A stretch of DNA of 64,000 bases from Silvibacterium bohemicum (GTDB lineage Bacteria > Acidobacteriota > Terriglobia > Terriglobales > Acidobacteriaceae): positions 408,231-472,230 of the forward strand of contig NZ_LBHJ01000012.1 of the NCBI RefSeq assembly GCF_001006305.1, written 5' to 3'. Within the stretch, counting starts at the first letter, position 1. Each line of letters opens with the position of its first letter. Made by a program: the position numbers and the translations under genes. The notes below the pieces were generated by a model. That model searched no databases. It had not been told where the DNA came from and was given only the letters and a program-made list of their open reading frames with translations. Below, one piece after another: positions 1 to 64,000 of the stretch.

Positions 1-1
1 T

Positions 2-1801
2 TATTTCGCGCAGCCGTTTCCATTTCCGAAGTACGACATGGTATTGATTCCCGGCTTCGCCTACGGCGGCATGGAGCACGCGGGCTCGACCTTTCTGCGC
101 GAGGAGTCGGTGCTCTTCCGCACTGCGCCGACGGAGACGAATCTGATCAATCGTCAGATCCTGGTGCTGCATGAGCTCACTCATCAATGGTTCGGCGACT
201 TCACCACCATGCGCTGGTTCGACGATCTGTGGCTGAAGGAAGGCTTCGCGCAGTACATGGCCTATCAGACGCTGTCTGTGCTGCGCCCGAAGGACGCCAT
301 CTGGAAGCGCTTCTACGAAGCCATCAAGCCCGCGGCCTACGGCATCGACGAGACCCAGGGCACGACGCCGATTTATCAGGATATTCCCAATCTCAAGGAT
401 GCGAAATCCGCCTACGGCGCGATTGTGTATTCGAAGGCTCCCGGCGTTCTGAAGCAATTGGCTTTTGTTCTTGGCGACGACAACTTTCGTAAAGGATTGC
501 AGCGGTATCTCGCGGCTCATCAGTATTCGAATGCTGAGTGGAGCGACTTGATCGGTTCTTTCGAAGCCGTCTCCGGTCAATCGCTGACACCGTGGGCGGA
601 GATGTGGATTCGCCACCGCGGCATGCCACGGGTCGATGTGGCGTGGTCCTGCAGCGATGGCAAGCTGGCCCAGCTTGCGCTCACGCAACACGATGTTCTG
701 GGCGGCTCCGTAACCTGGCCAACCGCCTCCGAGATCCTGCTTGGATATCCAGATGGAACCTCCAAGACGGTTCGTGCGCAGCTCAATGCCTCGAGTGCTG
801 CTGTGAACGAAGCCCTCGGCAAACCATGTCCGGCGTTTGTCTTCGCCAACGACCGCGACTATGGCTACGGACTCTTTCTGCTGGACGAGCGCAGCCGCGA
901 TTATGTGACGCAACACATCGGCGCGATGCCTGACGTCTTCGAGCGAACGCTGCTATGGGGATCGCTGTGGGAATCGGTGCGTGCTGCTGCCTTCGCGCCC
1001 GAACAATATGTCGAGCTGGCGCTCAAGAATCTGCCGCAGGAAAAGGATGAGGCTCTGGCGGCAAGCATCGTGGCTCGCAGCGAAGTCGCGATCCATTCTT
1101 ACGTAAGCGATCGGGCACGCGAGAGATTGATGGCACAGCTGGAGCAGATGGCGATGCAGCGAATGGTCTCCGATCCCAGCAAAGACCTCCGCATCGTCTG
1201 GTTTCGCGCTCTCGCTGGTGTGAGCGAGCAGCCTGCGGGCCGCGATGCTCTGCGAGCGCTGCTCGATGGAACGCTCACCGTGCCCGGTGTGCAGTTGCGG
1301 CAGCAGGACCGCTGGGGATTGGTGGCTGCGCTGATTGCCTATAACGACCCGCATGCGGAAGAGGTGCTTCAAGCGGAAGAAAAGCGCGATCCTTCAGGGG
1401 ACGGAAAGAAATATTCTTATGCGGCGCAGGCCGCGCGACCCGATGCCGCAGTCAAGCAGCGCTACTTTGACGACTATCTGCATCACGCAGAGAGGCCTGA
1501 AGACTGGATAGAGAGCAGCCTGGGAGCATTCAACTACTGGAATCAGGCGGCGCTGACCGAGCCCTATGTGCAGCCTGCTCTCGCGGCGCTGCCGCAGATC
1601 AAGCAGCAGCGCAAAATCTTTTTCCTGGTTGGCTGGCTCGATGCCTTTATCGAAAATCAGCAATCGGAAGCTGCACAGCAGCAGGTTCATCAATATTTGA
1701 AGAGCGGCGCTTTAGATCCCGACCTGCGCTTGAAGATTCTGCAGGCCGTCGACGAGCTGGACCGCACCGTGGCCATCCGCAAGAAATTTATCTCGCAGTA
1801 A
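2..1801 (+). CDS. M1 family metallopeptidase, 3' part (N-terminus outside window)
   Basis: Zinc aminopeptidase of the M1 (gluzincin) family, which removes N-terminal residues from peptides. The frame is open from base 2, so the N-terminal beta domain lies outside the window. Counting from the first visible Met (base 38), a GGMEH substrate-binding motif (GxMEN type) is at residues 10-14, HELTH at 45-49 and the third zinc ligand E68 in WLKEGFA, which is the canonical HExxH-18-E spacing. The remaining 500 or so residues match the helical ERAP-like C-terminal domain. The catalytic residues are intact. Whether a signal peptide exists cannot be seen. The next gene is convergent and starts its stop codon 6 bases away. 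Confidence 0.93.
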   Translation, partial: YFAQPFPFPKYDMVLIPGFAYGGMEHAGSTFLREESVLFRTAPTETNLINRQILVLHELTHQWFGDFTTMRWFDDLWLKEGFAQYMAYQTLSVLRPKDAIWKRFYEAIKPAAYGIDETQGTTPIYQDIPNLKDAKSAYGAIVYSKAPGVLKQLAFVLGDDNFRKGLQRYLAAHQYSNAEWSDLIGSFEAVSGQSLTPWAEMWIRHRGMPRVDVAWSCSDGKLAQLALTQHDVLGGSVTWPTASEILLGYPDGTSKTVRAQLNASSAAVNEALGKPCPAFVFANDRDYGYGLFLLDERSRDYVTQHIGAMPDVFERTLLWGSLWESVRAAAFAPEQYVELALKNLPQEKDEALAASIVARSEVAIHSYVSDRARERLMAQLEQMAMQRMVSDPSKDLRIVWFRALAGVSEQPAGRDALRALLDGTLTVPGVQLRQQDRWGLVAALIAYNDPHAEEVLQAEEKRDPSGDGKKYSYAAQAARPDAAVKQRYFDDYLHHAERPEDWIESSLGAFNYWNQAALTEPYVQPALAALPQIKQQRKIFFLVGWLDAFIENQQSEAAQQQVHQYLKSGALDPDLRLKILQAVDELDRTVAIRKKFISQ

Positions 1802-1807
1802 GTTCGG

Positions 1808-3040
1808 CTATGTGGCTGATTGTGTCGCGGGTAGACGCAGCCTTGTGGCGATGAGCGCGGCTATCAGGAAAGCTCCCGAGGTAATGCACAGTGCGTAGCT
1901 CATGCCGGCATGCTCCGAGACTCGGCCGATGACGTAGGGAGCGGCCGCGCTGAGTATGCGGCCGATGTTGTAGACGAAGCCCATGGCCGTGCCGCGCAGC
2001 GACGCGGGAAAGAGCTCGCTGGCGATGACGCTGAAACCACTGAAGTAGCCGGTACCGAAAAATCCTACCAGTGGACCGATAATCAGCAGTGCATTGGGGC
2101 TGCGCACGAAGGCGAAGAGCGGCACCAGCAATGCGGCCATCACGAGATAGCCGATGTAGGTGTACTTGCGGCTGAAGCGGTCGGCGAGATATCCGAAGAT
2201 GACGTAGCCAAGGAATGTGCCCACCTGCATGACGATGGTCCAGGCCGAGGTGCGAACGATGCTGAGGCCGCGTCCGCCTTCGGCTGTCGACATGGAGAGA
2301 AATCTCGGCACCCAGGTGAACAGTCCCCACCAGGCAAAGAGCGTGGCGGCATTCATCGTCGCGCAGATGAGCATGCTGTAGCCGTAAGCTCCGCGAAAGA
2401 GATGGCTCGTTCGCAGGCGTGTGTTGCCATTCGCTGCTCGCTCTTCGCGCCATACTGCCGGCTCGCGCAGGCCGCGTCGCAGCCATAGCGTAATCAGAGC
2501 GGGAGCCACGCCGACAAAGAAGACTGCGCGCCATCCGAAGTGCGGCATGACCAGTGCGACGACTGCTGCGCCGAGTGCATAGCCGATGGCCCACGAGCTC
2601 TGCACCAGCGCCAGCGCCTTGCCGCGATGCTTCGCCGGCCAGGTCTCGGCGACTAGCGCAGCGCCGGAGGCCCATTCGCCGCCCATGCCCAGGCCGAGCA
2701 GCACCCGGCAGATTAGGAGTTGCAGAGCAGAATGCGAAAAGCCGCATAGCGCGGTTGCAATCGAGTAGGCCAGCACACTCAGGGTGAGCGCTCGCACGCG
2801 TCCGCTGCGATCGGCGAACCATCCGAAGCCGATGCCGCCTACTGCTGCGGCGATCAGTGTTGCCGACATCATCGCACCGCTCAAGGCCGCGGAGAGATGG
2901 AGTTCGCGCTGCACCTGCCCCAGCACCAGCGCGTAGAGCATCACGTCCATGCTGTCCAACATCCAGCCGAGAGAGGCGGCCAGCAGCGTGCGCTTCTGCT
3001 CGCGCGACGATTCGATCAACCATCCGAAGATTGCGTTCAA
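1808..3040 (-). CDS. MFS transporter, sugar acid / aromatic acid:H+ symporter type
   Basis: Major facilitator with 12 predicted membrane segments in 410 residues. The loop between helices 2 and 3 carries the MFS motif A (GWFADRSGRVRAL, near residue 74), and the first helix has the W-x-LDSMD pattern of the MhpT/NanT/ShiA-like symporters for organic anions. This suggests import of a small carboxylate, but the substrate cannot be read from sequence. No catabolic gene or regulator adjoins it, so there is no context for the substrate. The ATG at 3040 gives a normal family length. Confidence 0.88.
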   Translation of the reverse strand: MNAIFGWLIESSREQKRTLLAASLGWMLDSMDVMLYALVLGQVQRELHLSAALSGAMMSATLIAAAVGGIGFGWFADRSGRVRALTLSVLAYSIATALCGFSHSALQLLICRVLLGLGMGGEWASGAALVAETWPAKHRGKALALVQSSWAIGYALGAAVVALVMPHFGWRAVFFVGVAPALITLWLRRGLREPAVWREERAANGNTRLRTSHLFRGAYGYSMLICATMNAATLFAWWGLFTWVPRFLSMSTAEGGRGLSIVRTSAWTIVMQVGTFLGYVIFGYLADRFSRKYTYIGYLVMAALLVPLFAFVRSPNALLIIGPLVGFFGTGYFSGFSVIASELFPASLRGTAMGFVYNIGRILSAAAPYVIGRVSEHAGMSYALCITSGAFLIAALIATRLRLPATQSAT

Positions 3041-3175
3041 TCGGGCTCCTCTACAAGCAATATCGGACTACTGGAACTGCGGACAGCTGTGGTCTTTTAC
3101 ACCTTGAGAAACCATCCGTGGGTGGGGATTTCGATCAATCGATTTTATGCCGGACTCTCATTATGACCGGCGCGG

Positions 3176-3556
3176 TCATCCGCGGCCTCTCAGCCGGTTG
3201 AGTTCGCGGCGATCGCGCTTTGATGGCTTGGCTGCGGGCAGCGATTCAAACTGCCGCATGGCCCGCTGCTCTTCGGCCAGCTTGGTTCGCAGGGCTTTGC
3301 TTTCCTCCGTCTCGCGATAAAGTGTTTGCGCTGTAGCCGCAGGCCCGCGCACCTCGCTTAACTGCAACACCTCGATCTGAAAATCGCCGCCATCGTTTTT
3401 CACCTGCAGCATGTCGCCGATGCGCACCTCGCGCGCCGGTTTCGCGGGCTGCGCGTTGGAGACGATGCGGCCCAACTCGCAGGCCCGCACTGCCAGCGCG
3501 CGTGTCTTAAAGAAGCGAGCCGCCCACAGCCACTTGTCCATTCGTACGGAGTTCAT
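3176..3556 (-). CDS. S4-domain RNA-binding protein (HslR/Hsp15-like)
   Basis: Small basic protein of 126 residues. The N-terminus (RMDKWLWAARFFKTR, then VRACELGRI) is the S4 RNA-binding fold found in Hsp15, which binds stalled 50S subunits in E. coli. A charged C-terminal tail follows. I chose the ATG at 3556 because the S4 domain begins immediately after it; longer in-frame starts would run into the ankyrin gene upstream. No clear Shine-Dalgarno is visible. It lies 43 bases downstream of the ankyrin gene on the same strand and could be co-transcribed with it. The family is clear; a heat-shock role is by homology only. Confidence 0.85.
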   Translation of the reverse strand: MNSVRMDKWLWAARFFKTRALAVRACELGRIVSNAQPAKPAREVRIGDMLQVKNDGGDFQIEVLQLSEVRGPAATAQTLYRETEESKALRTKLAEEQRAMRQFESLPAAKPSKRDRRELNRLRGRG

Positions 3557-3599
3557 ATTCTTATTGTCTTCGAATTCTGGTGCGGTGTTCGGAGTGGTT

Positions 3600-5243
3600 T
3601 CAGCCAGCTTGCTCACGATATCGCAAAAGAAGTTCGTCTGCTTCAGCATAGCCCGAGGGAAAATCGATGCCGTGCGTCGATGCCCCAGCTTCGAGAAGCA
3701 TCCGCACTGACTCGGGCGAGCGCATGTCTCTCCAATAGGAATCGACACATGCGCGTACGGCAAGCGCCAGAGGCGTGCGTCCCCGGCCGTCGTGGGCATC
3801 GACGGGCGCGCCGCGCTCGATCAACAGTGCGACCGTTGCGTGCCGCATGCGCCACGCAGCAAAGTGCAGGGCCGTGCTGTCTTTGGCGATTTCGTAATAC
3901 GGATCGCCCTCCTTATAGCGTTCGGCCACGTCGATGCCCAGATCGAGCAGTTGCCGCACTCCTGCAGCGTTGTCATTCGCTGCAAATTCCGCGAGCAGCG
4001 CTCCGCCCTGCGCGCGTAGCTGGCCCACCAGTTCGGGCTCATGTTCTGCAAGCGAACGAATCTCGTCGAGATCGCTTTTGGCACATGCGGCGATCAGGCG
4101 GTCTACGCCATCGAGCTGGAGCAGCATGCCGCGTCGCTCGAAGGAGGCCAGCACATCGGCGCGCCCACGCCGCGCGGCAATCGCGTACGCGGATCGACCA
4201 TCCCGCCTGCTTACGAGCTCCGGATCTGCGCCATGATCGAGCAGCAGATCGATGATGCCGATACCGTTGTCGCGCCGCAGCGCATGATGTAGCGCGCTGT
4301 TTTGCCAGCGCGTCATCCGGCTGGGATCTGCGCCATGCTGGAGCAAATACTCGATGCCCTTCGCATCGTGCCAGTCTGTCTTGCGCAGCAGCAGGGTCGT
4401 CATGCTCTCTTCTGTGAGCTTGCCGCTCTCGACCAGGATCTCCATCACTCTGTTGTTGTATGTCTCCGGCACATGGTAGGGCGTCTCCTCGTCGTTGGGG
4501 TCCGCGCCACGTTCCAGTAAGAGCTGTGTCAGCTCCGGGTGCCGCGCGATGCCCGCGGCACCGTAGATGGCGCTCTCCCAGTGCGGCTTGGGCTGCCCCG
4601 TGTTGTCGAACCATCCGGTGTTGGCGGTCGCGCCGGCATCCAGCAAAGCCTGCGCAGCTCTCACGAATTTCTCCAAGTGAGCGCGATCGAGACGCAAGTA
4701 CTTTGAAAAGCAGAGATAAGTCAGCGCATCCCATCCATGAGGCCCGCCCTTCGATGTGGCGTTTCCCGTATCGAGCGCGAGAAAACTCCGCACTCCCGCT
4801 TCGTCGCCGAGCGCGGCAGTCGCGTAGATGCTGTTCGTCGCGACCAGAGGATGTTCGGAGATGATGGCTTCCGCCGTGTCGAGCGTTCCGAAGCCATGCC
4901 AGCCATTCACAGGGACGCACGCTGCTTCGAGGAAAGCCTCGACTGGATCGGCCGATCGGTCACGACTCGCCGACTCGATGTGCTTCGCAAACTTCGGCCA
5001 GCTTGCAAAGCCGTACTGCTGCGCGAGAATGAACTGCGCATCAGTGAGCAAAACCCGGGAGCGAAGGATTTCGGAGTCGGTCAACGAACGAAGGCGCGGA
5101 ACGAACTCCCGGTAGAGAGCGACGAGGCCGTAGTCGAGAGGTTTGGGTTGTTGAGCGAGGTTTTTGAACTGCAGGAGGAGGTCCTTCGCCTGCTTCTTAT
5201 ACTGCTCCAGGCTGGGGCGCGACGGAAGTTTCCTTGCACTCAT
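3600..5243 (-). CDS. Ankyrin repeat protein
   Basis: A 547-residue protein built largely of ankyrin repeats; typical helix-loop units such as LLLERGADPND, LLQHGADPS, LLLDHGADPEL and LIERGAPVDAHDGRGRTPLALA recur from about residue 200 to the C-terminus. The N-terminal 100 residues (SLEQYKKQAKDLL and following) form a charged helical region common in acidobacterial ankyrin proteins. The start at 5243 is preceded by AAAGGAG at good spacing, so the longer frame beginning at 5279 is not needed. No signal peptide is seen, so it is probably a cytoplasmic protein-binding scaffold. The partner is unknown. Confidence 0.88.
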   Translation of the reverse strand: MSARKLPSRPSLEQYKKQAKDLLLQFKNLAQQPKPLDYGLVALYREFVPRLRSLTDSEILRSRVLLTDAQFILAQQYGFASWPKFAKHIESASRDRSADPVEAFLEAACVPVNGWHGFGTLDTAEAIISEHPLVATNSIYATAALGDEAGVRSFLALDTGNATSKGGPHGWDALTYLCFSKYLRLDRAHLEKFVRAAQALLDAGATANTGWFDNTGQPKPHWESAIYGAAGIARHPELTQLLLERGADPNDEETPYHVPETYNNRVMEILVESGKLTEESMTTLLLRKTDWHDAKGIEYLLQHGADPSRMTRWQNSALHHALRRDNGIGIIDLLLDHGADPELVSRRDGRSAYAIAARRGRADVLASFERRGMLLQLDGVDRLIAACAKSDLDEIRSLAEHEPELVGQLRAQGGALLAEFAANDNAAGVRQLLDLGIDVAERYKEGDPYYEIAKDSTALHFAAWRMRHATVALLIERGAPVDAHDGRGRTPLALAVRACVDSYWRDMRSPESVRMLLEAGASTHGIDFPSGYAEADELLLRYREQAG

Positions 5244-5463
5244 ACGAAGCTCCTTTCGATGCTTGCCTGGAGTCCGCACGAGTCAGGCTGGAAAGAAGGT
5301 TCGTAGTCTTCGCTGAATTGGAAGGTGGGCACGGCCCTTTCCGCGGACTGGATGCGCCCTTCGCGCTGATGCTCAGGCTACTGCTGCCGCGAGGTCGAAG
5401 TCAATGGACACATTCGGTCTCGATCCGACGCATCGCATTCGCGAACTCCGATAGCATAGTTGC

Positions 5464-6384
5464 GTGGGCGCATTGCTTGAGATCGAAGATTTATCCATCG
5501 GGTTCGGTCCTACGCAGGCAGTGCGTGGCCTGAGCCTTCAAGTCGAAGCGGGCCAGGTGCTCGGCCTGGTGGGAGAGTCGGGCTCGGGGAAGTCGGTCAC
5601 CGCTCTCGCTGTCATGCGGCTGCTCGACAGCACAGCCCGCATGGAAGGATCGATTCGTTTTGCAGGCAGCACTGGCCATGCCGCGCGAGGCGGACAGACA
5701 CATGATGCTGCTTCCCTAGATCTGCTGCGGCTTTCATCCGAAGCCATGCGCCGATTGCGCGGCAGCGATCTGGCGATGATCTTCCAGGAGCCGATGACGG
5801 CTCTCAATCCGGTTCTCTCCGTGGGGGAGCAAATTGCCGAAGCGATTCGCGTGCATTATCCGCAGAAGCCGCGCAGGCAGGTTCGCGAAGAGACGCTGGA
5901 GGCGATGGATGCAGTGGCTCTGCCTGATCCGGCGCGCCGTTTCGGTGATTATCCGCATCAGTTCTCGGGCGGCCAGCGGCAGCGAATCATGATTGCAATG
6001 GCCATCGTGAATCGGCCGCGCCTGTTGATTGCCGATGAACCGACGACCGCGCTCGACGTTACGGTTCAGAAGCAGATTCTGGAGCTGCTGGCCCAGCTCA
6101 AAGAGCGCTTCGGGCTGACCATGCTCTTCATCTCGCATGACCTCGCTGTCGTCTCCCAGGTCGCCGACCGGGTTGCCGTGATGCGCCACGGACTGTTGCT
6201 GGAAGAAGCGTCGCGCGAGGTCATCTTCCGCGCCCCGGCACATCCCTATACGCGCGCTCTACTCGGCGCCATTCCGACGATGAAAACAGAGATTGGAGCT
6301 CCCCTGGCTGTCCTCGAACGCGGAAGCAATATGGGATCTCTGCCGTTCCGCGAAGTCGCCGCGGGGCACTGGGCGCGAATCTAG
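5464..6384 (+). CDS. ABC transporter ATP-binding protein, oligo/dipeptide (DppD/OppD) type
   Basis: ATPase subunit of a peptide-type ABC importer, 306 residues with a GTG start. Walker A GESGSGKS is at residues 37-44; the Q-loop ([11 protein letters not shown]), signature FSGGQRQRI, Walker B (LLIADEP) and H-loop (FISHDLA) are all intact. The C-terminus has the HPYTRALL oligopeptide-transporter extension, but ends without the cysteine cluster that many DppD proteins carry there. No permease, second ATPase or binding protein is next to it: the gene before is divergent and the next is a phosphoesterase. It must work with subunits encoded elsewhere. Confidence 0.9.
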
Positions 6385-6540
6385 TCAGCAGGCTCACGCA
6401 AGTTCACGTGAGCACCTCCCATATCGGTTCGCGGAGAAGATACGTCGGCGAGGCCACGCGAGCTTTCATCTTTTCATCTAAGCCCGATGAGAATAGATTG
6501 AAAAAGGCCTTCAATTTATTTTTCGTCAATCTTACCCTCG

Positions 6541-7293
6541 ATGCGCGCACTCATCATCTCCGACATCCACTCGAATCTGGAGGCATTGCAAGCCGTTCTT
6601 GCTGCCGCTCCGCAACACGATGTGGTATGGAATCTCGGAGATGTGGTGGGTTATGGAGCCAATCCCAACGAGGTGATCGATCGCGTCCGGCCGCTGGGGC
6701 AGGTCTTCGTGCGCGGCAATCACGACCGCGCCTGCAGCGGGCTCAACGGACTTGAAGATTTCAACCCGATCGCCGGCCGTGCCGCGCGGTGGACGCGCTG
6801 CGTGCTCTCCGCGGAACACACGGACTGGCTGCGGAAGATTCCCGCCGGTCCCATCATGCCCGATGGGCCGCAGGTGAGCTGTGCTCATGGCTCGCTTCTT
6901 GATGAGGATGAATACGTCACCACCGTGCGCGATGCCTGGGGACCGCTGCATGACGCGGAGACGCGCATCAATTTCTTCGGACACACTCATCTCCAGGGCG
7001 GCTTCGCGACCAATGGCCATGAGTGGTTCCGGCTCCATCCCAAATATGGCTCCCGCGATGAGGCCGAAGAATTCGAAATGCCCTTGCGCGAAAATGGCCG
7101 CTATCTGATCAACCCAGGCTCGGTGGGGCAGCCGCGCGATGGCGACTGGCGCGCGGCTTTCGCTATCTATGACGATGTGCTGATGACGGTGACCTTCTGC
7201 CGCGTTCCCTATGAAGTGCAACTGGCGCAGTCACGGATTATCGAAGCCGGCTTGCCCGACCGGTTGGCTGCGCGGCTCCGCGAAGGCCGGTAG
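6541..7293 (+). CDS. Metallophosphoesterase, YfcE/MJ0936-like
   Basis: Calcineurin-like phosphoesterase of 250 residues. The metal-binding motifs are complete and in order: D8 and H10 (SDIHSN), G-D34, G59-N60-H61-D62, then CAHGS and FGHTHLQ. This compact single-domain type hydrolyses phosphomonoesters or phosphodiesters with two metal ions in the cytoplasm; the natural substrate is not predictable. The YLINPGSVGQPRDGD segment near the C-terminus is the conserved family ending. The gene stands alone between a same-strand ABC ATPase and a convergent VWA gene. Confidence 0.9.
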   Translation: MRALIISDIHSNLEALQAVLAAAPQHDVVWNLGDVVGYGANPNEVIDRVRPLGQVFVRGNHDRACSGLNGLEDFNPIAGRAARWTRCVLSAEHTDWLRKIPAGPIMPDGPQVSCAHGSLLDEDEYVTTVRDAWGPLHDAETRINFFGHTHLQGGFATNGHEWFRLHPKYGSRDEAEEFEMPLRENGRYLINPGSVGQPRDGDWRAAFAIYDDVLMTVTFCRVPYEVQLAQSRIIEAGLPDRLAARLREGR

Positions 7294-7404
7294 TTTTCAG
7301 CGGATTCTCCTCCAGAGAATATCGTCGACGTGGCATTGACTTGGTCTCTTAAATTTAAGTGTCCGGCATATTTCCCGCGGGGCTGTGGCGCCTATAACAA
7401 AAGA

Positions 7405-7445
7405 CTGCAGGTCCCTCCACTTCGCTTCGCTCCGGTCGGGATGAC
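7405..7445 (-). repeat. Dispersed GTCATCC-type intergenic repeat
   Basis: Read on the minus strand this begins GTCATCCCGACCGGAGCGAA and ends near CAGGTC-type bases. Related copies occur at 47753-47774 (minus), 49639-49658 (plus), 52388-52410 (plus) and, degenerate, near 55931 (plus). It sits in the 183-base gap between two convergent genes. Confidence 0.6.
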
Positions 7446-7476
7446 AATGTATTCGAGAAGTAGGTGATTCAGGACT

Positions 7477-8583
7477 TTAGTTGGGATCCGCGGCGGTTTC
7501 CGGACTTCCGGCTTCGGCGAAATCTTCTTCCGATGCCTTCACCTGCTGGAGGCGATATCCATCGCGCGTTCGCACATGGTATTTCTGCAGATCCTTGCCC
7601 ACCAGTTTCACCGTGATGGTGCGCCAGCCGCGGTTGGGGTTCGGCTGCGGATAGTAGCTGATGGAATAGAGATGCGCCAGGTCGTCGCGGATCGCGGCGA
7701 ATGCCTTGTTTTCATCTCTCCAGCTCTTGGCGAAATAGGCTTTGCCGCCCGTGGCCTTGCTCATGCGCTCGAAGACGGCGGTGGAGATCGGCTCCAGCTG
7801 CGCCTCCCGCGTGCTGATCATGTAAATGACGGTTCCGGTTGATTGAGCCAGCTCCGCCACGTCTTCCGGTGGCACGACGCTGGCGTCGTCAGGCCCATTC
7901 GAGAAGACGACGATCACTTTGCGGCCGACGATTCTCGCCGCATCCTTTACCGTAAGCAGCAGACAGTTGTAGAGGGCGGCGTTGTCGCCCGCGACCGTGC
8001 CGCGTACGCCTTGCAGCACCCGCTGGCGGTCCGCAGTTAGCAGCGCCGAACGTGACAGGTCGCGACTGTAAGAATAGAAAGCGATCTTGCTGGAGCTTTG
8101 CAGCGAGCGAATGAAGCCGGCGATCGCATCCTGGGCGAATACAAATCCCCGATACATGTAGTTGCTGGTATCGAAGAGAATGAAGACGTTCGCGTCTGTG
8201 AACGGCGAAGCTACAGCCTGCGGAGCCTTCTCTGCGGAAGCGTGAGCTGCCACTTCGGCGGGAAGATCGATGCTCTGCGGGTCGGAGCTGCCTGACGGCC
8301 CATTGTCACGGGCCGCGCTCTGGACCACGTTGACTGCGCCTTCGCTGCCTTCTTCGAAGGTCGATACCTTTTGAGGAATCTTGTCTTCGCCGATGGCGAA
8401 ATCCTGTGGGCGAAGGCCGGTGACGTAGTTTCCATCATGATCGGTGACCGCTACGTTGAGCTGCACGAGGTTTACGTTCACACGAATCGGCCCCTGGCTG
8501 TCCTGAGCCGAGGTCCGGATCGCGGCGCTCAAGAAGAGGCCTGCACAGAGTGAACAGCCGAGAAGATACTTCTTTGCCATCAT
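7477..8583 (-). CDS. Secreted VWA-domain protein of the acidobacterial type, degenerate metal site
   Basis: 368 residues with an N-terminal signal peptide (hydrophobic segment ending in TSAQ) and then an Ig-like stretch (VNLVQLNVAVTDHDGNYVTGL-type) typical of acidobacterial VWFA-related proteins. A von Willebrand A fold follows from the ILFDTSNYM strand. Residues expected to bind metal look eroded: DxSxS reads DTSNY, the usual T-A-L-Y-D loop reads AALYN, and the SDG loop reads SNG. It is therefore probably a non-metal-dependent adhesion or scaffold domain. The start at 8583 has a GAGGGGG ribosome site 7 bases upstream; a TTG at 8589 is the alternative. Confidence 0.85.
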   Translation of the reverse strand: MMAKKYLLGCSLCAGLFLSAAIRTSAQDSQGPIRVNVNLVQLNVAVTDHDGNYVTGLRPQDFAIGEDKIPQKVSTFEEGSEGAVNVVQSAARDNGPSGSSDPQSIDLPAEVAAHASAEKAPQAVASPFTDANVFILFDTSNYMYRGFVFAQDAIAGFIRSLQSSSKIAFYSYSRDLSRSALLTADRQRVLQGVRGTVAGDNAALYNCLLLTVKDAARIVGRKVIVVFSNGPDDASVVPPEDVAELAQSTGTVIYMISTREAQLEPISTAVFERMSKATGGKAYFAKSWRDENKAFAAIRDDLAHLYSISYYPQPNPNRGWRTITVKLVGKDLQKYHVRTRDGYRLQQVKASEEDFAEAGSPETAADPN

Positions 8584-8645
8584 CACCAATCCCCCTCTTG
8601 AACTTCATCTCCCATTCGCCGCGTCCATCGGAACGCCGCCTCAGA

Positions 8646-11600
8646 CTATCGGTGAGCGGTAGTCTGGGTTCCCGGTGGCGGCGGCGCTTTGTGCTGAAAC
8701 AGCTCGTCCCCGGCTTCGTGCATGGCGCGCGTTACTGCCGGCCAGTCTTCGAAATCGGTGGCGAAAATCTTCGCAATCATCACCCGCGTCAGTTGCGGAC
8801 AGAGAACATTCAGCGTCTCTGGAGATGCGCTTTTCTCATCTGCAAGACGGGCCAGATAGAGGTTGCTCGAATCCCAGGACTCGCCGAAAAGACGGCTGGA
8901 ATATCCCGCAAATGCCGGGAAAGGCTTTGTATTGACCAGTCCGCGGCCGTAGTTTTGAGCCAGCGTGGGGTGAGGAATGCCGAAGTCTCTGGAGATGCGC
9001 TCGATGCTGGTCTCGGCCGGGTGCTCGTGGCAGAGCTGGTCGAGTGCGCGACTCGATGGTCCCCACGATGCGTTTTCCTGCGGATATCGCCGGCGAAATT
9101 CAGCCGCCAGAAAGAACGTATCGGAAGGCATGAGGCCGGCCATGGCCGCTTCCATGTCTTTCGATTGCCGGGCCATCTCCACCCGCTCCAGACGCTGCGG
9201 CGATAGCCGATCGGCAAGGATGGTTATGACCTTGTTTCGCAGCTGCGGGTTGGCGGTGGATGCGACCAGCAGCTCTTCGCCGGATCGCTGATAGAGCGCG
9301 ACGGCATGCAGCTCGCGCGGGCTTACGTCCCACCAGCGGGACAGCGTCGCGCTGGCCATGAGCGTCGGCACCAGCTCCTGCCAGATCAGCGCCTGCACAT
9401 TTTCCGGAGCAATGAAGTCCTGCTCCGCTCCGGCCAATGCATACGGCAAGTCGGCCAGCGAGCCGACCAGATAGGCGCCTCCGCCTGCCGAAGCTCCTTG
9501 TCCGAACAGCATGGGAGTCTGCCATATATGCTCGATGCCCACCACTGTTTCGCCAGAGAAATCATGGGAGCGCACAAAGAGGGGATTGATGTGGAGGAGC
9601 TGCGAACCCGGAGGCTCATAGTAGGCGTAGTTCAGGCCCACCAGCGTATCTCTCAAAAACGGAGCCAGCTGCCCGCGTGCGCCCTCCATTTTCGACGGCG
9701 AATTTGATTGTTCGACCGCCTTCGAGAGGTCGACGTGCATCTGCATCTGGGCATGGCGCTGGCTGAAGACCCCGGGCGCCCACTCGCCCTTCTCGCTCTC
9801 CGTGAAGATGGGTCGCGGCATCTCGAATTCGCGCAGCTGCCCGGCCAGCGCGCGGAGTCTCTCGTTGCTGCCGCCTCCGTGCGCCGCGGCATTCATGGCG
9901 TCGCCCAGCTCCTGCAGCGTGTCGAGCGAAGTCAGGCGCTGATCGTCCATCACTGAGCGCATCCGTCGCGCTACCGCAGCGCGAGCGTGTTTGCCCTCGG
10001 GACTTTCTTGTGGCGGCCCGGCCAGCAGATCGATGATTTCATCCTGCGAGTGATGCGCTTCGCCGGTTGCCGCGGTCAGGACCTCGCCGAGCGATTTGGT
10101 GCCTGCGTCGAACAGTTGCGAAGAAGAACCGACGGCCGCGAAGGGAGAGATCGTCTTCTGCCAGGAAGAATCAAGCTGGCCGCTCTTGATTTCACCCTGA
10201 CGCGCGAGGATCTGCCATATCCCGAGATTCGCCTGGAAGGCGCCCAGGGCGTCGCCGCGCAAGTCCTGCTTGGATATGTGATCCAGCGACTCCGCGGTGT
10301 GGATGAATTGGGTGATCGAATCGTCGCTCAACTCTGGAAACTCGGCGAAGAGCGGATACCAGCTGTTGAACTGGTCATAGGTCTTGGCCATCAGCAGCTG
10401 CGTGGCGGGAGAGAGGCTCTTTTGCCCGGAGCGCTCGCTCTCCAGCGTGCTCAGGCAGAGGTAGGTCTGCAGCGGGCTTTCGTCGGTATCGATGCGCGCG
10501 TAAGAGATCATCGCTTCCAGCACCTGCTCGGGATGATTCACGCGGCGTCCGCGTTTTCCCAGGACCTCCTTCCAGAGCTCGATGTCGCCCGGAATTCGCG
10601 GTTCTCCGTTGGGCAGCCATTGCTGGCGCGTGAAGAGAATCAAGAGCGCCGGAGCCTTGCGAAAGGATGCTGCCGCTGCCGGAGTTTCGGGGCCCGAATC
10701 CCGGAACGCTTCATAGAAGCGGCGGAGGCGTGAGTTCTGGGTGAGGCGCGCCTGCTGGGCCTGGTCTACGCGGGCCAGCGTGTCGAAATACGCAGCCAGC
10801 CAGCCCCGGTCCTGCGCCAGCAGATGCGTGACGAAATCGGCCGGCGAAGATGGGCTCGCGCCCGCCAGGTCAGCCCAGCCCGATTCGGCTGCTTTGCCTC
10901 CCGGCACCAGCACCTTATGCGAGCGGATGCATATCTCCGTTCCGTAGAAATCCAAAACACCCGCGTTGGGAAGCAGACTCCAGAGGCCCGCCGATCGCGC
11001 CAGTGCGGTTGCGGTTTCGGGATCCATTTTGGACAACGCCCAGTAAAGGCGCGCCACATGAGGATCGTGCAAAATCACGTCCAGGATGTCTTCGCTGTAG
11101 GGCTTCCGCCGCGTGCTTAAACTTGTCCAGTCATTCCGCTTCAACAGCACTGGAACCAGCGAGGGAGCATAGGGATAAGTAAAAGGCGTGTCGTTGACCA
11201 GGGCATCTTCGAGGCGGGTGAGCGGAAAGCCTGAATCGATGGTGAGAAATGCTCTCTCCGGATTGAGCGTCCCGAGAGAAGAGTCTTTCTGTCCGCATCC
11301 GTCTCGCAGGCGATAGCCGAGGATCTGAAGCAGCGGCCCGGCGTCTGCGCAATGCATGATCCGGATCTCGCCAGTCGGCGATGCCAGAGTCTGGAGCTCC
11401 CTCGCCTGGCGCACATATCGCTCGATGAGCAGGAGAAACTCCGTCTCCCGCCCCTGCCGGTATCCCTGAGCGGAAACGTTGCGGGCGAGCTCCGGCAGCA
11501 CGTCTTGCAGCGGGATTTTCTGGCTGATGCCCGCCATCCGCAGGAAGGATCGGATCGGGCCGGGAATGATGACCTGGTTTGGCTGGGGAGGCAGCGGGCT

Positions 11601-11738
11601 TACCGTCTGCACCGGCTCTGCGGGCGTCGGAGAAGGATCGAGTTGATCCTCCTGCGCACCGGCATACGTGGGCAGGCAGCAAAGCAGGGACACGGAGAGA
11701 GCTGCGGAGAGAGCTTGCGAACGAAGAGGAAATCTCAT
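8646..11738 (-). CDS. Large exported protein of unknown function
   Basis: A 1030-residue protein that I do not recognise. It starts with a clear signal peptide (MRFPLRSQ, then a hydrophobic core ending CLPTYAGA), followed by a Pro-rich linker (about residues 30-55). The rest is a long, mostly helical chain with no transmembrane segment, no obvious repeats and no catalytic motif I can name. I chose the ATG at 11738 because the signal peptide begins there; an earlier in-frame ATG at 11780 would bury it. It lies 62 bases upstream of the VWA gene on the same strand, so the two may form an envelope operon. Confidence 0.75.
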   Translation of the reverse strand: MRFPLRSQALSAALSVSLLCCLPTYAGAQEDQLDPSPTPAEPVQTVSPLPPQPNQVIIPGPIRSFLRMAGISQKIPLQDVLPELARNVSAQGYRQGRETEFLLLIERYVRQARELQTLASPTGEIRIMHCADAGPLLQILGYRLRDGCGQKDSSLGTLNPERAFLTIDSGFPLTRLEDALVNDTPFTYPYAPSLVPVLLKRNDWTSLSTRRKPYSEDILDVILHDPHVARLYWALSKMDPETATALARSAGLWSLLPNAGVLDFYGTEICIRSHKVLVPGGKAAESGWADLAGASPSSPADFVTHLLAQDRGWLAAYFDTLARVDQAQQARLTQNSRLRRFYEAFRDSGPETPAAAASFRKAPALLILFTRQQWLPNGEPRIPGDIELWKEVLGKRGRRVNHPEQVLEAMISYARIDTDESPLQTYLCLSTLESERSGQKSLSPATQLLMAKTYDQFNSWYPLFAEFPELSDDSITQFIHTAESLDHISKQDLRGDALGAFQANLGIWQILARQGEIKSGQLDSSWQKTISPFAAVGSSSQLFDAGTKSLGEVLTAATGEAHHSQDEIIDLLAGPPQESPEGKHARAAVARRMRSVMDDQRLTSLDTLQELGDAMNAAAHGGGSNERLRALAGQLREFEMPRPIFTESEKGEWAPGVFSQRHAQMQMHVDLSKAVEQSNSPSKMEGARGQLAPFLRDTLVGLNYAYYEPPGSQLLHINPLFVRSHDFSGETVVGIEHIWQTPMLFGQGASAGGGAYLVGSLADLPYALAGAEQDFIAPENVQALIWQELVPTLMASATLSRWWDVSPRELHAVALYQRSGEELLVASTANPQLRNKVITILADRLSPQRLERVEMARQSKDMEAAMAGLMPSDTFFLAAEFRRRYPQENASWGPSSRALDQLCHEHPAETSIERISRDFGIPHPTLAQNYGRGLVNTKPFPAFAGYSSRLFGESWDSSNLYLARLADEKSASPETLNVLCPQLTRVMIAKIFATDFEDWPAVTRAMHEAGDELFQHKAPPPPGTQTTAHR

Positions 11739-12124
11739 GGCCGGACGCCTCTTTACAAAGCTTTGAGAACCTGCCGACACCGCGTCACGCAGAGCTAGCT
11801 TTGCAGCCGGTCACTGCCGGCTGTCGCAAGTTAAACGCCTGAGTTGCCCAGACCCTGATCTGGCTACAACTTCCCTAGCCATGGTTAGATTCGATGAGCG
11901 AATACAAGGTCTTTGCTTCGCGACACGCCACCGCCACCACGTTATACACCAACACGGCGATGCAAGCACTCTGATTCCGAGACAGGATGGTTATGTAAGT
12001 TTGCGCTTTCGCCGGATCAACATTCAGCGCGATGGCTGGACCGTTTTTTGGCAGTGCGCGCGGCGAAATGAGGTTTCAACTTCACGTCGCGTTAACATTC
12101 GGTCGTATTCGGTCACGGCCACGT
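11739..12124. other. Intergenic, 386 bases
   Basis: Region between two minus-strand genes. I see no convincing gene, RNA or hairpin. It must contain the promoter of the 1030-residue exported protein, but no clear -10/-35 pair stands out. Confidence 0.5.
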
Positions 12125-14656
12125 CTACTCCGTCCTCAGCGCTGTGACCGGTTCGATGCTGGCTGCTCGTTGCGCCGGCACGATGCCTGCGATGGCGGCA
12201 GCGAGCAGCAGCGCGCCCGCAGCCAGCAGCACGCTCATGGGGTCATAACTGCGAACGTTGTAAAGCTGGCTGGCCATAGTGCGCGCCGCCAGCAGCGCGA
12301 CCGGGATGCCGATCAGCAGACCGAGCCCCACCTGCCGGAAGGCTCCTCGCAGCACCAGCCAGAGAACGCTGTTGCGCGTGGCGCCCAGCGCCATCCGCAC
12401 GCCGATCTCGCTGGTTCGGCGCGATACCTGATAGGAGGTGATGCCATAAAGCCCGACGGCTGCCAGCACCAATGCGAGAACACCGAAGAGCAGAGCCAGG
12501 CGTGAGAGCAGGCGATCGGTATTGAAGTTTCCCTCCACCTGGTATTGAAACGTGTGCAGGCTGCTCACCGTCAGATTGGGATTGATGTCCGCAAGTGTCC
12601 GCCGCACCAGGCCGTCGGCATCCTGCGGCGGGGTTTTGAACTGAAGCACGATGGCGCCGATGATCATCGACCGTGCTTCCATCGCTTGATCGCTGGGGCT
12701 GGTCAGGTCCGTCCTCTCCTGCTTCAGCGGACGGAAAAACATCGACTGAATTCCTCCGGAAGGATTGCCGTATTTGGCGTCCGCGACGACTCCGACAATG
12801 CGGAAGGCATTTGCGAACTTGGGATCCTCGGTCCCGAAGGAGAGTCCGACGGGATCTTTCCCGGGAAAGAACTGTTTCGCGAAGGCCTGATTCACTACGG
12901 CTACCATCGGTGAGGTCTTCGTATCGTCGTCCGTGAAGACGCGCCCGCGGATCAGCTTCTGTCCAACGGCCATGAAGAACTGCGGACTCACGCGATCGTA
13001 GATGGCCATTGGGTGCGAATCGGTTCGACCGGTAATGTAGACGTCCTCGCCCCACTCGTTCTGTTCGAGCGGGCTATAAAGCGCCAGGCCTACGCTCGCG
13101 ACATTTGGCTGTGCTGCGAAGCGTTGCTGCAACTGTTCGTCGAGCACCGCTGCCGTCGCCGCTGTGTAGCCTGCGCCGAGCGGGTCCAAATGGACGATGT
13201 AACGGTTGGCCGTATCGACGCCGAGATTCTGGTTCTGCAGATTGGCCAGGCTCCTCGTGAGAAGGCCCGCGCTTACCAGTAAAACAATGGAAAGGCCCGC
13301 CTGGAAGACGATCAGCCATCGCTGCGAGAGCGACGTACGATCTTGCGTCGAGCGGTTCACGCCGCGCAGGGCCTCGGCAGGATCGGCATGAGAGGTAATC
13401 CACGCCGGCACCATGCCGAAAATCACGCCGGTCACCAGCGAAAGCAAAAACGCGAAGCCCAGTACAACGACAGACGGGTGTGGATCGATAGGCAGCTGCG
13501 GCGAATTGGGGAAGGCCAGCGACAGGATCAGCCGCGTTCCGGCGTAGGCCACGGTCAGACCTGCCAGACCTCCGAGGCACGCGAGCAGCACGCTCTCGGT
13601 CAGCATCTGGCGAATGACCTGAGTGCGTGAAGCGCCCAGTGCCATGCGCAGCGACACGTCGGCGCGATGGGCCGACCCGCGCGCCAGCAACAGGTTCGCA
13701 ACGTTGGCGCACGCCACCAGCAGCACCAGGGCGCAAATGGCCATCAGCAGATACAGGCCCTTGCTCTCCTGTTTTTGCAGATTTTGAATGCCTTCACCGC
13801 CCGGAGTCAGTTCCACATGCTGCCGTGCAATCAAAGCTGCGTTGCCATTGGTGTTATAGGCCGGAACTGTCGCCAGCCACAGCCGCAGGTTGGTCGAGAT
13901 GGTTGCCGCCACTCCTGCGTTAATTCCGGGCTTGGCCCGGCCCAGAAGATAGAGCCAATTGGCGTTCTGCGTGTGCAGAACCGAAAGACCTCCCCGGATG
14001 AGAGGTTCGTTCGAAAGCGGAATCCAGAAAGCAGGCGGGAAGGAATCGATCCGGTCGCCATAAAATCCCGACGGCGCGATGCCGACGATCGTGAAGGGAT
14101 GACCCTGGAAAGTGAAGGTCTGGCCTACGACCGCAGGGTCGCCACCGTAAGAGGATTGCCACGCCGCGTAGCTGATGACCGCTGCCGGTGAGGCTTCCGG
14201 TGTGTCATCCCGGCTGCTGAAGAGCCTGCCGGCAAAGGGGCCGATGCCCAGCGTTTCGAAGTAGTTTCCGGAGACGTATTCCGTGCGTTCCGCTCTCGCA
14301 GGCTGGTCGCCGTGACGGACGCTCATTCTCTCACCGGCCGACTGCATCGCGGCGAGCTGTGCAAACGCGGGCGTAGTGTCGCGAATGTGCTGGTACAACT
14401 CGTAGGAGAAGAGCGAAAAATCGCCACTGTTGTCCTGATCCGGAAATCCGTCGGACTCACCCCCCTCGTCGCTGTTGGAGCCGACGCGATAGAGCATTTT
14501 GGGGTTGCTCACTGGCAGCGAGCGCAGCAGTACCGCATGGACGAGCGTAAAGATCGCGGTATTGGCGCCGATGCCCAGGGCCAGCGTCAGAATGACAGTA
14601 ACGGCAAAACCCGGCGATTTACGAAGTTGGCGCAGTGCGGCCAAAATCTCATGCAT
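12125..14656 (-). CDS. ABC transporter permease, ADOP (duplicated MacB-like) family
   Basis: An 843-residue membrane protein of the acidobacterial duplicated orphan permease family. The N-terminus (RQLRKSPGFAVTVILTLALG) is the family's first membrane helix, followed by a MacB-like periplasmic domain, an FtsX domain (ANVANLLLARGSAHRADVSLR region), a second periplasmic domain, and a second FtsX domain ending in PAQRAASIEPVTALRTE. There are two FtsX copies in one chain, and no ATPase gene nearby, as is usual for the family. The ATG at 14656 has GGAGA at proper spacing. The transported substrate is unknown; export or envelope stress is a guess by analogy with MacB. Confidence 0.93.
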   Translation of the reverse strand: MHEILAALRQLRKSPGFAVTVILTLALGIGANTAIFTLVHAVLLRSLPVSNPKMLYRVGSNSDEGGESDGFPDQDNSGDFSLFSYELYQHIRDTTPAFAQLAAMQSAGERMSVRHGDQPARAERTEYVSGNYFETLGIGPFAGRLFSSRDDTPEASPAAVISYAAWQSSYGGDPAVVGQTFTFQGHPFTIVGIAPSGFYGDRIDSFPPAFWIPLSNEPLIRGGLSVLHTQNANWLYLLGRAKPGINAGVAATISTNLRLWLATVPAYNTNGNAALIARQHVELTPGGEGIQNLQKQESKGLYLLMAICALVLLVACANVANLLLARGSAHRADVSLRMALGASRTQVIRQMLTESVLLACLGGLAGLTVAYAGTRLILSLAFPNSPQLPIDPHPSVVVLGFAFLLSLVTGVIFGMVPAWITSHADPAEALRGVNRSTQDRTSLSQRWLIVFQAGLSIVLLVSAGLLTRSLANLQNQNLGVDTANRYIVHLDPLGAGYTAATAAVLDEQLQQRFAAQPNVASVGLALYSPLEQNEWGEDVYITGRTDSHPMAIYDRVSPQFFMAVGQKLIRGRVFTDDDTKTSPMVAVVNQAFAKQFFPGKDPVGLSFGTEDPKFANAFRIVGVVADAKYGNPSGGIQSMFFRPLKQERTDLTSPSDQAMEARSMIIGAIVLQFKTPPQDADGLVRRTLADINPNLTVSSLHTFQYQVEGNFNTDRLLSRLALLFGVLALVLAAVGLYGITSYQVSRRTSEIGVRMALGATRNSVLWLVLRGAFRQVGLGLLIGIPVALLAARTMASQLYNVRSYDPMSVLLAAGALLLAAAIAGIVPAQRAASIEPVTALRTE

Positions 14657-14877
14657 GCAGAAATCTCCAAAGGAACGGTGTAGGTAGAGATGCAATCCCA
14701 TCGCCAAAATGTCCAGGAAACAAGTGCTCTGCCGTGAGGAAGTTGCTGTCACGCGCAAAAGACTGACTGTCCGTATCCGCACACCGGTGTCCGAATGCGG
14801 GGACCGTGGCCTTCGGGACACCACTGGCGGGAAACGCTCGCATCGCCCGCTGCAAGCGCGTTCCCTCGTAAAAGCAG

Positions 14878-15300
14878 CTAAGAGTAGATCGGGAACGACG
14901 ATCCAAACATCGGTGCTTTGCTCTTGGATTGTTCCTCGGTGGCCTCATCCTGAAGCACGTCCCAGTGCTCGACCAGGATGCCGTCTTCAATGCGAAGGAT
15001 GTCGGCGGCAATCCAGTTCACCGGCGCGCCGAATCCGGAGAAACGGCCATGCACAATGACGAAATCGCCATCCGCAACAATGACTCCCGCCTCGTATTTC
15101 AATGAGGCGGGGATGCCTTGGATGAGATTGAACAATCCCTCGCGGCCCGGCTCGATATGCGCGCTGTGCTGGATATAGTTCGGCGACCAGTATTGCTCCG
15201 CAGCCGCATAATCGCGCTTGTTGAACAGGGTATCGAAGGCCTCGAGAACCAGCGCCTTATTGCGTTCCGCTTTACTTTCTTTCGTGACCGTCTGGCTCAT
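14878..15300 (-). CDS. SnoaL-like / NTF2-fold protein
   Basis: 140 residues, entirely an NTF2-like alpha+beta domain of the SnoaL-like type (EAFDTLFNKRDYAAAEQYW, then YIQHSAHIEPG and VHGRFSGFGAPVNWIAADILR). Such proteins are small-molecule isomerases, cyclases or binding proteins; many in this subgroup accompany oxidoreductases. It is the last of three same-strand genes (DUF1330 protein, SDR, this one), 54 bases after the SDR. Its ligand cannot be inferred. Confidence 0.85.
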   Translation of the reverse strand: MSQTVTKESKAERNKALVLEAFDTLFNKRDYAAAEQYWSPNYIQHSAHIEPGREGLFNLIQGIPASLKYEAGVIVADGDFVIVHGRFSGFGAPVNWIAADILRIEDGILVEHWDVLQDEATEEQSKSKAPMFGSSFPIYS

Positions 15301-15354
15301 ATCGAATACCCTCCCGCCCCTGACGGAGGCATCGTGCCGCAGTGAGACGCTCTT

Positions 15355-16125
15355 TCAGAGCTTCGATCCGCCGTCCACCGGGATGCTCGCGCCGGTGATC
15401 CACCGCGCTCCATCGGACGCCAGAAATGCAATCACGTCGGCGACATCGGACGGTTGCCCAATCCGCTTGAGCGCCTGCATCGTCAGGGTAAGATTGCGGC
15501 CGGCTTCGATTTTGGTGAAACTCGACATATCTGTTTCGATCACTCCGGGAGCGACCGCATTGACGCGGATTCCACGGGGCCCAAGGAGCGAAGCCCAGTG
15601 CTTGACCAGCGTCTCGATCGCGCCCTTTGTGGCTGCATACGCGGGAAGCGAGGGAGCGCCCGCCTGCCCGGGATTGCCGGGAACGGCATGCGCGGCGAGC
15701 GAAGAAACAAAAATGATGTTCGATCCCTCGGCAAAGAGCGGCAAGAGCTCCTTCACCAGAAAGAATGGACTCCGCACGTTGGTGGCAAAGAGATTGTCGA
15801 AGTCCGCGATCGTATGGTCTTCGAGGGCGGCGGCCTTCGAGATGCCGGCATTCGAGACAAAAATATCCAGATGGCTGCCGGCAATCGCGCGAACTTGTTC
15901 CGCCAGCGTGGCAGCGCCTTCTGGAAGCGACAGGTCGGCCTTAACGGCATCGGCGCGTCCACCCGCAGCGCGGATTTCTGCGACCAGAGCATCGGCCTCC
16001 GCGGCAGCGCGGCCGTAATGAACGATGACTTGCGCCCCTGCATTGGCAAGGGTTCGAGCAGTGGCACGACCAATGCCGCGCGACGCTCCTGTGACGAGTG
16101 CTGTTTTGTTGCTAAGACTGAACAT
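15355..16125 (-). CDS. Short-chain dehydrogenase/reductase
   Basis: Classical SDR of 256 residues. The cofactor motif TGASRGIG is at residues 12-19, the NAG strand motif (SNAGIS) follows, and the catalytic S and YxxxK (YAATK) are present. The C-terminus (DGARWITGASIPVDGG) is that of FabG-like enzymes. The basic residue after the first Gly motif suggests NADP(H). I chose the ATG at 16125, with AAGGAG 7 bases before it; a TTG at 16131 would place that site too close. Its start lies 2 bases after the stop of the DUF1330 gene, so the two are translationally linked. Substrate unknown. Confidence 0.93.
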   Translation of the reverse strand: MFSLSNKTALVTGASRGIGRATARTLANAGAQVIVHYGRAAAEADALVAEIRAAGGRADAVKADLSLPEGAATLAEQVRAIAGSHLDIFVSNAGISKAAALEDHTIADFDNLFATNVRSPFFLVKELLPLFAEGSNIIFVSSLAAHAVPGNPGQAGAPSLPAYAATKGAIETLVKHWASLLGPRGIRVNAVAPGVIETDMSSFTKIEAGRNLTLTMQALKRIGQPSDVADVIAFLASDGARWITGASIPVDGGSKL

Positions 16126-16127
16126 AT

Positions 16128-16415
16128 TCAAACTCCTTGAATTAGAACGACCCGATAGGCCGCTCCTTTGAAGCGATGCTCGCGCACCTTGCGATATGCC
16201 GGCCCGTCGTACCAGGCCTTGGCTGCTTCCATGCTGGGAAACTGCATGATGACGGCGCCCTCGGTAGGAGGACCTTCCAGGTCTTCATGTGCACCATAAA
16301 GCGCGAGAGGCTTGGCCTCATGCCCGGCGAGAGTTGCAGCAGCTTCCTTCGAATAAATCGCCATCTCCTGCTCGTCGAGCGTTTTGTCGCGCGTAAAAAT
16401 CAGATAGGCACTCAT
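16128..16415 (-). CDS. DUF1330 family protein
   Basis: A 95-residue alpha+beta barrel (ferredoxin-like) protein of the DUF1330 family, recognisable from AYLIFTRDKT, the GHEAKPLALYG segment, and the C-terminal PSMEAAKAWYDGPAYRKVRE. Related proteins are dimeric and often sit with oxidoreductases, but no reaction is established. It is the first gene of the DUF1330-SDR-SnoaL set. Two palindromes 39-96 bases upstream look like operators, so the operon may respond to a small-molecule-sensing repressor encoded elsewhere. Confidence 0.85.
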   Translation of the reverse strand: MSAYLIFTRDKTLDEQEMAIYSKEAAATLAGHEAKPLALYGAHEDLEGPPTEGAVIMQFPSMEAAKAWYDGPAYRKVREHRFKGAAYRVVLIQGV

Positions 16416-16453
16416 ATCGGTCTCGATTCCGGCGTGTCGTTGATACCCTCGCG

Positions 16454-16468
16454 CTTGTTGCCAACAAG
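16454..16468. promoter_or_regulatory. Candidate operator, 7-bp inverted repeat
   Basis: CTTGTTG-C-CAACAAG, a perfect 7-bp inverted repeat with a 1-base spacer, 39 bases upstream of the DUF1330 start codon. Size and spacing suit a dimeric TetR- or MarR-type repressor; too short to be a convincing terminator. Confidence 0.45.
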
Positions 16469-16494
16469 TGCGGGGTCTTCGTCTCGGGTAGATA

Positions 16495-16511
16495 CGATAC
16501 ATACCGTATCG
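16495..16511. promoter_or_regulatory. Candidate operator, 6-bp inverted repeat with 5-base spacer
   Basis: CGATAC-ATACC-GTATCG, 80 bases upstream of the DUF1330 start. The flanking bases (GATACGATACATACCGTATC) add an overlapping direct repeat of GATAC/ATAC. It is a plausible regulator site near the promoter. Confidence 0.4.
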
Positions 16512-16816
16512 GCGGCCATTGAATAAGATACGCAACGTCGCGCAGGAGATTCAGAAGATTCCCGCAGCTGCTATCTGCTTCGTGCAGGCTTGGCTCCTGG
16601 GCGTGTTCCCTGCCTCTCCCTTGAGTTCGTGGCGTACGGATGTGCGCCGCGTTGCGCAAACCATTTAAGCCACTATGAAGGAACTTGCAAGATCGGGCAT
16701 GCCGGGAAGGAAGGCTATTTCTACACCGCTGATCTGCAGGTTTCCGATACCACTATCCAGGTATCCTCATCCTGTTTCCAGCCGGCAGTAAGTTGCTGTT
16801 CCATCGAGCCGGGAAA

Positions 16817-17239
16817 TTATTGTCTCGGGGCGCGGCGGCCTTCGGGAATGATGATCTCGCGGCGGCCGAAGAGATGGGCATCGAGCGAGACCGCGCCGGG
16901 ACCGAGCAGGACCAATGCAATCGACATGATCGACAGATTCAGGAACGCATAAAGCTTCCAGTCGTCGCTCATCCCATCGCTAAGGAAATCCGATGCAGCC
17001 ATCGCGAGGTAGCCACAGGCTGCGGCACCGCCGGCCAGAGGCGTGAGGATTCCAATCAAGAGTCCCAGCCCCACTATGACCGCCAGCGAGCCTATCGTCC
17101 AAGCGGAAATCGGGGAGCCGTTCGGCGTATCGAAAACGCTCCAGCCATGGCGAATTGCGCCTGAGGCAACTGCAATTCGCAGCAGGATAAGTCCGATGCC
17201 AGGCCATCCGGCAGGGAAAGCGGCGAATAGTCTTTGCAG
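16817..17239 (-). CDS. DoxX-like membrane protein with apparent CTG start
   Basis: A 140-residue four-helix membrane protein of the DoxX-like type. The frame reads QRLFAAFPAGWPGIGLILLR after the start, then further hydrophobic helices and an ending LDAHLFGRREIIIP. No ATG, GTG or TTG lies before this conserved start in frame. The codon that replaces Met is CTG (17239-17237), and a strong GGGAGG sits 6 bases before it. The overlapping ATG in GGAATGAAC is in another frame and gives a meaningless product. Either CTG is used for initiation or a single-base error or frameshift moved the start. DoxX proteins join redox or thiosulfate-related membrane complexes; the exact role is unknown. Confidence 0.72.
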   Translation of the reverse strand: MQRLFAAFPAGWPGIGLILLRIAVASGAIRHGWSVFDTPNGSPISAWTIGSLAVIVGLGLLIGILTPLAGGAAACGYLAMAASDFLSDGMSDDWKLYAFLNLSIMSIALVLLGPGAVSLDAHLFGRREIIIPEGRRAPRQ

Positions 17240-17348
17240 TTCATTCCTCCCGCCCGCGGAAAGCGCGCCATCCTCGAGCCTAGCTCCGCTCGGACCGAAA
17301 AAAATCCCCCGATAGAGTGCTTTTTGCCCGGCATTCTCGATTGTTTGT

Positions 17349-17975
17349 CTAGAGCTGGATAATCCCGCGGCGGACTCCGATGGCGACGGCCTCGGTACGA
17401 TCGCTGGCGCCGAGTTTTTCCATGATGTGCTTGATGTGCCCCTTTACCGTCTCTTCGGAAATAAAGAGGAGCGCCGCGATATCGATGTTTCGATTTCCCC
17501 CTGCGATCTTTTCCAGAACCTCGATTTCGCGCTTGCTCAAGGCTTCATGTCCGAGATGCTCGACGAGCTGTGCCGCAATCTCAGGCGGAATGTGTTTCTT
17601 TCCGGCGTGCACTTTGCGGATGGTCTCGACCAGCTGCTTCCTCGGAGTGCTCTTCAGTACGTAGCCGCGCGCTCCCGCCTCGAGTGCACGCTGAATCTCC
17701 ACATCTCCTTCGAAGGTGGTCAGCACGATCACCCGTGCTTCCGCGAATTCTGTGCGAATCGCGATCATGGCGTCGATGCCGCCAATGTCGGGCATGCGGA
17801 GATCCATCAGCGTGACGTCCGGCCGATGCTCGCGGAAGCTTGCGATAGCCTCATGCCCGCTCGCGGCTTCGCCTACCAGCTGCATGTCCGGCTCGTTGCG
17901 GATGACGGCTGCAATTCCTTCCCGCATCAGCGGATGGTCGTCGACACACAGAATTCGAATTGGAGAAGAGATCAT
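17349..17975 (-). CDS. NarL/FixJ-family response regulator
   Basis: Response regulator of 208 residues with an N-terminal receiver domain (acidic pair D12-D13, phosphoacceptor D58, T86 and K108 all present) and a C-terminal LuxR-type helix-turn-helix (ALSKREIEVLEKIAGGNRN, then EETVKGHIKHIMEKL). It should bind DNA as a phosphorylated dimer. It lies 2 bases after the stop of the propeller histidine kinase, which is almost certainly its partner. The gene's end abuts the DoxX-like gene on the same strand, a possible target or operon member. Confidence 0.95.
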   Translation of the reverse strand: MISSPIRILCVDDHPLMREGIAAVIRNEPDMQLVGEAASGHEAIASFREHRPDVTLMDLRMPDIGGIDAMIAIRTEFAEARVIVLTTFEGDVEIQRALEAGARGYVLKSTPRKQLVETIRKVHAGKKHIPPEIAAQLVEHLGHEALSKREIEVLEKIAGGNRNIDIAALLFISEETVKGHIKHIMEKLGASDRTEAVAIGVRRGIIQL

Positions 17976-17977
17976 TC

Positions 17978-20900
17978 TTAGCCACGCTTCTTTGCGATAT
18001 TTGCCGTTGTCTCGAACTTCTCCCGGCTCAGCCAGGGAAGCCAGGAGAATCTGGCGGTGTTGGGCTTGTCTGAGAATGCAACGGCCGCAGGAACGGACAG
18101 CTCGACCTCGGTCCCACTGCCGACGCGGCTGCGAAGCTTAAGGTTGGCGCCGATGCCCTCGGAGCGCTCGCGCATGCCTGCCAATCCCCAATGCCCCTCT
18201 CGACCGGCCTCCAGTACGCGGGCATCGATGCCGCAGCCGTCGTCGCGCACGAGAAGGCGGAAATGCCTGCCCGCATATTCTATTTCTATCTCGATCGAGC
18301 TTGCCTTTCCGTGTACGAACGCATTCACAATGGCTTCGCGTCCGATGCGGTAAACCTCGTCGCGAATCTGGTTGTGCAACGTGCGCACGGTGCCTTGCGT
18401 AACCACGCGATACTTGGTCTTTTCATCGATGTCGAACTCTCGCCGGATGCGCGCAAATGCAATTGCCAGGCTGTCGCCGTCCGCTTCCCGCGTACGCAGG
18501 CCGCGAAGCGCATTGCGGCCCTCTTCGATAACCTGCCGCATCAGTTGCAGTACGCGTGTCACCAGCGGCTTGGTGGGAGAATCCTCCGGCAGCTGGTCCT
18601 CGGCCAGATCGAGCTGCATGCAGGCGCTGAGCACGCCTTGCAGAAGCGTGTCGTGAAGCTCACGGGCGATGCGTTCCCGCTCTTCCAGGCGTTCTTCGAG
18701 CCGCATGCGCGTTTGATTGACGACATGCTGCACGCGCATGAGATAAGCCGCCCACAGCAGCAGAATCAGCGCGCTAGCGGCGGCTATCCGAAACCAGATC
18801 GTCTGATAAAAATAGGGGCGCTGCGTGACGCTGTACGAAATTCCCGTTTGATCCCAGACTCCATCGCTGCCGCTCGCCCGGACATGAAAGGTATGGGAGC
18901 CCACGGGAATATTCGTGTACACCGCGGTCCGCGAGGAGTCAGCGTCGAGCCATGCGCCATCGACGCCATCCAGACGATATTGCAGGCGCACCTTCTCCGG
19001 AGACGCAAGATCCACGGCCTCCAGATGAAGCTCGACGTGGTGAGTGCCCGCAGGCAGAATCAGCTCCGAGCCGACCGGCTCTTTGCGCTTTCCGACGGTA
19101 ATCGCTCCGACAAAGACTTTCGGCTTTCTCGCCGCCAGCGGCAGGCGGGCCAGATCGATCATCCCCAGACCCTTGACTGTCGCGATCCAGAGCTTGCCAT
19201 CCGATGCAAGGGCAATGTTCGGAGATCCCACGCTGCATTGAATGGAATTCATCCCATCGGATCGATCAAAGATGCGGTAATCAAGAGGGCTGTCGTGATT
19301 CTTTCCCGCATTCATCAAGTCCTCTCGGCCGATGCGGATGACTCCGTTATTTCCGCTGAACCATAGGTCGTGTTGCGGAGACTCGATCATGTGGAGAAGC
19401 TTCAGATCCTCGTTCACGGAGATCATTCGATCCTCTGCGATCAGGCTGATGCCTTTCGGTGAATTCAAGGTGTAGAGATTGCCGAGCGAATCCTCTGCAA
19501 ACTGGACGACAAACGGACCGTCGTTGGTTTGATTCGATGGAAACGGTCGAAAACGCTCCCCCGCGAGGCGATCGACACCTCCCTGTGTGGCTGCCCATAT
19601 CGCGCCCGAGTGATCCTGAAAGACGGAGAGAACCCGGTTGCTCGATAGCCCATCGGCCACCGTGTAGTTGTGGGAATGCCCATCCTGCATGTGGCTGATG
19701 CCGTCCGGCGTGGCGATCCATAGAGAGTTGTCGCGAGCCACGATAATTTGCAGCACGATCTTACTCACCAGCCCCTGGTCGACGGAGTATTGAACAAACT
19801 GTCCATCTCGAAATCGAAAGAGGCCGCCTCCGTAAGTCCCGATCCACAGATTGTTTTTCGCGTCCTCGGCAAGAGACCAGATGCAGGAGTTGATCAGGCC
19901 ATCTTTCTCGGCGTAAGTCTTAAATCCTTTTCCGTCGAAGACGGAAAGCCCGCAATTGTTGCCGACCCAGAGCTTTCCATCATGAGCGGGTAAAACGGCC
20001 ATGGCTACATCGTTCGGCATTCCGCTGGCCTGGGTAAACATCCGCACCACTCGCCGGCGCAGGTGAGCGAGCCCATAGCCGTTGGTGCCTATCCATAAAT
20101 CGCCGTTGCGGCCGGCATAAAACGACCGTACGTGGAGGCCGGGCGCGGGCGTGATGAGTCGATCGCCATCCACCAGGTAAACCCCGACGCCGGTGGCTAG
20201 CCAGATCCTGTCCTGATAATCCTGGTAGATCTGGAATGTTGCTGTCGTCTGCGGCCCCGAAGCTTGCAGTGGTATCGGAGACGACCCGCGCCAGCGCACA
20301 ACACCCCCGTTCGTGCCGTACCACGTTACCCCGCTGTGGTCCTGAAAGACGGTGAAGACCTGATCCTGATGAACGCCTACGCTGGCGGCGACCTCCGGGT
20401 GGTGGATGATTTGCTGTCCATCCCACTCGATGTATCCCTGCGCCGTGGTGAGCAGTATATGTCCATTCAGCGCCTCGGCAATGCGGTTGACAGACACTCC
20501 CGGTATAACCTCGACGAACTTGCCGGAGTCTCGCCGGTAGAGGCCGTGGTTGGTTCCGGCCCACACTGCTCCGTTGCGAGCCAGCAGCAGCGCCTGCACT
20601 TCATCGCTGGGTCCTGGGCCCAGGTGATAAAAGGTCAGCGCCGCAAGGTCGAATCGATCCAAGGCCGATCGCGGAAGAAATACCACCCCCGCATCGGTGC
20701 CCACCCAAAGATCGCCGTGACTGGATTCGGCCAGGGCATGCACCGCTCCCTGAGGCGGGGAGCCGCTGGCCCTGAGATCGATGGTCGTAAAGTCGCGCCC
20801 GTTGAAGCTGGCCAGGCCGGATTGCGTGCCCACCCAGAGCAAGCCATTCTCGGTTTGCAGAATGGCATTGATGACGTTGTCCGGAAGACCGTCTTCCACG

Positions 20901-21097
20901 GTGAAATCAGCCCGGATGTAGTCATCGGCAAGCGTGTCGGAAGCCTGCGCCAGCGCGGGGGGAGCAAATCTCATTGCCAGGATGATCAGGCCGAAGGCAA
21001 TCCAGGCGCAGCGGCCTTTGAGTCGGCTCGTCAGGCTTCGTCTGGAGCGCGATGCCCGCAGCGGCAAAACCCGGATGATTGGATGGATCGCTCGCAT
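17978..21097 (-). CDS. Two-component-propeller histidine kinase (HisKA_3 type)
   Basis: A 1039-residue membrane sensor kinase. After a signal or anchor helix (about residues 33-50) come many Reg_prop blades of the LLWVGTQSGL, VWAGTNHGL, LWIGTNGYG type, up to about residue 650, forming two beta-propellers, then a Y_Y_Y domain, one membrane helix (LILLLWAAYLMRV region) and the kinase core. The HisKA_3 motif (RERIARELHDTLLQGV) supplies the phosphorylated His, and the HATPase has its N and G boxes (EAIVNAFVHGKA, DDGCGID, GLAGMRER). It senses an extracytoplasmic signal, often glycans in related proteins, and passes phosphate to the regulator that follows 2 bases later. No strong Shine-Dalgarno precedes the ATG. 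Confidence 0.94.
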   Translation of the reverse strand: MRAIHPIIRVLPLRASRSRRSLTSRLKGRCAWIAFGLIILAMRFAPPALAQASDTLADDYIRADFTVEDGLPDNVINAILQTENGLLWVGTQSGLASFNGRDFTTIDLRASGSPPQGAVHALAESSHGDLWVGTDAGVVFLPRSALDRFDLAALTFYHLGPGPSDEVQALLLARNGAVWAGTNHGLYRRDSGKFVEVIPGVSVNRIAEALNGHILLTTAQGYIEWDGQQIIHHPEVAASVGVHQDQVFTVFQDHSGVTWYGTNGGVVRWRGSSPIPLQASGPQTTATFQIYQDYQDRIWLATGVGVYLVDGDRLITPAPGLHVRSFYAGRNGDLWIGTNGYGLAHLRRRVVRMFTQASGMPNDVAMAVLPAHDGKLWVGNNCGLSVFDGKGFKTYAEKDGLINSCIWSLAEDAKNNLWIGTYGGGLFRFRDGQFVQYSVDQGLVSKIVLQIIVARDNSLWIATPDGISHMQDGHSHNYTVADGLSSNRVLSVFQDHSGAIWAATQGGVDRLAGERFRPFPSNQTNDGPFVVQFAEDSLGNLYTLNSPKGISLIAEDRMISVNEDLKLLHMIESPQHDLWFSGNNGVIRIGREDLMNAGKNHDSPLDYRIFDRSDGMNSIQCSVGSPNIALASDGKLWIATVKGLGMIDLARLPLAARKPKVFVGAITVGKRKEPVGSELILPAGTHHVELHLEAVDLASPEKVRLQYRLDGVDGAWLDADSSRTAVYTNIPVGSHTFHVRASGSDGVWDQTGISYSVTQRPYFYQTIWFRIAAASALILLLWAAYLMRVQHVVNQTRMRLEERLEERERIARELHDTLLQGVLSACMQLDLAEDQLPEDSPTKPLVTRVLQLMRQVIEEGRNALRGLRTREADGDSLAIAFARIRREFDIDEKTKYRVVTQGTVRTLHNQIRDEVYRIGREAIVNAFVHGKASSIEIEIEYAGRHFRLLVRDDGCGIDARVLEAGREGHWGLAGMRERSEGIGANLKLRSRVGSGTEVELSVPAAVAFSDKPNTARFSWLPWLSREKFETTANIAKKRG

Positions 21098-21305
21098 GAT
21101 GAGTGGATTTCTTGCGGATACGACGAATCGTCATCGACAGAGTATCGGAAAACGCCGTCAGGAAGACCCTGGGCCTCGCCGATCTGGCTCATTTTCGTAT
21201 TCAGCCTGCGGAGGGTTTGCCGGTAGGACTGCAGCCGAGGTCGAGGAGGCAAATCGCTGCCGGCGTATTCAGTGGAGAATTCGCGGCGCAATTCGCCGCC
21301 TCTTT

Positions 21306-21788
21306 ATGATTGAGATGGCTGGATATCTGATGAACACACCGTATGATCTGACCCTTCTGGGGAGAATGACCGATAGCTATCGTCTGTTGACCGGCAAAGA
21401 ACTTTCACCCAAGGCGATGCCATCTGAAGAGGCGGCTCGCTGGCTTTATGAGGAGGCTCCTTTTGGCCTCCTGGCGCACAACACAGATGCCGACCCCAGG
21501 TTTATCTACGGCAATCGGGTTGCGCAGAGATGGTTTGGGTATTCCTGGGATGAGCTCATAGGCATGCCTTCGAGGCTTTCAGCCGAAGCGCCGGAGCGAG
21601 AGGAGCGCAAGCGGTTTCTCGACCTGGTCGCTCGACACGGTTTCGTGTCGGGGTATCGAGGCTTACGCATTGCGAAATCGGGGCAGAAGTTTTGGATCGA
21701 GGACGCGACCGTATGGCAGTTCCGGGACGCCGCCGGCCAAATCCAAGGACAAGCCGCATGGCTGCCGCTCAAGGTTGAGTGTGAATGA
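21306..21788 (+). CDS. MEKHLA-domain (PAS-like) protein
   Basis: About 160 residues, almost all a MEKHLA domain: SYRLLTGKEL, then AARWLYEEAPFGLLAHNT, FGYSWDELIGMPSRLSAEAPE, GLRIAKSGQKFWIEDATVW. This is a PAS-like sensing fold, named after plant HD-ZIP III proteins but found alone in bacteria. No output domain is attached, so it may bind a ligand or partner. The start is uncertain: ATGs at 21306, 21315 and 21330 are in frame and none has a clear ribosome site. It is divergent from the propeller kinase across 208 bases. Confidence 0.78.
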   Translation: MIEMAGYLMNTPYDLTLLGRMTDSYRLLTGKELSPKAMPSEEAARWLYEEAPFGLLAHNTDADPRFIYGNRVAQRWFGYSWDELIGMPSRLSAEAPEREERKRFLDLVARHGFVSGYRGLRIAKSGQKFWIEDATVWQFRDAAGQIQGQAAWLPLKVECE

Positions 21789-21876
21789 TTTTGTTGGGCT
21801 TGCTCGTTGCGCGAAATTGGGATTGAAGCGCGCCGATCTGGACTTGTTAAGACTCTGCCCATCGAAAGCGCAGCTT

Positions 21877-22386
21877 TCAATCCAAAGGGTGCTCTTTCCA
21901 TCTCTCAATCAACATCGCGAATTCCCGATAAACGGTCGGACCGACGCGTTCCTGAAGAATTTGTATAAAGGGGAATAGGAAAGCCCAATCTCGCAGTGCG
22001 TTCACGGCGTACATGCGGCGATAGGTTTGCTCATCAAAAGCACCTTCCCTAAGCCCTGTAGCCATAAACTCGTAGGAATTTAGAAGTGTAAGTACGGCCT
22101 GGCGGACAGGATCACCTTCATTGCCCACTCTGGCCAGATTGATGAAATCGAGTGGCGCGTGCCGGAGTGGGCGAATTACAGCCCGCGCCTTGATGAGCTC
22201 TTCATTTTTCATTTGGTCGCGCACACTATCTACCGTGGCACGCCTACGCTCCTGCTTTGCCGTTGAGCGTAAAGTCCAAATTGCAATGATCGCCGACGTC
22301 GCTAAGATCAAATTCTGAAGCCACAGTTCACCGAATATGCTGAACCATTTGTGTGCTTCTTGGGAGCAAGGAGCGGCTTGCTGCAC
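21877..22386 (-). CDS. DUF4760-like membrane protein
   Basis: A 169-residue protein with an N-terminal membrane helix (ELWLQNLILATSAIIAIWTL), then a charged helical cytoplasmic part (RRRATVDSVRDQMKNEELIKAR and on). The layout, and the middle and end, match DUF4760-like proteins, for which no function is known. It uses GTG and starts 6 bases after the stop of a tiny ORF that has a strong ribosome site, while its own start has none, so translation is probably coupled. The gene and the tiny ORF lie immediately downstream of tRNA-Ser, a classic insertion position, and their composition is less GC-rich than the neighbours by eye. Confidence 0.65.
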   Translation of the reverse strand: MQQAAPCSQEAHKWFSIFGELWLQNLILATSAIIAIWTLRSTAKQERRRATVDSVRDQMKNEELIKARAVIRPLRHAPLDFINLARVGNEGDPVRQAVLTLLNSYEFMATGLREGAFDEQTYRRMYAVNALRDWAFLFPFIQILQERVGPTVYREFAMLIERWKEHPLD

Positions 22387-22392
22387 GTCCGA

Positions 22393-22461
22393 TTAGTCTA
22401 CGATGCCGTCGTTATTCATATCTACAATGCCGTCGTTGTTCATGGCTGATCTTGTCCCCAT
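22393..22461 (-). CDS. 22-residue ORF with duplicated calcium-loop-like peptide
   Basis: ATG preceded by a perfect AAGGAGG (22470-22476) 8 bases upstream. After the first six residues (MGTRSA) come two copies of the octapeptide MNNDGIVD, then a stop. The two 24-base units differ at three positions only (AAC/AAT, ATT/ATC, GAT/GAC), all synonymous third bases, which suggests selection on the peptide. The junction reads DMNNDGIVD, matching the D-x-N-x-D-G loop of EF-hand or dockerin calcium sites. A possible promoter (GGGCAA and AATATA on the plus strand, 22545-22550 and 22524-22529) lies upstream. It leads into the DUF4760-like gene. I do not recognise it; roles as leader peptide, precursor peptide or metal binder are open. 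Confidence 0.6.
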   Translation of the reverse strand: MGTRSAMNNDGIVDMNNDGIVD

Positions 22462-22781
22462 AGTGAATTCCTCCTTGTAGACAACCCACACTAGACAGAT
22501 GGTATGAGCATTCTTAAAGATGCAATATACCCCAAATCAACTCTGGGCAACACCTTAAAGAGAGGTCTGCATTCGACCCTCTTCTTGGCCTATCGGCGGT
22601 TCCGGCTTTCTCGTTCAGGCGACGGCCCTTGCGGCTGCCACAAAGGCAAGTTTAGTTTATACCCATGTGCGGACAGGGACTGCCGGCACCGCTTTGGCGT
22701 TCATAATTCAAAACGCCGATACGGAATTAGCGCGACCCTCAAGGTAGCCCGTATGTTTATGATTAGAGATGGCTTATCGGT
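22462..22781. other. Intergenic, 320 bases between tRNA-Ser 3' end and the 22-residue ORF
   Basis: Apart from the ribosome site and weak promoter of the tiny ORF at its left end, I see no gene or repeat. A plus-strand frame running from 22504 through the tRNA is an artefact. Confidence 0.45.
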
Positions 22782-22871
22782 TGGCGGAGGGAGAGGGATT
22801 CGAACCCCCGTTACCCTTTCGGGTAAAGCGGTTTTCAAGACCGCCTGTTTCAACCGCTCACACATCCCTCC
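22782..22871 (-). tRNA. tRNA-Ser(UGA)
   Basis: 90 bases including an encoded CCA. The acceptor stem GGAGGGA pairs with TCCCTCC, the anticodon stem GCGGT/ACCGC encloses loop CTTGAAA with anticodon TGA, the long variable arm TTACCCGAAAGGGTAA marks a class II tRNA, and the T arm has GGTTCGAATCC. A possible promoter (TTCCAC and TATCAT, 18 apart) lies about 20 bases before the 5' end. Confidence 0.95.
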
Positions 22872-23019
22872 GCGGGTTTGGGTGGGGCTTAGGACCATGA
22901 TATGACGAATCATGATCCCCGTGGAATTGGAAGAATTTCCCGGCGGGAGCGTCCCCACTTCTGAATCTTCCTGCCTGCGAGTAGGATCGATAAAGAAGCA
23001 CTGTTTCGCACTTTATTCG

Positions 23020-24318
23020 ATGCCGCCTACGCAAATATCACCGCCCGACGCCAAGCTTCGGATCCGCAGCCGCAGGTCGTTTCAGCGCACGCTCGACAGC
23101 GCGAAGCGGACCATGGTGTTCAGCGAGATCGTCCGGCTGGCCATCGACAGCTTCCGGTCGAGCAAGATTCGCTTTGCCCTCACCGCGCTAGGCATGGTCA
23201 TCGGATCGGCGTCGGTGATTCTGGTCTTCACCATCGGCAGCACGGGCAAGCAGTACGTCCTGGCCGAGCTGCAGAAGATCGGCACCAACATGGTGATGCT
23301 CGAATACCAGGGCGGCGGCGCCGGGGCCATCAACGAATACCGCAACGATTTTCTCACCCGGGACGACGAACGCGCGGTCGACGAGCAGGTCACCGATGTG
23401 GCGCTTTCGTCGCCCATGCTCGAGATGCATGACCGCGTCACCTTTCCCGGTGGCATTGCCAAGGACGTCCTGGTTCTCGGCGTCAGCCCGCAATATAAGG
23501 ATGTTCGCGATCTTGTCGTCCTTTCCGGACGCTTCTTCGACGAAGAGGATGAGACGACCCATACCAAAGTTGCCGTCGTCACCGAGGCTTTCGCTCAGGA
23601 GATGTTCGGCAGCTCCAGTGCCGCCATCAATCAGAGCTTCCAGCTCACCGGCATCCCGTTCACGATCATCGGCACCTTTAAGGAGAGTGTTCCGACCTTC
23701 GGCCAATCGGAGATCGCAGACGAAACGATCCTGATCCCGTACTCGGTAGGCCGCTACTTCACCGGCACCGACAATGTGAAGCAGATATTCTTTTCCATCC
23801 GCGATCCCAATGACGTCGAAGAGGCCTCGACCGAGATCGTGAATGTGGTGCATGTGCGGCACCTGGCCAGCTCCGTCTATAAGACGACGACCCTGACCTC
23901 GCTGCTGACTACCGCTGCCGCCATCGCCAATGCGCTCACCGTGATGCTGGTGCTGGTCTCTGCCGTGACTCTGGCGGTGGGCGGCGTCGGCATTATGAAC
24001 ATCATGCTGGCCACGGTGCGTTCACGCATCCGCGAGATCGGTATCCGCAAGGCGTTGGGCGCCACGGCACGCGAGATCAAGCTGCAATTTCTGATCGAGG
24101 CGGTCTTCATCTCGCTCAGCGGCGGCATTGTCGGAACCCTGCTAGGCCTCGCTTTGCCCGTTTCTGTGCGCGTCTTCACCGACTACAGCGTGCCGATCTC
24201 GGTCTGGTCGGTGGTCATCGCGCTGGGCACGTCCACGGCGGTGGGGATCATCTTCGGAACGCTCCCGGCCAATCGTGCCGCCCAGATGGACCCCGTGGAA
24301 TCGCTGAAATACGAGTAA
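23020..24318 (+). CDS. MacB-type ABC transporter permease
   Basis: Permease of the MacB/FtsX family. A first helix (RFALTALGMVIGSASVILVF) precedes a periplasmic MacB domain with a YQGG segment, then three helices of the FtsX domain (LAVGGVGIMNIMLATVRSR, IREIGIRKALGATAREI) and the family ending RAAQMDPVESLKYE. The start is uncertain: ATG 23020 gives 432 residues and ATG 23113, where family homology begins, gives 401; neither has a good ribosome site. No ATPase or membrane-fusion protein is adjacent. It probably belongs to an exporter or envelope complex whose other parts lie elsewhere. Confidence 0.88.
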   Translation: MPPTQISPPDAKLRIRSRRSFQRTLDSAKRTMVFSEIVRLAIDSFRSSKIRFALTALGMVIGSASVILVFTIGSTGKQYVLAELQKIGTNMVMLEYQGGGAGAINEYRNDFLTRDDERAVDEQVTDVALSSPMLEMHDRVTFPGGIAKDVLVLGVSPQYKDVRDLVVLSGRFFDEEDETTHTKVAVVTEAFAQEMFGSSSAAINQSFQLTGIPFTIIGTFKESVPTFGQSEIADETILIPYSVGRYFTGTDNVKQIFFSIRDPNDVEEASTEIVNVVHVRHLASSVYKTTTLTSLLTTAAAIANALTVMLVLVSAVTLAVGGVGIMNIMLATVRSRIREIGIRKALGATAREIKLQFLIEAVFISLSGGIVGTLLGLALPVSVRVFTDYSVPISVWSVVIALGTSTAVGIIFGTLPANRAAQMDPVESLKYE

Positions 24319-24566
24319 TTCCAGCGCCGCTGTTAAACTATCAGGTAGAGACTGGCCAGGAGCTTTCGTTTTCCCTCTTGCAGTTGGCAGCAGCCCGGCA
24401 GCTCTCCTATCGATCTCAGCCTGTTGGCCGTAATCGACGAAGATCATCCCCGGAAGTTGTTGCCTGGCGATGGGCCCGTGCATGGCCTCGCGGGCAAAGA
24501 CTGCCTGAACCACAAAACCGGTGCCCCGGCACTGCGCACGTTAACGAAAGAGATTAGGAAATCCCT

Positions 24567-26375
<1,809 letters not shown>

Positions 26376-26384
26376 CCGTATCCG

Positions 26385-26419
26385 ATTGGTGTCCCGCTTC
26401 CTGAATGCGGGGCACCAAT
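26385..26419 (+). terminator. Stem-loop after typA
   Basis: ATTGGTGTCCCGC, a 9-base loop and GCGGGGCACCAAT: 13 paired bases with one U-G wobble, 9 bases past the typA stop. No T-run follows on either strand, so termination strength is uncertain. The core CCCGC/GCGGGGCACC also resembles a diverged copy of the window's REP-like repeat. Confidence 0.5.
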
Positions 26420-26483
26420 TCGGAAAGACATTCTTACGGAAGAGGTTGCGCGTTCCCTGCAACGGGTAGAATCAAGCCATCGC

Positions 26484-26816
26484 ATGTCGCAGCAGCCGAA
26501 TCTGTTTTCGTCGCAGGCGCCGGGCAATTTGCCGCCTCGAGTTCTCCCCAGCGCCCCGCCGAGCGTGAATCCTCCGCCTCCGCGATGGCTGCATCGCCTC
26601 GATCTCTTTGTCCGGGTGATCGTTCGCCTCTACCTGGGGCTCATCATCCTGGTTCTGCCCTGGCTGCATATGTGGGACGAAAACAGGCTGCTGGTGGTCA
26701 TTCCCCAGCTGGCCCCACTTGCCTTGAACGGAATCGCCCGCGGACTGGTTTCGGGACTCGGCCTGCTCAATATCTGGATCGCGATTCATGACGCCATCCA
26801 ATACAAAGACCGATAA
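26484..26816 (+). CDS. Small two-helix membrane protein, unknown
   Basis: 110 residues with a Pro-rich, disordered N-terminus (to about residue 34) and two membrane helices (VRLYLGLIILVLPWLHMW and LALNGIARGLVSGLGLLNIW). Its sequence looks like a conserved acidobacterial protein, but I know no function. It is 61 bases upstream of the LOG gene and probably shares a transcript with it. Confidence 0.75.
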   Translation: MSQQPNLFSSQAPGNLPPRVLPSAPPSVNPPPPRWLHRLDLFVRVIVRLYLGLIILVLPWLHMWDENRLLVVIPQLAPLALNGIARGLVSGLGLLNIWIAIHDAIQYKDR

Positions 26817-26877
26817 GCGCTTTCCCTGCAAGCCGCCGTTCCGGCGATCCTCCTGAAAGCAGTAAGCTAAAGAGCAG

Positions 26878-27828
26878 ATGAATCGCAAACCTCCCAAGCC
26901 TCTCGAAAGCGCACCCCTGGCCTATGAGAACCCGGCCTTTCTCAATGGCCCGGATGGCCGCATCATGCGCATCCTTTCGGAATACTCCGAGCCGTTGGCC
27001 CGCTTTCGCCGCGAGCGCATCCGGGATACGGTCGTATTCTTCGGCTCGGCGCGGTTTCAGGCCTTGGACGAAGCGCATCAGGAGTTGTTACTGCTGGAAA
27101 ATACCGGCTCCGTCGAGCCCGCTCCGCAGGAGGAGCAGCCTGCCACGCAACCGGAACTGGAGCAGGGAACGGCCAGCGAGCTCAGCCGCCGCCGCGCCGA
27201 GGCCGCAGTCGAAATGGCTCATTATTATGAGGACGCCCGTCGCCTTGCCTACCTGCTGACCGAATGGTCAAAGGCCTTGAAATCCCGCCGATATCGCTTC
27301 GTGGTTACCTCCGGCGGCGGTCCGGGCATTATGGAGGCGGCCAACCGCGGCGCCTATGAGGCGGGCGGCAAGAGCATCGGCCTCAACATCCGGCTGCCCT
27401 TCGAGCAGTGCCCCAACCCTTATGTGACGCCGTCGCTCAACTTCGAATTCCATTACTTCTTCATGCGCAAGTACTGGTTCGCCTACCTGGCCAAGGCGCT
27501 GGTCGTCTTTCCGGGAGGCTTCGGCACGCTGGACGAGATGTTTGAGATTCTGACCCTGTCGCAGACCCAGAAGCTGGCCAAAAAGATCACCATCGTCCTC
27601 TATGGCTCCTCCTATTGGAAAGAGGTGCTGAATCTGGATGTGCTGGTGGACAAGGGAGCCATTTCTCCCCGCGATCGCGATCTCTTTCAATTCGCCGATA
27701 CACCCGATCAGGCCTTCGAGATGCTTCGCGATGGTTTGACCCGAAATCACCTGGAGCCGGAGGCCATTCGACCTGACATTGAGGACGAGTCGGCGGTATC
27801 CCCGGAAATTGCCAGAACTCGCTCCTAA
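26878..27828 (+). CDS. LOG family / Rossmann-fold nucleotide-binding protein
   Basis: 316 residues with the TIGR00730/LOG fold. The nucleotide-binding GGGPGIMEAANRG motif starts at residue 146 and PGGFGTLDE, with the catalytic Glu, is at 212-220. LOG enzymes release free base from cytokinin-like nucleoside monophosphates; related bacterial proteins act as nucleotide 5'-monophosphate nucleosidases. This one has a longer N-terminal part, including a Glu/Pro-rich insert around residues 75-105, than the plain LOG domain. The bacterial substrate is uncertain. Confidence 0.9.
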   Translation: MNRKPPKPLESAPLAYENPAFLNGPDGRIMRILSEYSEPLARFRRERIRDTVVFFGSARFQALDEAHQELLLLENTGSVEPAPQEEQPATQPELEQGTASELSRRRAEAAVEMAHYYEDARRLAYLLTEWSKALKSRRYRFVVTSGGGPGIMEAANRGAYEAGGKSIGLNIRLPFEQCPNPYVTPSLNFEFHYFFMRKYWFAYLAKALVVFPGGFGTLDEMFEILTLSQTQKLAKKITIVLYGSSYWKEVLNLDVLVDKGAISPRDRDLFQFADTPDQAFEMLRDGLTRNHLEPEAIRPDIEDESAVSPEIARTRS

Positions 27829-27955
27829 ATGCCTCCTTGTAGTACCGTTACCTCAGCGGGTACCCGGGCTATTTTGAAGCTCCTTTGTTTCTCCAGTAAT
27901 GCCGCATTCATGGTGCATCGCGATACTGGACGCAGCCGTACCTCGGAGACAAATT

Positions 27956-29122
27956 ATGGCTGGTTTACGTCGCCTCTCGTACCTCTGGAAGGACGCGGAT
28001 TCCGCGCGTGAGTACACGACCGGTATATCCCTGCACAGCCACACCAACCAATCCAAGGAAACGCTCGACTTCCTGGCGAATTTCGGCGCCAGCTACAGCT
28101 GGGTTCGCAAGCTGATCGCCATCGGCGAAGCCCGCGCTATCCAGCGCTACTCGATTGCCATCAATTATTCGGCCGGCTACTGGGCTCCGCCTCTTACGCC
28201 CCGCCTGGCCTTCGACCTGGAGAGCCGCCAGATCGAAAAGCTGAACATCATGCCGCTGGTGTCGATCACCGACCATGACACGATCAGCGCGCCGATGCTG
28301 CTCCGCACCGTAGCTTCTGCCCGTCACATCCCGGTATCGGTCGAGTGGAGCGCGCCCTTCGGCGGCGACCAGTCCTTTCACCTCGGTATTCACAATCTGC
28401 CCAGCGAAACCGGCGCTTCGTGGATGCGCACTTTCGAGGAGTACACTGCAACGCCCGACGAAGCCAAGCTGACTGAGATTCTGGCCGCGCTGCATGCCCT
28501 GCCCAACGTGCTGATCATCTTCAATCACCCGATGTGGGATCTTTACACCATCGGGAAGGAAAAGTTCCGGCAGCGGGTGCAGGACTTCATGACGATCAAT
28601 GGCCAGTTCATGCACGCCCTTGAGCTGAACGGGCTCCGCAGCTGGCAGGAAAATCGCGAAGTCAAGCAGATGGCCAAGGCCTGGAATAAGCTCCTGATCT
28701 CCGGCGGCGACCGGCACGGCATGGAGCCGAATGCCAACATTAACCTTTCGAATGCATCGAGCTTCACCGAGTTTGTCCACGAGGTTCGCTATGAGGACCG
28801 CAGCCACGTGCTCTTCATGCCGCAGTACGCCGAGCCCTGGAAGCACCGGATTCTGCAGTCCACACTCGATGCCATTCGCAGCTATCCCGACTTCCCGCAG
28901 GGATCGCGGACCTGGGATGAGCGCGTCTTCCATCCGGATGCCAACGGGGTCATTCGTCCCTTGATCGACCTGTGGCCTGCGGACGGCCGCGTTCCGAGAC
29001 ATCTCCGTTGGATTACCGGTGCGGTCCGCGTGATGGGCAGCCGGCCGATCTCGGGCAGCCTGCGCATGGCCTGGAGCGAGTCGCGAGAGCCGCGCTTCGC
29101 CCTCGGCGAAGAAGCGTTCTAA
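27956..29122 (+). CDS. PHP-like metal-dependent hydrolase
   Basis: 388 residues. The motifs H27-S-H29, D106-H107-D108 (SITDHDT), NHPMW and GGDRHG follow the order of the PHP domain, a trinuclear metal phosphoesterase fold. No polymerase part is present, so it is a stand-alone PHP-like enzyme acting on an unknown phosphate ester or nucleotide. I chose the ATG at 27956 with GGAG 9 bases before it. A glycosyltransferase follows 210 bases later on the same strand, which hints at a shared glycan or lipid pathway, though a repeat pair separates them. Confidence 0.75.
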   Translation: MAGLRRLSYLWKDADSAREYTTGISLHSHTNQSKETLDFLANFGASYSWVRKLIAIGEARAIQRYSIAINYSAGYWAPPLTPRLAFDLESRQIEKLNIMPLVSITDHDTISAPMLLRTVASARHIPVSVEWSAPFGGDQSFHLGIHNLPSETGASWMRTFEEYTATPDEAKLTEILAALHALPNVLIIFNHPMWDLYTIGKEKFRQRVQDFMTINGQFMHALELNGLRSWQENREVKQMAKAWNKLLISGGDRHGMEPNANINLSNASSFTEFVHEVRYEDRSHVLFMPQYAEPWKHRILQSTLDAIRSYPDFPQGSRTWDERVFHPDANGVIRPLIDLWPADGRVPRHLRWITGAVRVMGSRPISGSLRMAWSESREPRFALGEEAF

Positions 29123-29125
29123 AAG

Positions 29126-29330
29126 CAGGGTATAGGGGATAGGGTTGAGGGATTAGCAAAACACCTGGCGATGGAACGATAGCGGCCGGAACAAGAGCGA
29201 CTAAACAATAAGGCTGTAAACTACCGCATTCGCGACAGTCTGTTCGTCGCTCAGCATTCATTTTGACGGCAGATCCCTAATCGCCGTCGTCAATTTTTAC
29301 TCCCTATCCCCTGCACCCTATACCCTGTCC
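29126..29330. repeat. Inverted pair of AGGGTATAGGG-type repeats
   Basis: Left copy 29126-29144 (CAGGGTATAGGGGATAGGG) and right copy 29301-29330, whose reverse complement has CAGGGTATAGGG, then TGCAG, then GGGATAGGG. They face each other across about 156 bases and fill both ends of the gap between the PHP-like and GT4 genes. The right copy ends 2 bases before the GT4 ATG. Confidence 0.7.
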
Positions 29331-29332
29331 TT

Positions 29333-30496
29333 ATGGTCGCTCCGCGAGTCGCCTACTTCCCCGACTCCTATCACGAGATCAACGGCGTCGCTCACACCAG
29401 CCGTCAGTTTGAGGCATTCGCGCGCCGCCGCAAGCTACCTTTCCTCTGCATACGCGCCGGTAAGCGTGAGCCTCGCTATGTCCGGGAAGAAGAGCTGACC
29501 ACGCTCGAGCTCTCGCGGGGATTGCTTTCCTTTGCGCTCGAAAAAGATCTGAGCTTCGATCCCGGCTACCTGCGCCATCTGCCCGCGATTGTCCGCACCC
29601 TGCGTGAGTTCCGTCCCGATATCATTCACATCACCGGGCCCAGCGAGAACGGCATGCTGGCCGCCGGTCTTGCCGACTATCTGAACCTGCCTCTGGCCGC
29701 CTCCTGGCATACGAACGTCCACGAGTATGCGGCGCAGCGCGCCAACTGGTTTGTGCGCCGTCTGCCAGCCAGCCGCAAGCAGGCAGCAGCGGATACCATC
29801 GAGCATCTCGCACTGCTGGCCAGCGCGCGCTTCTATGCCCTGGCGCGCATCCTCTTCGCGCCCAATCTCGGCCTCTGCCGGCTGCTCGAAAGACATACCA
29901 GCCGGCCCTGCTATCTCATGCAGCGCGGAGTCGACACCCAGCTTTTTTCGCCCGCACACCGCGACCGTTCACCGCAGGACACGGCTTATGTTCTAGGTTT
30001 TGTCGGCCGCCTTTCTATTGAAAAGAATGTGGCTCTGCTGGCAACGGTTCAGCAGGGGCTTACTGCTCTGGGTTTACAAAACTTCCGCTTCTGCATCGTT
30101 GGACACGGTGCGGAAGAAGCATGGCTCCGCCAGAAGCTGCCGGGTGCAGAATTTACCGGTGTGCTGCGCGGCGAAGCCCTGGCTCGTGCCTACGCGAATA
30201 TGGACATCTTTGTTTTTCCCTCCCACACCGACACCTTCGGCAACGTGGTCCTCGAAGCGCTGGCCTCGGGAGTGCCGGCGATTGTAACTCCCGACGGCGG
30301 ACCCTCCTCGATCATCCGCGAAGGAGAAACCGGCCTCGTCGCCCGGGACGAAGACTTCGCCGCGGCCGCTGCCACGATTCTCCGCGACCCGCACCGGCAC
30401 CGCCAGATGCGAATCGACGCCCGCGAGCACGCCCGCCACGCCTCATGGGACAGCGTCTTCGAAGCTGTCTACGCGGGCTATCGAACCATTCTGTGA
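29333..30496 (+). CDS. GT4-family glycosyltransferase
   Basis: 387-residue GT-B enzyme of family GT4. The N-terminal acceptor domain starts DSYHEINGVAHTSRQ, and the C-terminal donor domain has FVGRLSIEKN, the FPSHTDTFGNVVLEALASG motif with its E-x7-E pattern, and DGGPSSIIREGETG. The sequence is near glycolipid mannosyl- or sulfoquinovosyl-type transferases. It probably acts on a membrane lipid or envelope glycan from the cytoplasmic side. The ATG is the only possible start in frame, yet no ribosome site precedes it because a repeat ends 2 bases upstream. Confidence 0.88.
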   Translation: MVAPRVAYFPDSYHEINGVAHTSRQFEAFARRRKLPFLCIRAGKREPRYVREEELTTLELSRGLLSFALEKDLSFDPGYLRHLPAIVRTLREFRPDIIHITGPSENGMLAAGLADYLNLPLAASWHTNVHEYAAQRANWFVRRLPASRKQAAADTIEHLALLASARFYALARILFAPNLGLCRLLERHTSRPCYLMQRGVDTQLFSPAHRDRSPQDTAYVLGFVGRLSIEKNVALLATVQQGLTALGLQNFRFCIVGHGAEEAWLRQKLPGAEFTGVLRGEALARAYANMDIFVFPSHTDTFGNVVLEALASGVPAIVTPDGGPSSIIREGETGLVARDEDFAAAAATILRDPHRHRQMRIDAREHARHASWDSVFEAVYAGYRTIL

Positions 30497-30509
30497 TCTG
30501 CAGCGGCTC

Positions 30510-31235
30510 TTAAGCCTTTAGCGAGAGCTGCGTCGTCTTTGCACCCCAGATACGGCGCTGCCATCGCGAAAACCATCCCCCGTTGACGACTGGCATTGCG
30601 ATTCGCGAAGGCTCGGGGAGCTCGGCGAGACGGCTGCGCGCGGCAGCTGCCATGAACTGTTGTACCTGGGCGCGCAAAACCTCCACGTCCAGTGCGCATT
30701 GGCGGAGATAAGCGGATACCGAGATCCCTGCCTCGGCGGCGCGTATCTTGATCAGCGCCTGCTCGGAAGATCCCACGCGAGTGGTCATCGAAACCTGACG
30801 CTCTTCGCCGCTTCCGGCCCGCAAGCCCCCAATCGCCCCGGCCCCAACCGAATGCGCCAGAGCGGTGCGAAAGGCCTGCGGCTTGTGCGGAGTTCTTCGA
30901 GGATGCGCAGTCGCTGCGTGTGTAAGAGCCGGCAACGAGGGCTCAGGCCTTGCTGCTATGGGTGGCGTCTTCGGGCCTTCGGGATCTGCGGCGGCTGATC
31001 CATCGCCGGCAGGCTCGGAAAACGCCGGCTCCCGGTGTGTGGCGGCTGGAACGTTGCCGTGGTTCTTCCAGCGATAGCGACTCGACTCCAGCGCCTCTTC
31101 GTAGGAGATTTCACGCACCCCATCTTTGGGTAGCTTGGACTCCCGCGCGCCGGTCTTGAATTCTCTATCGCTGTTCCAGGCCTGAAAACGCCCCAATACT
31201 TTCTCGATGCCCTCTGCTTCCGTCCCAGCCCGCAT
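30510..31235 (-). CDS. Putative ribbon-helix-helix DNA-binding protein
   Basis: 241 residues, not firmly recognised. The middle (about 70-140) is Pro/Ala-rich and probably disordered. Near residues 149-190 the stretch VSMTTRVGSSEQALIKIRA followed by GISVSAYLRQCAL has the strand-helix-helix layout of MobC-like or plasmid-type RHH proteins. The N-terminus is charged. The ATG has GGGAGA 6 bases before it. It is convergent with the GT4 gene. DNA binding is an inference; no mobile element surrounds it. Confidence 0.55.
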   Translation of the reverse strand: MRAGTEAEGIEKVLGRFQAWNSDREFKTGARESKLPKDGVREISYEEALESSRYRWKNHGNVPAATHREPAFSEPAGDGSAAADPEGPKTPPIAARPEPSLPALTHAATAHPRRTPHKPQAFRTALAHSVGAGAIGGLRAGSGEERQVSMTTRVGSSEQALIKIRAAEAGISVSAYLRQCALDVEVLRAQVQQFMAAAARSRLAELPEPSRIAMPVVNGGWFSRWQRRIWGAKTTQLSLKA

Positions 31236-31299
31236 GAAAAATCTCCCTCAAGCGCCGAGCATAAGCCGGATATAGAGGGAGCGACACGGTCAAGACAGA

Positions 31300-31347
31300 A
31301 AATCGGCGGCAGAAGATCCCATTCTGGAATCCTTCTGCCACCGATTT
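31300..31347 (-). terminator. Terminator hairpin after ppc
   Basis: Arms 31300-31315 and 31332-31347 (AAATCGG..GGCAGAAG and CTTCTGCC..CGATTT) pair over 16 bases with one mismatch. On the minus strand the stem is followed by a TTTTCTGTCTT stretch. It lies 29 bases after the ppc stop. Confidence 0.75.
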
Positions 31348-31376
31348 CGATTTGGTAGCGAGGCGAGCGAAAGTGA

Positions 31377-34199
31377 TCAGCCGGTATTGCGCAATCCCGC
31401 TGAGATTCCGTTGATGGTTCCCGAGATTGCGCGGTTGACCTCCGGAGTATCCTCGCCGGCGCGCTTCCTGCGTAGCAGGTCCACCTGGATCAGGCTCATG
31501 GGATCGACATACGGATTGCGCAGTCGGATGGAGTGCGCCAGTACCCGATTCTGTTCGAGCAACTCTTTCTGGCGCGTCACCGCGAGCACTGCTTTCAGCG
31601 TCCGCTCGAACTCCGTCTTCACCTTGGTGAAGACGCGCTCGCGAAGACCCTCGTCCTGCACCAGCGAAGCGTAGAGTGCGGCGATGCCCAGATCGGCTTT
31701 AGCCAGCGCCATCTCCACATTGCGGATGAGATCGATAAACAGCGGAAACTCATCCATCATCGCGCAGAGCAGCTCCATTCCGCCCGGCTGCTTGGCGTAC
31801 TCCTCGATGGCGTATCCAACGCCGAACCATGCGGGAATCAGCTGCCGGCTCTGCGTCCATCCGAAGACCCAGGGAATCGCGCGCAGGCTTTCGAAGCTCA
31901 TGCGTCCGCCGCGGCGGGCGGGACGCGATCCGATCTTGGCGTGTTCCAGTTCGCTTACCGGAGTTCCGGCTTCGAAGTAGTGCAGCACCTCGGGGTCGTC
32001 GATGATGTTGGCGCGATAGAAGTCGAATGCCGAGGCGGACATCTGGTCGAATGCCGCTTCCCACTCCGGCAGCAGCACGCCGGACTGGTGCCCATGCGGG
32101 TCGCGGGCGTTCGGACGGGCCAGCGCATCCAGCGAGGCCGCGATCATGAGTTCAAGATTGCGCTCGGCCAGCACCACGTCGGAGTACTTCCAGTTCAGCA
32201 CCTCGCCCTGCTCGGTGATGCGAATCTGTCCTTCGAATGCTCCCACCGGCTGCGAGTAGATCGACCGGTGCGTCGGACCACCGCCGCGACCTACAGTTCC
32301 ACCGCGACCATGAAAGAGCCGCAGCCGCACGCCGCACTCGCGCGCTACTTCGTGCAGCGCACGGTGCGCGCGGAAGATCTCCCAGGTGCTGGTCAGCATG
32401 CCGCCGTCTTTGTTCGAGTCGGAGTAGCCGAGCATTACCTCCTGGGTGTTGTTCCAGCTGGCCAGCAGCTTGCGATACTCCGGCATATTCCAAAGCTCGC
32501 GGCATACCGCCGGCGCATTGCGCAGGTCTTCAATAGATTCGAACAGGGGAACCGGCATCAGGCCGGGATCTCCGCCACATTCATTTTCTTTGCCCGCAAC
32601 CTCTACGCCGCCCAGCCGCGCCAGCCAGGTGACGGCGAGAACATCATCGACGCTGGCCGCGCCGCTGATGACGTATTGGCGAATCGTCTCCGGACTGCAG
32701 CTAGCCTTCACCTCGGCGATGGTCCGCATCGTCTCGATCACGTCGCGGCTCTCCGCACTCAGCTCGCCGGCCACGGTGGCGGCATTGCCCGCGCACCACG
32801 CCGATGCCTCTTCCAGCGTTTTCTTGTGTACACGCGCGTGCTGCCGTACATCCAGCGTGTGCAGGTGCAGTCCAAAGGTTCGCACCAGCAGGATCAGCGG
32901 ATCGATCAGAGTCTGCGCCAGCCGCAGGCCGTTGTTTTCCGCCAGGCTGCGGCGCAGGATTTCGAGATCAGTCTGGAACTCGAAGGCCGAGCAGTAGGCG
33001 GGCAGGGCGCTCAGGACTGCCTCGAGCGAATCCTGGTCGGGAGCCGGCTTGCCCGCTGTCGCCAGCAGCCGCGCATGCACGCAGACCATATATCGCCGGT
33101 AGAGCTCGAACTGAAAGTGATGGCCGAAGATCGGCGTCGATCCAGTATGTAACTGGCTTAGATACGAATCCAGCTTGGCCTGCATCTCCGCGCTGATGGG
33201 GAGCTGCTGCGCCGATGTGGTCAGCAGATCGATGATGAGCTGGATGCGGCCGTCGTAGTAGGACAGTAGCCGCTTGCGCGCGTCAGCAATTGCCTCGCGC
33301 GTTACATCCGGGGTCACGAAGGGATTGCCGTCCCGGTCGCCGCCGATCCACGAGCCGAAGCCCAGCATCAAAGGCAGCTCGGAGAGATCGATATCGAACT
33401 CGTACTCGCTCTTCAGTGCTGCCGCGATTTCGCGATACAGCGAAGGGAGCGTCTCAAAGATGGAGACCTCGTAGTAATCGAGCCCCATCTTGATTTCGTC
33501 GGCAACCTTGGGCCGGCTGCTGCGCACCTCATCGGTCTGCCACAACGCGGTGATCTCTGCTGTCAGGGCGGCTTCGAGCGCCACGAGCTCTTCGTCGGGA
33601 ACCGGAATGCGGTCCAGCTGTTCCAGAAAATCGCCGATGCGGCGGCGCTTAGTCAGCACAGACCGCCGCGCAATCTCTGTTGGGTGTGCCGTGAATACCG
33701 GGACGATGAAGATCTTGCGCAGCCACTCGATCGCCTCGTCCGCAGAGATGCCCACCTGACGCATGGCGCGTAGGGTTCCACGCAGCGACCCGCGCTGCGC
33801 AGCCTTGTCCCCGCTGAGCTGCAGCGACAGCCTGCGCCGCTTGCGGTGGTTGGTCTCCGCCAGATTGATCAGCTCGAAATAGAACGCGAAGGCCCGGCTC
33901 AGGTAATACGCCGTATCCACAGGCATTGCGTTCGCGTCGAGGACTGCCAGCTGCAGCAGCTTGTCGGCCTCGACCAGAGAGCCATCGGCCTGTGCCTCGC
34001 GCCGCCGGATCGCCGATAGACGCAGCGCCTCGACCTTTTCGAAGAGCTCATCGCCGGCCTGCTCGCGCAGCACCTCGCCCAGCAGCATGCCCAGCGAGCG
34101 CACATCGCGCCGCAACGGCACTTCTTTCAAATCGCCAACACGCGCCTCGAGCTCGGCAAGCCGCTCGGACCAGTTTTCAGGTTTCCAAAGAGATGGCAT
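31377..34199 (-). CDS. ppc: Phosphoenolpyruvate carboxylase
   Basis: Enzyme that carboxylates phosphoenolpyruvate with bicarbonate to oxaloacetate, an anaplerotic step. It has 940 residues. Signature segments are present: VFTAHPTEIARRS, GSWIGGDRDGNPFVT, MLGYSDSNKDGGMLTS, FHGRGGTVGRGGGPTH, and the RNTG C-terminus that closes on the active site. A single-gene unit with a terminator hairpin. The ATG at 34199 fits the family; a TTG three codons earlier is possible. Confidence 0.97.
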   Translation of the reverse strand: MPSLWKPENWSERLAELEARVGDLKEVPLRRDVRSLGMLLGEVLREQAGDELFEKVEALRLSAIRRREAQADGSLVEADKLLQLAVLDANAMPVDTAYYLSRAFAFYFELINLAETNHRKRRRLSLQLSGDKAAQRGSLRGTLRAMRQVGISADEAIEWLRKIFIVPVFTAHPTEIARRSVLTKRRRIGDFLEQLDRIPVPDEELVALEAALTAEITALWQTDEVRSSRPKVADEIKMGLDYYEVSIFETLPSLYREIAAALKSEYEFDIDLSELPLMLGFGSWIGGDRDGNPFVTPDVTREAIADARKRLLSYYDGRIQLIIDLLTTSAQQLPISAEMQAKLDSYLSQLHTGSTPIFGHHFQFELYRRYMVCVHARLLATAGKPAPDQDSLEAVLSALPAYCSAFEFQTDLEILRRSLAENNGLRLAQTLIDPLILLVRTFGLHLHTLDVRQHARVHKKTLEEASAWCAGNAATVAGELSAESRDVIETMRTIAEVKASCSPETIRQYVISGAASVDDVLAVTWLARLGGVEVAGKENECGGDPGLMPVPLFESIEDLRNAPAVCRELWNMPEYRKLLASWNNTQEVMLGYSDSNKDGGMLTSTWEIFRAHRALHEVARECGVRLRLFHGRGGTVGRGGGPTHRSIYSQPVGAFEGQIRITEQGEVLNWKYSDVVLAERNLELMIAASLDALARPNARDPHGHQSGVLLPEWEAAFDQMSASAFDFYRANIIDDPEVLHYFEAGTPVSELEHAKIGSRPARRGGRMSFESLRAIPWVFGWTQSRQLIPAWFGVGYAIEEYAKQPGGMELLCAMMDEFPLFIDLIRNVEMALAKADLGIAALYASLVQDEGLRERVFTKVKTEFERTLKAVLAVTRQKELLEQNRVLAHSIRLRNPYVDPMSLIQVDLLRRKRAGEDTPEVNRAISGTINGISAGLRNTG

Positions 34200-34389
34200 C
34201 ACTATCAATTATTGCAGGACTCGCCGTCCGGGCGTCCGCGCTTTTGGCGCAAAAAAAACCAAAGCGAAACTTGACTGGAAAAGAAAACAGTTCGGCCAGC
34301 GATATTTGAGGCAGTGTTTCCCTGGATTTATTTGCGTTCGTTCTCGGCAAAGCAACCCCACCGGAAGAACAGGAGGCGACCTCTACGTG

Positions 34390-34719
34390 TTAAGGCATCA
34401 GGTCCACGACTACGATCACGAGAAACAGAATGGCTCCAAATATGCAGTTCAAGATTCCGCAGTAGGACATCCGCAACGAAGGAGAAAAGGTTATTTTTTG
34501 TCCCGCGATCGTGTTGACCTGCTTCAGCCTGCGATAGAAAACCAATGCACAGATCCAGCTGGTCAGGATCAAAAGTGCCACGGAATACAGAAGAGTGATG
34601 GGATCCGCAATTCCTTTATGGTGCGTGACGAGAAGGCCTGTGGTCACGCACGTTGCGAAGATGGCCTGAACTCCGCCAACGAGTACAGCGTCAAGAATGA
34701 GTGAGAACAAGTTTTTCAC
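34390..34719 (-). CDS. Small membrane protein, unknown
   Basis: 109 residues with three hydrophobic helices (near residues 8-30, 38-60, 85-107) and a short basic loop (YRRLKQVN). No family recognised. It sits between ppc and the ABC-F gene on the same strand, with a degenerate REP-like copy (34745-34771) and a 15-bp repeat array between it and the ABC-F stop. The region is less GC-rich than its neighbours by eye. Confidence 0.55.
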   Translation of the reverse strand: MKNLFSLILDAVLVGGVQAIFATCVTTGLLVTHHKGIADPITLLYSVALLILTSWICALVFYRRLKQVNTIAGQKITFSPSLRMSYCGILNCIFGAILFLVIVVVDLMP

Positions 34720-34791
34720 CAGACCTTTGTCATGAAGCCACCGCCGGGTGCCCCATGTCCCGCTTTCGTGACGGCGGAAGGCATGAATCGA

Positions 34792-34851
34792 CGCTAACCG
34801 GTTCTTCGCCAGCCGCCTCTTAGCGAACCGGACCTTAGCGATCCGCCATTC
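34792..34851 (+). repeat. 15-bp-period repeat array A (4 units)
   Basis: Four consecutive 15-base units: CGCTAACCGGTTCTT, CGCCAGCCGCCTCTT, AGCGAACCGGACCTT, AGCGATCCGCCATTC. The last runs into the stop codon of the ABC-F gene (34850). Confidence 0.8.
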
Positions 34852-36799
34852 AAGCTTCCTCCAGCTGCACCATGAGCTCTTCCCACTCGCCGGTCAGCGA
34901 GGTATGCATCTCGCGCAGTCCCTCAAGCACCTTCGAGAGGCGCGCTGTCTCCTCCACACTCACAAAGTTGCCCAGAGCAGTCTCTGTCTCTGCGATCGCG
35001 GTCTCGATCTGCGGCATTTCTACTTCCACCACGGACAGCCGCTCCTGCATCTGCTTCAGCTTGATCGGATTTACCTTGCGCGCCTTGTCCTTCTCCGCGC
35101 TGCCGTTGGAAGAAGCTCCATTCGTCGCTACGGGCACGACCGGTACCGCTACGGGAGCGGCGGCAGCCATTGTTGCCGCCTGCAGTGTTTCGGCGCCGCC
35201 CTCCTTGCGCCACAGGAAATCTTCATAATTGCCGGGGAAGACATGCACCTTGCCGTCGGCGACCTCGAAGACCCGCGTGGCCAGCCGGTCGATGAAGTAG
35301 CGGTCGTGCGAGACGAAGATCACGGTGCCGGTGAACTTGTTAATGGCGTTGAGCAGCACGTCCTTGGCGCGGAGATCGAGGTGGTTGGTCGGTTCGTCCA
35401 GCAGCAGAAAATTCGCGGGGCTCACCAGGATTCGCGCCAGCGCGTAGCGGTTGCGTTCGCCGCCGGAGAGCACGCCCAGCCGCTTGAACGCATCGTCGCC
35501 GGAGAAGAGAAAGCATCCCAGCAGACTGCGCAGCTCGGTCTCCGAAACTTTCGGGGCCGTGCGGCTGATGTCATCCAGCATGCGCGCCTCGGGGTCCAGC
35601 ACCTTGTACTGATCCTGCGCGAAGTAGTCGGCAATCACGTTATGCCCCAGCTTCAACACTCCGCTGGTCGGCGTGTCCTCGCCCGAGAGCAGCCGCACCA
35701 GAGTCGATTTGCCCGCGCCGTTCACTCCGACCAGGGCGATGCGATCGCCGCGCTCGATGGTGAAGTTCGCGTTCTCGAGCACGTTCTTCGGCCCATAGCT
35801 CTTCGACAGGTTTGAGCACTCCACCACGGTGCGTCCCGAAGGCGGAGGCTGCGGAAAGCTGAAGTGAATGGCCGGCTCTTCCTCGGGAATCTCGATGCGC
35901 TCGATCTTGTCGAGCTCCTTGATCCGGCTCTGCACCTGCTTGGCCTTCGTGGCCTGGTATCGGAAGCGCGTGATGAAGGCCTCCAGATGCTCGATCTGGT
36001 CGCGCTGATTCTTGTACGCCGATTGCAGCTGGGCCATCCGGTCGGCCTTCTGCGAAAGATACTTCTCGTAGTTGCCGTGATAAACATGCAGCCGCTTGTT
36101 CCAGATTTCGACGATCTTGTCGACGGTCACATCGAGGAAATAGCGGTCGTGCGAGATGAGGATGTATCCGTTTGGATAGGTCTTGAGGTAAGTCTCGAGC
36201 CAGTTGCGCGTTTCAAGATCGAGATGGTTGGTCGGCTCGTCCAGCAGCAGAAGGCTGGGCTTCTGCAGAAGCAATTTTGCCAGCGCGATGCGCATCTGCC
36301 AGCCGCCGGAGAACTCCTCTGTCCGCCGCGTCCAATCATTCTTCGAGAATCCCAGGCCCGTCAGCACCGTGCCCACCTGCGCGTCGAGTGCATAGGCATC
36401 GTGGGCGTGAAACTGCGAGTCGATGTGCGAGAAGCGGTCCGCCGCCGTCGCATATTCCGGGCTCTCCGGATCGAGCTCGGCGAGAGCTGTGTACAGCGCC
36501 TCCAGCTCTTTTTCCATGGCGATGAGCTCGGCAAAGACGGACAGGCATTCGTCGAAGACCGTGCGCCCGGAGAGCGCCAGGCCGTCCTGTGGCAGGTAGC
36601 CGATGGTCATGCCGCGGGTGCGTTGGATAGATCCGTAATCGAGCCCGTCGACGCCGGCCAGCACCTTCATCAACGTGGATTTGCCGGTGCCATTGGCTCC
36701 GACCAAAGCAGTTTTTTCGCCGGCTGTGATCAGCCAATCCGCGCCCTCAAACAGCAGCTTGTGACCAAACCGCTTCCCAGCCCCAGAAAGTTGCAACAT
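34850..36799 (-). CDS. ABC-F family ATPase (Uup/YheS-like)
   Basis: Soluble protein with two ABC ATPase domains in tandem and no membrane part, 649 residues. Walker A GANGTGKST is at 34-42; LLLLDEPTNHLDLETRNWLE precedes the linker with the ABC-F cross-domain helix, and a second domain (GVNGAGKST, LSGGERNRYALARI, LLLDEPTNHLD) follows, then a C-terminal coiled coil. ABC-F proteins act on ribosomes. The upstream region has TAAAAT 6 bases before the ATG and no ribosome site, so the message may be leaderless. Confidence 0.95.
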   Translation of the reverse strand: MLQLSGAGKRFGHKLLFEGADWLITAGEKTALVGANGTGKSTLMKVLAGVDGLDYGSIQRTRGMTIGYLPQDGLALSGRTVFDECLSVFAELIAMEKELEALYTALAELDPESPEYATAADRFSHIDSQFHAHDAYALDAQVGTVLTGLGFSKNDWTRRTEEFSGGWQMRIALAKLLLQKPSLLLLDEPTNHLDLETRNWLETYLKTYPNGYILISHDRYFLDVTVDKIVEIWNKRLHVYHGNYEKYLSQKADRMAQLQSAYKNQRDQIEHLEAFITRFRYQATKAKQVQSRIKELDKIERIEIPEEEPAIHFSFPQPPPSGRTVVECSNLSKSYGPKNVLENANFTIERGDRIALVGVNGAGKSTLVRLLSGEDTPTSGVLKLGHNVIADYFAQDQYKVLDPEARMLDDISRTAPKVSETELRSLLGCFLFSGDDAFKRLGVLSGGERNRYALARILVSPANFLLLDEPTNHLDLRAKDVLLNAINKFTGTVIFVSHDRYFIDRLATRVFEVADGKVHVFPGNYEDFLWRKEGGAETLQAATMAAAAPVAVPVVPVATNGASSNGSAEKDKARKVNPIKLKQMQERLSVVEVEMPQIETAIAETETALGNFVSVEETARLSKVLEGLREMHTSLTGEWEELMVQLEEA

Positions 36800-36934
36800 A
36801 TAGCTATTTTAGCGGGCGAGGGGCGAGCAACCACGGACAGAGCGATTCCGATGAAAACGCGCGGCGAGATCGCTTCCCAATCTCTGTCGTTGTTGGAATG
36901 TTCGATAGAGGTGCAGGAGTCCAATCGCAACGAA

Positions 36935-36962
36935 GGCCGCCGGACATTACGTTCCGGCGGCC
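36935..36962 (-). terminator. Hairpin after the RcnB-like gene
   Basis: GGCCGCCGGA, loop of 8, TCCGGCGGCC: a perfect 10-bp stem 20 bases past the RcnB-like stop. The trailing T content on the minus strand is weak, so it may be only moderately effective. Confidence 0.6.
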
Positions 36963-36982
36963 GTGCTCGCTGCGAATCGATG

Positions 36983-37288
36983 TTAGTGAATGGTGGAAGC
37001 CACGATAGCTGAGGCGATCACTCCGGTTGCGACGGCAGCCAATACATAATTGCCGTCGACCTCGCGCCACTCGTAACCGCGCGGCGGAGCATTCAGGTGA
37101 TAGCGGCGATAGTCCAGGGCTGCGCCGCGGTTCCAATCCTCGCGGTTGATGCGAGCGCCCTTCTTCCACTCATCGTGGCGGACATAGGGGTGATCGTGGT
37201 GGTCTGGATGGTCCTGCGCGACTGCATATCCGCCAGCCAAGGTCATAGCCAGCGTGGAGAGTGCGATAGCTTTGCGAATCCGATTCAT
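36983..37288 (-). CDS. RcnB-family periplasmic protein
   Basis: 101 residues: signal peptide (ALSTLAMTLAGGYAVAQ), a His-rich segment (DHPDHHDHP) that could bind metal, then the RcnB core (RRYHLNAPPRGYEWREVDGNYVL) and a C-terminal hydrophobic stretch (AVATGVIASAIVAS). RcnB of E. coli is a periplasmic partner in nickel and cobalt homeostasis. The ATG at 37288 has GAGGAG 4 bases before it. No RcnA-like pump is near; the cation exporter at 51 kb is not linked. Confidence 0.82.
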   Translation of the reverse strand: MNRIRKAIALSTLAMTLAGGYAVAQDHPDHHDHPYVRHDEWKKGARINREDWNRGAALDYRRYHLNAPPRGYEWREVDGNYVLAAVATGVIASAIVASTIH

Positions 37289-37498
37289 AAGGCTCCTCGT
37301 AAGTTCGATGCGGATGAAACCAGCCTCGTGGGTTGTGTTGGCCTCGTATTCGGATGGTGAATCGCCATACATGGCTGCTTGGCGGTGCAGAGAATAAAAA
37401 TCCCTCTTCACCGTTTCTTCGATTGGGGTGAACGCAGCCGGTTCGCATTTGCTGCGAGCGCGGAGTCGCTGCGCTCGCGTCGCATAACCGCCGTTCTT

Positions 37499-38800
37499 TT
37501 ATTTTCGCGCCGCCTTCAGCTCTTCCCAATCCTTGATCGTCTGGTCGGCATAGGCATTCGCAAACGACGCCAGAGCCTCACCGAACTTCTCCCCAGTGCC
37601 CAGGTATCCGGCCAGCACGCAGGCGTCGCCCGACCGGGCATGGCCGCGAGCCAGGAGCTCGCCGCACATCTCGGCATACTCGAGCAGACCGGCGCCTTCG
37701 AGGTCTTCGATTTCGATGCTTGCCTTGTGGTCGTTGAGCTGGCGAACTTCGTAGTGACGATCGGCGATCGTTGTCCAGCCGAGGAATGGGTCTGACTGGA
37801 ACTGCATCGCCCGCTGGCCGTTGACTACGCGCTGGCCTTGATGGGCGGCCAGGAATTCCTGGTTCACGTAGCCGGCGTAGGCCGATCCCGGCTGCTCCTT
37901 CACCTGCAGAAAGAGCGGATCCGTCGAGCCATTGCCTTCAAGATAGACCACGTAATCGCGCAGCCCCACCGATCCCGTTCCCACGACTTTAAAGGCCACG
38001 TCGACGGGATGGTACTGCGCAAGAAAATGCCGCCGCTCCGGCTGCAGAGTCTGTCCATATTCCACCACCGATCCCAGCACCGCTCGTCTCACTTGAGAGC
38101 TCACATGCGTAAGTAGAGGTCTTTCTTCTTTGAACAGCCGCTTGCCATTTGGCTCCTTGGGCGCTTCCGTGAGCTGCTCGAGCGTGTGCATGGGCGTGCT
38201 GCGCTCCGCCTTCAGCAGCGCCTTGCTCACGGGCGTAATCCGTTGCAGCCGATGCACCTGGTACTTCGCTACCTCGGTCACAGGCATGCGCGCGAACATA
38301 TCTACAAATTTGCGATAGCGGATCACAAGTGCCGTCACTGCCGCATCGCATGCGCCGCGCTTGGCGCTCATCGCTCGCCCAGCCAGCACCAGGCTGGTAG
38401 CCAGCCGCTTCAGATCCCACTCGAAGGGGGCACGCGTCGTCTCGTCGAAGTCGTTGATGTCGAAGACCAGCCGGCCATCAGGGCCTGCAAATGCGCCCAA
38501 GTTGCGCACATGCGCGTCTCCGCAAATCTGGTTCACGATGCCAGTGTTCGCGAGCGTCGCCAGATCCGCGGCCATCACCGGCACTGCGCCGCGAAAGTAT
38601 CCGAAGGGCGACTCCAGCATGCGCTCATACTTGAGTGTCACCAGCTGCGGAACCCGTCCGCGCATGGATTCTTCCATCAGCACTACGGGCTTATGCCTGC
38701 GGGCTTCCGGCCGCCACTGCGCATGATCCTGTCGTGCTATCTGCTTGCGCCGAGCACGTCCTAGCTCGCGCCGTTCTTGAGGAGAAAGAAAATGAGCCAT
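37499..38800 (-). CDS. DUF2252 family protein
   Basis: 433 residues, full-length DUF2252. Landmark segments are ICGDAHVRNLGAF, FDINDFDETTRAPFEWDLKRL, VGTGSVGLRDYVVYLEG and GYLGTGEKFGEALA. The family is related to kinase-like phosphotransferases (the D-F-D-E motif resembles a catalytic loop), but no substrate is established. It runs on its own between the RcnB-like gene and the PfkB gene, all on the minus strand. Confidence 0.9.
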   Translation of the reverse strand: MAHFLSPQERRELGRARRKQIARQDHAQWRPEARRHKPVVLMEESMRGRVPQLVTLKYERMLESPFGYFRGAVPVMAADLATLANTGIVNQICGDAHVRNLGAFAGPDGRLVFDINDFDETTRAPFEWDLKRLATSLVLAGRAMSAKRGACDAAVTALVIRYRKFVDMFARMPVTEVAKYQVHRLQRITPVSKALLKAERSTPMHTLEQLTEAPKEPNGKRLFKEERPLLTHVSSQVRRAVLGSVVEYGQTLQPERRHFLAQYHPVDVAFKVVGTGSVGLRDYVVYLEGNGSTDPLFLQVKEQPGSAYAGYVNQEFLAAHQGQRVVNGQRAMQFQSDPFLGWTTIADRHYEVRQLNDHKASIEIEDLEGAGLLEYAEMCGELLARGHARSGDACVLAGYLGTGEKFGEALASFANAYADQTIKDWEELKAARK

Positions 38801-38870
38801 CGATCACGAGACGATACAACTTTCGCGCAACGATGACAATCTTGCCGGAGGGGAATGCAGAGGTTGTGCG

Positions 38871-39794
38871 TTAAACCTCGGCGATCCTCCTCTGAATCTC
38901 TGCCAGCGTCTCCGCACTCAACTCGGGCATCCCACCGGACTGCGATGCCACCCACGCACCCCAGCGATTGCCTGCTTCGTTCATCTGCGCCAAACTTGCA
39001 CCCGCAAGATAGGAGGTGGCGAGGGCCGCGGTGAAGGCGTCGCCGGCGCCGACCGTATCGACCACGGATCCGTGAATCCCTTGCCGCCGATGCGCGGCCT
39101 CGGGCGTAACCAGCAGGCTACCCGCCGCGCCCATTGTGACGGCTACCAATTTCAGGGGATATTGCGTTAGCAACCACTCGGCTGCAATGCGCAGATCGTC
39201 TTCGTTTTTGCCAGGGAGCAGATCGGAGCCAAGCATGCCCAGCACCAGCGGCACTTCCAACTCATTCAGCTTGAAAACGGTCGCAGCGGCCAACGATTCC
39301 GCAACTACATCCACAGAAAAGAAGGGCTCGCGCAAGTTCACGTCGAACACGCGCACGCAGTCCGGTCGCGTCGCTGCCACGAATTGACGGATCGTCTCCC
39401 GCGATGTCTCGGCGCGTTGGGCGAGCGAGCCGAAGCATACGGCATCAGCCTGAGCCGCCAGCTGGCGCCACTCCGCCGACCATTCCAGGTAATCCCATGC
39501 TGCCGGCTCGTGGATGACGTAATGCGGCTCGTTTTCGACAATCTTCACGCCGACGGTGCCGGTAGGCTGGGCGGTATCCGTCTGGAGAAAGGAAATATCC
39601 GCCGGCAGCTCGCTTAAAATCCCGTGCGCTCGGGCGCCCCACTCGTCCACGCCCAGCCGGCTGGCGATCACCCCGCGGTTTCCCAGCCGTGAGGCCATCA
39701 CGGCGAAGTTTGCCGGCGCTCCGCCTAATTGGGAGCCAGATGGCAGTAGATCCCAGAGCAGCTCGCCCAGCCCGACTACAGTTTTCTTTGCCAC
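38871..39794 (-). CDS. PfkB-family carbohydrate kinase
   Basis: 307 residues with a GTG start, chosen because GGGAGG lies 6 bases upstream; an ATG at 39845 has none. The N-terminal GGAPANFAV motif and C-terminal DTVGAGDAFTAAL anion hole with its catalytic Asp are present. It phosphorylates a sugar with ATP; fructokinase is likely from overall similarity but not shown. It is 70 bases upstream of the DUF2252 gene and divergent from the AsmA-like gene. Confidence 0.9.
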   Translation of the reverse strand: MAKKTVVGLGELLWDLLPSGSQLGGAPANFAVMASRLGNRGVIASRLGVDEWGARAHGILSELPADISFLQTDTAQPTGTVGVKIVENEPHYVIHEPAAWDYLEWSAEWRQLAAQADAVCFGSLAQRAETSRETIRQFVAATRPDCVRVFDVNLREPFFSVDVVAESLAAATVFKLNELEVPLVLGMLGSDLLPGKNEDDLRIAAEWLLTQYPLKLVAVTMGAAGSLLVTPEAAHRRQGIHGSVVDTVGAGDAFTAALATSYLAGASLAQMNEAGNRWGAWVASQSGGMPELSAETLAEIQRRIAEV

Positions 39795-39920
39795 GGCTGA
39801 CCTCCCGCTCTCTTCCGAAGCATGGTAAACCAACGCAATAGGCATTTTGTGCTTCTAAGCAATATTGCTCGCCTGTTGATATAGAAGTAGCCTTGGCAGA
39901 AGAAAGAAAGAGAAAGCTGA

Positions 39921-41642
39921 TTGGCTGATAGACCGGAATCCGTAAGCGGCGATCCCGCAATTGAAAACATCCCTTCCAGTCCTCGCCGGAAGCGTCGCGT
40001 GGGTCGTGTTTTCGTGTGGATAGCCTTCATCGCCGTGCTCATTGCGGCGGGGCTTTTTATCACGGCGGATATCTATTTCCACCGCGCCCTGCCAATTTTG
40101 CGCGGCCGCGTCATCAATACGCTGTCCACTCGTTTCGACAGCCGGGTTGAACTCGGAAGTTTCGATGTCTCCGTCTTCCGCGGTTTCGAAGTGACGGGCG
40201 GAGGACTCAAACTCTATCCCAACAAGCTCGACATGCAGCAGCCGCTCTTTTCCGCCGACAAATTTTCTTTCCGCACTGGCTGGCGCGATCTCTTCCGGAC
40301 CCCCATGCATATCGGGCAGGTGCAGGTTTCCGGTCTCGGCATCAACATGCCTCCTAAAAACCAGCGCCACGACATGCCCAGGTTGAATCAGCGTGGCGAA
40401 GAGGCGCACAAGCACAAGATAGAAATCGTCGTCGACGAGCTGGTGGTGAATAATGCCACGCTCATCCTCGGCACCGACAAGCCGGGCAAGGTTCCGCTGG
40501 AGTTCGATATCGCCAGCCTGCGCATGTCTTCGGTCGGAACCGGTCAGCCGATGCGCTTTCACGCCATCCTCACCAATCCCAAGCCGGTCGGCAACATCGA
40601 CTCGACGGGCAGCTTCGGTCCCTATGACACGGCCAGCCCCGGCGACACTCCCATCAGTGGCACGTATACCTTCAGCCATGCCGACCTCAGCACCATCAAG
40701 GGCATCGGAGGCATGCTCTCCTCGACAGGTAAGTATGTGGGAGCGCTCAGTCGCATCGTCGTCGATGGCGAAACCGATACGCCAAACTTCCAGCTCGACA
40801 CCGCCAAGCACGATGTTCCGCTGCATACCAGGTTCCACGCCATCGTGGACGGCACCAACGGCGACACCTATCTTCAGCCGGTCGACGCAACGCTCGGTCA
40901 CTCGCACATCCTTGCCGTGGGAGATGTCGTTCGCGCTCCCGGTGGTCAGGGCCATAACATCACGCTCGACGTCACGGTCGATCACGCCCGCATCGAGGAT
41001 ATGCTGCAGCTTGCCGTGAAGACGCAGCCGCCGATCATGACCGGCTCGCTGGTGATGCACACCAAGTTCTATCTTCCTCCCGGAAAAGTTCGCGTCGCCG
41101 ACAAGCTGCGTCTCAAAGGAAGTTTTGAGATCGACGGCGTCCACTTCACCAACGACAAAGTGCAGAGCAAGGTGGACCAACTCAGCTTGCGCGGTCAGGG
41201 ACGCGCTCAGGAAGCGGCGCAGGAATCCAAGGGCGGACCTGCGGCCAACGCCATCTCCCAGATGCAGGGCAACTTCGATCTCGACGCGAGCAAGCTCTCA
41301 TTCAGCGATCTCCGCTACGCTGTGCCCGGTGCGCATATCTCCATGACTGGCATTTATACACTCGACGGCAAGCAGTTCGATTTCCATGGAACGGCGCGCA
41401 TGGATGCCAAGGTGTCGCAGATGGTCACGGGATGGAAGTCCGTGCTCCTCAAACTTGCCGATCCGTACTTTTCGAAGAATGGAGCGGGCACCGAGGTTCC
41501 TATCTCCGTAACCGGAACCAACTCCGATCCGCATTTCGGTCTCGACTTCGGCCACAAGGATAAGGGCCAGACTAAGGACCAGAACACACAAGGAAAGCCG
41601 CAACCCCAGTCGCCGCCATCGCAGCCTCGTCCACCGCAATAG
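39921..41642 (+). CDS. AsmA-like envelope protein
   Basis: 573 residues. A membrane helix (VFVWIAFIAVLIAAGLFITA, about residues 30-50) near the N-terminus anchors a long periplasmic beta-rich part (RGRVINTLSTRFDSRVELGSFD and on) of the AsmA/DUF748 type, ending in a Pro/Gln-rich tail. AsmA-like proteins are thought to carry lipids across the periplasm or to affect outer-membrane assembly. The likely start is TTG, as no ATG fits. It is divergent from the sugar kinase and upstream of the GH13 gene. Confidence 0.78.
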   Translation: MADRPESVSGDPAIENIPSSPRRKRRVGRVFVWIAFIAVLIAAGLFITADIYFHRALPILRGRVINTLSTRFDSRVELGSFDVSVFRGFEVTGGGLKLYPNKLDMQQPLFSADKFSFRTGWRDLFRTPMHIGQVQVSGLGINMPPKNQRHDMPRLNQRGEEAHKHKIEIVVDELVVNNATLILGTDKPGKVPLEFDIASLRMSSVGTGQPMRFHAILTNPKPVGNIDSTGSFGPYDTASPGDTPISGTYTFSHADLSTIKGIGGMLSSTGKYVGALSRIVVDGETDTPNFQLDTAKHDVPLHTRFHAIVDGTNGDTYLQPVDATLGHSHILAVGDVVRAPGGQGHNITLDVTVDHARIEDMLQLAVKTQPPIMTGSLVMHTKFYLPPGKVRVADKLRLKGSFEIDGVHFTNDKVQSKVDQLSLRGQGRAQEAAQESKGGPAANAISQMQGNFDLDASKLSFSDLRYAVPGAHISMTGIYTLDGKQFDFHGTARMDAKVSQMVTGWKSVLLKLADPYFSKNGAGTEVPISVTGTNSDPHFGLDFGHKDKGQTKDQNTQGKPQPQSPPSQPRPPQ

Positions 41643-41895
41643 CGCTCAGAAGGTCAAGCTACCGTCGTCGGCTTACATGCCTGTCGAGCGCGCCTGAATA
41701 ACAATTGCCATCTGCGCGAGTGCGCGTTTTATCAACGCATGAGATTACGTCGTGCGTCGAAACGCGCCATCGTATTCTCGAGAATCTTAGCCATTGGTCA
41801 TCCTGACCATCCCCGCACCAATGTGTTACCTTGCTGCAGACGCTGTCCGGTAAGAGCGGCGACGTACGATCAATTTGATTTGGGAGGATACCTCG

Positions 41896-43689
41896 ATGAA
41901 TACGATCCGCACCAGGATCGCGGGCGCTGCGATTGCGTTCGCTCTCGCTTCCACCTTCACGCCCGCCATGCCCGGTCAGGCCACCTCCAAGGCGGAAGGT
42001 GCAAGCGGAAAAGCTCCGGCCTTCACCACCAATCCAGCCTGGTATAAGTCAGCGCTCATCTATGAAATTTATCCGCGCAGCTTCCAGGATTCGAACGGCG
42101 ACGGCATTGGCGATCTGAATGGCATCACCTCGCGCCTCGACTATCTCAAGACCCTCGGCGTAGACGCGATCTGGCTGACTCCGATTTATCCCTCACCGCA
42201 GGTCGATTTTGGATACGACATCTCCAACTATGAGGACATCGATCCGCAGTACGGCACTCTCGCGGACTTCGATCATCTGATTGCCGAAGCGAAGAAGCGC
42301 AATATCGGCATCATCATGGATCTGGTTCTCAACCACACTTCGGACAAGCATCCCTGGTTCATACAATCCAAGAGCTCGAAGAGCAATCCCAAGCGCGACT
42401 GGTATGTATGGAAGGACGGCAAGGCTGGTGGCGAGCCGCCGAATAATCCTCCGAACAATTGGGAGTCGGTCTTTGGTCACTCCGCCTGGCAATGGGATCC
42501 CGGTACTCATCAGTATTACTACCACCGCTTCTACATTCAGCAGCCCGACCTCAACTGGGATAATCCTCAGGTTCGCAAAGCCATGTATGACGTGGAGCGC
42601 TTCTGGATCAACCGCGGAGTTGTCGGCTTTCGCCTCGACGCGATCACGTCGCTCTTCGAAGATCCAACCTTCTCCGACGAAGACTATGTGAAGGATGCGA
42701 ATGGCAATATCAAGATCAATGCCTACGGAGACAAGGAAGTAAAAACCGATAAGACCGACAACTTGCCCAAGGTAAACGACGTGCTGGCTGAGCTGCGCAA
42801 GACCGCCGACCAGACTAAAGGCCGCAAGGTCGTACTCATCGGTGAGACTTATGTGAGTTCCATTGCCGACCTTCGCCGTCTCTATGGCGAGCATAACGAC
42901 GCGCTCGACCTTCCGATGGACATGCAGGTGGGCTTCATCAACAAGCTCGACGTTTCGGAATTCCGCAAGAACATCGGCGATGCCGAAACAGGGCTGAACG
43001 GCAATGAGCCGCTCTTCGTCTTCGACAACCACGACAATCCTCGCTGGGACCGCTATGGCGACGGCACACATAACCAGGACATCGGCCGCATGCTGGCCAC
43101 CGTCCTCTTCGCCTCGCGCGACACGGCCATGATGTACTACGGCGACGAGATCGCCATGGTCACCACGCCGCCCACCAGCAAGGATCAGGTCAAGGATCCT
43201 ATCGGCATCACCGGCTGGCCCAAGGAGAAGGGCCGCGACGGCGAGCGCACTCCCATGCAGTGGAATTCCGACTCGAACGCCGGCTTCGCTAAAGATGGCG
43301 TCACGCCGTGGCTGCCTATTCCGTCCAGCTATAAGACTGCGAATGTGCAGACCGAGGTCTCCGACTACGACTCGATGCTGAATTGGTACAAGCAGCTCAT
43401 CGAGCTTCGCCGGACGAACCCTGCCATCCGCGACGGCCAGCATGTGATGGTCAACACCGACAACAACAATGTCCTGATGTGGCTGCGCCAGGCGCAGGGA
43501 CAGCCGGCTGTAGTCGTAGCCTGTAACTTCACCGCACAGCCGCAGAAGGTGAGCTTCGATTTATCCGCACAGGGCATCACCAGCAAGAACGCCAAGACGC
43601 TGATGAAAACTCCGGGCAGCAGCGATCCGGCATCGCTCGACGCGGTGCAACTGCCGCCCTTCGGTGTGTACATCGGGCAGGTGCAGTAA
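41896..43689 (+). CDS. Exported GH13 alpha-glucosidase-like enzyme
   Basis: 597 residues with a signal peptide (AIAFALASTFTPAMPGQA). The GH13 barrel is complete: YPRSFQDSNGDGIGDLNG at the start, D248 nucleophile (FRLDAI), E317 acid/base (GETY), D380 (FDNHDNP). The QPDLNWDNPQVR segment is that of alpha-glucosidases, oligo-1,6-glucosidases and trehalose synthases rather than alpha-amylases. It hydrolyses or transfers short alpha-glucans outside the cytoplasm. Start chosen at 41896 with GGGAGG 8 bases upstream. A strong palindromic terminator follows. Confidence 0.93.
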   Translation: MNTIRTRIAGAAIAFALASTFTPAMPGQATSKAEGASGKAPAFTTNPAWYKSALIYEIYPRSFQDSNGDGIGDLNGITSRLDYLKTLGVDAIWLTPIYPSPQVDFGYDISNYEDIDPQYGTLADFDHLIAEAKKRNIGIIMDLVLNHTSDKHPWFIQSKSSKSNPKRDWYVWKDGKAGGEPPNNPPNNWESVFGHSAWQWDPGTHQYYYHRFYIQQPDLNWDNPQVRKAMYDVERFWINRGVVGFRLDAITSLFEDPTFSDEDYVKDANGNIKINAYGDKEVKTDKTDNLPKVNDVLAELRKTADQTKGRKVVLIGETYVSSIADLRRLYGEHNDALDLPMDMQVGFINKLDVSEFRKNIGDAETGLNGNEPLFVFDNHDNPRWDRYGDGTHNQDIGRMLATVLFASRDTAMMYYGDEIAMVTTPPTSKDQVKDPIGITGWPKEKGRDGERTPMQWNSDSNAGFAKDGVTPWLPIPSSYKTANVQTEVSDYDSMLNWYKQLIELRRTNPAIRDGQHVMVNTDNNNVLMWLRQAQGQPAVVVACNFTAQPQKVSFDLSAQGITSKNAKTLMKTPGSSDPASLDAVQLPPFGVYIGQVQ

Positions 43690-43718
43690 GCAATCGTTAG
43701 ACCAATCTGCGCGACAAA

Positions 43719-43746
43719 CAACGGCCCACGAATTCGTGGGCCGTTG
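43719..43746. terminator. Bidirectional terminator, 28-bp perfect palindrome
   Basis: CAACGGCCCACGAA and its exact reverse complement meet at the centre AATT. It lies 30 bases past the GH13 stop, between convergent genes (next stop at 43816). A CTCTTT run follows on the plus strand. Confidence 0.8.
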
Positions 43747-43815
43747 CTCTTTGCGGAGCCAAACGCCTGCTCATTCCTATTCCGAAGAAAGCAAATCCGC
43801 GGGCTGCTCTGAAGG

Positions 43816-45078
43816 CTAGTTCTTGAGAAGAATGGCCAAGCCCTGAATGTTATCCAGGCTTCGACCACGAATGAAGTCGCCAACTTCTTTGAGATACGAA
43901 GGATTGTGTTCGACCGCCTTCGAGAACGATTGCACCAGCTTGATCAGATGATCGGTTCCAAACGCCTCGCGATAATGCCCAGCCATGCCGATGAGCAGGC
44001 CGTTAATCACAGCGTACTGTGCCGCCATCAGAATGTATTCGCCGAAGATGCTCTGGGGCGTGAAGTGGGCGCTCGCCTCGCGGCCAAATGGGAATAAGGT
44101 TCGGAAGACATAGTTCAGGAGATAGTTCTCCATGATGAACGGATGCTTCTCGAAGAAGGGCCGCAGATACTTTGCCTCGGCCTCGACGTAATGCCCCGCA
44201 TACTCGTTAGGCGTGGCATTCGGCGTGTAGCCCGCGCCCTGGGCAAACTCCCGAAAGCATTCATAGAAGCGCTGGCCACTGGCCCCCTCCCGTATGCGCA
44301 GATCGGCGAGCCGCAGCACGACATCGAGCTGCACGGCCGGCTGCGCCTGCATCCCTTCAAGCTGATCGCGCAGCGCGCCAGTGGCAAGGATGTTGCGATA
44401 GTCGTTAAGAATCTGAGGCACGGTTGCGTCGTCTGCGGTGGTCGCGAGCCCATCCAGGCGCTTGCACAGCATCCCCAGCAGGAAAACGCGCTGCCATAGC
44501 GGCCTGCCCTGGTCCTGAAGCAATGCCACGATGCAGGATCGGATCTCGGCGAAATATTCATATGGCTTATGGATCAAGCCGTCGCCATTGCCCGCCAGCT
44601 TGGAAAACTGATCCATCCGGAAATACGAAGAAGAATCCCCATCCCCCATCTGCATCGATTGCGGATCGAGCAGGACCTGCCTCGCCGCTTCCGGACACGA
44701 GAGGTAGAGCGATACCTCGATCTCGTCGTTTACGTTATTCAGGACGCGCGGATAGATGGAGCAGGTTGTCGAGAGATATTCCGGGCCATGTTTCTGCTGC
44801 ACGCCGCAGAGGCGATCCGTGGTGAGAAACGGACAATTCTTCGCTTCATTCAGATCGATTCGAGCATATAGCGTGTCGCTGACGTCGCCGGAATTGCGCG
44901 AGATGTGCTGCTTGGCGTGCGCGCGAAGATCTTCTTCCGGAAAGAGCTGATATTTCTCGTAAGTGGCCTTGTCCATCGGAATGGTCCAGCCGTGACAGCA
45001 TGTGTCCTCGCAAGCTGTGCCGATGCAGCGAAAGGTTTTTCCGTAAGATGGCCGAATTGGTGCGGTAGTTCCCGTCAT
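43816..45078 (-). CDS. FliB-like flagellin lysine-N-methylase family protein
   Basis: 420 residues. The N-terminus has the family's cysteine pattern: C18, C23, C27, C28 in FRCIGTACEDTCCHGW, later NCPFLTTDRLCGVQ and CSIYPRVLN. FliB methylates lysines of flagellin in Salmonella; the cysteines are thought to bind a metal cluster. No flagellar gene lies in this window, so the substrate may be another protein. The ATG has GGAGAG at good spacing. It is convergent with the GH13 gene. Confidence 0.85.
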   Translation of the reverse strand: MTGTTAPIRPSYGKTFRCIGTACEDTCCHGWTIPMDKATYEKYQLFPEEDLRAHAKQHISRNSGDVSDTLYARIDLNEAKNCPFLTTDRLCGVQQKHGPEYLSTTCSIYPRVLNNVNDEIEVSLYLSCPEAARQVLLDPQSMQMGDGDSSSYFRMDQFSKLAGNGDGLIHKPYEYFAEIRSCIVALLQDQGRPLWQRVFLLGMLCKRLDGLATTADDATVPQILNDYRNILATGALRDQLEGMQAQPAVQLDVVLRLADLRIREGASGQRFYECFREFAQGAGYTPNATPNEYAGHYVEAEAKYLRPFFEKHPFIMENYLLNYVFRTLFPFGREASAHFTPQSIFGEYILMAAQYAVINGLLIGMAGHYREAFGTDHLIKLVQSFSKAVEHNPSYLKEVGDFIRGRSLDNIQGLAILLKN

Positions 45079-45339
45079 GAAGCTCTCCAGCGAAGCCAGA
45101 CAGAAGCACGTAGATGTACCTGCAACTTGCTGGATGCCTTATCGGTTGAAGTAGTCTTGCCGCGATGCCGCGGAGTCAAGCCATCCTTCACCTTGAGGAA
45201 ATTGTAACCGCGGGAGCACCTTGATCACGAGCAGCCAGGACTGCCCCTTTTGTGTGAGTACACCAAAGATAAAACCTGATGAACCTGTGATCGTTCACAA
45301 GGTCGGTCGTGTGGTCACAGAGTTGTTCTCATTGCAAAG

Positions 45340-45364
45340 AAAAAAACCCGGGCCGAAGCCCGGG
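45340..45364 (-). terminator. Terminator (distal)
   Basis: CCCGGGC, loop CGAA, GCCCGGG, with seven T's after it on the minus strand. It lies about 240 bases beyond the first terminator; the transcript it ends is unknown. Confidence 0.75.
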
Positions 45365-45600
45365 ACGTCAGTAGTTCAAATGCCTTGTATCACCTGGAGA
45401 CTGCCAGGGTTGGCGGACCGTTTCCGGATCCAATGAGGTTGTCACCCCGCGTGAGCCTGTTCGTCAAAGGGCTGCGTCGAAAGCTGAGAACCTTGCCTGT
45501 AACGCCATCAGGATCACCCGCGCGGCATCATCGATCCATAACACTTCAGTGAAAAGCGCGAACGAGCGCGCTATTGCCGCCTCCCACTTTCGTGTGATCG

Positions 45601-45634
45601 CGAAAAAGAACAGGGCACCCGTGGAGAGTGCCCC
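45601..45634 (-). terminator. Terminator of the phosphatase gene
   Basis: On the minus strand GGGCAC, 9-base loop, GTGCCC, then TGTTCTTTTT. The stem (45613-45633) lies 22 bases past the stop at 45656. Confidence 0.75.
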
Positions 45635-45655
45635 GTTTAATAGAGGAAGCTTTGC

Positions 45656-46903
45656 TTAGCTGAGTGCGCGTGTCGACAGATTCACCGTGACCGTGTCATC
45701 GGGTGTCTTGGTTACGCCGCCATCGGCCTCGGGATGGAACTCGATGGTCAGAGTTTCCGCGTTCACCACCAGGCGAAGATAACCATAATCCGTATCGTCG
45801 TAGCTGTTGAGCGTGAGCGTGTCGTCGATCGTGTACGGCGTGCGATACGTGCCGCGTATGGTGGAGAGCGGCGAATGTCCGCCGCATCCGGCAACAATGT
45901 AGGGTGTCTCGGTATTGTTTACCGTCCGCGTGTAGCGCTGGTAGTTATGCGAGTGGCCCGAGAGCACAGCGTGCGGCCAGAAGCCAGCGGCGGTGCAGGC
46001 GCTGTCGATATCCGCCAGCATCTGCGGGCTGCCGCCGTGATCGGTGCCGCCGGTGAAGGGAGGGTGATGCACGGCGATGATCACCGCGCCCACATATTTT
46101 TCGGAGACGATGCGCTGCAATGCCGCCGTGAGGAATGCCACCTGCCGCTGATCGAGAACCGTGTTCGAGCCGTTCTCATCCGAGATGACGCCGGGGTCTT
46201 CGAGCACGTTGCTGTAGAGTCCGAGAACCCGCACGAAGGGCGCGTCGAAGGTGAAATAGACGCCGGGCTGAATCATCGCAGTGCGCGAAAGGCCGCCGGC
46301 ATCGGGCGTGACCACCGGGCTCGGTGCGCAGAAGTTATTCAAGAATGCTTCCAGCGTCGGAGCCGAATCGCTCGAATAGACTACGCCGTCGTGGTTGCCG
46401 GCCATGGCCACGATCGGCGCCGGATAGGAGCGATAAGGCTCGTAAAACTGATCGTAGTAATACGTCGCTTCGCCGAAGTAATAGACTACGTCGCCGAGAT
46501 GGAAGAGGAACGACGGAACATCGGCGTCATCGTCCTCCGTGAAATCTGACACCATCTTGTCCGCAACCAGCGATTGCGTGGAGGGCCCGTCGACACTTCC
46601 CGTATCGCCGACCGAGTGGAACACAATCTGCCCCGCGCTCTGAATGGCTGCAGTCTTCGCCGCGCCCTGGTCGCCGTAAACCTGCGCCAGCGTGAGGACC
46701 GGTTCCACGGCGTTGCCGACAGGTTGCGGCACCGGCTCGAGATTCGCAATTTCTTTATCCTTCTGATCGGTCACCGGCGTTTTAAATCCGGTGGGATCGG
46801 GCGATGGCTCGGGCTGCGCGAAAACGGGCTGGGGAGTGGATGCATCCTGCGGCTTGAGCTGCGCTGCAGAAGGATCGGAGGGAGGAGGCGTGTTTTTCGG
46901 CAT
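45656..46903 (-). CDS. Purple-acid-phosphatase-like metallophosphoesterase
   Basis: 415 residues. After a long Pro/Gln-rich, probably disordered N-terminus (about 60 residues) come the phosphoesterase motifs: HSVGDTG, FHLGDVVYY, AGNHDG, AVHHPPF and SGHSHNYQRY, as in purple acid phosphatases. No signal peptide is visible, which is unusual for this class; it may be cytoplasmic or exported by another route. The ATG at 46903 has AGG 9 bases upstream; a TTG three codons earlier is an alternative. It is divergent from the next gene. Confidence 0.88.
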   Translation of the reverse strand: MPKNTPPPSDPSAAQLKPQDASTPQPVFAQPEPSPDPTGFKTPVTDQKDKEIANLEPVPQPVGNAVEPVLTLAQVYGDQGAAKTAAIQSAGQIVFHSVGDTGSVDGPSTQSLVADKMVSDFTEDDDADVPSFLFHLGDVVYYFGEATYYYDQFYEPYRSYPAPIVAMAGNHDGVVYSSDSAPTLEAFLNNFCAPSPVVTPDAGGLSRTAMIQPGVYFTFDAPFVRVLGLYSNVLEDPGVISDENGSNTVLDQRQVAFLTAALQRIVSEKYVGAVIIAVHHPPFTGGTDHGGSPQMLADIDSACTAAGFWPHAVLSGHSHNYQRYTRTVNNTETPYIVAGCGGHSPLSTIRGTYRTPYTIDDTLTLNSYDDTDYGYLRLVVNAETLTIEFHPEADGGVTKTPDDTVTVNLSTRALS

Positions 46904-47162
46904 GGGGGTCAACCTGGGTACGAACGTACTGAGAGCATAGTTTCGCGGGATGTCGGGGAAGTTAAGACGGGGCGAACTCGCACTGTTCCCCGGCGAGTGC
47001 TAACAATTTTGCAAATGAATTCATCTAGTAACTTGCCAGATGAATCGAAATCCTTACATTTGTGACAACGAGGTTAAAGAAATTCTTCGGCTCTGCCGAA
47101 AGCTATACAGACCGGCAAGGTCGAGGAAAGCAAGCCAACCTGAGGTCCTCATTGGGGGTTGC

Positions 47163-47690
47163 ATGATTCCTGAAGAACACGCGCTTCGCCAGCTCTTTCA
47201 TCAGACGGTCTCCGAATGCTACTCCGAGCATCTCGGTCTCCATGATTCGGAAGTCACCTCGTACATCGCTGACCTGCTCACGGAATTCTGTGTGGTCGAA
47301 AACCTCTACCTCATCCGCGACGCGGAGGGCAATCCAGTGAGAGAAGTAGGCCAGATGCTCGCCGCCTCCGACCCCATTCACGGGACCGCGCCCTCTTTCG
47401 ACGCGGAACGCAAGGTGCGCAAGCATATCGGCGACTACGCGCTCTTCTCGACCGGCATGTATCCGGAAGCCGTGCAGCGCGCGAAGTTCGCTGGCGACGC
47501 GACCTTCCTGGAGATGGTGCGCACCGGCAAGGAGAGCTACTACATCGTCTCCCAGTTCAATCTCTTCGAATATCAGAATGAAGCCGCGTTCTTCGGGAAA
47601 CTTGCCGAGGAATTCGAAAGCTACATGTACGGATTGACGAAAGTAAGAGGCGAGCTCGACCGCATGGGAGCACCGGTGCATTTGATGTGA
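47163..47690 (+). CDS. Conserved hypothetical protein
   Basis: 175 residues, soluble and acidic, of mixed helix and strand (HQTVSECYSEHLGLHDSE, then FGKLAEEFESYMYGL). I recognise no domain; its regular composition and codon use look real. Start at ATG 47163, with a weak GGGGG 3-7 bases before; an earlier ATG at 47040 would add 41 residues of poor coding character. A 15-bp repeat array begins at the base after its stop. Confidence 0.7.
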   Translation: MIPEEHALRQLFHQTVSECYSEHLGLHDSEVTSYIADLLTEFCVVENLYLIRDAEGNPVREVGQMLAASDPIHGTAPSFDAERKVRKHIGDYALFSTGMYPEAVQRAKFAGDATFLEMVRTGKESYYIVSQFNLFEYQNEAAFFGKLAEEFESYMYGLTKVRGELDRMGAPVHLM

Positions 47691-47745
47691 GGCGGCTGAG
47701 AAGCGGATCGCTAAAAACCGGGCCGCTCAAGTCCGGGTCGGTTCA
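47691..47745 (-). repeat. 15-bp-period repeat array B
   Basis: On the minus strand the units read ACCGACCCGGACTTG, AGCGGCCCGGTTTTT, AGCGATCCGCTTCTC and a partial AGCCGCC. It begins directly at the stop codon of the preceding gene. Confidence 0.8.
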
Positions 47746-47752
47746 AAACGAA

Positions 47753-47837
47753 CCCTGGCTTCGCTTGGGATGACTGCCTTATCGATTGAAACTTGTGGAA
47801 TCCCACGTCTCAGACGCGAGACGTGGGGCACCCTGAT
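47753..47837 (-). repeat. Composite intergenic element: REP-like hairpin plus GTCATCC repeat
   Basis: Minus-strand order: REP-like hairpin with arms CCCACGTCTC and GAGACGTGGG (47802-47827) inside GGGTGCCCC...GGATTCCAC, a spacer of about 23 bases, then GTCATCCCAAGCGAAGCCAG (47753-47774). The same order occurs at 52329-52410 on the plus strand. Confidence 0.8.
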
Positions 47838-47894
47838 TTCAGTGTTTTCTTTTTACTCTTCTTCTTCGTTTTCGCGCGTGGTGAGGCTGGTTTT

Positions 47895-48003
47895 AGCTGA
47901 CCGCCTCATCCCCAACCGCTCTATCCCTTACAGGTTTCGCAAACCGCTTCTTAGCCAACCGGACTTGAGCGACCCGCTTTTCAGCGACCCGCTCTTTAGC
48001 TGC
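47895..48003 (+). repeat. 15-bp-period repeat array C (7-8 units)
   Basis: Units from 47895: AGCTGACCGCCTCAT, CCCCAACCGCTCTAT, a 13-base variant, CGCAAACCGCTTCTT, AGCCAACCGGACTTG, AGCGACCCGCTTTTC, AGCGACCCGCTCTTT, then AGCTGCC next to the hslU stop at 48004. Confidence 0.85.
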
Positions 48004-49578
<1,575 letters not shown>

Positions 49579-49704
49579 AGTGTCTACTCTCAACTACTTA
49601 ATCTGCGAAGCTACGAAATGCAGAGGTGCTTCAATGCTGTCATCCTGAGCGCAGCGAGCTGAATGACCTGCTCTTGGGGAGTTTTAATATGCTCCAACAC
49701 TTCT

Positions 49705-49763
49705 TTGCCAACAGCGGTTTCGCTAACCGCATGTTGCTAACCGTCTTATCGCTGACTGCGCTA
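49705..49763 (+). repeat. 15-bp-period repeat array G (degenerate), next to a GTCATCC repeat
   Basis: Units such as TCGCTAACCGCATGT, TGCTAACCGTCTTAT and CGCTGACTGCGCTAG end at the hslV stop (49761). A GTCATCC-type copy (GTCATCCTGAGCGCAGCGAG) lies just left, at 49639-49658. All of it lies in the hslV-hslU gap. Confidence 0.65.
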
Positions 49764-50375
49764 GCCTTTCAGCTCTTCAATCGTGATCTGGTCGTTGGTG
49801 TAAATGCAGATCTGTCCTGCGATCTTCATCGATTTCTCGGCAATCTCCCGCGCCGATAGCTCGGTGTTTTCCATCAGAGCCCGCGCCGAGGCCAGAGCGT
49901 ACGAACCGCCGCTGCCGATAGCTGCGATGCCCTCGTCCGGCTCGATCACGTCCCCCGATCCGCTCAGCAGAAAGGTCTGTGTGGGATCGGCGACGATGAG
50001 CAGCGCTTCCAGGCTGCGCAGCATCTTGTCGGTGCGCCAGTCCTTGGCCAGTTCGACAGCGGAGCGGCCCAGATTGCCCGCGTACTGTTCGAGCTTTCCC
50101 TCGAAGCGGCTGAAGAGCGAGAAGGCATCTGCCGTCGATCCCGCAAAGCCAGCCAGGATTTTGTCCTGATACAGCCGCCGGATCTTGCGCGCCGAGTGCT
50201 TGATGACGGATTCGCCCAGAGTTACCTGGCCGTCGGCGGCCATGACCACGCTGCCGTTGCGACGTACGCAGATAACGGTCGTTGACCGGATGCGCCGGGA
50301 ACCGGCTGCTTCATTCTGTGCGGAGACGAAATTGCCGCCAGACCCGGCGGCTAAGGAAGATCTTTGTTTCGACAT
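49761..50375 (-). CDS. hslV: ATP-dependent protease peptidase subunit HslV with N-terminal extension
   Basis: Threonine protease of the HslUV complex, 204 residues. The mature N-terminus is the family's [10 protein letters not shown], here at residue 32, so 31 residues (Ser, Gly, Ala-rich, then SRRIRS) precede the catalytic Thr. In most HslV only Met or a few residues do. There is no start codon close to T32 in frame. The [14 protein letters not shown] segment and K-rich strand are standard. The ATG has weak GAGAAGA upstream and TATACT 14 bases before it. It is followed by hslU. Confidence 0.95.
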
Positions 50376-50612
50376 TCTTCTCGTAAGTATAACGCAGGGG
50401 ATTTCCCTGCTCTGCGCCTGTGCCCAAGACGCGGGAGGAGGCAGAAGGTCGCAGGTGATTTGTCAAGAGCATACGGTCTCTGGCCCAGCTCAATCTCCCG
50501 TTTCTGTTTTATTTCGCGCCGCATCTCTTCTGTCCCGCCAAAGTGGCAGGATTGGTCTCCCGGTTCACACGCATCCTGCGCTATCCTTGGAAGTAACCAA
50601 TCTGGTGAACCG

Positions 50613-51092
50613 ATGAACGGCCTATCCCTGCGCGATCCCCAAGTCCTAGGAGCCCTCGCCGCCGCCAGTTTGTGCCTCGGAGGCGTTGTCGCCTATTACG
50701 CCCTCCGCAAGCGGCCCAGCGAAGAAGAGCTGGAAAAGCTTCGACGCGAAGAGCTGGTGCAGTCCGGCCGCATCATCGATGGGACGGTCATCGACATCTC
50801 CGATCTTGGTCCTCAGGAAAGCGGCCGTCCCGACGGTATGCGCCTCATTTTGTACAAGTACCAGGTCGCCGGTGTGGTCTATGAATGCTCGCAGGATGTC
50901 ACCCTGCTGCAGGAGCACGTCAATATCTACGATTGCCGGCTCGGCTTCCCATGCTCTGTCCGCTATAACCCGCATCGTCCGGTGAACAGCATCATCGTTG
51001 CCGAAAACTGGAGCGGGCTGCGCAATACCGCCAATTCCATCCCGATTCGCCGCCCTCCGCGTAAGCCGCGGGTGCCGGCGCGCTATCTGTAG
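50613..51092 (+). CDS. DUF3592-like protein with N-terminal helix
   Basis: 159 residues with an N-terminal membrane helix (LGALAAASLCLGGVVAYYAL, about residues 12-31), a charged helix, then a beta domain (LVQSGRIIDGTVIDISDL, YKYQVAGVVYECSQDV, VRYNPHRPVNSIIVAENW) that looks like the DUF3592 fold. It is an inner-membrane protein of unknown function, and lies 89 bases upstream of the CDF exporter on the same strand. The ATG at 50613 fits the helix start. Confidence 0.7.
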   Translation: MNGLSLRDPQVLGALAAASLCLGGVVAYYALRKRPSEEELEKLRREELVQSGRIIDGTVIDISDLGPQESGRPDGMRLILYKYQVAGVVYECSQDVTLLQEHVNIYDCRLGFPCSVRYNPHRPVNSIIVAENWSGLRNTANSIPIRRPPRKPRVPARYL

Positions 51093-51181
51093 CTTTCGCC
51101 AAGCCCGATAGTCACTTCAAAATATGAAATCCGCCGCAATCAAATTGAAACGTCTGCCATTGCGCCGATAGACTAAAGCAG

Positions 51182-52126
51182 ATGCACGTACACGCCCCTT
51201 CGACGGCCAAGATGCAGCGCGTGCTCCGCCTTTCGCTCGTAGCGACTCTGGCGTATGTCGTGCTGACCCTGCTTGCAGGACTGCGCGCCCACTCTCTGGC
51301 GCTTATTTCCGAGGCCGGCCACAATGCCTCGGACGCGCTGGCGCTTGTGCTATCGTTCGTCGCCGTCCACTTCCAGAGCCGCCCGGCCACCGACCGGAAG
51401 ACCTTTGGCTACCAGAGAGCCGGCGTGCTCGCCGCGTTCCTGAACGCACTGACCCTGATCCTCATCAGCCTGTGGATCGGCATGGAGGCTGTTCATCGCT
51501 TCGCCGCTCCGGCCGTCGTGCAGCCTCGCATCATGATGCTGGTCGCCGCCGCCGGCGTGCTTATGAACGGGGTCATCGCTCTGCTCCTCTGGCGTGTGAG
51601 CCACGATGTGAACATGCGCAGCGTCTTCGTTCACATGCTGGGCGATACGCTTTCGACGGCTGCGGTGATCGTCGGCGGCGCAGCGATCTTCATCACGGGC
51701 CGCAGCGGTCATCCCTGGCTCTGGCTCGATCCGGCTCTCTCGCTCGCCATCGCCGCGCTCATTCTGTGGTCGTCCTTCGGCATCGTCAAAGAGACGCTGA
51801 ATATCCTTCTCGAAGGAACGCCGCGCGGCCTCTCGTTGACCGAGATCCGCACTCAGCTTGAGCAGATCGAGGGCGTGGAGGATGTTCACGATCTTCACGT
51901 CTGGTGCCTCGGCTCGCAGACCAATGCCCTGGCCAGCCACGTGACCATCGCCGATATCCCGCCCTCCGAAAGCGCTCGCATCCTGGAGCAGATCAACGGA
52001 ACCCTTCGCGCCAGCTTCCACATCCACCACACCACCATCCAGTTCGAACATACGAACTGCCCGGTGGCGCACGGCTGCGTGATGCCAGTGGAAGCAGTAA
52101 CCTCCCACGCTCATCATCATCACTAA
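51182..52126 (+). CDS. Cation diffusion facilitator (CzcD-like)
   Basis: Exports Zn2+, Co2+ or a similar divalent cation from the cytoplasm in exchange for protons. 314 residues, six membrane helices. The transport-site residues are H47-D51 (HNASD) and H151-D155 (HMLGD), the HxxxD pairs of Zn/Cd-type CDFs. The cytoplasmic domain has VHDLHVWCLGSQT, and the N-terminus and the C-terminal HAHHHH are His-rich. No metal-responsive regulator is adjacent. A 15-bp repeat array starts right after its stop. Confidence 0.95.
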   Translation: MHVHAPSTAKMQRVLRLSLVATLAYVVLTLLAGLRAHSLALISEAGHNASDALALVLSFVAVHFQSRPATDRKTFGYQRAGVLAAFLNALTLILISLWIGMEAVHRFAAPAVVQPRIMMLVAAAGVLMNGVIALLLWRVSHDVNMRSVFVHMLGDTLSTAAVIVGGAAIFITGRSGHPWLWLDPALSLAIAALILWSSFGIVKETLNILLEGTPRGLSLTEIRTQLEQIEGVEDVHDLHVWCLGSQTNALASHVTIADIPPSESARILEQINGTLRASFHIHHTTIQFEHTNCPVAHGCVMPVEAVTSHAHHHH

Positions 52127-52229
52127 AGGCAGCTAGGGAGCGGGTCGCTCAAGGCCGGGTAGCTAAGAAGCGGTTGGCGAAAAGCTTGCCAGGGATAAGG
52201 CGGCTGGGGATTAAGCGGCCAGCTACAAC
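52127..52229 (-). repeat. 15-bp-period repeat array D (6-7 units)
   Basis: Plus-strand units from 52140: GCGGGTCGCTCAAGG, CCGGGTAGCTAAGAA, GCGGTTGGCGAAAAG, CTTGCCAGGGATAAG, GCGGCTGGGGATTAA, GCGGCCAGCTACAAC. It begins at the stop codon of the CDF gene and is the reverse orientation of arrays A, C and E. Confidence 0.85.
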
Positions 52230-52328
52230 CAGTTCCGAGTTTAGGGCTCATGGTCCAGGGCTCAGGAATTTCCTGCACCGCGCCATCCGCGAAAGAACAT
52301 GAAAAAGTAAGAATAAAACGACGACCCC

Positions 52329-52410
52329 GGGTGCCCCACGTCTCGATTCTGAGACGTGGGATTCCACACAGTTCAGTTTAGAAAGCTGTCATCCCGAGCG
52401 AAGCCGAGGG
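52329..52410 (+). repeat. Composite intergenic element: REP-like hairpin plus GTCATCC repeat
   Basis: REP-like hairpin with arms 52335-52344 (CCCACGTCTC) and 52351-52360, then GGATTCCAC, a spacer of about 20 bases and GTCATCCCGAGCGAAGCCGA at 52388. Same order as the copy at 47753-47837 on the minus strand. Confidence 0.8.
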
Positions 52411-52446
52411 ACTTGATTTCAGCTAGCAATAGCAACGCACAGAAAG

Positions 52447-52530
52447 AGCCAACCGCTAACGCTCTCAAGCCAACCGCTTCTTAGCTGCCCGGTCTTGAGC
52501 GACCCGCTTTTAAGCGACCCGCAGCTTAGC
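52447..52530 (+). repeat. 15-bp-period repeat array E
   Basis: Units from 52468: AGCCAACCGCTTCTT, AGCTGCCCGGTCTTG, AGCGACCCGCTTTTA, AGCGACCCGCAGCTT, preceded by a 21-base variant. The last unit overlaps the stop codon of the DNA ligase gene (52526-52528). Confidence 0.85.
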
Positions 52531-54394
52531 TGCCCTTATCAGGCTGCGACTCATAAATCTCTTCCACCCGCGCCAGCGTATCGATCTCCTCCACCGGCTT
52601 GTCATCGCGAATTCTAAGAATGCGCGGAAAGCGCAGCGCAAAGCCGCTCTCATGCCGTTCCGACCGCATCACGTTGTTGAAGGCCACCTCCAGCACCTTC
52701 AGCGGCTGGACGGTGCGAAAGTGTCCGTAATCTTCCAGCGTGTGCTCTTTGAAATAACTCGTCAGCTCGTCGATCTCCGCGTCCGTCAGTCCCGAATAGG
52801 CCTTGCCGACATTCTTCAGCGCATCTCCATCCCGCACTGCAAACGTGTAATCGCTGAGTACGCCGGCGCGGCGCCCGTGCCCGAACTCCGCGCCCGTTAC
52901 CACGACATCCAGCGTGGCCAGTTCGCGCTTCAGCTTTAGCCACGCGAGTCCGCGCCGCCCCGGCTGGTACTTGCTATTCAGCGACTTGAGCATGACGCCT
53001 TCGTTGCCGCGCGCCCGCGCCTCGGTGTAGGCCGCATCTAGCTGCTCCGCGCTTTCGAGAGCCACCGCGGGAGCCAGCATGAGTCGCGCAAACTGAGGCG
53101 CTGTTTCGGCGAAGAGCTCTACCTGCCCTCGTGCTTCTGCATTCGCCGTCAGAGAAGCATTGCGGGCTACGAATCGCTCCAGACGCAGTCTTCGCTCATG
53201 CAACGGCTCCTCCAGCACAAGCGAATCGCCCAGGAACATCGCGTCGAAGGCCATGAAGATCACCGGCGTCTGCTCCCGCATCTCGGCCGTCACCCGCTTG
53301 CGTCCGATTCGCTGCTGCAGCACGGAGAAGGGAAGAGCCCGGCCCTGCGTGCCGCCGGCGGAAACAGGGCTCCACGCGAGAATCTCGCCATCCAAGATTG
53401 CCTTTTCTGGAATCGCGGCAAAGGCCTCGACCAGCTCCGGAAAGCTGGCGCTCAGGTCATCCCGGCTGCGCGAAAACAGCTCTACGCGCCCCGGCTCGGA
53501 GGCATCTCCGCAATGCAGCTGCGCGCGGATGCCGTCGTACTTATCTTCCAGGACGCCATAAATGCGCGTCGATGGCGGAGGCAGGCCTGCGCGTTTCGCG
53601 GGGATCTCTCCGGGCGCAGCTTCCTCTCCAGCTGCAGCCTCCGGAGCCAGCTCTTCCAGCAGCACCTCTTCCGTAAACCGCTCCACTGCTTCTTCGACCG
53701 AATCGACCGGGCTGGCCAGCATGAACCCCAGTGGATGAAAGAGCTTCATCCGCGCCTCGTCCAGACGATGTTCCGCCGCCAACCTCACGACTTCGGGCAG
53801 ATTGCCGATCAGCATCGACGCACGCCGGACAGTGGCCGCGTCGGTTTCGAAGGCCGCGGCGACCGCTTCTTCGACCAGACTCTGCTTCACTCCCGTCCGC
53901 ATGTCGCCCAGCATCAGCTTCAGCAGATACTTCGCCTCCACCGGCCGCGCTGCTTCCAACAGCCCGACTACCAGCGGCAATTTGGCCCCAGGACCTCGCG
54001 CCGCCGCGATCCTCGCAAAGATCTCCTCGACGATCGGGAGCGTCAGGCCGCCGCCTGCTTCTGGAATCGGCCCCGTTCGTCCATTTGCTTCCAGCAGATC
54101 CTGCGCCGCCGCGCCCATGTCGCCATGCCGTCGATAGGCTGCACTCATCGCCGCCTGGCTCGCTCCCGAACGCTGGGCTAGAGCTTTCGACAGCAGCGAT
54201 CCGCCGGCGTTCAGGCCGCGCCGGTCGGTTTCGGCAAACGCGCTCCCCGAAAGATAGAGCGCTGCCAGCGCCGCGTCTTCCACTGCCAACCCGCGCAGGT
54301 AGGTGGACATCAGCGACCGCTTTTCGAGCTTCTTGCTGGTAGCCGCCAGCGCGTCATTCAGCTCAGCAAAATTTAGGAACTCACCCAACTCCAC
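52526..54394 (-). CDS. ATP-dependent DNA ligase
   Basis: 622 residues, long ATP-type ligase like those of archaea and some bacteria. An N-terminal DNA-binding domain (to about 230) precedes the nucleotidyl-transferase domain. The AMP-linked Lys is K285 in EDKYDGIR; motifs LDGEI, VIFMAFDAM, EGVMLK and WLKLKREL follow, then the OB fold (VVVTGAEFGHGRRAG). It seals nicks using ATP and may serve in repair beside the usual NAD+ ligase. The start is GTG. A repeat array overlaps its 3' end and another lies upstream. Confidence 0.94.
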   Translation of the reverse strand: MELGEFLNFAELNDALAATSKKLEKRSLMSTYLRGLAVEDAALAALYLSGSAFAETDRRGLNAGGSLLSKALAQRSGASQAAMSAAYRRHGDMGAAAQDLLEANGRTGPIPEAGGGLTLPIVEEIFARIAAARGPGAKLPLVVGLLEAARPVEAKYLLKLMLGDMRTGVKQSLVEEAVAAAFETDAATVRRASMLIGNLPEVVRLAAEHRLDEARMKLFHPLGFMLASPVDSVEEAVERFTEEVLLEELAPEAAAGEEAAPGEIPAKRAGLPPPSTRIYGVLEDKYDGIRAQLHCGDASEPGRVELFSRSRDDLSASFPELVEAFAAIPEKAILDGEILAWSPVSAGGTQGRALPFSVLQQRIGRKRVTAEMREQTPVIFMAFDAMFLGDSLVLEEPLHERRLRLERFVARNASLTANAEARGQVELFAETAPQFARLMLAPAVALESAEQLDAAYTEARARGNEGVMLKSLNSKYQPGRRGLAWLKLKRELATLDVVVTGAEFGHGRRAGVLSDYTFAVRDGDALKNVGKAYSGLTDAEIDELTSYFKEHTLEDYGHFRTVQPLKVLEVAFNNVMRSERHESGFALRFPRILRIRDDKPVEEIDTLARVEEIYESQPDKGS

Positions 54395-54439
54395 TCCTAA
54401 CCGATCTGTAATTTGGGCACAAGCCGCTCACTGCCTTTT

Positions 54440-54510
54440 AGCTGCCCGTGTTTTAGCTGTCCGGACCTTAGCTAACCGCTTCTCCGCGACCCGGCTCCCA
54501 GCTACCGCAG
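54440..54510 (+). repeat. 15-bp-period repeat array F
   Basis: Units AGCTGCCCGTGTTTT, AGCTGTCCGGACCTT, AGCTAACCGCTTCTC, CGCGACCCGGCTCCC, partial AGCTACCGC. It lies in the divergent region between the ligase start and prfA, the only array not touching a stop codon. Confidence 0.8.
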
Positions 54511-54690
54511 ATGACTATAGATGCGCCGGCTGCGTCTTTTCTCCGCGTCCGGCATCCAAAAGAGCGGTAAAATAGCTAATGATGCGGCACAGTCTCACCC
54601 TCGGCGCACTTCTCTAGCGGCTCCCGCTGCCAGTGCCGACGTCTGCCCATTTCCGATTTCAATTTCTGAACAGCACCCCGAGAAAAAACC

Positions 54691-55767
54691 ATGTTTGAAC
54701 GCCTCGAACAGATCGAAACCCGTTATGAAGACCTGGGCAGCCAGCTTGCTGACCCCACGATCATCTCCGACCAGCCGAAATACCAGAAGATCGCCAAGCA
54801 GCACCGCGACCTGGAAGACCTGGTCGACAAGTTCCGCCAATATCGACAGGTGACCACCGGCATCGCCGACGCCAAAGCCATGCTCGAAGAGAGCGATCCT
54901 GAGATTCGCGCCATGGCCGAGGAAGAGCTGGCCCAGCTCGAAGAGCGCGAGCCCAAGCTCGAAGAAGAGCTGAAGTTTCTGCTGCTGCCCAAAGATCCGA
55001 ACGACGAGAAGAACGTCGTGGTCGAAATCCGCGCCGGCACTGGCGGCGATGAGGCATCGCTCTTTGCTGCGGAGATGTTCCGCATGTACACCCGCTTCGC
55101 CGAGCAGCACAGGTGGAAGGTCGAAGTTCTCTCCAGCTCCGACTCGTCGGTTGGAGGTCTGAAGGAAGTCACCGCCATCTTCGAAGGCGACCGCGTCTAC
55201 TCGCAGCTCAAGTACGAGAGCGGAGTGCATCGCGTGCAGCGTGTGCCTGCAACCGAAACGCAGGGCCGTGTCCATACTTCGGCAATCACCGTCGCCGTTC
55301 TTCCTGAAGCAGAAGAGGTCGATGTCAAGATTGAAGCCAAGGATCTTCGCATCGACACCTTTTGCTCCTCCGGACCCGGCGGCCAGTCGGTGAACACCAC
55401 CTACTCCGCGATCCGCATCACGCACCTGCCCACCAATACCGTGGTCAGCTGCCAGGATGAGAAATCACAGATCAAGAATCGCGAAAAGGCCATGCGTGTT
55501 CTCCGCGCGCGCCTCTATGAAGTAGAGATGGAGCGCCAGCACGAGCTGCAAGCCAAGGAGCGCAAGCAGCAGGTGGGCTCTGGCGATCGCAGCGAGAAGA
55601 TCCGCACCTACAACTTTCCTCAGAACCGCCTCACCGACCACCGCATCGGCCTGACCATTCACCAGCTCTCTGAAGTAATGGAAGGCCGGCTGCAGCCAGT
55701 CGTCGACGCGCTCACCGGCCACTTCAACGCAGAGAGATTGAAGGCCGAAGCCGAAGCCGTAGCCTAG
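54691..55767 (+). CDS. prfA: Peptide chain release factor 1
   Basis: 358 residues. Terminates translation at UAA and UAG. The codon-recognition PAT tripeptide ([14 protein letters not shown]) identifies RF1 rather than RF2; the GGQ loop ([17 protein letters not shown]) reaches the peptidyl-transferase centre. The N-terminal coiled helices are intact. prmC, which methylates the GGQ glutamine, is the next gene on the same strand, the usual pairing. Confidence 0.97.
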
Positions 55768-55876
55768 GGTGCTCCGCGCACGGCGGTACGCGCTTCGCGC
55801 CGATTCCTGCCGATGCTTGCAGCGGTGGCGTGACGACTCGAGGTTTGGGCTGTATCGCTGGGGTTGTCACTCAACC

Positions 55877-55912
55877 GGGTGCCCCACATCTCGCACTTGA
55901 GATGTGGGATTC
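55877..55912 (+). repeat. REP-like hairpin repeat, with degenerate GTCATCC copy following
   Basis: Arms 55883-55892 and 55899-55908 (CCCACATCTC/GAGATGTGGG), flanked by GGGTG and GATTC. About 18 bases later comes CCGTCCTGAGCGAA, a degenerate GTCATCC copy. It lies between prfA and prmC and inside a longer frame of prmC, which argues for the later prmC start. Confidence 0.85.
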
Positions 55913-56004
55913 TGCCGCAACAAGTCGTGAAAGGTTCCGTCCTGAGCGAAATTTGGGAGAACGCGCTCCCGACAGGGTCCGCTTTCGCCCGGCAAACCAA
56001 GCGA

Positions 56005-56844
56005 ATGAACGATTCCATCACACTCCGTGAAGCAATCAAAATGGGGACGAACCGGCTCGATCCTTCGCCGACTGCAAGCCGAGACGCCGAGCTTCTCCTC
56101 ATGCGCACGCTCGACAAAGATCGAGCCTGGCTCCTCACCCATCCCAGGGATGTGATCGCGCCAGAACAACTCGCTGCGTACGAAGAAAAAATCGCTCGCC
56201 GCGCGCAACACGAACCCATCCAGTACATCATCGGAGAACAGGAATTTTTCGGGCTGGCTCTGCAGGTAAGCCCGACAGTCCTCATTCCACGCCCTGAAAC
56301 CGAGCACCTTATCGAAGCGGCTTTAGCCCGCCTCCCGCATGACAGGGCAATACGCATCGCCGACATCGGCACCGGTTCGGGAGCCATCGCCATTGCGCTC
56401 GCTCACTCGCTGCCACAGGCAACCATCGTTGCGCTCGATATCTCGCCCGCAGCCCTGGCGGTCGCACAGGGAAATGCCGTTCGCCACAACGTTGCCGCTC
56501 GCATCGATTTTCGCGAATCGGATCTGCTGGCGGCCGCGCAGGATGAGCGCTTCGACGCCATCGTCTCCAATCCTCCCTACGTTGCTACGACCGAAGAGCT
56601 GGAGCCGCAGGTGCGCGACTACGAGCCATCGACAGCGCTCTACGCCGGCGAGTCGGGGCTCGATATCTACCGCCGCCTCATTCCGCAAGCGAAGGCGTTA
56701 CTCAAGCCGGGCGGATGGCTCATGATGGAGATCGGACAAGGCCAGCGCGATGCGATCGCCGATCTGCTTCAGGGCTGGAGCGGTGTCGAGTTCATCGCCG
56801 ACCTGCAGGGGATACCCCGAGTGGCGATTGCCCAGAACGCATGA
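56005..56844 (+). CDS. prmC: Release factor glutamine methyltransferase
   Basis: Methylates the Gln of the GGQ motif in release factors, using SAM. 279 residues from the ATG at 56005: an N-terminal helical domain (MNDSITLREAI), the SAM-binding motif ADIGTGSGAIAIALA, and the catalytic NPPY at 189-192. Longer frames exist upstream but a REP-like repeat occupies that region. It follows prfA, whose product is its substrate. Confidence 0.95.
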   Translation: MNDSITLREAIKMGTNRLDPSPTASRDAELLLMRTLDKDRAWLLTHPRDVIAPEQLAAYEEKIARRAQHEPIQYIIGEQEFFGLALQVSPTVLIPRPETEHLIEAALARLPHDRAIRIADIGTGSGAIAIALAHSLPQATIVALDISPAALAVAQGNAVRHNVAARIDFRESDLLAAAQDERFDAIVSNPPYVATTEELEPQVRDYEPSTALYAGESGLDIYRRLIPQAKALLKPGGWLMMEIGQGQRDAIADLLQGWSGVEFIADLQGIPRVAIAQNA

Positions 56845-56872
56845 GGCGAAAGGCCGGATGCTCACTCCGAGA

Positions 56873-56904
56873 GGGTGCCCCACATCTCGCACCTGAGATG
56901 CGGG
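56873..56904 (+). repeat. REP-like hairpin repeat
   Basis: Arms 56879-56888 and 56895-56904 with one mismatch (GAGATGCGGG), in the convergent gap between prmC and rsmI. It may also work as a terminator. Confidence 0.8.
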
Positions 56905-56928
56905 AGTAAGAAAGACCCGCGCGAAAGA

Positions 56929-57876
56929 CTAGGTTCGCGCGTGTCGCGGCGTAGATTGCCGTACTCGCTGCAGCTCTCGATAAAGCTCGCTCTTCGAAAC
57001 CCCGCGTTCCTTGGCTATCTTCTTTAGTGCATCCATCTCGCTCAGGCCCTCGGATTTTTCCAGCGCAGCGATTCGCTCCATCAGCGGTATCTCGGCCGTG
57101 GCCGCATCTTTATCGGCGGGTTGTGCCTCGACCAGCAAAACCATCTCGCCGCGCACGCGGTCGCGTTCTTTGAGCTGCGTGAGCACCTCGTCTACCGATC
57201 CGCGCAGAAACTCTTCGTGCAGCTTCGTCAACTCGCGCGCCAGCACCACGCGGCAGGCCCCTCCCCACACCGCCGCTACGTCGGCCAGCGTCTCCAGCAC
57301 CCGGTGCGGAGCCTCATAGAGCACCAGCGTCAGCGGCTCCGTCAAGCTAGCGCGCAGCGCCTGTAGCCGCTGCTGGCGTGCGTTCATCTTTGCCGGTAGA
57401 AACCCCTCGAAGAGAAATCGCTGCGTATCCAGGCCCGACGCCACCAGCGCATTGAGCGCTGCATTCGCGCCTGGCACCGGATACACGGCCACGCCTGCGT
57501 CAATGGCCGCCTGCGTCAGATGCGTTCCCGGATCGGAGATCCCCGGCATGCCCGCATCGGAGACGACGGCGATGCGCCCGCCCGACTTCAGCAGTTCGAC
57601 TAGCTCAACCGTCCGCTCCGTTTCGTTATGCTCGTGCAGGCTGACGGTCGAAGTCGTGATGCCGTAGTAGTTCAGCAGCTTTTGTGTCTGCCGCGTGTCT
57701 TCGCAGGCAATGCGGTCGGCGGATTTGAGCACGCGCAGCGCGCGCAGCGTGATGTCTTCCAGATTGCCAATCGGAGTTGCGACGAGATAGAGCCCCGGCG
57801 CCAAAGGCCGCGATGCAGCTTCACGCGCGTCTTTGTCGGAACCGCTCATCTGCATTTTGTCTAGGGAATCACTCAT
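56929..57876 (-). CDS. rsmI: 16S rRNA (cytidine-1402-2'-O)-methyltransferase
   Basis: 315 residues. The N-terminal LYLVATPIGNLEDITLRALRVL and CEDTRQTQKLLNYYGI segments, and VSDAGMPGISDPG, identify RsmI, a tetrapyrrole-methylase-fold enzyme that methylates C1402 of 16S rRNA with RsmH. The C-terminus has the family's short helical extension. About 25 residues precede the domain; an internal ATG (eighth residue) is another possible start. Confidence 0.95.
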   Translation of the reverse strand: MSDSLDKMQMSGSDKDAREAASRPLAPGLYLVATPIGNLEDITLRALRVLKSADRIACEDTRQTQKLLNYYGITTSTVSLHEHNETERTVELVELLKSGGRIAVVSDAGMPGISDPGTHLTQAAIDAGVAVYPVPGANAALNALVASGLDTQRFLFEGFLPAKMNARQQRLQALRASLTEPLTLVLYEAPHRVLETLADVAAVWGGACRVVLARELTKLHEEFLRGSVDEVLTQLKERDRVRGEMVLLVEAQPADKDAATAEIPLMERIAALEKSEGLSEMDALKKIAKERGVSKSELYRELQRVRQSTPRHART

Positions 57877-57944
57877 GTTCAGAGAAGAAAAATGTCATCT
57901 TTGGCGAGCGTAGCGAGTGATGTTCCCGGCCTTGCCGAGATTTC

Positions 57945-57974
57945 GGGAGCCCCACATCTCGCATTTGAGATGTG
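57945..57974 (+). repeat. REP-like hairpin repeat
   Basis: Arms CCCACATCTC (57951-57960) and GAGATGTGAA with two mismatches at the end. It lies between rsmI and the site-2-protease-like gene, with a GTCATC-type tract (57893 on) just before it. Confidence 0.7.
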
Positions 57975-57979
57975 AAAAC

Positions 57980-59116
57980 TCAGCTCTCCCGTTCAAACCG
58001 TCGATGCTCGGCCAGCAGTCCCATGCTGTTGCTGAGGTTTTGCCAGGTCACGATGCCCACAATGCGGCCGGCATCAGCGATCGGCACCAGTGACATGCGT
58101 CCGCCGGCAATGCGCCGGATCATCAGTCCCAGCGAGTCTTCCGGCTCGGCCACCTGAAAGGTGCGTGACATGATCGACTGCACGTAGCCGTTGCCGTCGC
58201 TGCGCAGCGCCTGCAGAATTCCCTGCTTCGACACCACGCCTACCAGGTTGGCTCCGCGCACCACCGGGAACTCATCCTGCAGGCTGTGAATCGCTTTGTA
58301 GAGTGCGTCGGCCAGGGTGTCCGAAGGAGACATGGTCGAAAACTCGGTGAGCATTACGTCCTTCATGCGCACCGTCTCCACCACAGATTGGAACATTACG
58401 CCCTGATCTTCGAGCTGCGCGCCGATGAAGACGAAGAAGCCGCCCATGATCAGCCACGGACTCAATCCCGCCGCCAGCCCGGTATTCGGCAGCGCCAACA
58501 GCGCGAGCCCCGCGATCATGGTCAGCATGCCAAAGCCCTGGCCGAGTCCCGAAGCCGCTCTTGTGGCCTGGGCCTGGCCGCGGGTGCGGGCGAGATAGCC
58601 GCGCAGCACGCGTCCTGCATCGAGCGGATAGGCCGGCAGCAGATTCAAAAGTCCCAGCATGGCGCTGAGCCAGATCGTCGACCGCATCAGGTGGGTCGGC
58701 GTAATCCAAGGCCTGGCGAGCAGAGGAACACCCGGCGCGGATCCGGCGATCAGTCCAGCGATGGTGCCCGCGAAAAGGAGATTGGCGATCGGCCCGGTTA
58801 CGGCGAGCAGCAGCTGGAGGCGCGCTCCCGTGGCCCGCTCCGCGCTCTCCGGGTTGGCGTAGGAGAAGAGGCCGCCTATGGGCAGCAGCAGAACGCTGCG
58901 CAGTTGCAAGCCGTGATACGCGGCAAGGATCAGGCGTGCTATCTCGCGTACGAAGACCACCATCAGCAGCAGCATCCACAGCATGAATCCGCGCCACGCG
59001 GCGACTCCGGCAACGCTGGTCGAGAGCAGGCAAAAGGCGAGCAGCAAAAGAAAGAACGTATGGATGCGCAGGTCTACGCCGAACCACTTACCTAATGGAA
59101 ATGACCACCCTCGCAT
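57980..59116 (-). CDS. Site-2-protease-like membrane protein with CBS domains, zinc motif lost
   Basis: 378 residues: six or so membrane helices and, from about 240, two CBS domains. The fold is that of site-2 proteases: IHTFFLLLL, later LNLLPAYPLDAGRVLRG holding the usual third zinc ligand Asp. But the HExxH site reads R57-E58-I-A-R61: both His are Arg (codons CGC where His would be CAC), while Glu is kept. It is therefore likely inactive as a protease and may act as a sensor or a substrate-binding pseudoprotease. CBS domains suggest ligand (adenosine-type) control. It is divergent from rsmD. Confidence 0.87.
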   Translation of the reverse strand: MRGWSFPLGKWFGVDLRIHTFFLLLLAFCLLSTSVAGVAAWRGFMLWMLLLMVVFVREIARLILAAYHGLQLRSVLLLPIGGLFSYANPESAERATGARLQLLLAVTGPIANLLFAGTIAGLIAGSAPGVPLLARPWITPTHLMRSTIWLSAMLGLLNLLPAYPLDAGRVLRGYLARTRGQAQATRAASGLGQGFGMLTMIAGLALLALPNTGLAAGLSPWLIMGGFFVFIGAQLEDQGVMFQSVVETVRMKDVMLTEFSTMSPSDTLADALYKAIHSLQDEFPVVRGANLVGVVSKQGILQALRSDGNGYVQSIMSRTFQVAEPEDSLGLMIRRIAGGRMSLVPIADAGRIVGIVTWQNLSNSMGLLAEHRRFERES

Positions 59117-59319
59117 CGCTCTCGGCCTTCACCTTTCTGCTGTTGTTCTATTGTAGAGGGTCGCGATTTCAACTCCCGGATCCGGAGATGGAATTCTAGT
59201 TCCGCATCCAGCGGCGGTAACCTTGTCCGATAGGTTGCCGAAGATCAGCATGGGGCGTCTCGCGTCTGGATTGAGGGCGCGGGATTCCACACCTCCGAAT
59301 GGCATACCATCGGAAATCG

Positions 59320-59910
59320 ATGCGTGTCATTGCTGGAATCTACCGATCCCGTCCTCTCATCGCCCCCAAAGGCCTGGACACCAGGCCCACCAGCGACCGC
59401 CTGCGGGAGACCCTCTTCAACGTGCTTGCGCCCCGTATTGAAGGCGCGATCTTCCTCGATCTCTACGCCGGTTCGGGAGCGGTTGGCGTCGAAGCCATCA
59501 GCCGCGGAGCCCGCGAGGTTGTCTTCGTCGAGAATGCGGAGCCGGCGTTGAAAGCCATCCGCCAGAACCTCACCTCGCTCGGGATCAAAGGTGGCTACGC
59601 GCTCGAACCGCGCAGCGCCGCGGCTGTGCTCAAGCGTCTCGCGACAGCAGGAAAGAAGGCCGACATCGTCTTTCTCGATCCACCTTATGCCGATGGCAAG
59701 GAATACGAGAACGCGCTCACGCTTCTTGGCGGCGAATGTGTGTCTATTCTTGCGCCCGAAGCCATTGTCATCGCCGAACACATCAAGAAGCACGAGCTCG
59801 CCGAGCAATATGGATCGCTGCATCGCTATCGGCTGCTCAAACAGGGAGACGCAGCGTTGAGCTTTTACAGCGTCGGGCAAGAGTCTCAGGAAAATAGCTT
59901 TGCCGGCTAG
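59320..59910 (+). CDS. rsmD: 16S rRNA (guanine-966-N2)-methyltransferase
   Basis: 196 residues from the ATG at 59320. MRVIAGIYRSRPLIAPKG is the standard start, LDLYAGSGAVGVEAISRGA binds SAM, and the catalytic DPPY is at 120-123. It methylates G966 of 16S rRNA in the 30S subunit. The longer frame from 59299 has no family support. brnT follows 24 bases later. Confidence 0.95.
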   Translation: MRVIAGIYRSRPLIAPKGLDTRPTSDRLRETLFNVLAPRIEGAIFLDLYAGSGAVGVEAISRGAREVVFVENAEPALKAIRQNLTSLGIKGGYALEPRSAAAVLKRLATAGKKADIVFLDPPYADGKEYENALTLLGGECVSILAPEAIVIAEHIKKHELAEQYGSLHRYRLLKQGDAALSFYSVGQESQENSFAG

Positions 59911-59933
59911 ACAGATCGTAGCTACAATCAGCC

Positions 59934-60212
59934 ATGATCGTTTGGGATGAACGCAAACGCCAAACGAATCTGGCCAAGCACGGTTTGGATTTCGCTGACG
60001 CTTACTTGGTCTACGACAATCCAGATAAAGTGACGTTTTCATCGCCACGGTTCGGCGAGGATCGCAAGCTGGACATAGCCATCGTCGAAGCCGAAGGGCG
60101 TTTCCTGACTCTGGTTTACGTTGTCCGCGGGGATAACGTCCGGCTTATCTCATTCCGCGCATCTTCGCGCATAGAAAGGCGGGAGTATGAGTGGCATAAA
60201 AAGTCAGACTGA
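59934..60212 (+). CDS. brnT: BrnT-family toxin
   Basis: 92 residues, an RNase toxin of the BrnT type (RelE-like fold). The start IVWDERKRQTNLAKHGLDF and the RLISFRASSRIERREYE stretch are the family signatures. In Brucella, BrnT cleaves RNA and is neutralised by BrnA, and the complex represses its own promoter. brnA overlaps its 3' end by 26 bases, in the usual toxin-first order. Confidence 0.93.
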   Translation: MIVWDERKRQTNLAKHGLDFADAYLVYDNPDKVTFSSPRFGEDRKLDIAIVEAEGRFLTLVYVVRGDNVRLISFRASSRIERREYEWHKKSD

Positions 60213-60507
60213 CTGGGAGCGGGTACGGCGGAATATCGCCGAAGACGCGCCGATCCCTTACGACCCCGAAGACGGCCCTTACGATCCGAATGATGAAGCC
60301 GCGACGGAAGCATATTTTGACAGCGCCATCATCACCCGTCCCAACCGGAGAGGACCGCAGAAAGCGCCCACCAAGCAGCTGATTTCGCTTCGCCTGTCGC
60401 AGGAGGTGGTCGATCACTATAAGTCGCTTGGCCCCGGCTGGCAGGCCCGCATCGACGAGGCTCTCAAGAAGGCCATCGCTCCCAAGCGCGGCAAAAAAGC
60501 GAGCTAG
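60187..60507 (+). CDS. brnA: BrnA-family antitoxin
   Basis: 106 residues. Binds and neutralises BrnT, and represses the brnTA promoter. The N-terminus is acidic (DPEDGPYDPNDEAATEAYFD), then comes the ribbon-helix-helix region (KQLISLRLSQEVVDHYKSLGPGWQARIDEALKK). It overlaps brnT. A REP-like hairpin starts at the base after its stop codon. Confidence 0.93.
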   Translation: MSGIKSQTDWERVRRNIAEDAPIPYDPEDGPYDPNDEAATEAYFDSAIITRPNRRGPQKAPTKQLISLRLSQEVVDHYKSLGPGWQARIDEALKKAIAPKRGKKAS

Positions 60508-60543
60508 GGGTGCCCCACATCTCGATTCTGAGATGTGGGATTT
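60508..60543 (+). repeat. REP-like hairpin repeat
   Basis: Perfect arms CCCACATCTC (60514-60523) and GAGATGTGGG (60530-60539), loop GATTCT. It begins at the stop codon of brnA and lies between convergent genes. Confidence 0.85.
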
Positions 60544-60588
60544 CACTCCCGTCATTTCCTCCTCTGAAAAGACAGGGCGCCGCGATGC

Positions 60589-61161
60589 TCAAGGTGAGGG
60601 ATCAACTCGCTCGCCGGTTCGCAAATCAATCGCAAACGGAACATCCGCATCGCTCATCAAGTCCCAGCCCATCCCCCGCAGCACATCGCCCTCAATGTCT
60701 GTGACGGTCACGCCCTCCGAGGAAAGCCGCGTCGTCTGCCATGCCTTGCCGTGTTCGCCCCAGGCGAGCAGCGAGTGATGCCCCACAAACAGCAGCAATC
60801 TCTGTTCCGGTAACCCTCGCACTTCCAGCACCGGGCGGTACTCGATCTGCGCGAAGTGCTCTGGGAGAGTGGTGTCGATCAGGTACGCATAGCCGCCGGA
60901 GACGGCGCAAACCCACTCCGGATTTGGGCAGCTCCAGATGCCGCTCGGGGCGGCCGGATCGGCGAAGCCAAGCGCGCAGGTCGCCAGAAATGGTTCCCCT
61001 TCCGCGGGCCGCACCAGCACCTCGAGAGCTCCGCGTTCCACCTCTTCCGCCTGCCGGGGGTAGACGAATTGCCGCTTGGGCAGAATCAGGGGGCGCTGGG
61101 GCAGGATCTCTGCGGTCCAATGGTGCGGAAAGTCCGGATGGATGAATGAGGAAGCCATCAT
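60589..61161 (-). CDS. Conserved hypothetical protein after thiL
   Basis: 190 residues, no family recognised. It has a soluble beta-rich look (VFYPR-like strands, GGYAYLIDTTLPEHFAQIEYRPV, LLLFVGHHSLLAWGEHGKAWQT) and may be a small beta-propeller or barrel; this is only an impression. Its ATG overlaps the thiL stop (ATGA), so the two are translationally coupled. A link to thiamine is not implied. Confidence 0.7.
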   Translation of the reverse strand: MMASSFIHPDFPHHWTAEILPQRPLILPKRQFVYPRQAEEVERGALEVLVRPAEGEPFLATCALGFADPAAPSGIWSCPNPEWVCAVSGGYAYLIDTTLPEHFAQIEYRPVLEVRGLPEQRLLLFVGHHSLLAWGEHGKAWQTTRLSSEGVTVTDIEGDVLRGMGWDLMSDADVPFAIDLRTGERVDPSP

Positions 61162-62261
61162 TGCGCCGAAAAATGCTCCCACCCGCCCGATTCCAGTGCT
61201 GTCGTTTTGCCGTCGCGCTGCCGCAGCACGATACTTGGCCGCCGTCCCCTTCGTGCCACAATCTGGCCAATGGCGTGCACCTCAACGCTGGCTACACGCC
61301 TTGGAATCTGCACCCCTTTCGCCGCGGTAAACAGCAGCTCGTAGTCCTCGCCGCCGTGCAGGGCCAAGCCCAGCGCCGATGCCACCCATCCGTCGAGCTC
61401 GGCTTGCAGTGCCAGCGGGTGGATGGGGATGGCCTCGGCATCGATCTCCGCTGCCACGCCCGACTCCTCACAGATGTGCGCCAGGTCGGTCGACAGGCCG
61501 TCGCTTACGTCGATTGCGGAGTGAATCCTCCGCGCGGACGCCAGCCGGCTGGCAATTAGAATCCTGGGAGCAGGGAAGAGATGCGGATGTCCCGCTTGCA
61601 TCTTGTGCGCCCCGGCGAATTTTTCCGGATGCCGGCCGATAGCCAGCAGCTCGGCAGCTGCGCCGCCCAGATTTCCGGTGACGTAAATCTTGTCTCCTGC
61701 TCGCGCGCCTGATCGCAGCAGTGCCCGGCCCTGCTTCACTGAGCCCACCAGCACGATGTCCGCGGCTGCCAGCCCGGATTGCATTCCTCCGCGCGCAGCG
61801 AGAGAGGGGGATTGCGCTGTATCGCCGCCGGCCAGTGGAACACCGGCTTGGTCCGCTAGCGCCAGCAGGCCATCCAGAAAGCGATCCAGCCAGCTCTTTC
61901 CTTTCTCTCGGATCGTCAGCTCGGGAGGGAGCGCGATAGAGAGGAAGGCTCCCAGAGGCTTCGATCCCATGGCTGCTAAGTCGCTCAACCCGCGAGCCAG
62001 ACAGCGGTGTCCTACCGATTCCGGCGGATGCCAGTCGCGCCGGAAATGAACCTGCTCCAGGGAAAGATCGGTAGTTACAACGATTTCGTGACCAGCCGGA
62101 GGCCGCAAAATCGCGCAGTCATCGCCGATTCCCAGCCGCAGGCCGCCGCCACCTGACCGGCCGGCACGGGAGCGGATGGCCGCGATCAGAGCCCGCTCGC
62201 CGCTCTCGTGAGAAATGTGCTGCTTCACGTTCCTTTGGTTATTGGAAGACGTTTTTGCCAT
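61158..62261 (-). CDS. thiL: Thiamine-monophosphate kinase
   Basis: Phosphorylates thiamine monophosphate to the diphosphate cofactor with ATP. 367 residues in the AIRS/PurM fold: GIGDDCAILRPP, TTDLSLEQVHFRRDW, GLSDLAAMGSKPLGAF, LAGGDTAQS and IDVSDGLSTDLAHI bind substrates and metal. The ATG at 62261 was chosen; another ATG 15 bases earlier is in frame. No riboswitch that I can identify precedes it, and no other thiamine gene is nearby. Confidence 0.94.
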   Translation of the reverse strand: MAKTSSNNQRNVKQHISHESGERALIAAIRSRAGRSGGGGLRLGIGDDCAILRPPAGHEIVVTTDLSLEQVHFRRDWHPPESVGHRCLARGLSDLAAMGSKPLGAFLSIALPPELTIREKGKSWLDRFLDGLLALADQAGVPLAGGDTAQSPSLAARGGMQSGLAAADIVLVGSVKQGRALLRSGARAGDKIYVTGNLGGAAAELLAIGRHPEKFAGAHKMQAGHPHLFPAPRILIASRLASARRIHSAIDVSDGLSTDLAHICEESGVAAEIDAEAIPIHPLALQAELDGWVASALGLALHGGEDYELLFTAAKGVQIPRRVASVEVHAIGQIVARRGRRPSIVLRQRDGKTTALESGGWEHFSAQ

Positions 62262-62576
62262 GGCACTCGCTAGCATAGCGCGGCCAACACCCGTCTGGCA
62301 TTTCTACCAGCGTGGAGGGTTAATAATAGTGAAATGAATTGTTTAGCGGAATCCGGAGGCCGGCAGAGCAACAACCTGGAGACAAAAATCTTACCTGCAA
62401 ATGTCCGCCATTCGGTTGACCCGCCTGAGGCCAACTGCTAGCTTCAATAAAAGATCAGGAAAATTATCGAAGCTAACACCCGATCGAGCAGGGCTCTCCT
62501 CGAACCTTTGAGTATTTCTCGGGCGAGAGAGTTTCCTGAATGTGACGAAAAAATCTGATTTACCCGTAGGTAGCAC
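62262..62576. other. Intergenic, 315 bases, divergent thiL / M23 leader
   Basis: Promoter region for both genes. It has a GC-poor stretch (GGTTAATAATAGTGAAATG near 62310) that may hold a promoter. I looked for TPP and ydaO-type riboswitches and could not identify either. Confidence 0.45.
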
Positions 62577-63533
62577 TTGCGCAGACGTTATTACATCATC
62601 TTTGTCGCGTCGGAAGAGAACGGCAAACTCCGCAAGATCCCGGTCCCTTTGCATTACGCATACGTATTCGCGGCAGCCGCCATCGTCGGCGTATTCACCA
62701 TCACCGGCATGGCCGGCTCCTATAGCCGAATGCTTTTGAAGACCGCCAGCTTCAACCAGATTCGCTCCCAGCACGAGGCGCTGCGCAAGGATTATCAGCA
62801 GTTGGAGCAGGTCGCGCACCAGAAAGAGGTGCAGGCCGCATCGCTTGGCTCGCTGGCCAGCGAAGTGACCGCTCTCTATGGCTTGAAGCAGAGCAAGCTC
62901 GCCAAGAGCGCGGCCACAGCCCCGACGGTTTCTGTCGATACCAATGGAAACTTCACCGACGCTGCCTATACCGCGAGTCTCGACCAGTTAGCCTCGCTGC
63001 GCACCACTGCGCTATCCGGGCGGCTGTCGCGGGCCTTCGAGATCGGCCTCTCGCCCAACAGCAATGGCGGAGACAGCTGGCTGAATCTCGCCGACGCGCC
63101 CTCTCTCTGGCCGGTAGTCGGTCCCATCACCAGCTCTTTCGGCGAGCGTCAGGATCCGTTCAATGGGGAAGGCGCCTTTCACTCCGGCATCGATATCTCC
63201 TCGAGCTTTGGCCAGCCGGTACGCGCCACTGCCGACGGCATAGTGATTACGGCAGGCTTGGCCAGCGGCTACGGGCGCGAAATCCTGGTCGATCACGGCA
63301 ACGGAATTCAGACTCTCTACGGCCATCTCTCCGGGTTTGCCATCACCTCCGGCGAGCAGGTCAAGCGCGGCCAGATCATCGGCTACGTCGGAACCAGCGG
63401 ACGCAGCACCGGTCCGCACCTGCACTACGAAGTCCGCATCCGGAACACTCCGGTGAATCCGCACAAGTACCTGCGCGAGACCATGGACCAACTGGCCAGC
63501 GCCAACGGCGGCCAAAGCGGTATCGGGAACTAG
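62577..63533 (+). CDS. Membrane-anchored M23 peptidase
   Basis: 318 residues with a TTG start, because the frame is closed by TAG two codons before. One N-terminal helix (AYVFAAAAIVGVFTITGMAG, about 28-47), a coiled coil (QIRSQHEALRKDYQQLEQ), then the M23 domain with zinc ligands H202 and D206 (HSGID) and H283 in HLHYE (H281 also present). It is an active-looking peptidoglycan endopeptidase acting in the periplasm. A REP-like repeat and a terminator follow. Confidence 0.92.
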   Translation: MRRRYYIIFVASEENGKLRKIPVPLHYAYVFAAAAIVGVFTITGMAGSYSRMLLKTASFNQIRSQHEALRKDYQQLEQVAHQKEVQAASLGSLASEVTALYGLKQSKLAKSAATAPTVSVDTNGNFTDAAYTASLDQLASLRTTALSGRLSRAFEIGLSPNSNGGDSWLNLADAPSLWPVVGPITSSFGERQDPFNGEGAFHSGIDISSSFGQPVRATADGIVITAGLASGYGREILVDHGNGIQTLYGHLSGFAITSGEQVKRGQIIGYVGTSGRSTGPHLHYEVRIRNTPVNPHKYLRETMDQLASANGGQSGIGN

Positions 63534-63619
63534 CCGTTCGGGCACACGCGCTTCGCGCCATGACGAACTTACTCTAGGCATGGCATCTCTGTGAGGAATT
63601 TAGACCGTCACAGTACACC

Positions 63620-63655
63620 GGGTGCCCCGCATCTCGCTTTTGAGATGTGGGAATT
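63620..63655 (+). repeat. REP-like hairpin repeat
   Basis: Arms CCCGCATCTC (63626-63635) and GAGATGTGGG (63642-63651), one G-U pair, loop of 6, flanked by GGGTG and GAATT. It lies 87 bases past the M23 gene. Confidence 0.8.
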
Positions 63656-63670
63656 AGCTAAACACAATTT

Positions 63671-63716
63671 CAAGAAAGACAAAGGCCGCCCCAAAAGGCG
63701 GCCTCTGTCTTTCTTG
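63671..63716. terminator. Bidirectional terminator hairpin
   Basis: CAAGAAAGAC, then GGCCGCC, loop CCAAAA, GGCGGCC, then GTCTTTCTTG. The stem is long with a small internal bulge and has T-rich arms on both sides. It lies between convergent genes (M23 and the sorbosone-dehydrogenase-like gene). Confidence 0.85.
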
Positions 63717-63727
63717 ACTAACGAAGC

Positions 63728-64000
63728 TTACTGCCCGGCGTAGGTCACGTGCCAGATCGACCCCGACCCGTCATCAGTCACGAACAGGGAGCCGTCTTCA
63801 CCTACGGTCACGCCTACCGGGCGTCCCCATACGTGTCCATCGTCCGTGGTGAAGCCGGTGAGGAAGTCCTCATACGCGCCGGTTGCCTTGCCGTCGTGCA
63901 AGGGAACGCGGATCACCTCATAGCCGGCCCGAGCTGCCTTGTTCCACGATCCATGCTCCGCCGCGAAGGCGTCGCCTTTGTAGGAGGCAGGGAATTCTGA
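63728..64000 (-). CDS. Sorbosone-dehydrogenase-like protein, C-terminal part
   Basis: Only the last 90 residues are in the window; the gene continues beyond 64000. The frame reads FPASYKGDAFAAEHGSWNK, then GYEVIRVPLHDGKATGAYEDF, then HVWGRPVGVTVGEDGSLFVTDDGSGSIW, the last blades of a PQQ-type sugar (sorbosone/glucose) dehydrogenase propeller. Such proteins are usually exported. The internal GTG at 63916 is not the start. Confidence 0.85.
   Translation of the reverse strand, partial: SEFPASYKGDAFAAEHGSWNKAARAGYEVIRVPLHDGKATGAYEDFLTGFTTDDGHVWGRPVGVTVGEDGSLFVTDDGSGSIWHVTYAGQ

Follow-up and report, generated by a model that had tools for sequence, protein, structure and literature searches.

A 22-codon open reading frame with an internal repeat lies just ahead of a gene for a predicted membrane protein in Silvibacterium bohemicum (Acidobacteriaceae), within a stretch of 64,000 nucleotides of contig NZ_LBHJ01000012.1 that we refer to, as a whole, as the window. 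Is so short a frame a gene, and if it is, what does its product have to do with the protein encoded behind it? The layout given by the original prediction was confirmed, with all elements on the minus strand: an AAGGAGG element 8 bases 5′ of an ATG, a 22-residue ORF, and a 6-base gap to a GTG-start gene (Table 1). This GTG is in the same frame as the micro-ORF, 6 bases past its stop. Terminator-like sites were searched for at window positions 21700-22900, and none were found. A MEKHLA-domain gene adjoins the pair; divergent from it is a long gene for a two-component propeller sensor kinase, with a response-regulator-like gene (the regulator being called by eye) behind the kinase gene.

Table 1. 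Features at and around the micro-ORF, in window positions.
Feature	Positions	Strand	Remarks
Shine-Dalgarno AAGGAGG	22476-22470	minus	8-base spacer to micro-ORF ATG (22461)
Micro-ORF MGTRSAMNNDGIVDMNNDGIVD	22461-22393	minus	22 codons + TAA (22395-22393)
First 24-base copy (MNNDGIVD)	22443-22420	minus	inside micro-ORF
Second 24-base copy (MNNDGIVD)	22419-22396	minus	three silent differences from first copy; stop directly after
Intercistronic gap TCGGAC, 6 bases	22387-22392	minus	between micro-ORF and DUF4760 gene
DUF4760 gene, GTG start, 169 aa, phrog_2284-like	22386-21877	minus	N-terminal membrane helix, then helical domain
tRNA-Ser gene	22871-22782		directly upstream of micro-ORF/DUF4760 pair
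MEKHLA-domain gene	20934-21788	plus	adjoins the pair
Two-component propeller sensor kinase gene	17349-21097	minus	divergent from MEKHLA gene

The protein behind the micro-ORF had been described as a DUF4760-like membrane protein without a ribosome site of its own, and this description held. It matches PF15956 over the whole profile but one position (E = 1.9e-30, 106.3 bits at a cut-off of 25, profile 2-141 of 141) and phrog_2284 of PHROGs (E = 1.2e-30, profile 16-166 of 169), its gene has no 4-base Shine-Dalgarno (SD) match of its own, and its N-terminus is a hydrophobic helix by eye. Both libraries model the protein alone, with no function assigned and no micropeptide. In an AlphaFold model (pLDDT 86.8), the membrane helix is continued by a long helix and a bundle of helices, and the domain would be cytoplasmic, to judge by the positive charges that follow the membrane helix. 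When this model was compared with the PDB, there was no match at E 0.001 (the best was 1.0, and weak HEPN rows were not significant), and a viral structure library gave one match at 8.9e-4, to a nameless entry.

DUF4760 is frequent in Acidobacteriota (111 of 396 sampled genomes), and its common type there starts near the domain and mostly lacks a membrane helix (29 loci, read by eye). The window protein belongs to a distinct, membrane-anchored type, whose members are found in phages, plasmids and scattered chromosomes. Strong matches of this type in the window's family occur in 3 of 398 sampled genomes (G000, G499 and G604), with three more weak ones, and there is no strong match in 8 other genomes of the same genus. 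The G499 locus was found among 200 genomes of the family, and its DUF4760 is 54% identical to that of another relative, L129; the G604 gene is identical to that of L130. A further genome of the family retains a 54-residue, apparently decayed remnant of such a gene (L409, G762:C186). Finding these relatives required alignments, since the window protein as a single query matched nothing in the genome contigs or viral contigs. tRNA genes closely matching the window's tRNA-Ser are present in at least three same-genus genomes without the pair, so the pair is accessory in the genus.

The original prediction had proposed that the ORF encodes a real micro-protein linked to its membrane partner, which calls for related peptides upstream of DUF4760-like genes in relatives. 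All of the first six phage and plasmid homologues (6/6) have an SD-led micro-ORF upstream, and when the set was extended by fifty viral contigs and eleven named genomes, ten of the eleven genomes had such an ORF, the exception being L139. For counting, we defined a linked micropeptide as an SD-led ATG ORF of 6-30 codons that ends at most 200 bases upstream of the DUF4760 gene and has [DE][GEFT][WFYIV][DEVGT] within its last eight residues, a motif that was set after the first loci had been seen. By this definition, the window micro-ORF and those of 28 further loci are positive, making 29 of 31 non-redundant loci (90% identity clusters with enough upstream sequence), or 27 of 29 if L142 and L163, which were found via the micro-ORF itself, are left aside. 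By comparison, the same definition picked out 0 of 105 other ORFs at these loci (mechanically called from any M, at least 100 aa, not proven genes), 0.13% of 1550 shuffles, and 0 of 42 loci with other DUF4760 types. The latter are made up of 29 loci with the type common in Acidobacteriota and 13 that are divergent or additional, among them the second DUF4760 copy of the Silvibacterium genome itself; in three loci (L120, L121 and L127) the gene start is uncertain, and the upstream check may fall short of it. The peptide thus survived the comparison with relatives.

Without clustering, 64 of the 67 loci with 200 bases of upstream sequence are positive, out of 70 loci in total, and clustering at 50% identity leaves just 11 clusters. 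The two misses among the 31 are L139, which is the most distant member and has no such ORF, and L103, whose available sequence opens with the first bases of a DUF4760 gene that is disrupted, hence offers no upstream region to judge; over the 70 loci L098 is added. In L098, the end of a transposase-like gene sits between the place of the micro-ORF and DUF4760; in L272, an MKKMHDEFDGF micro-ORF is followed by the same transposase. These are P2-type pairs interrupted by insertion. Upstream sequence is lacking in L071, L083 and L099; the Acinetobacter cluster, represented by L071, was left out of the 31 for that reason, and its members L063 and L070 carry MKKTTNIILPTYPAMNEGWDF. The motif was then kept fixed for a further test, in which 4 of 8 new testable loci were positive (L415, L416, L417 and L422; the 8 are 12 loci less three already known and L425, which has no upstream sequence). 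The other four fail the motif and have an SD-led ORF with similar ends, REGWSY, DENDGF and twice DENDGY, a likeness seen post hoc only. A further locus, L403, is positive.

SD-led short ORFs without the motif are frequent, being found with 24 of the 105 control ORFs and 38% of the shuffles, so it is the motif that carries the evidence. Their frequency is what could favour the most sceptical reading, namely that the window holds a chance ORF over a meaningless 24-base repeat. However, the motif, its position and the silent-only variation described below recur across two phyla, which makes chance a very poor explanation. We are nearly certain that the module of micropeptide and membrane-type DUF4760 is real, and the window micro-ORF is very probably a genuine gene and one half of it. 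Judged by sequence comparison, its peptide is a member of a conserved family rather than a lone curiosity.

Across the family, the upstream micro-ORFs are SD-led, have 9-25 codons, and share a related C-terminus of acidic, glycine and hydrophobic residues, in forms such as EGWDF, EGWEV, DGWEDR, DEFDGF, NDGIVD and DGVVN. Between the end of this motif and the stop there are 1-2 residues; the N-terminal part, in contrast, is freely variable. Phages and plasmids encode MGKIYLEGWDF, MNLRDGWDDI, MKKVFDEFDGF, MKKMYDEFDGF, MMKQFNEGWEV and, as the end of a 22-codon ORF, MNEGWDF. Further examples come from Marinomonas (MFIKDGWEDR and MSIRDEWEDR), Idiomarina (MILRDGWEDI), Nitrotoga (MNHYFSDTWDD) and Snodgrassella (MSKRKIYSEGWDF), and from an Acidobacteriaceae MAG (MRNDGVVKVTLDGVVK), the nearest named relative by its DUF4760. 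In a tree of DUF4760 proteins, peptide type tracks clade, with EGWDF/EGWEV, DGWED-like, NDGIVD/DGVVK and DEFDGF each going with their own, and the window groups with L129 (support 99/93). The peptide seems to go with its DUF4760 partner rather than with the host, because L129 and L130 are both from Acidobacteriaceae and have different peptides and different DUF4760s: the L130 peptide is MKNADGYDG, and its DUF4760, whose placement is moderately supported, is distant from that of L129. The order and orientation of the pair, the amino-acid-level C-terminus and this tracking of DUF4760 subclades are, at the level of sequence, conserved properties.

The claim that two adjacent 24-base units differ only by three silent third-base changes was borne out, and all three changes are C/T. 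If single-base changes in the 24-base unit are equally likely and independent, one sixth of them are silent, and three of three silent has a probability of about 0.005, or 0.012 if transitions are weighted four-fold, again with independent substitutions. The heptapeptide NNDGIVD is encoded in the 6.46-Mb genome solely by these two copies, and the exact doubled peptide was not found in the viral contigs. With the discovery of the G499 micro-ORF MRMRDGVVNIGRDGVVN, three loci (the window, L129 and L403) all have two motif copies, eight residues apart. Matching core codons of the copies differ silently only, by 3, 2 and 2 changes, respectively; in L129 and L403 the comparison took just these cores, and the flanking residues of the copies differ. 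The joint probability of silent-only change in the three loci is about 2e-5, which is valid only under this choice of matching cores and again assumes equal, independent substitutions. Elsewhere, the motif is repeated at 9 residues in L081 (MSKSINEGWDGFSLNEGWEV) and in a weak or degenerate form in L136, and L061 and L067 have two tandem micro-ORFs.

The same pattern is seen in the P2 clade, where all 26 loci positive for the broad motif end in DEFDGF. This hexapeptide has nine DNA spellings, among which each of the six third positions varies and no other position does; strings for this count were drawn by DEFDGF codons, and a repeat without that choice agrees on the 26 loci. The silent-only variation, both in the repeats and in these spellings, suggests that it is the peptide, and not the DNA or RNA, that is under selection. 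What the peptide is selected for is a separate matter. The original prediction had noted a calcium-type D-x-N-x-D-G string at the junction of the two copies and listed a metal-binding peptide among its options. The string is indeed there, and it is shared with EF-hand and dockerin loops, but the 12-residue loop of an EF-hand would extend beyond the stop codon, and close relatives read RDGVVN and LDGVVK at this place, so that the loop is not kept. Metal binding is thus unsupported, and we give it almost no credence.

Between the micro-ORF stop and the DUF4760 start there are -4 to +10 bases in 15 of 17 scored non-P2 representatives, some of which overlap as TAATG. Wider gaps are found in L137 (17 bases), L132 (23), L062 (38) and L134 (58). 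In the P2 clade, the gap is 40-67 bases where the start was scored, except for 15 bases in L116, whose first start in frame probably lies too early. Among 23 scored DUF4760 starts, 11, including that of the window, have no 4-base SD match, while 12 have a match of 4-5 bases, mostly at a spacing of 9-16 and, by distance, mostly in the last codons of the micro-ORF. In frame in the window, the two genes do not keep this frame elsewhere, and we rejected stop-codon readthrough into DUF4760 as a rule.

In the explanation that we prefer, the micro-ORF is the first cistron and DUF4760 the second of a module carried by phages, plasmids and some chromosomes. In a first step, ribosomes would enter at the strong site of the micro-ORF, and its translation and termination would deliver them to the DUF4760 start. 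Such coupling is probable from the layout, with its -4 to +10 spacing in most non-P2 representatives. A weak site in or near the 3′ end of the micro-ORF, mostly at long spacing, precedes about half of the DUF4760 starts, and we rate coupling slightly lower for that reason.

In a rival explanation, a cis-acting leader, the conserved C-terminus of the nascent peptide would act in the ribosome, slow termination under certain conditions, and so control transcription or translation of DUF4760, with the released peptide being idle. Like leader peptides and attenuators, the window has a short SD-led ORF before a gene with a weak or missing site; the motif near the stop and the freely varying N-terminal part are as expected for a leader, and in the P2 clade a terminator-like hairpin was scored between the micro-ORF and DUF4760 in 6 of 8 representatives. 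On the other hand, the conserved amino-acid motif and its internal repeats are unlike leaders, and some motif copies lie well within the ORF, distant from the stop. The geometry is also variable (overlap, 6 bases, 17-58 bases, or 40-67 bases with a hairpin), there is no terminator-like site around the window pair (21700-22900), and no regulatory codon is common to all: W occurs in some clades and is absent from DEFDGF, NDGIVD and DGVVN. Nor did a scan of leaders from 11 sources give any Rfam family. (In L061 and L069, matches to Thr_leader and Phe_leader below the threshold lie at or behind the DUF4760 end. As a separate observation, sRNA-Xcc1 is found above the gathering score 3′ of DUF4760 in a Pasteurella plasmid record, L066:2102-2188, and in a viral contig, L078:3233-3317.) We consider the leader an almost equal rival of the antidote mechanism that forms the second step of our preferred explanation.

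In this second step, the peptide would also act in trans. Made in excess and short-lived, it would hold the membrane DUF4760 protein inactive; if host translation stopped, upon infection or damage, the peptide would decay before the membrane protein, and DUF4760 would then act on the membrane. Release of this kind would resemble that of phage exclusion or addiction modules. Similarities to membrane-effector toxin-antitoxin and phage-exclusion modules extend to gene order, with a small, better initiated gene first and the effector second, and to location on mobile elements and in a P2 hotspot. In P2-like prophages of Citrobacter and E. coli, the pair lies between the portal gene gpQ and a replication gene, a stretch described as a hotspot of anti-phage systems (Rousset et al., PMC9122126). 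Regions of the P2-type pair are matched in 286 of 5426 complete E. coli genomes, in 277 of them over at least 80% of the length.

The motif repeats, the variable distance to DUF4760 and the tracking of the partner by peptide type speak for a role in trans. Against an antidote we count the motif position 1-2 residues before the stop, which also fits a nascent-chain leader, the DEFDGF micro-ORFs with no DUF4760 behind them (see below), and the neighbours of the window and L403 pairs, which are ordinary chromosomal genes. Unlike known modules, the partner peptide here has 9-25 residues, and a PADLOC scan of the DUF4760 proteins from the window, L061, L064, L129 and L137 gave 0 matches. When peptide and protein were modelled with AlphaFold as one chain, tethered through the stop, and judged by block confidence and secondary structure, the peptide had a pLDDT of 52-57, no secondary structure and no sign of docking. 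The restraining peptide is accordingly a tentative part of our reading, and we put the explanation as a whole, including this step, at roughly 0.4. More speculative still, and in our view rather doubtful, is the idea of a general class of 9-25-residue antidotes to a membrane effector, in which the pair is a minimal sensor of translation shut-off and repeats tune its strength. If true, few protein antidotes would be shorter, and ordinary gene callers would miss peptides of this size.

Since short peptides of similar size are phage signals in other systems, a secreted signal or a regulated precursor, as in phage communication, was also considered. Secretion or modification, which the original prediction had included among its options, found no support: there is no export signal in the peptide (by eye), and no maturation gene, peptidase, receptor or regulator recurs beside the pair in seven annotated regions, so a role of this kind is very unlikely. 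None of these seven regions has the micro-ORF annotated; in E. coli EC958, for example (976494-977229; L065/L427), DUF4760 is annotated and the micro-ORF is not. With 9-12 codons, many members of the family are too short for a recent micro-protein survey, which, as described, covered 15-70 codons (PMC11188072). Literature searches on the motif strings and related topics returned titles and abstracts in which the pair is not described, and DUF4760 appeared, in the parts of the literature so searched, in one paper, as a single table row. In at least two phyla, and in phages and plasmids, the peptide family accompanies one type of a protein that is uncharacterised; the micropeptide is a first handle on DUF4760, and the pair is a candidate for the P2 anti-phage hotspot.

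Micropeptides of this class may also exist apart from DUF4760. Among 118 stretches with the DEFDGF pattern in viral contigs, 28 have DUF4760 behind them, and another 28 are short SD-led ORFs (40 codons or fewer) that have no DUF4760 within 900 bases. For the EGW[DE] pattern (25 stretches), 10 have an SD-led ORF with DUF4760, 8 the ORF without DUF4760, and 7, by a stricter rule, no such ORF. The unaccompanied ORFs, one of which is the repeat form MFDEFDGFDEFDGF, raise the alternative that the micropeptide stands alone and has its target in the host or phage, unconnected with DUF4760, which would be a downstream passenger. Acidic C-terminal tips dock on proteins, as in SSB, and the acidic, Phe-ended DEFDGF resembles such tips. 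However, of the 28 DEFDGF cases, at least 5 end within 250 bases and are not judgeable, one (L272) is the interrupted P2 type, and others overlap another frame. In addition, the last residue of many peptides linked to DUF4760 is D, K, N, R or G instead of Phe, and the association with one DUF4760 type is nearly complete. A peptide independent of DUF4760 is thus improbable, although better placed than the secreted signal.

Several of these unaccompanied ORFs can be described individually. Lambdoid-looking viral contigs (L182, L206 and L217, also L172 and L239) have SD-led MFDEFDGFDEFDGF, MLDEFEGFDEFDGF, MLDEFEWSDEFDGF and MLDEFDGF without DUF4760; some overlap another frame, and several are near lysis-type genes (by eye). 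Two large contigs of 163 and 173 kb (L228 and L195) have DEFDGF-type micro-ORFs, with MILDEFDGF and then MPCVLDEFEGFDEHPDF 5′ of a gene that we take to be primase-like, and MFSLRKFDEEDFEFFDEFDGF 5′ of a presumably SbcD-like gene. Finally, three closely similar Mu-like contigs (L143, L156 and L157) show, by eye, overlapping micro-ORFs before a hairpin, namely MMEGWDGF (MMESWDGF in L156) together with MDSEGWDF or MDSEGWDV.
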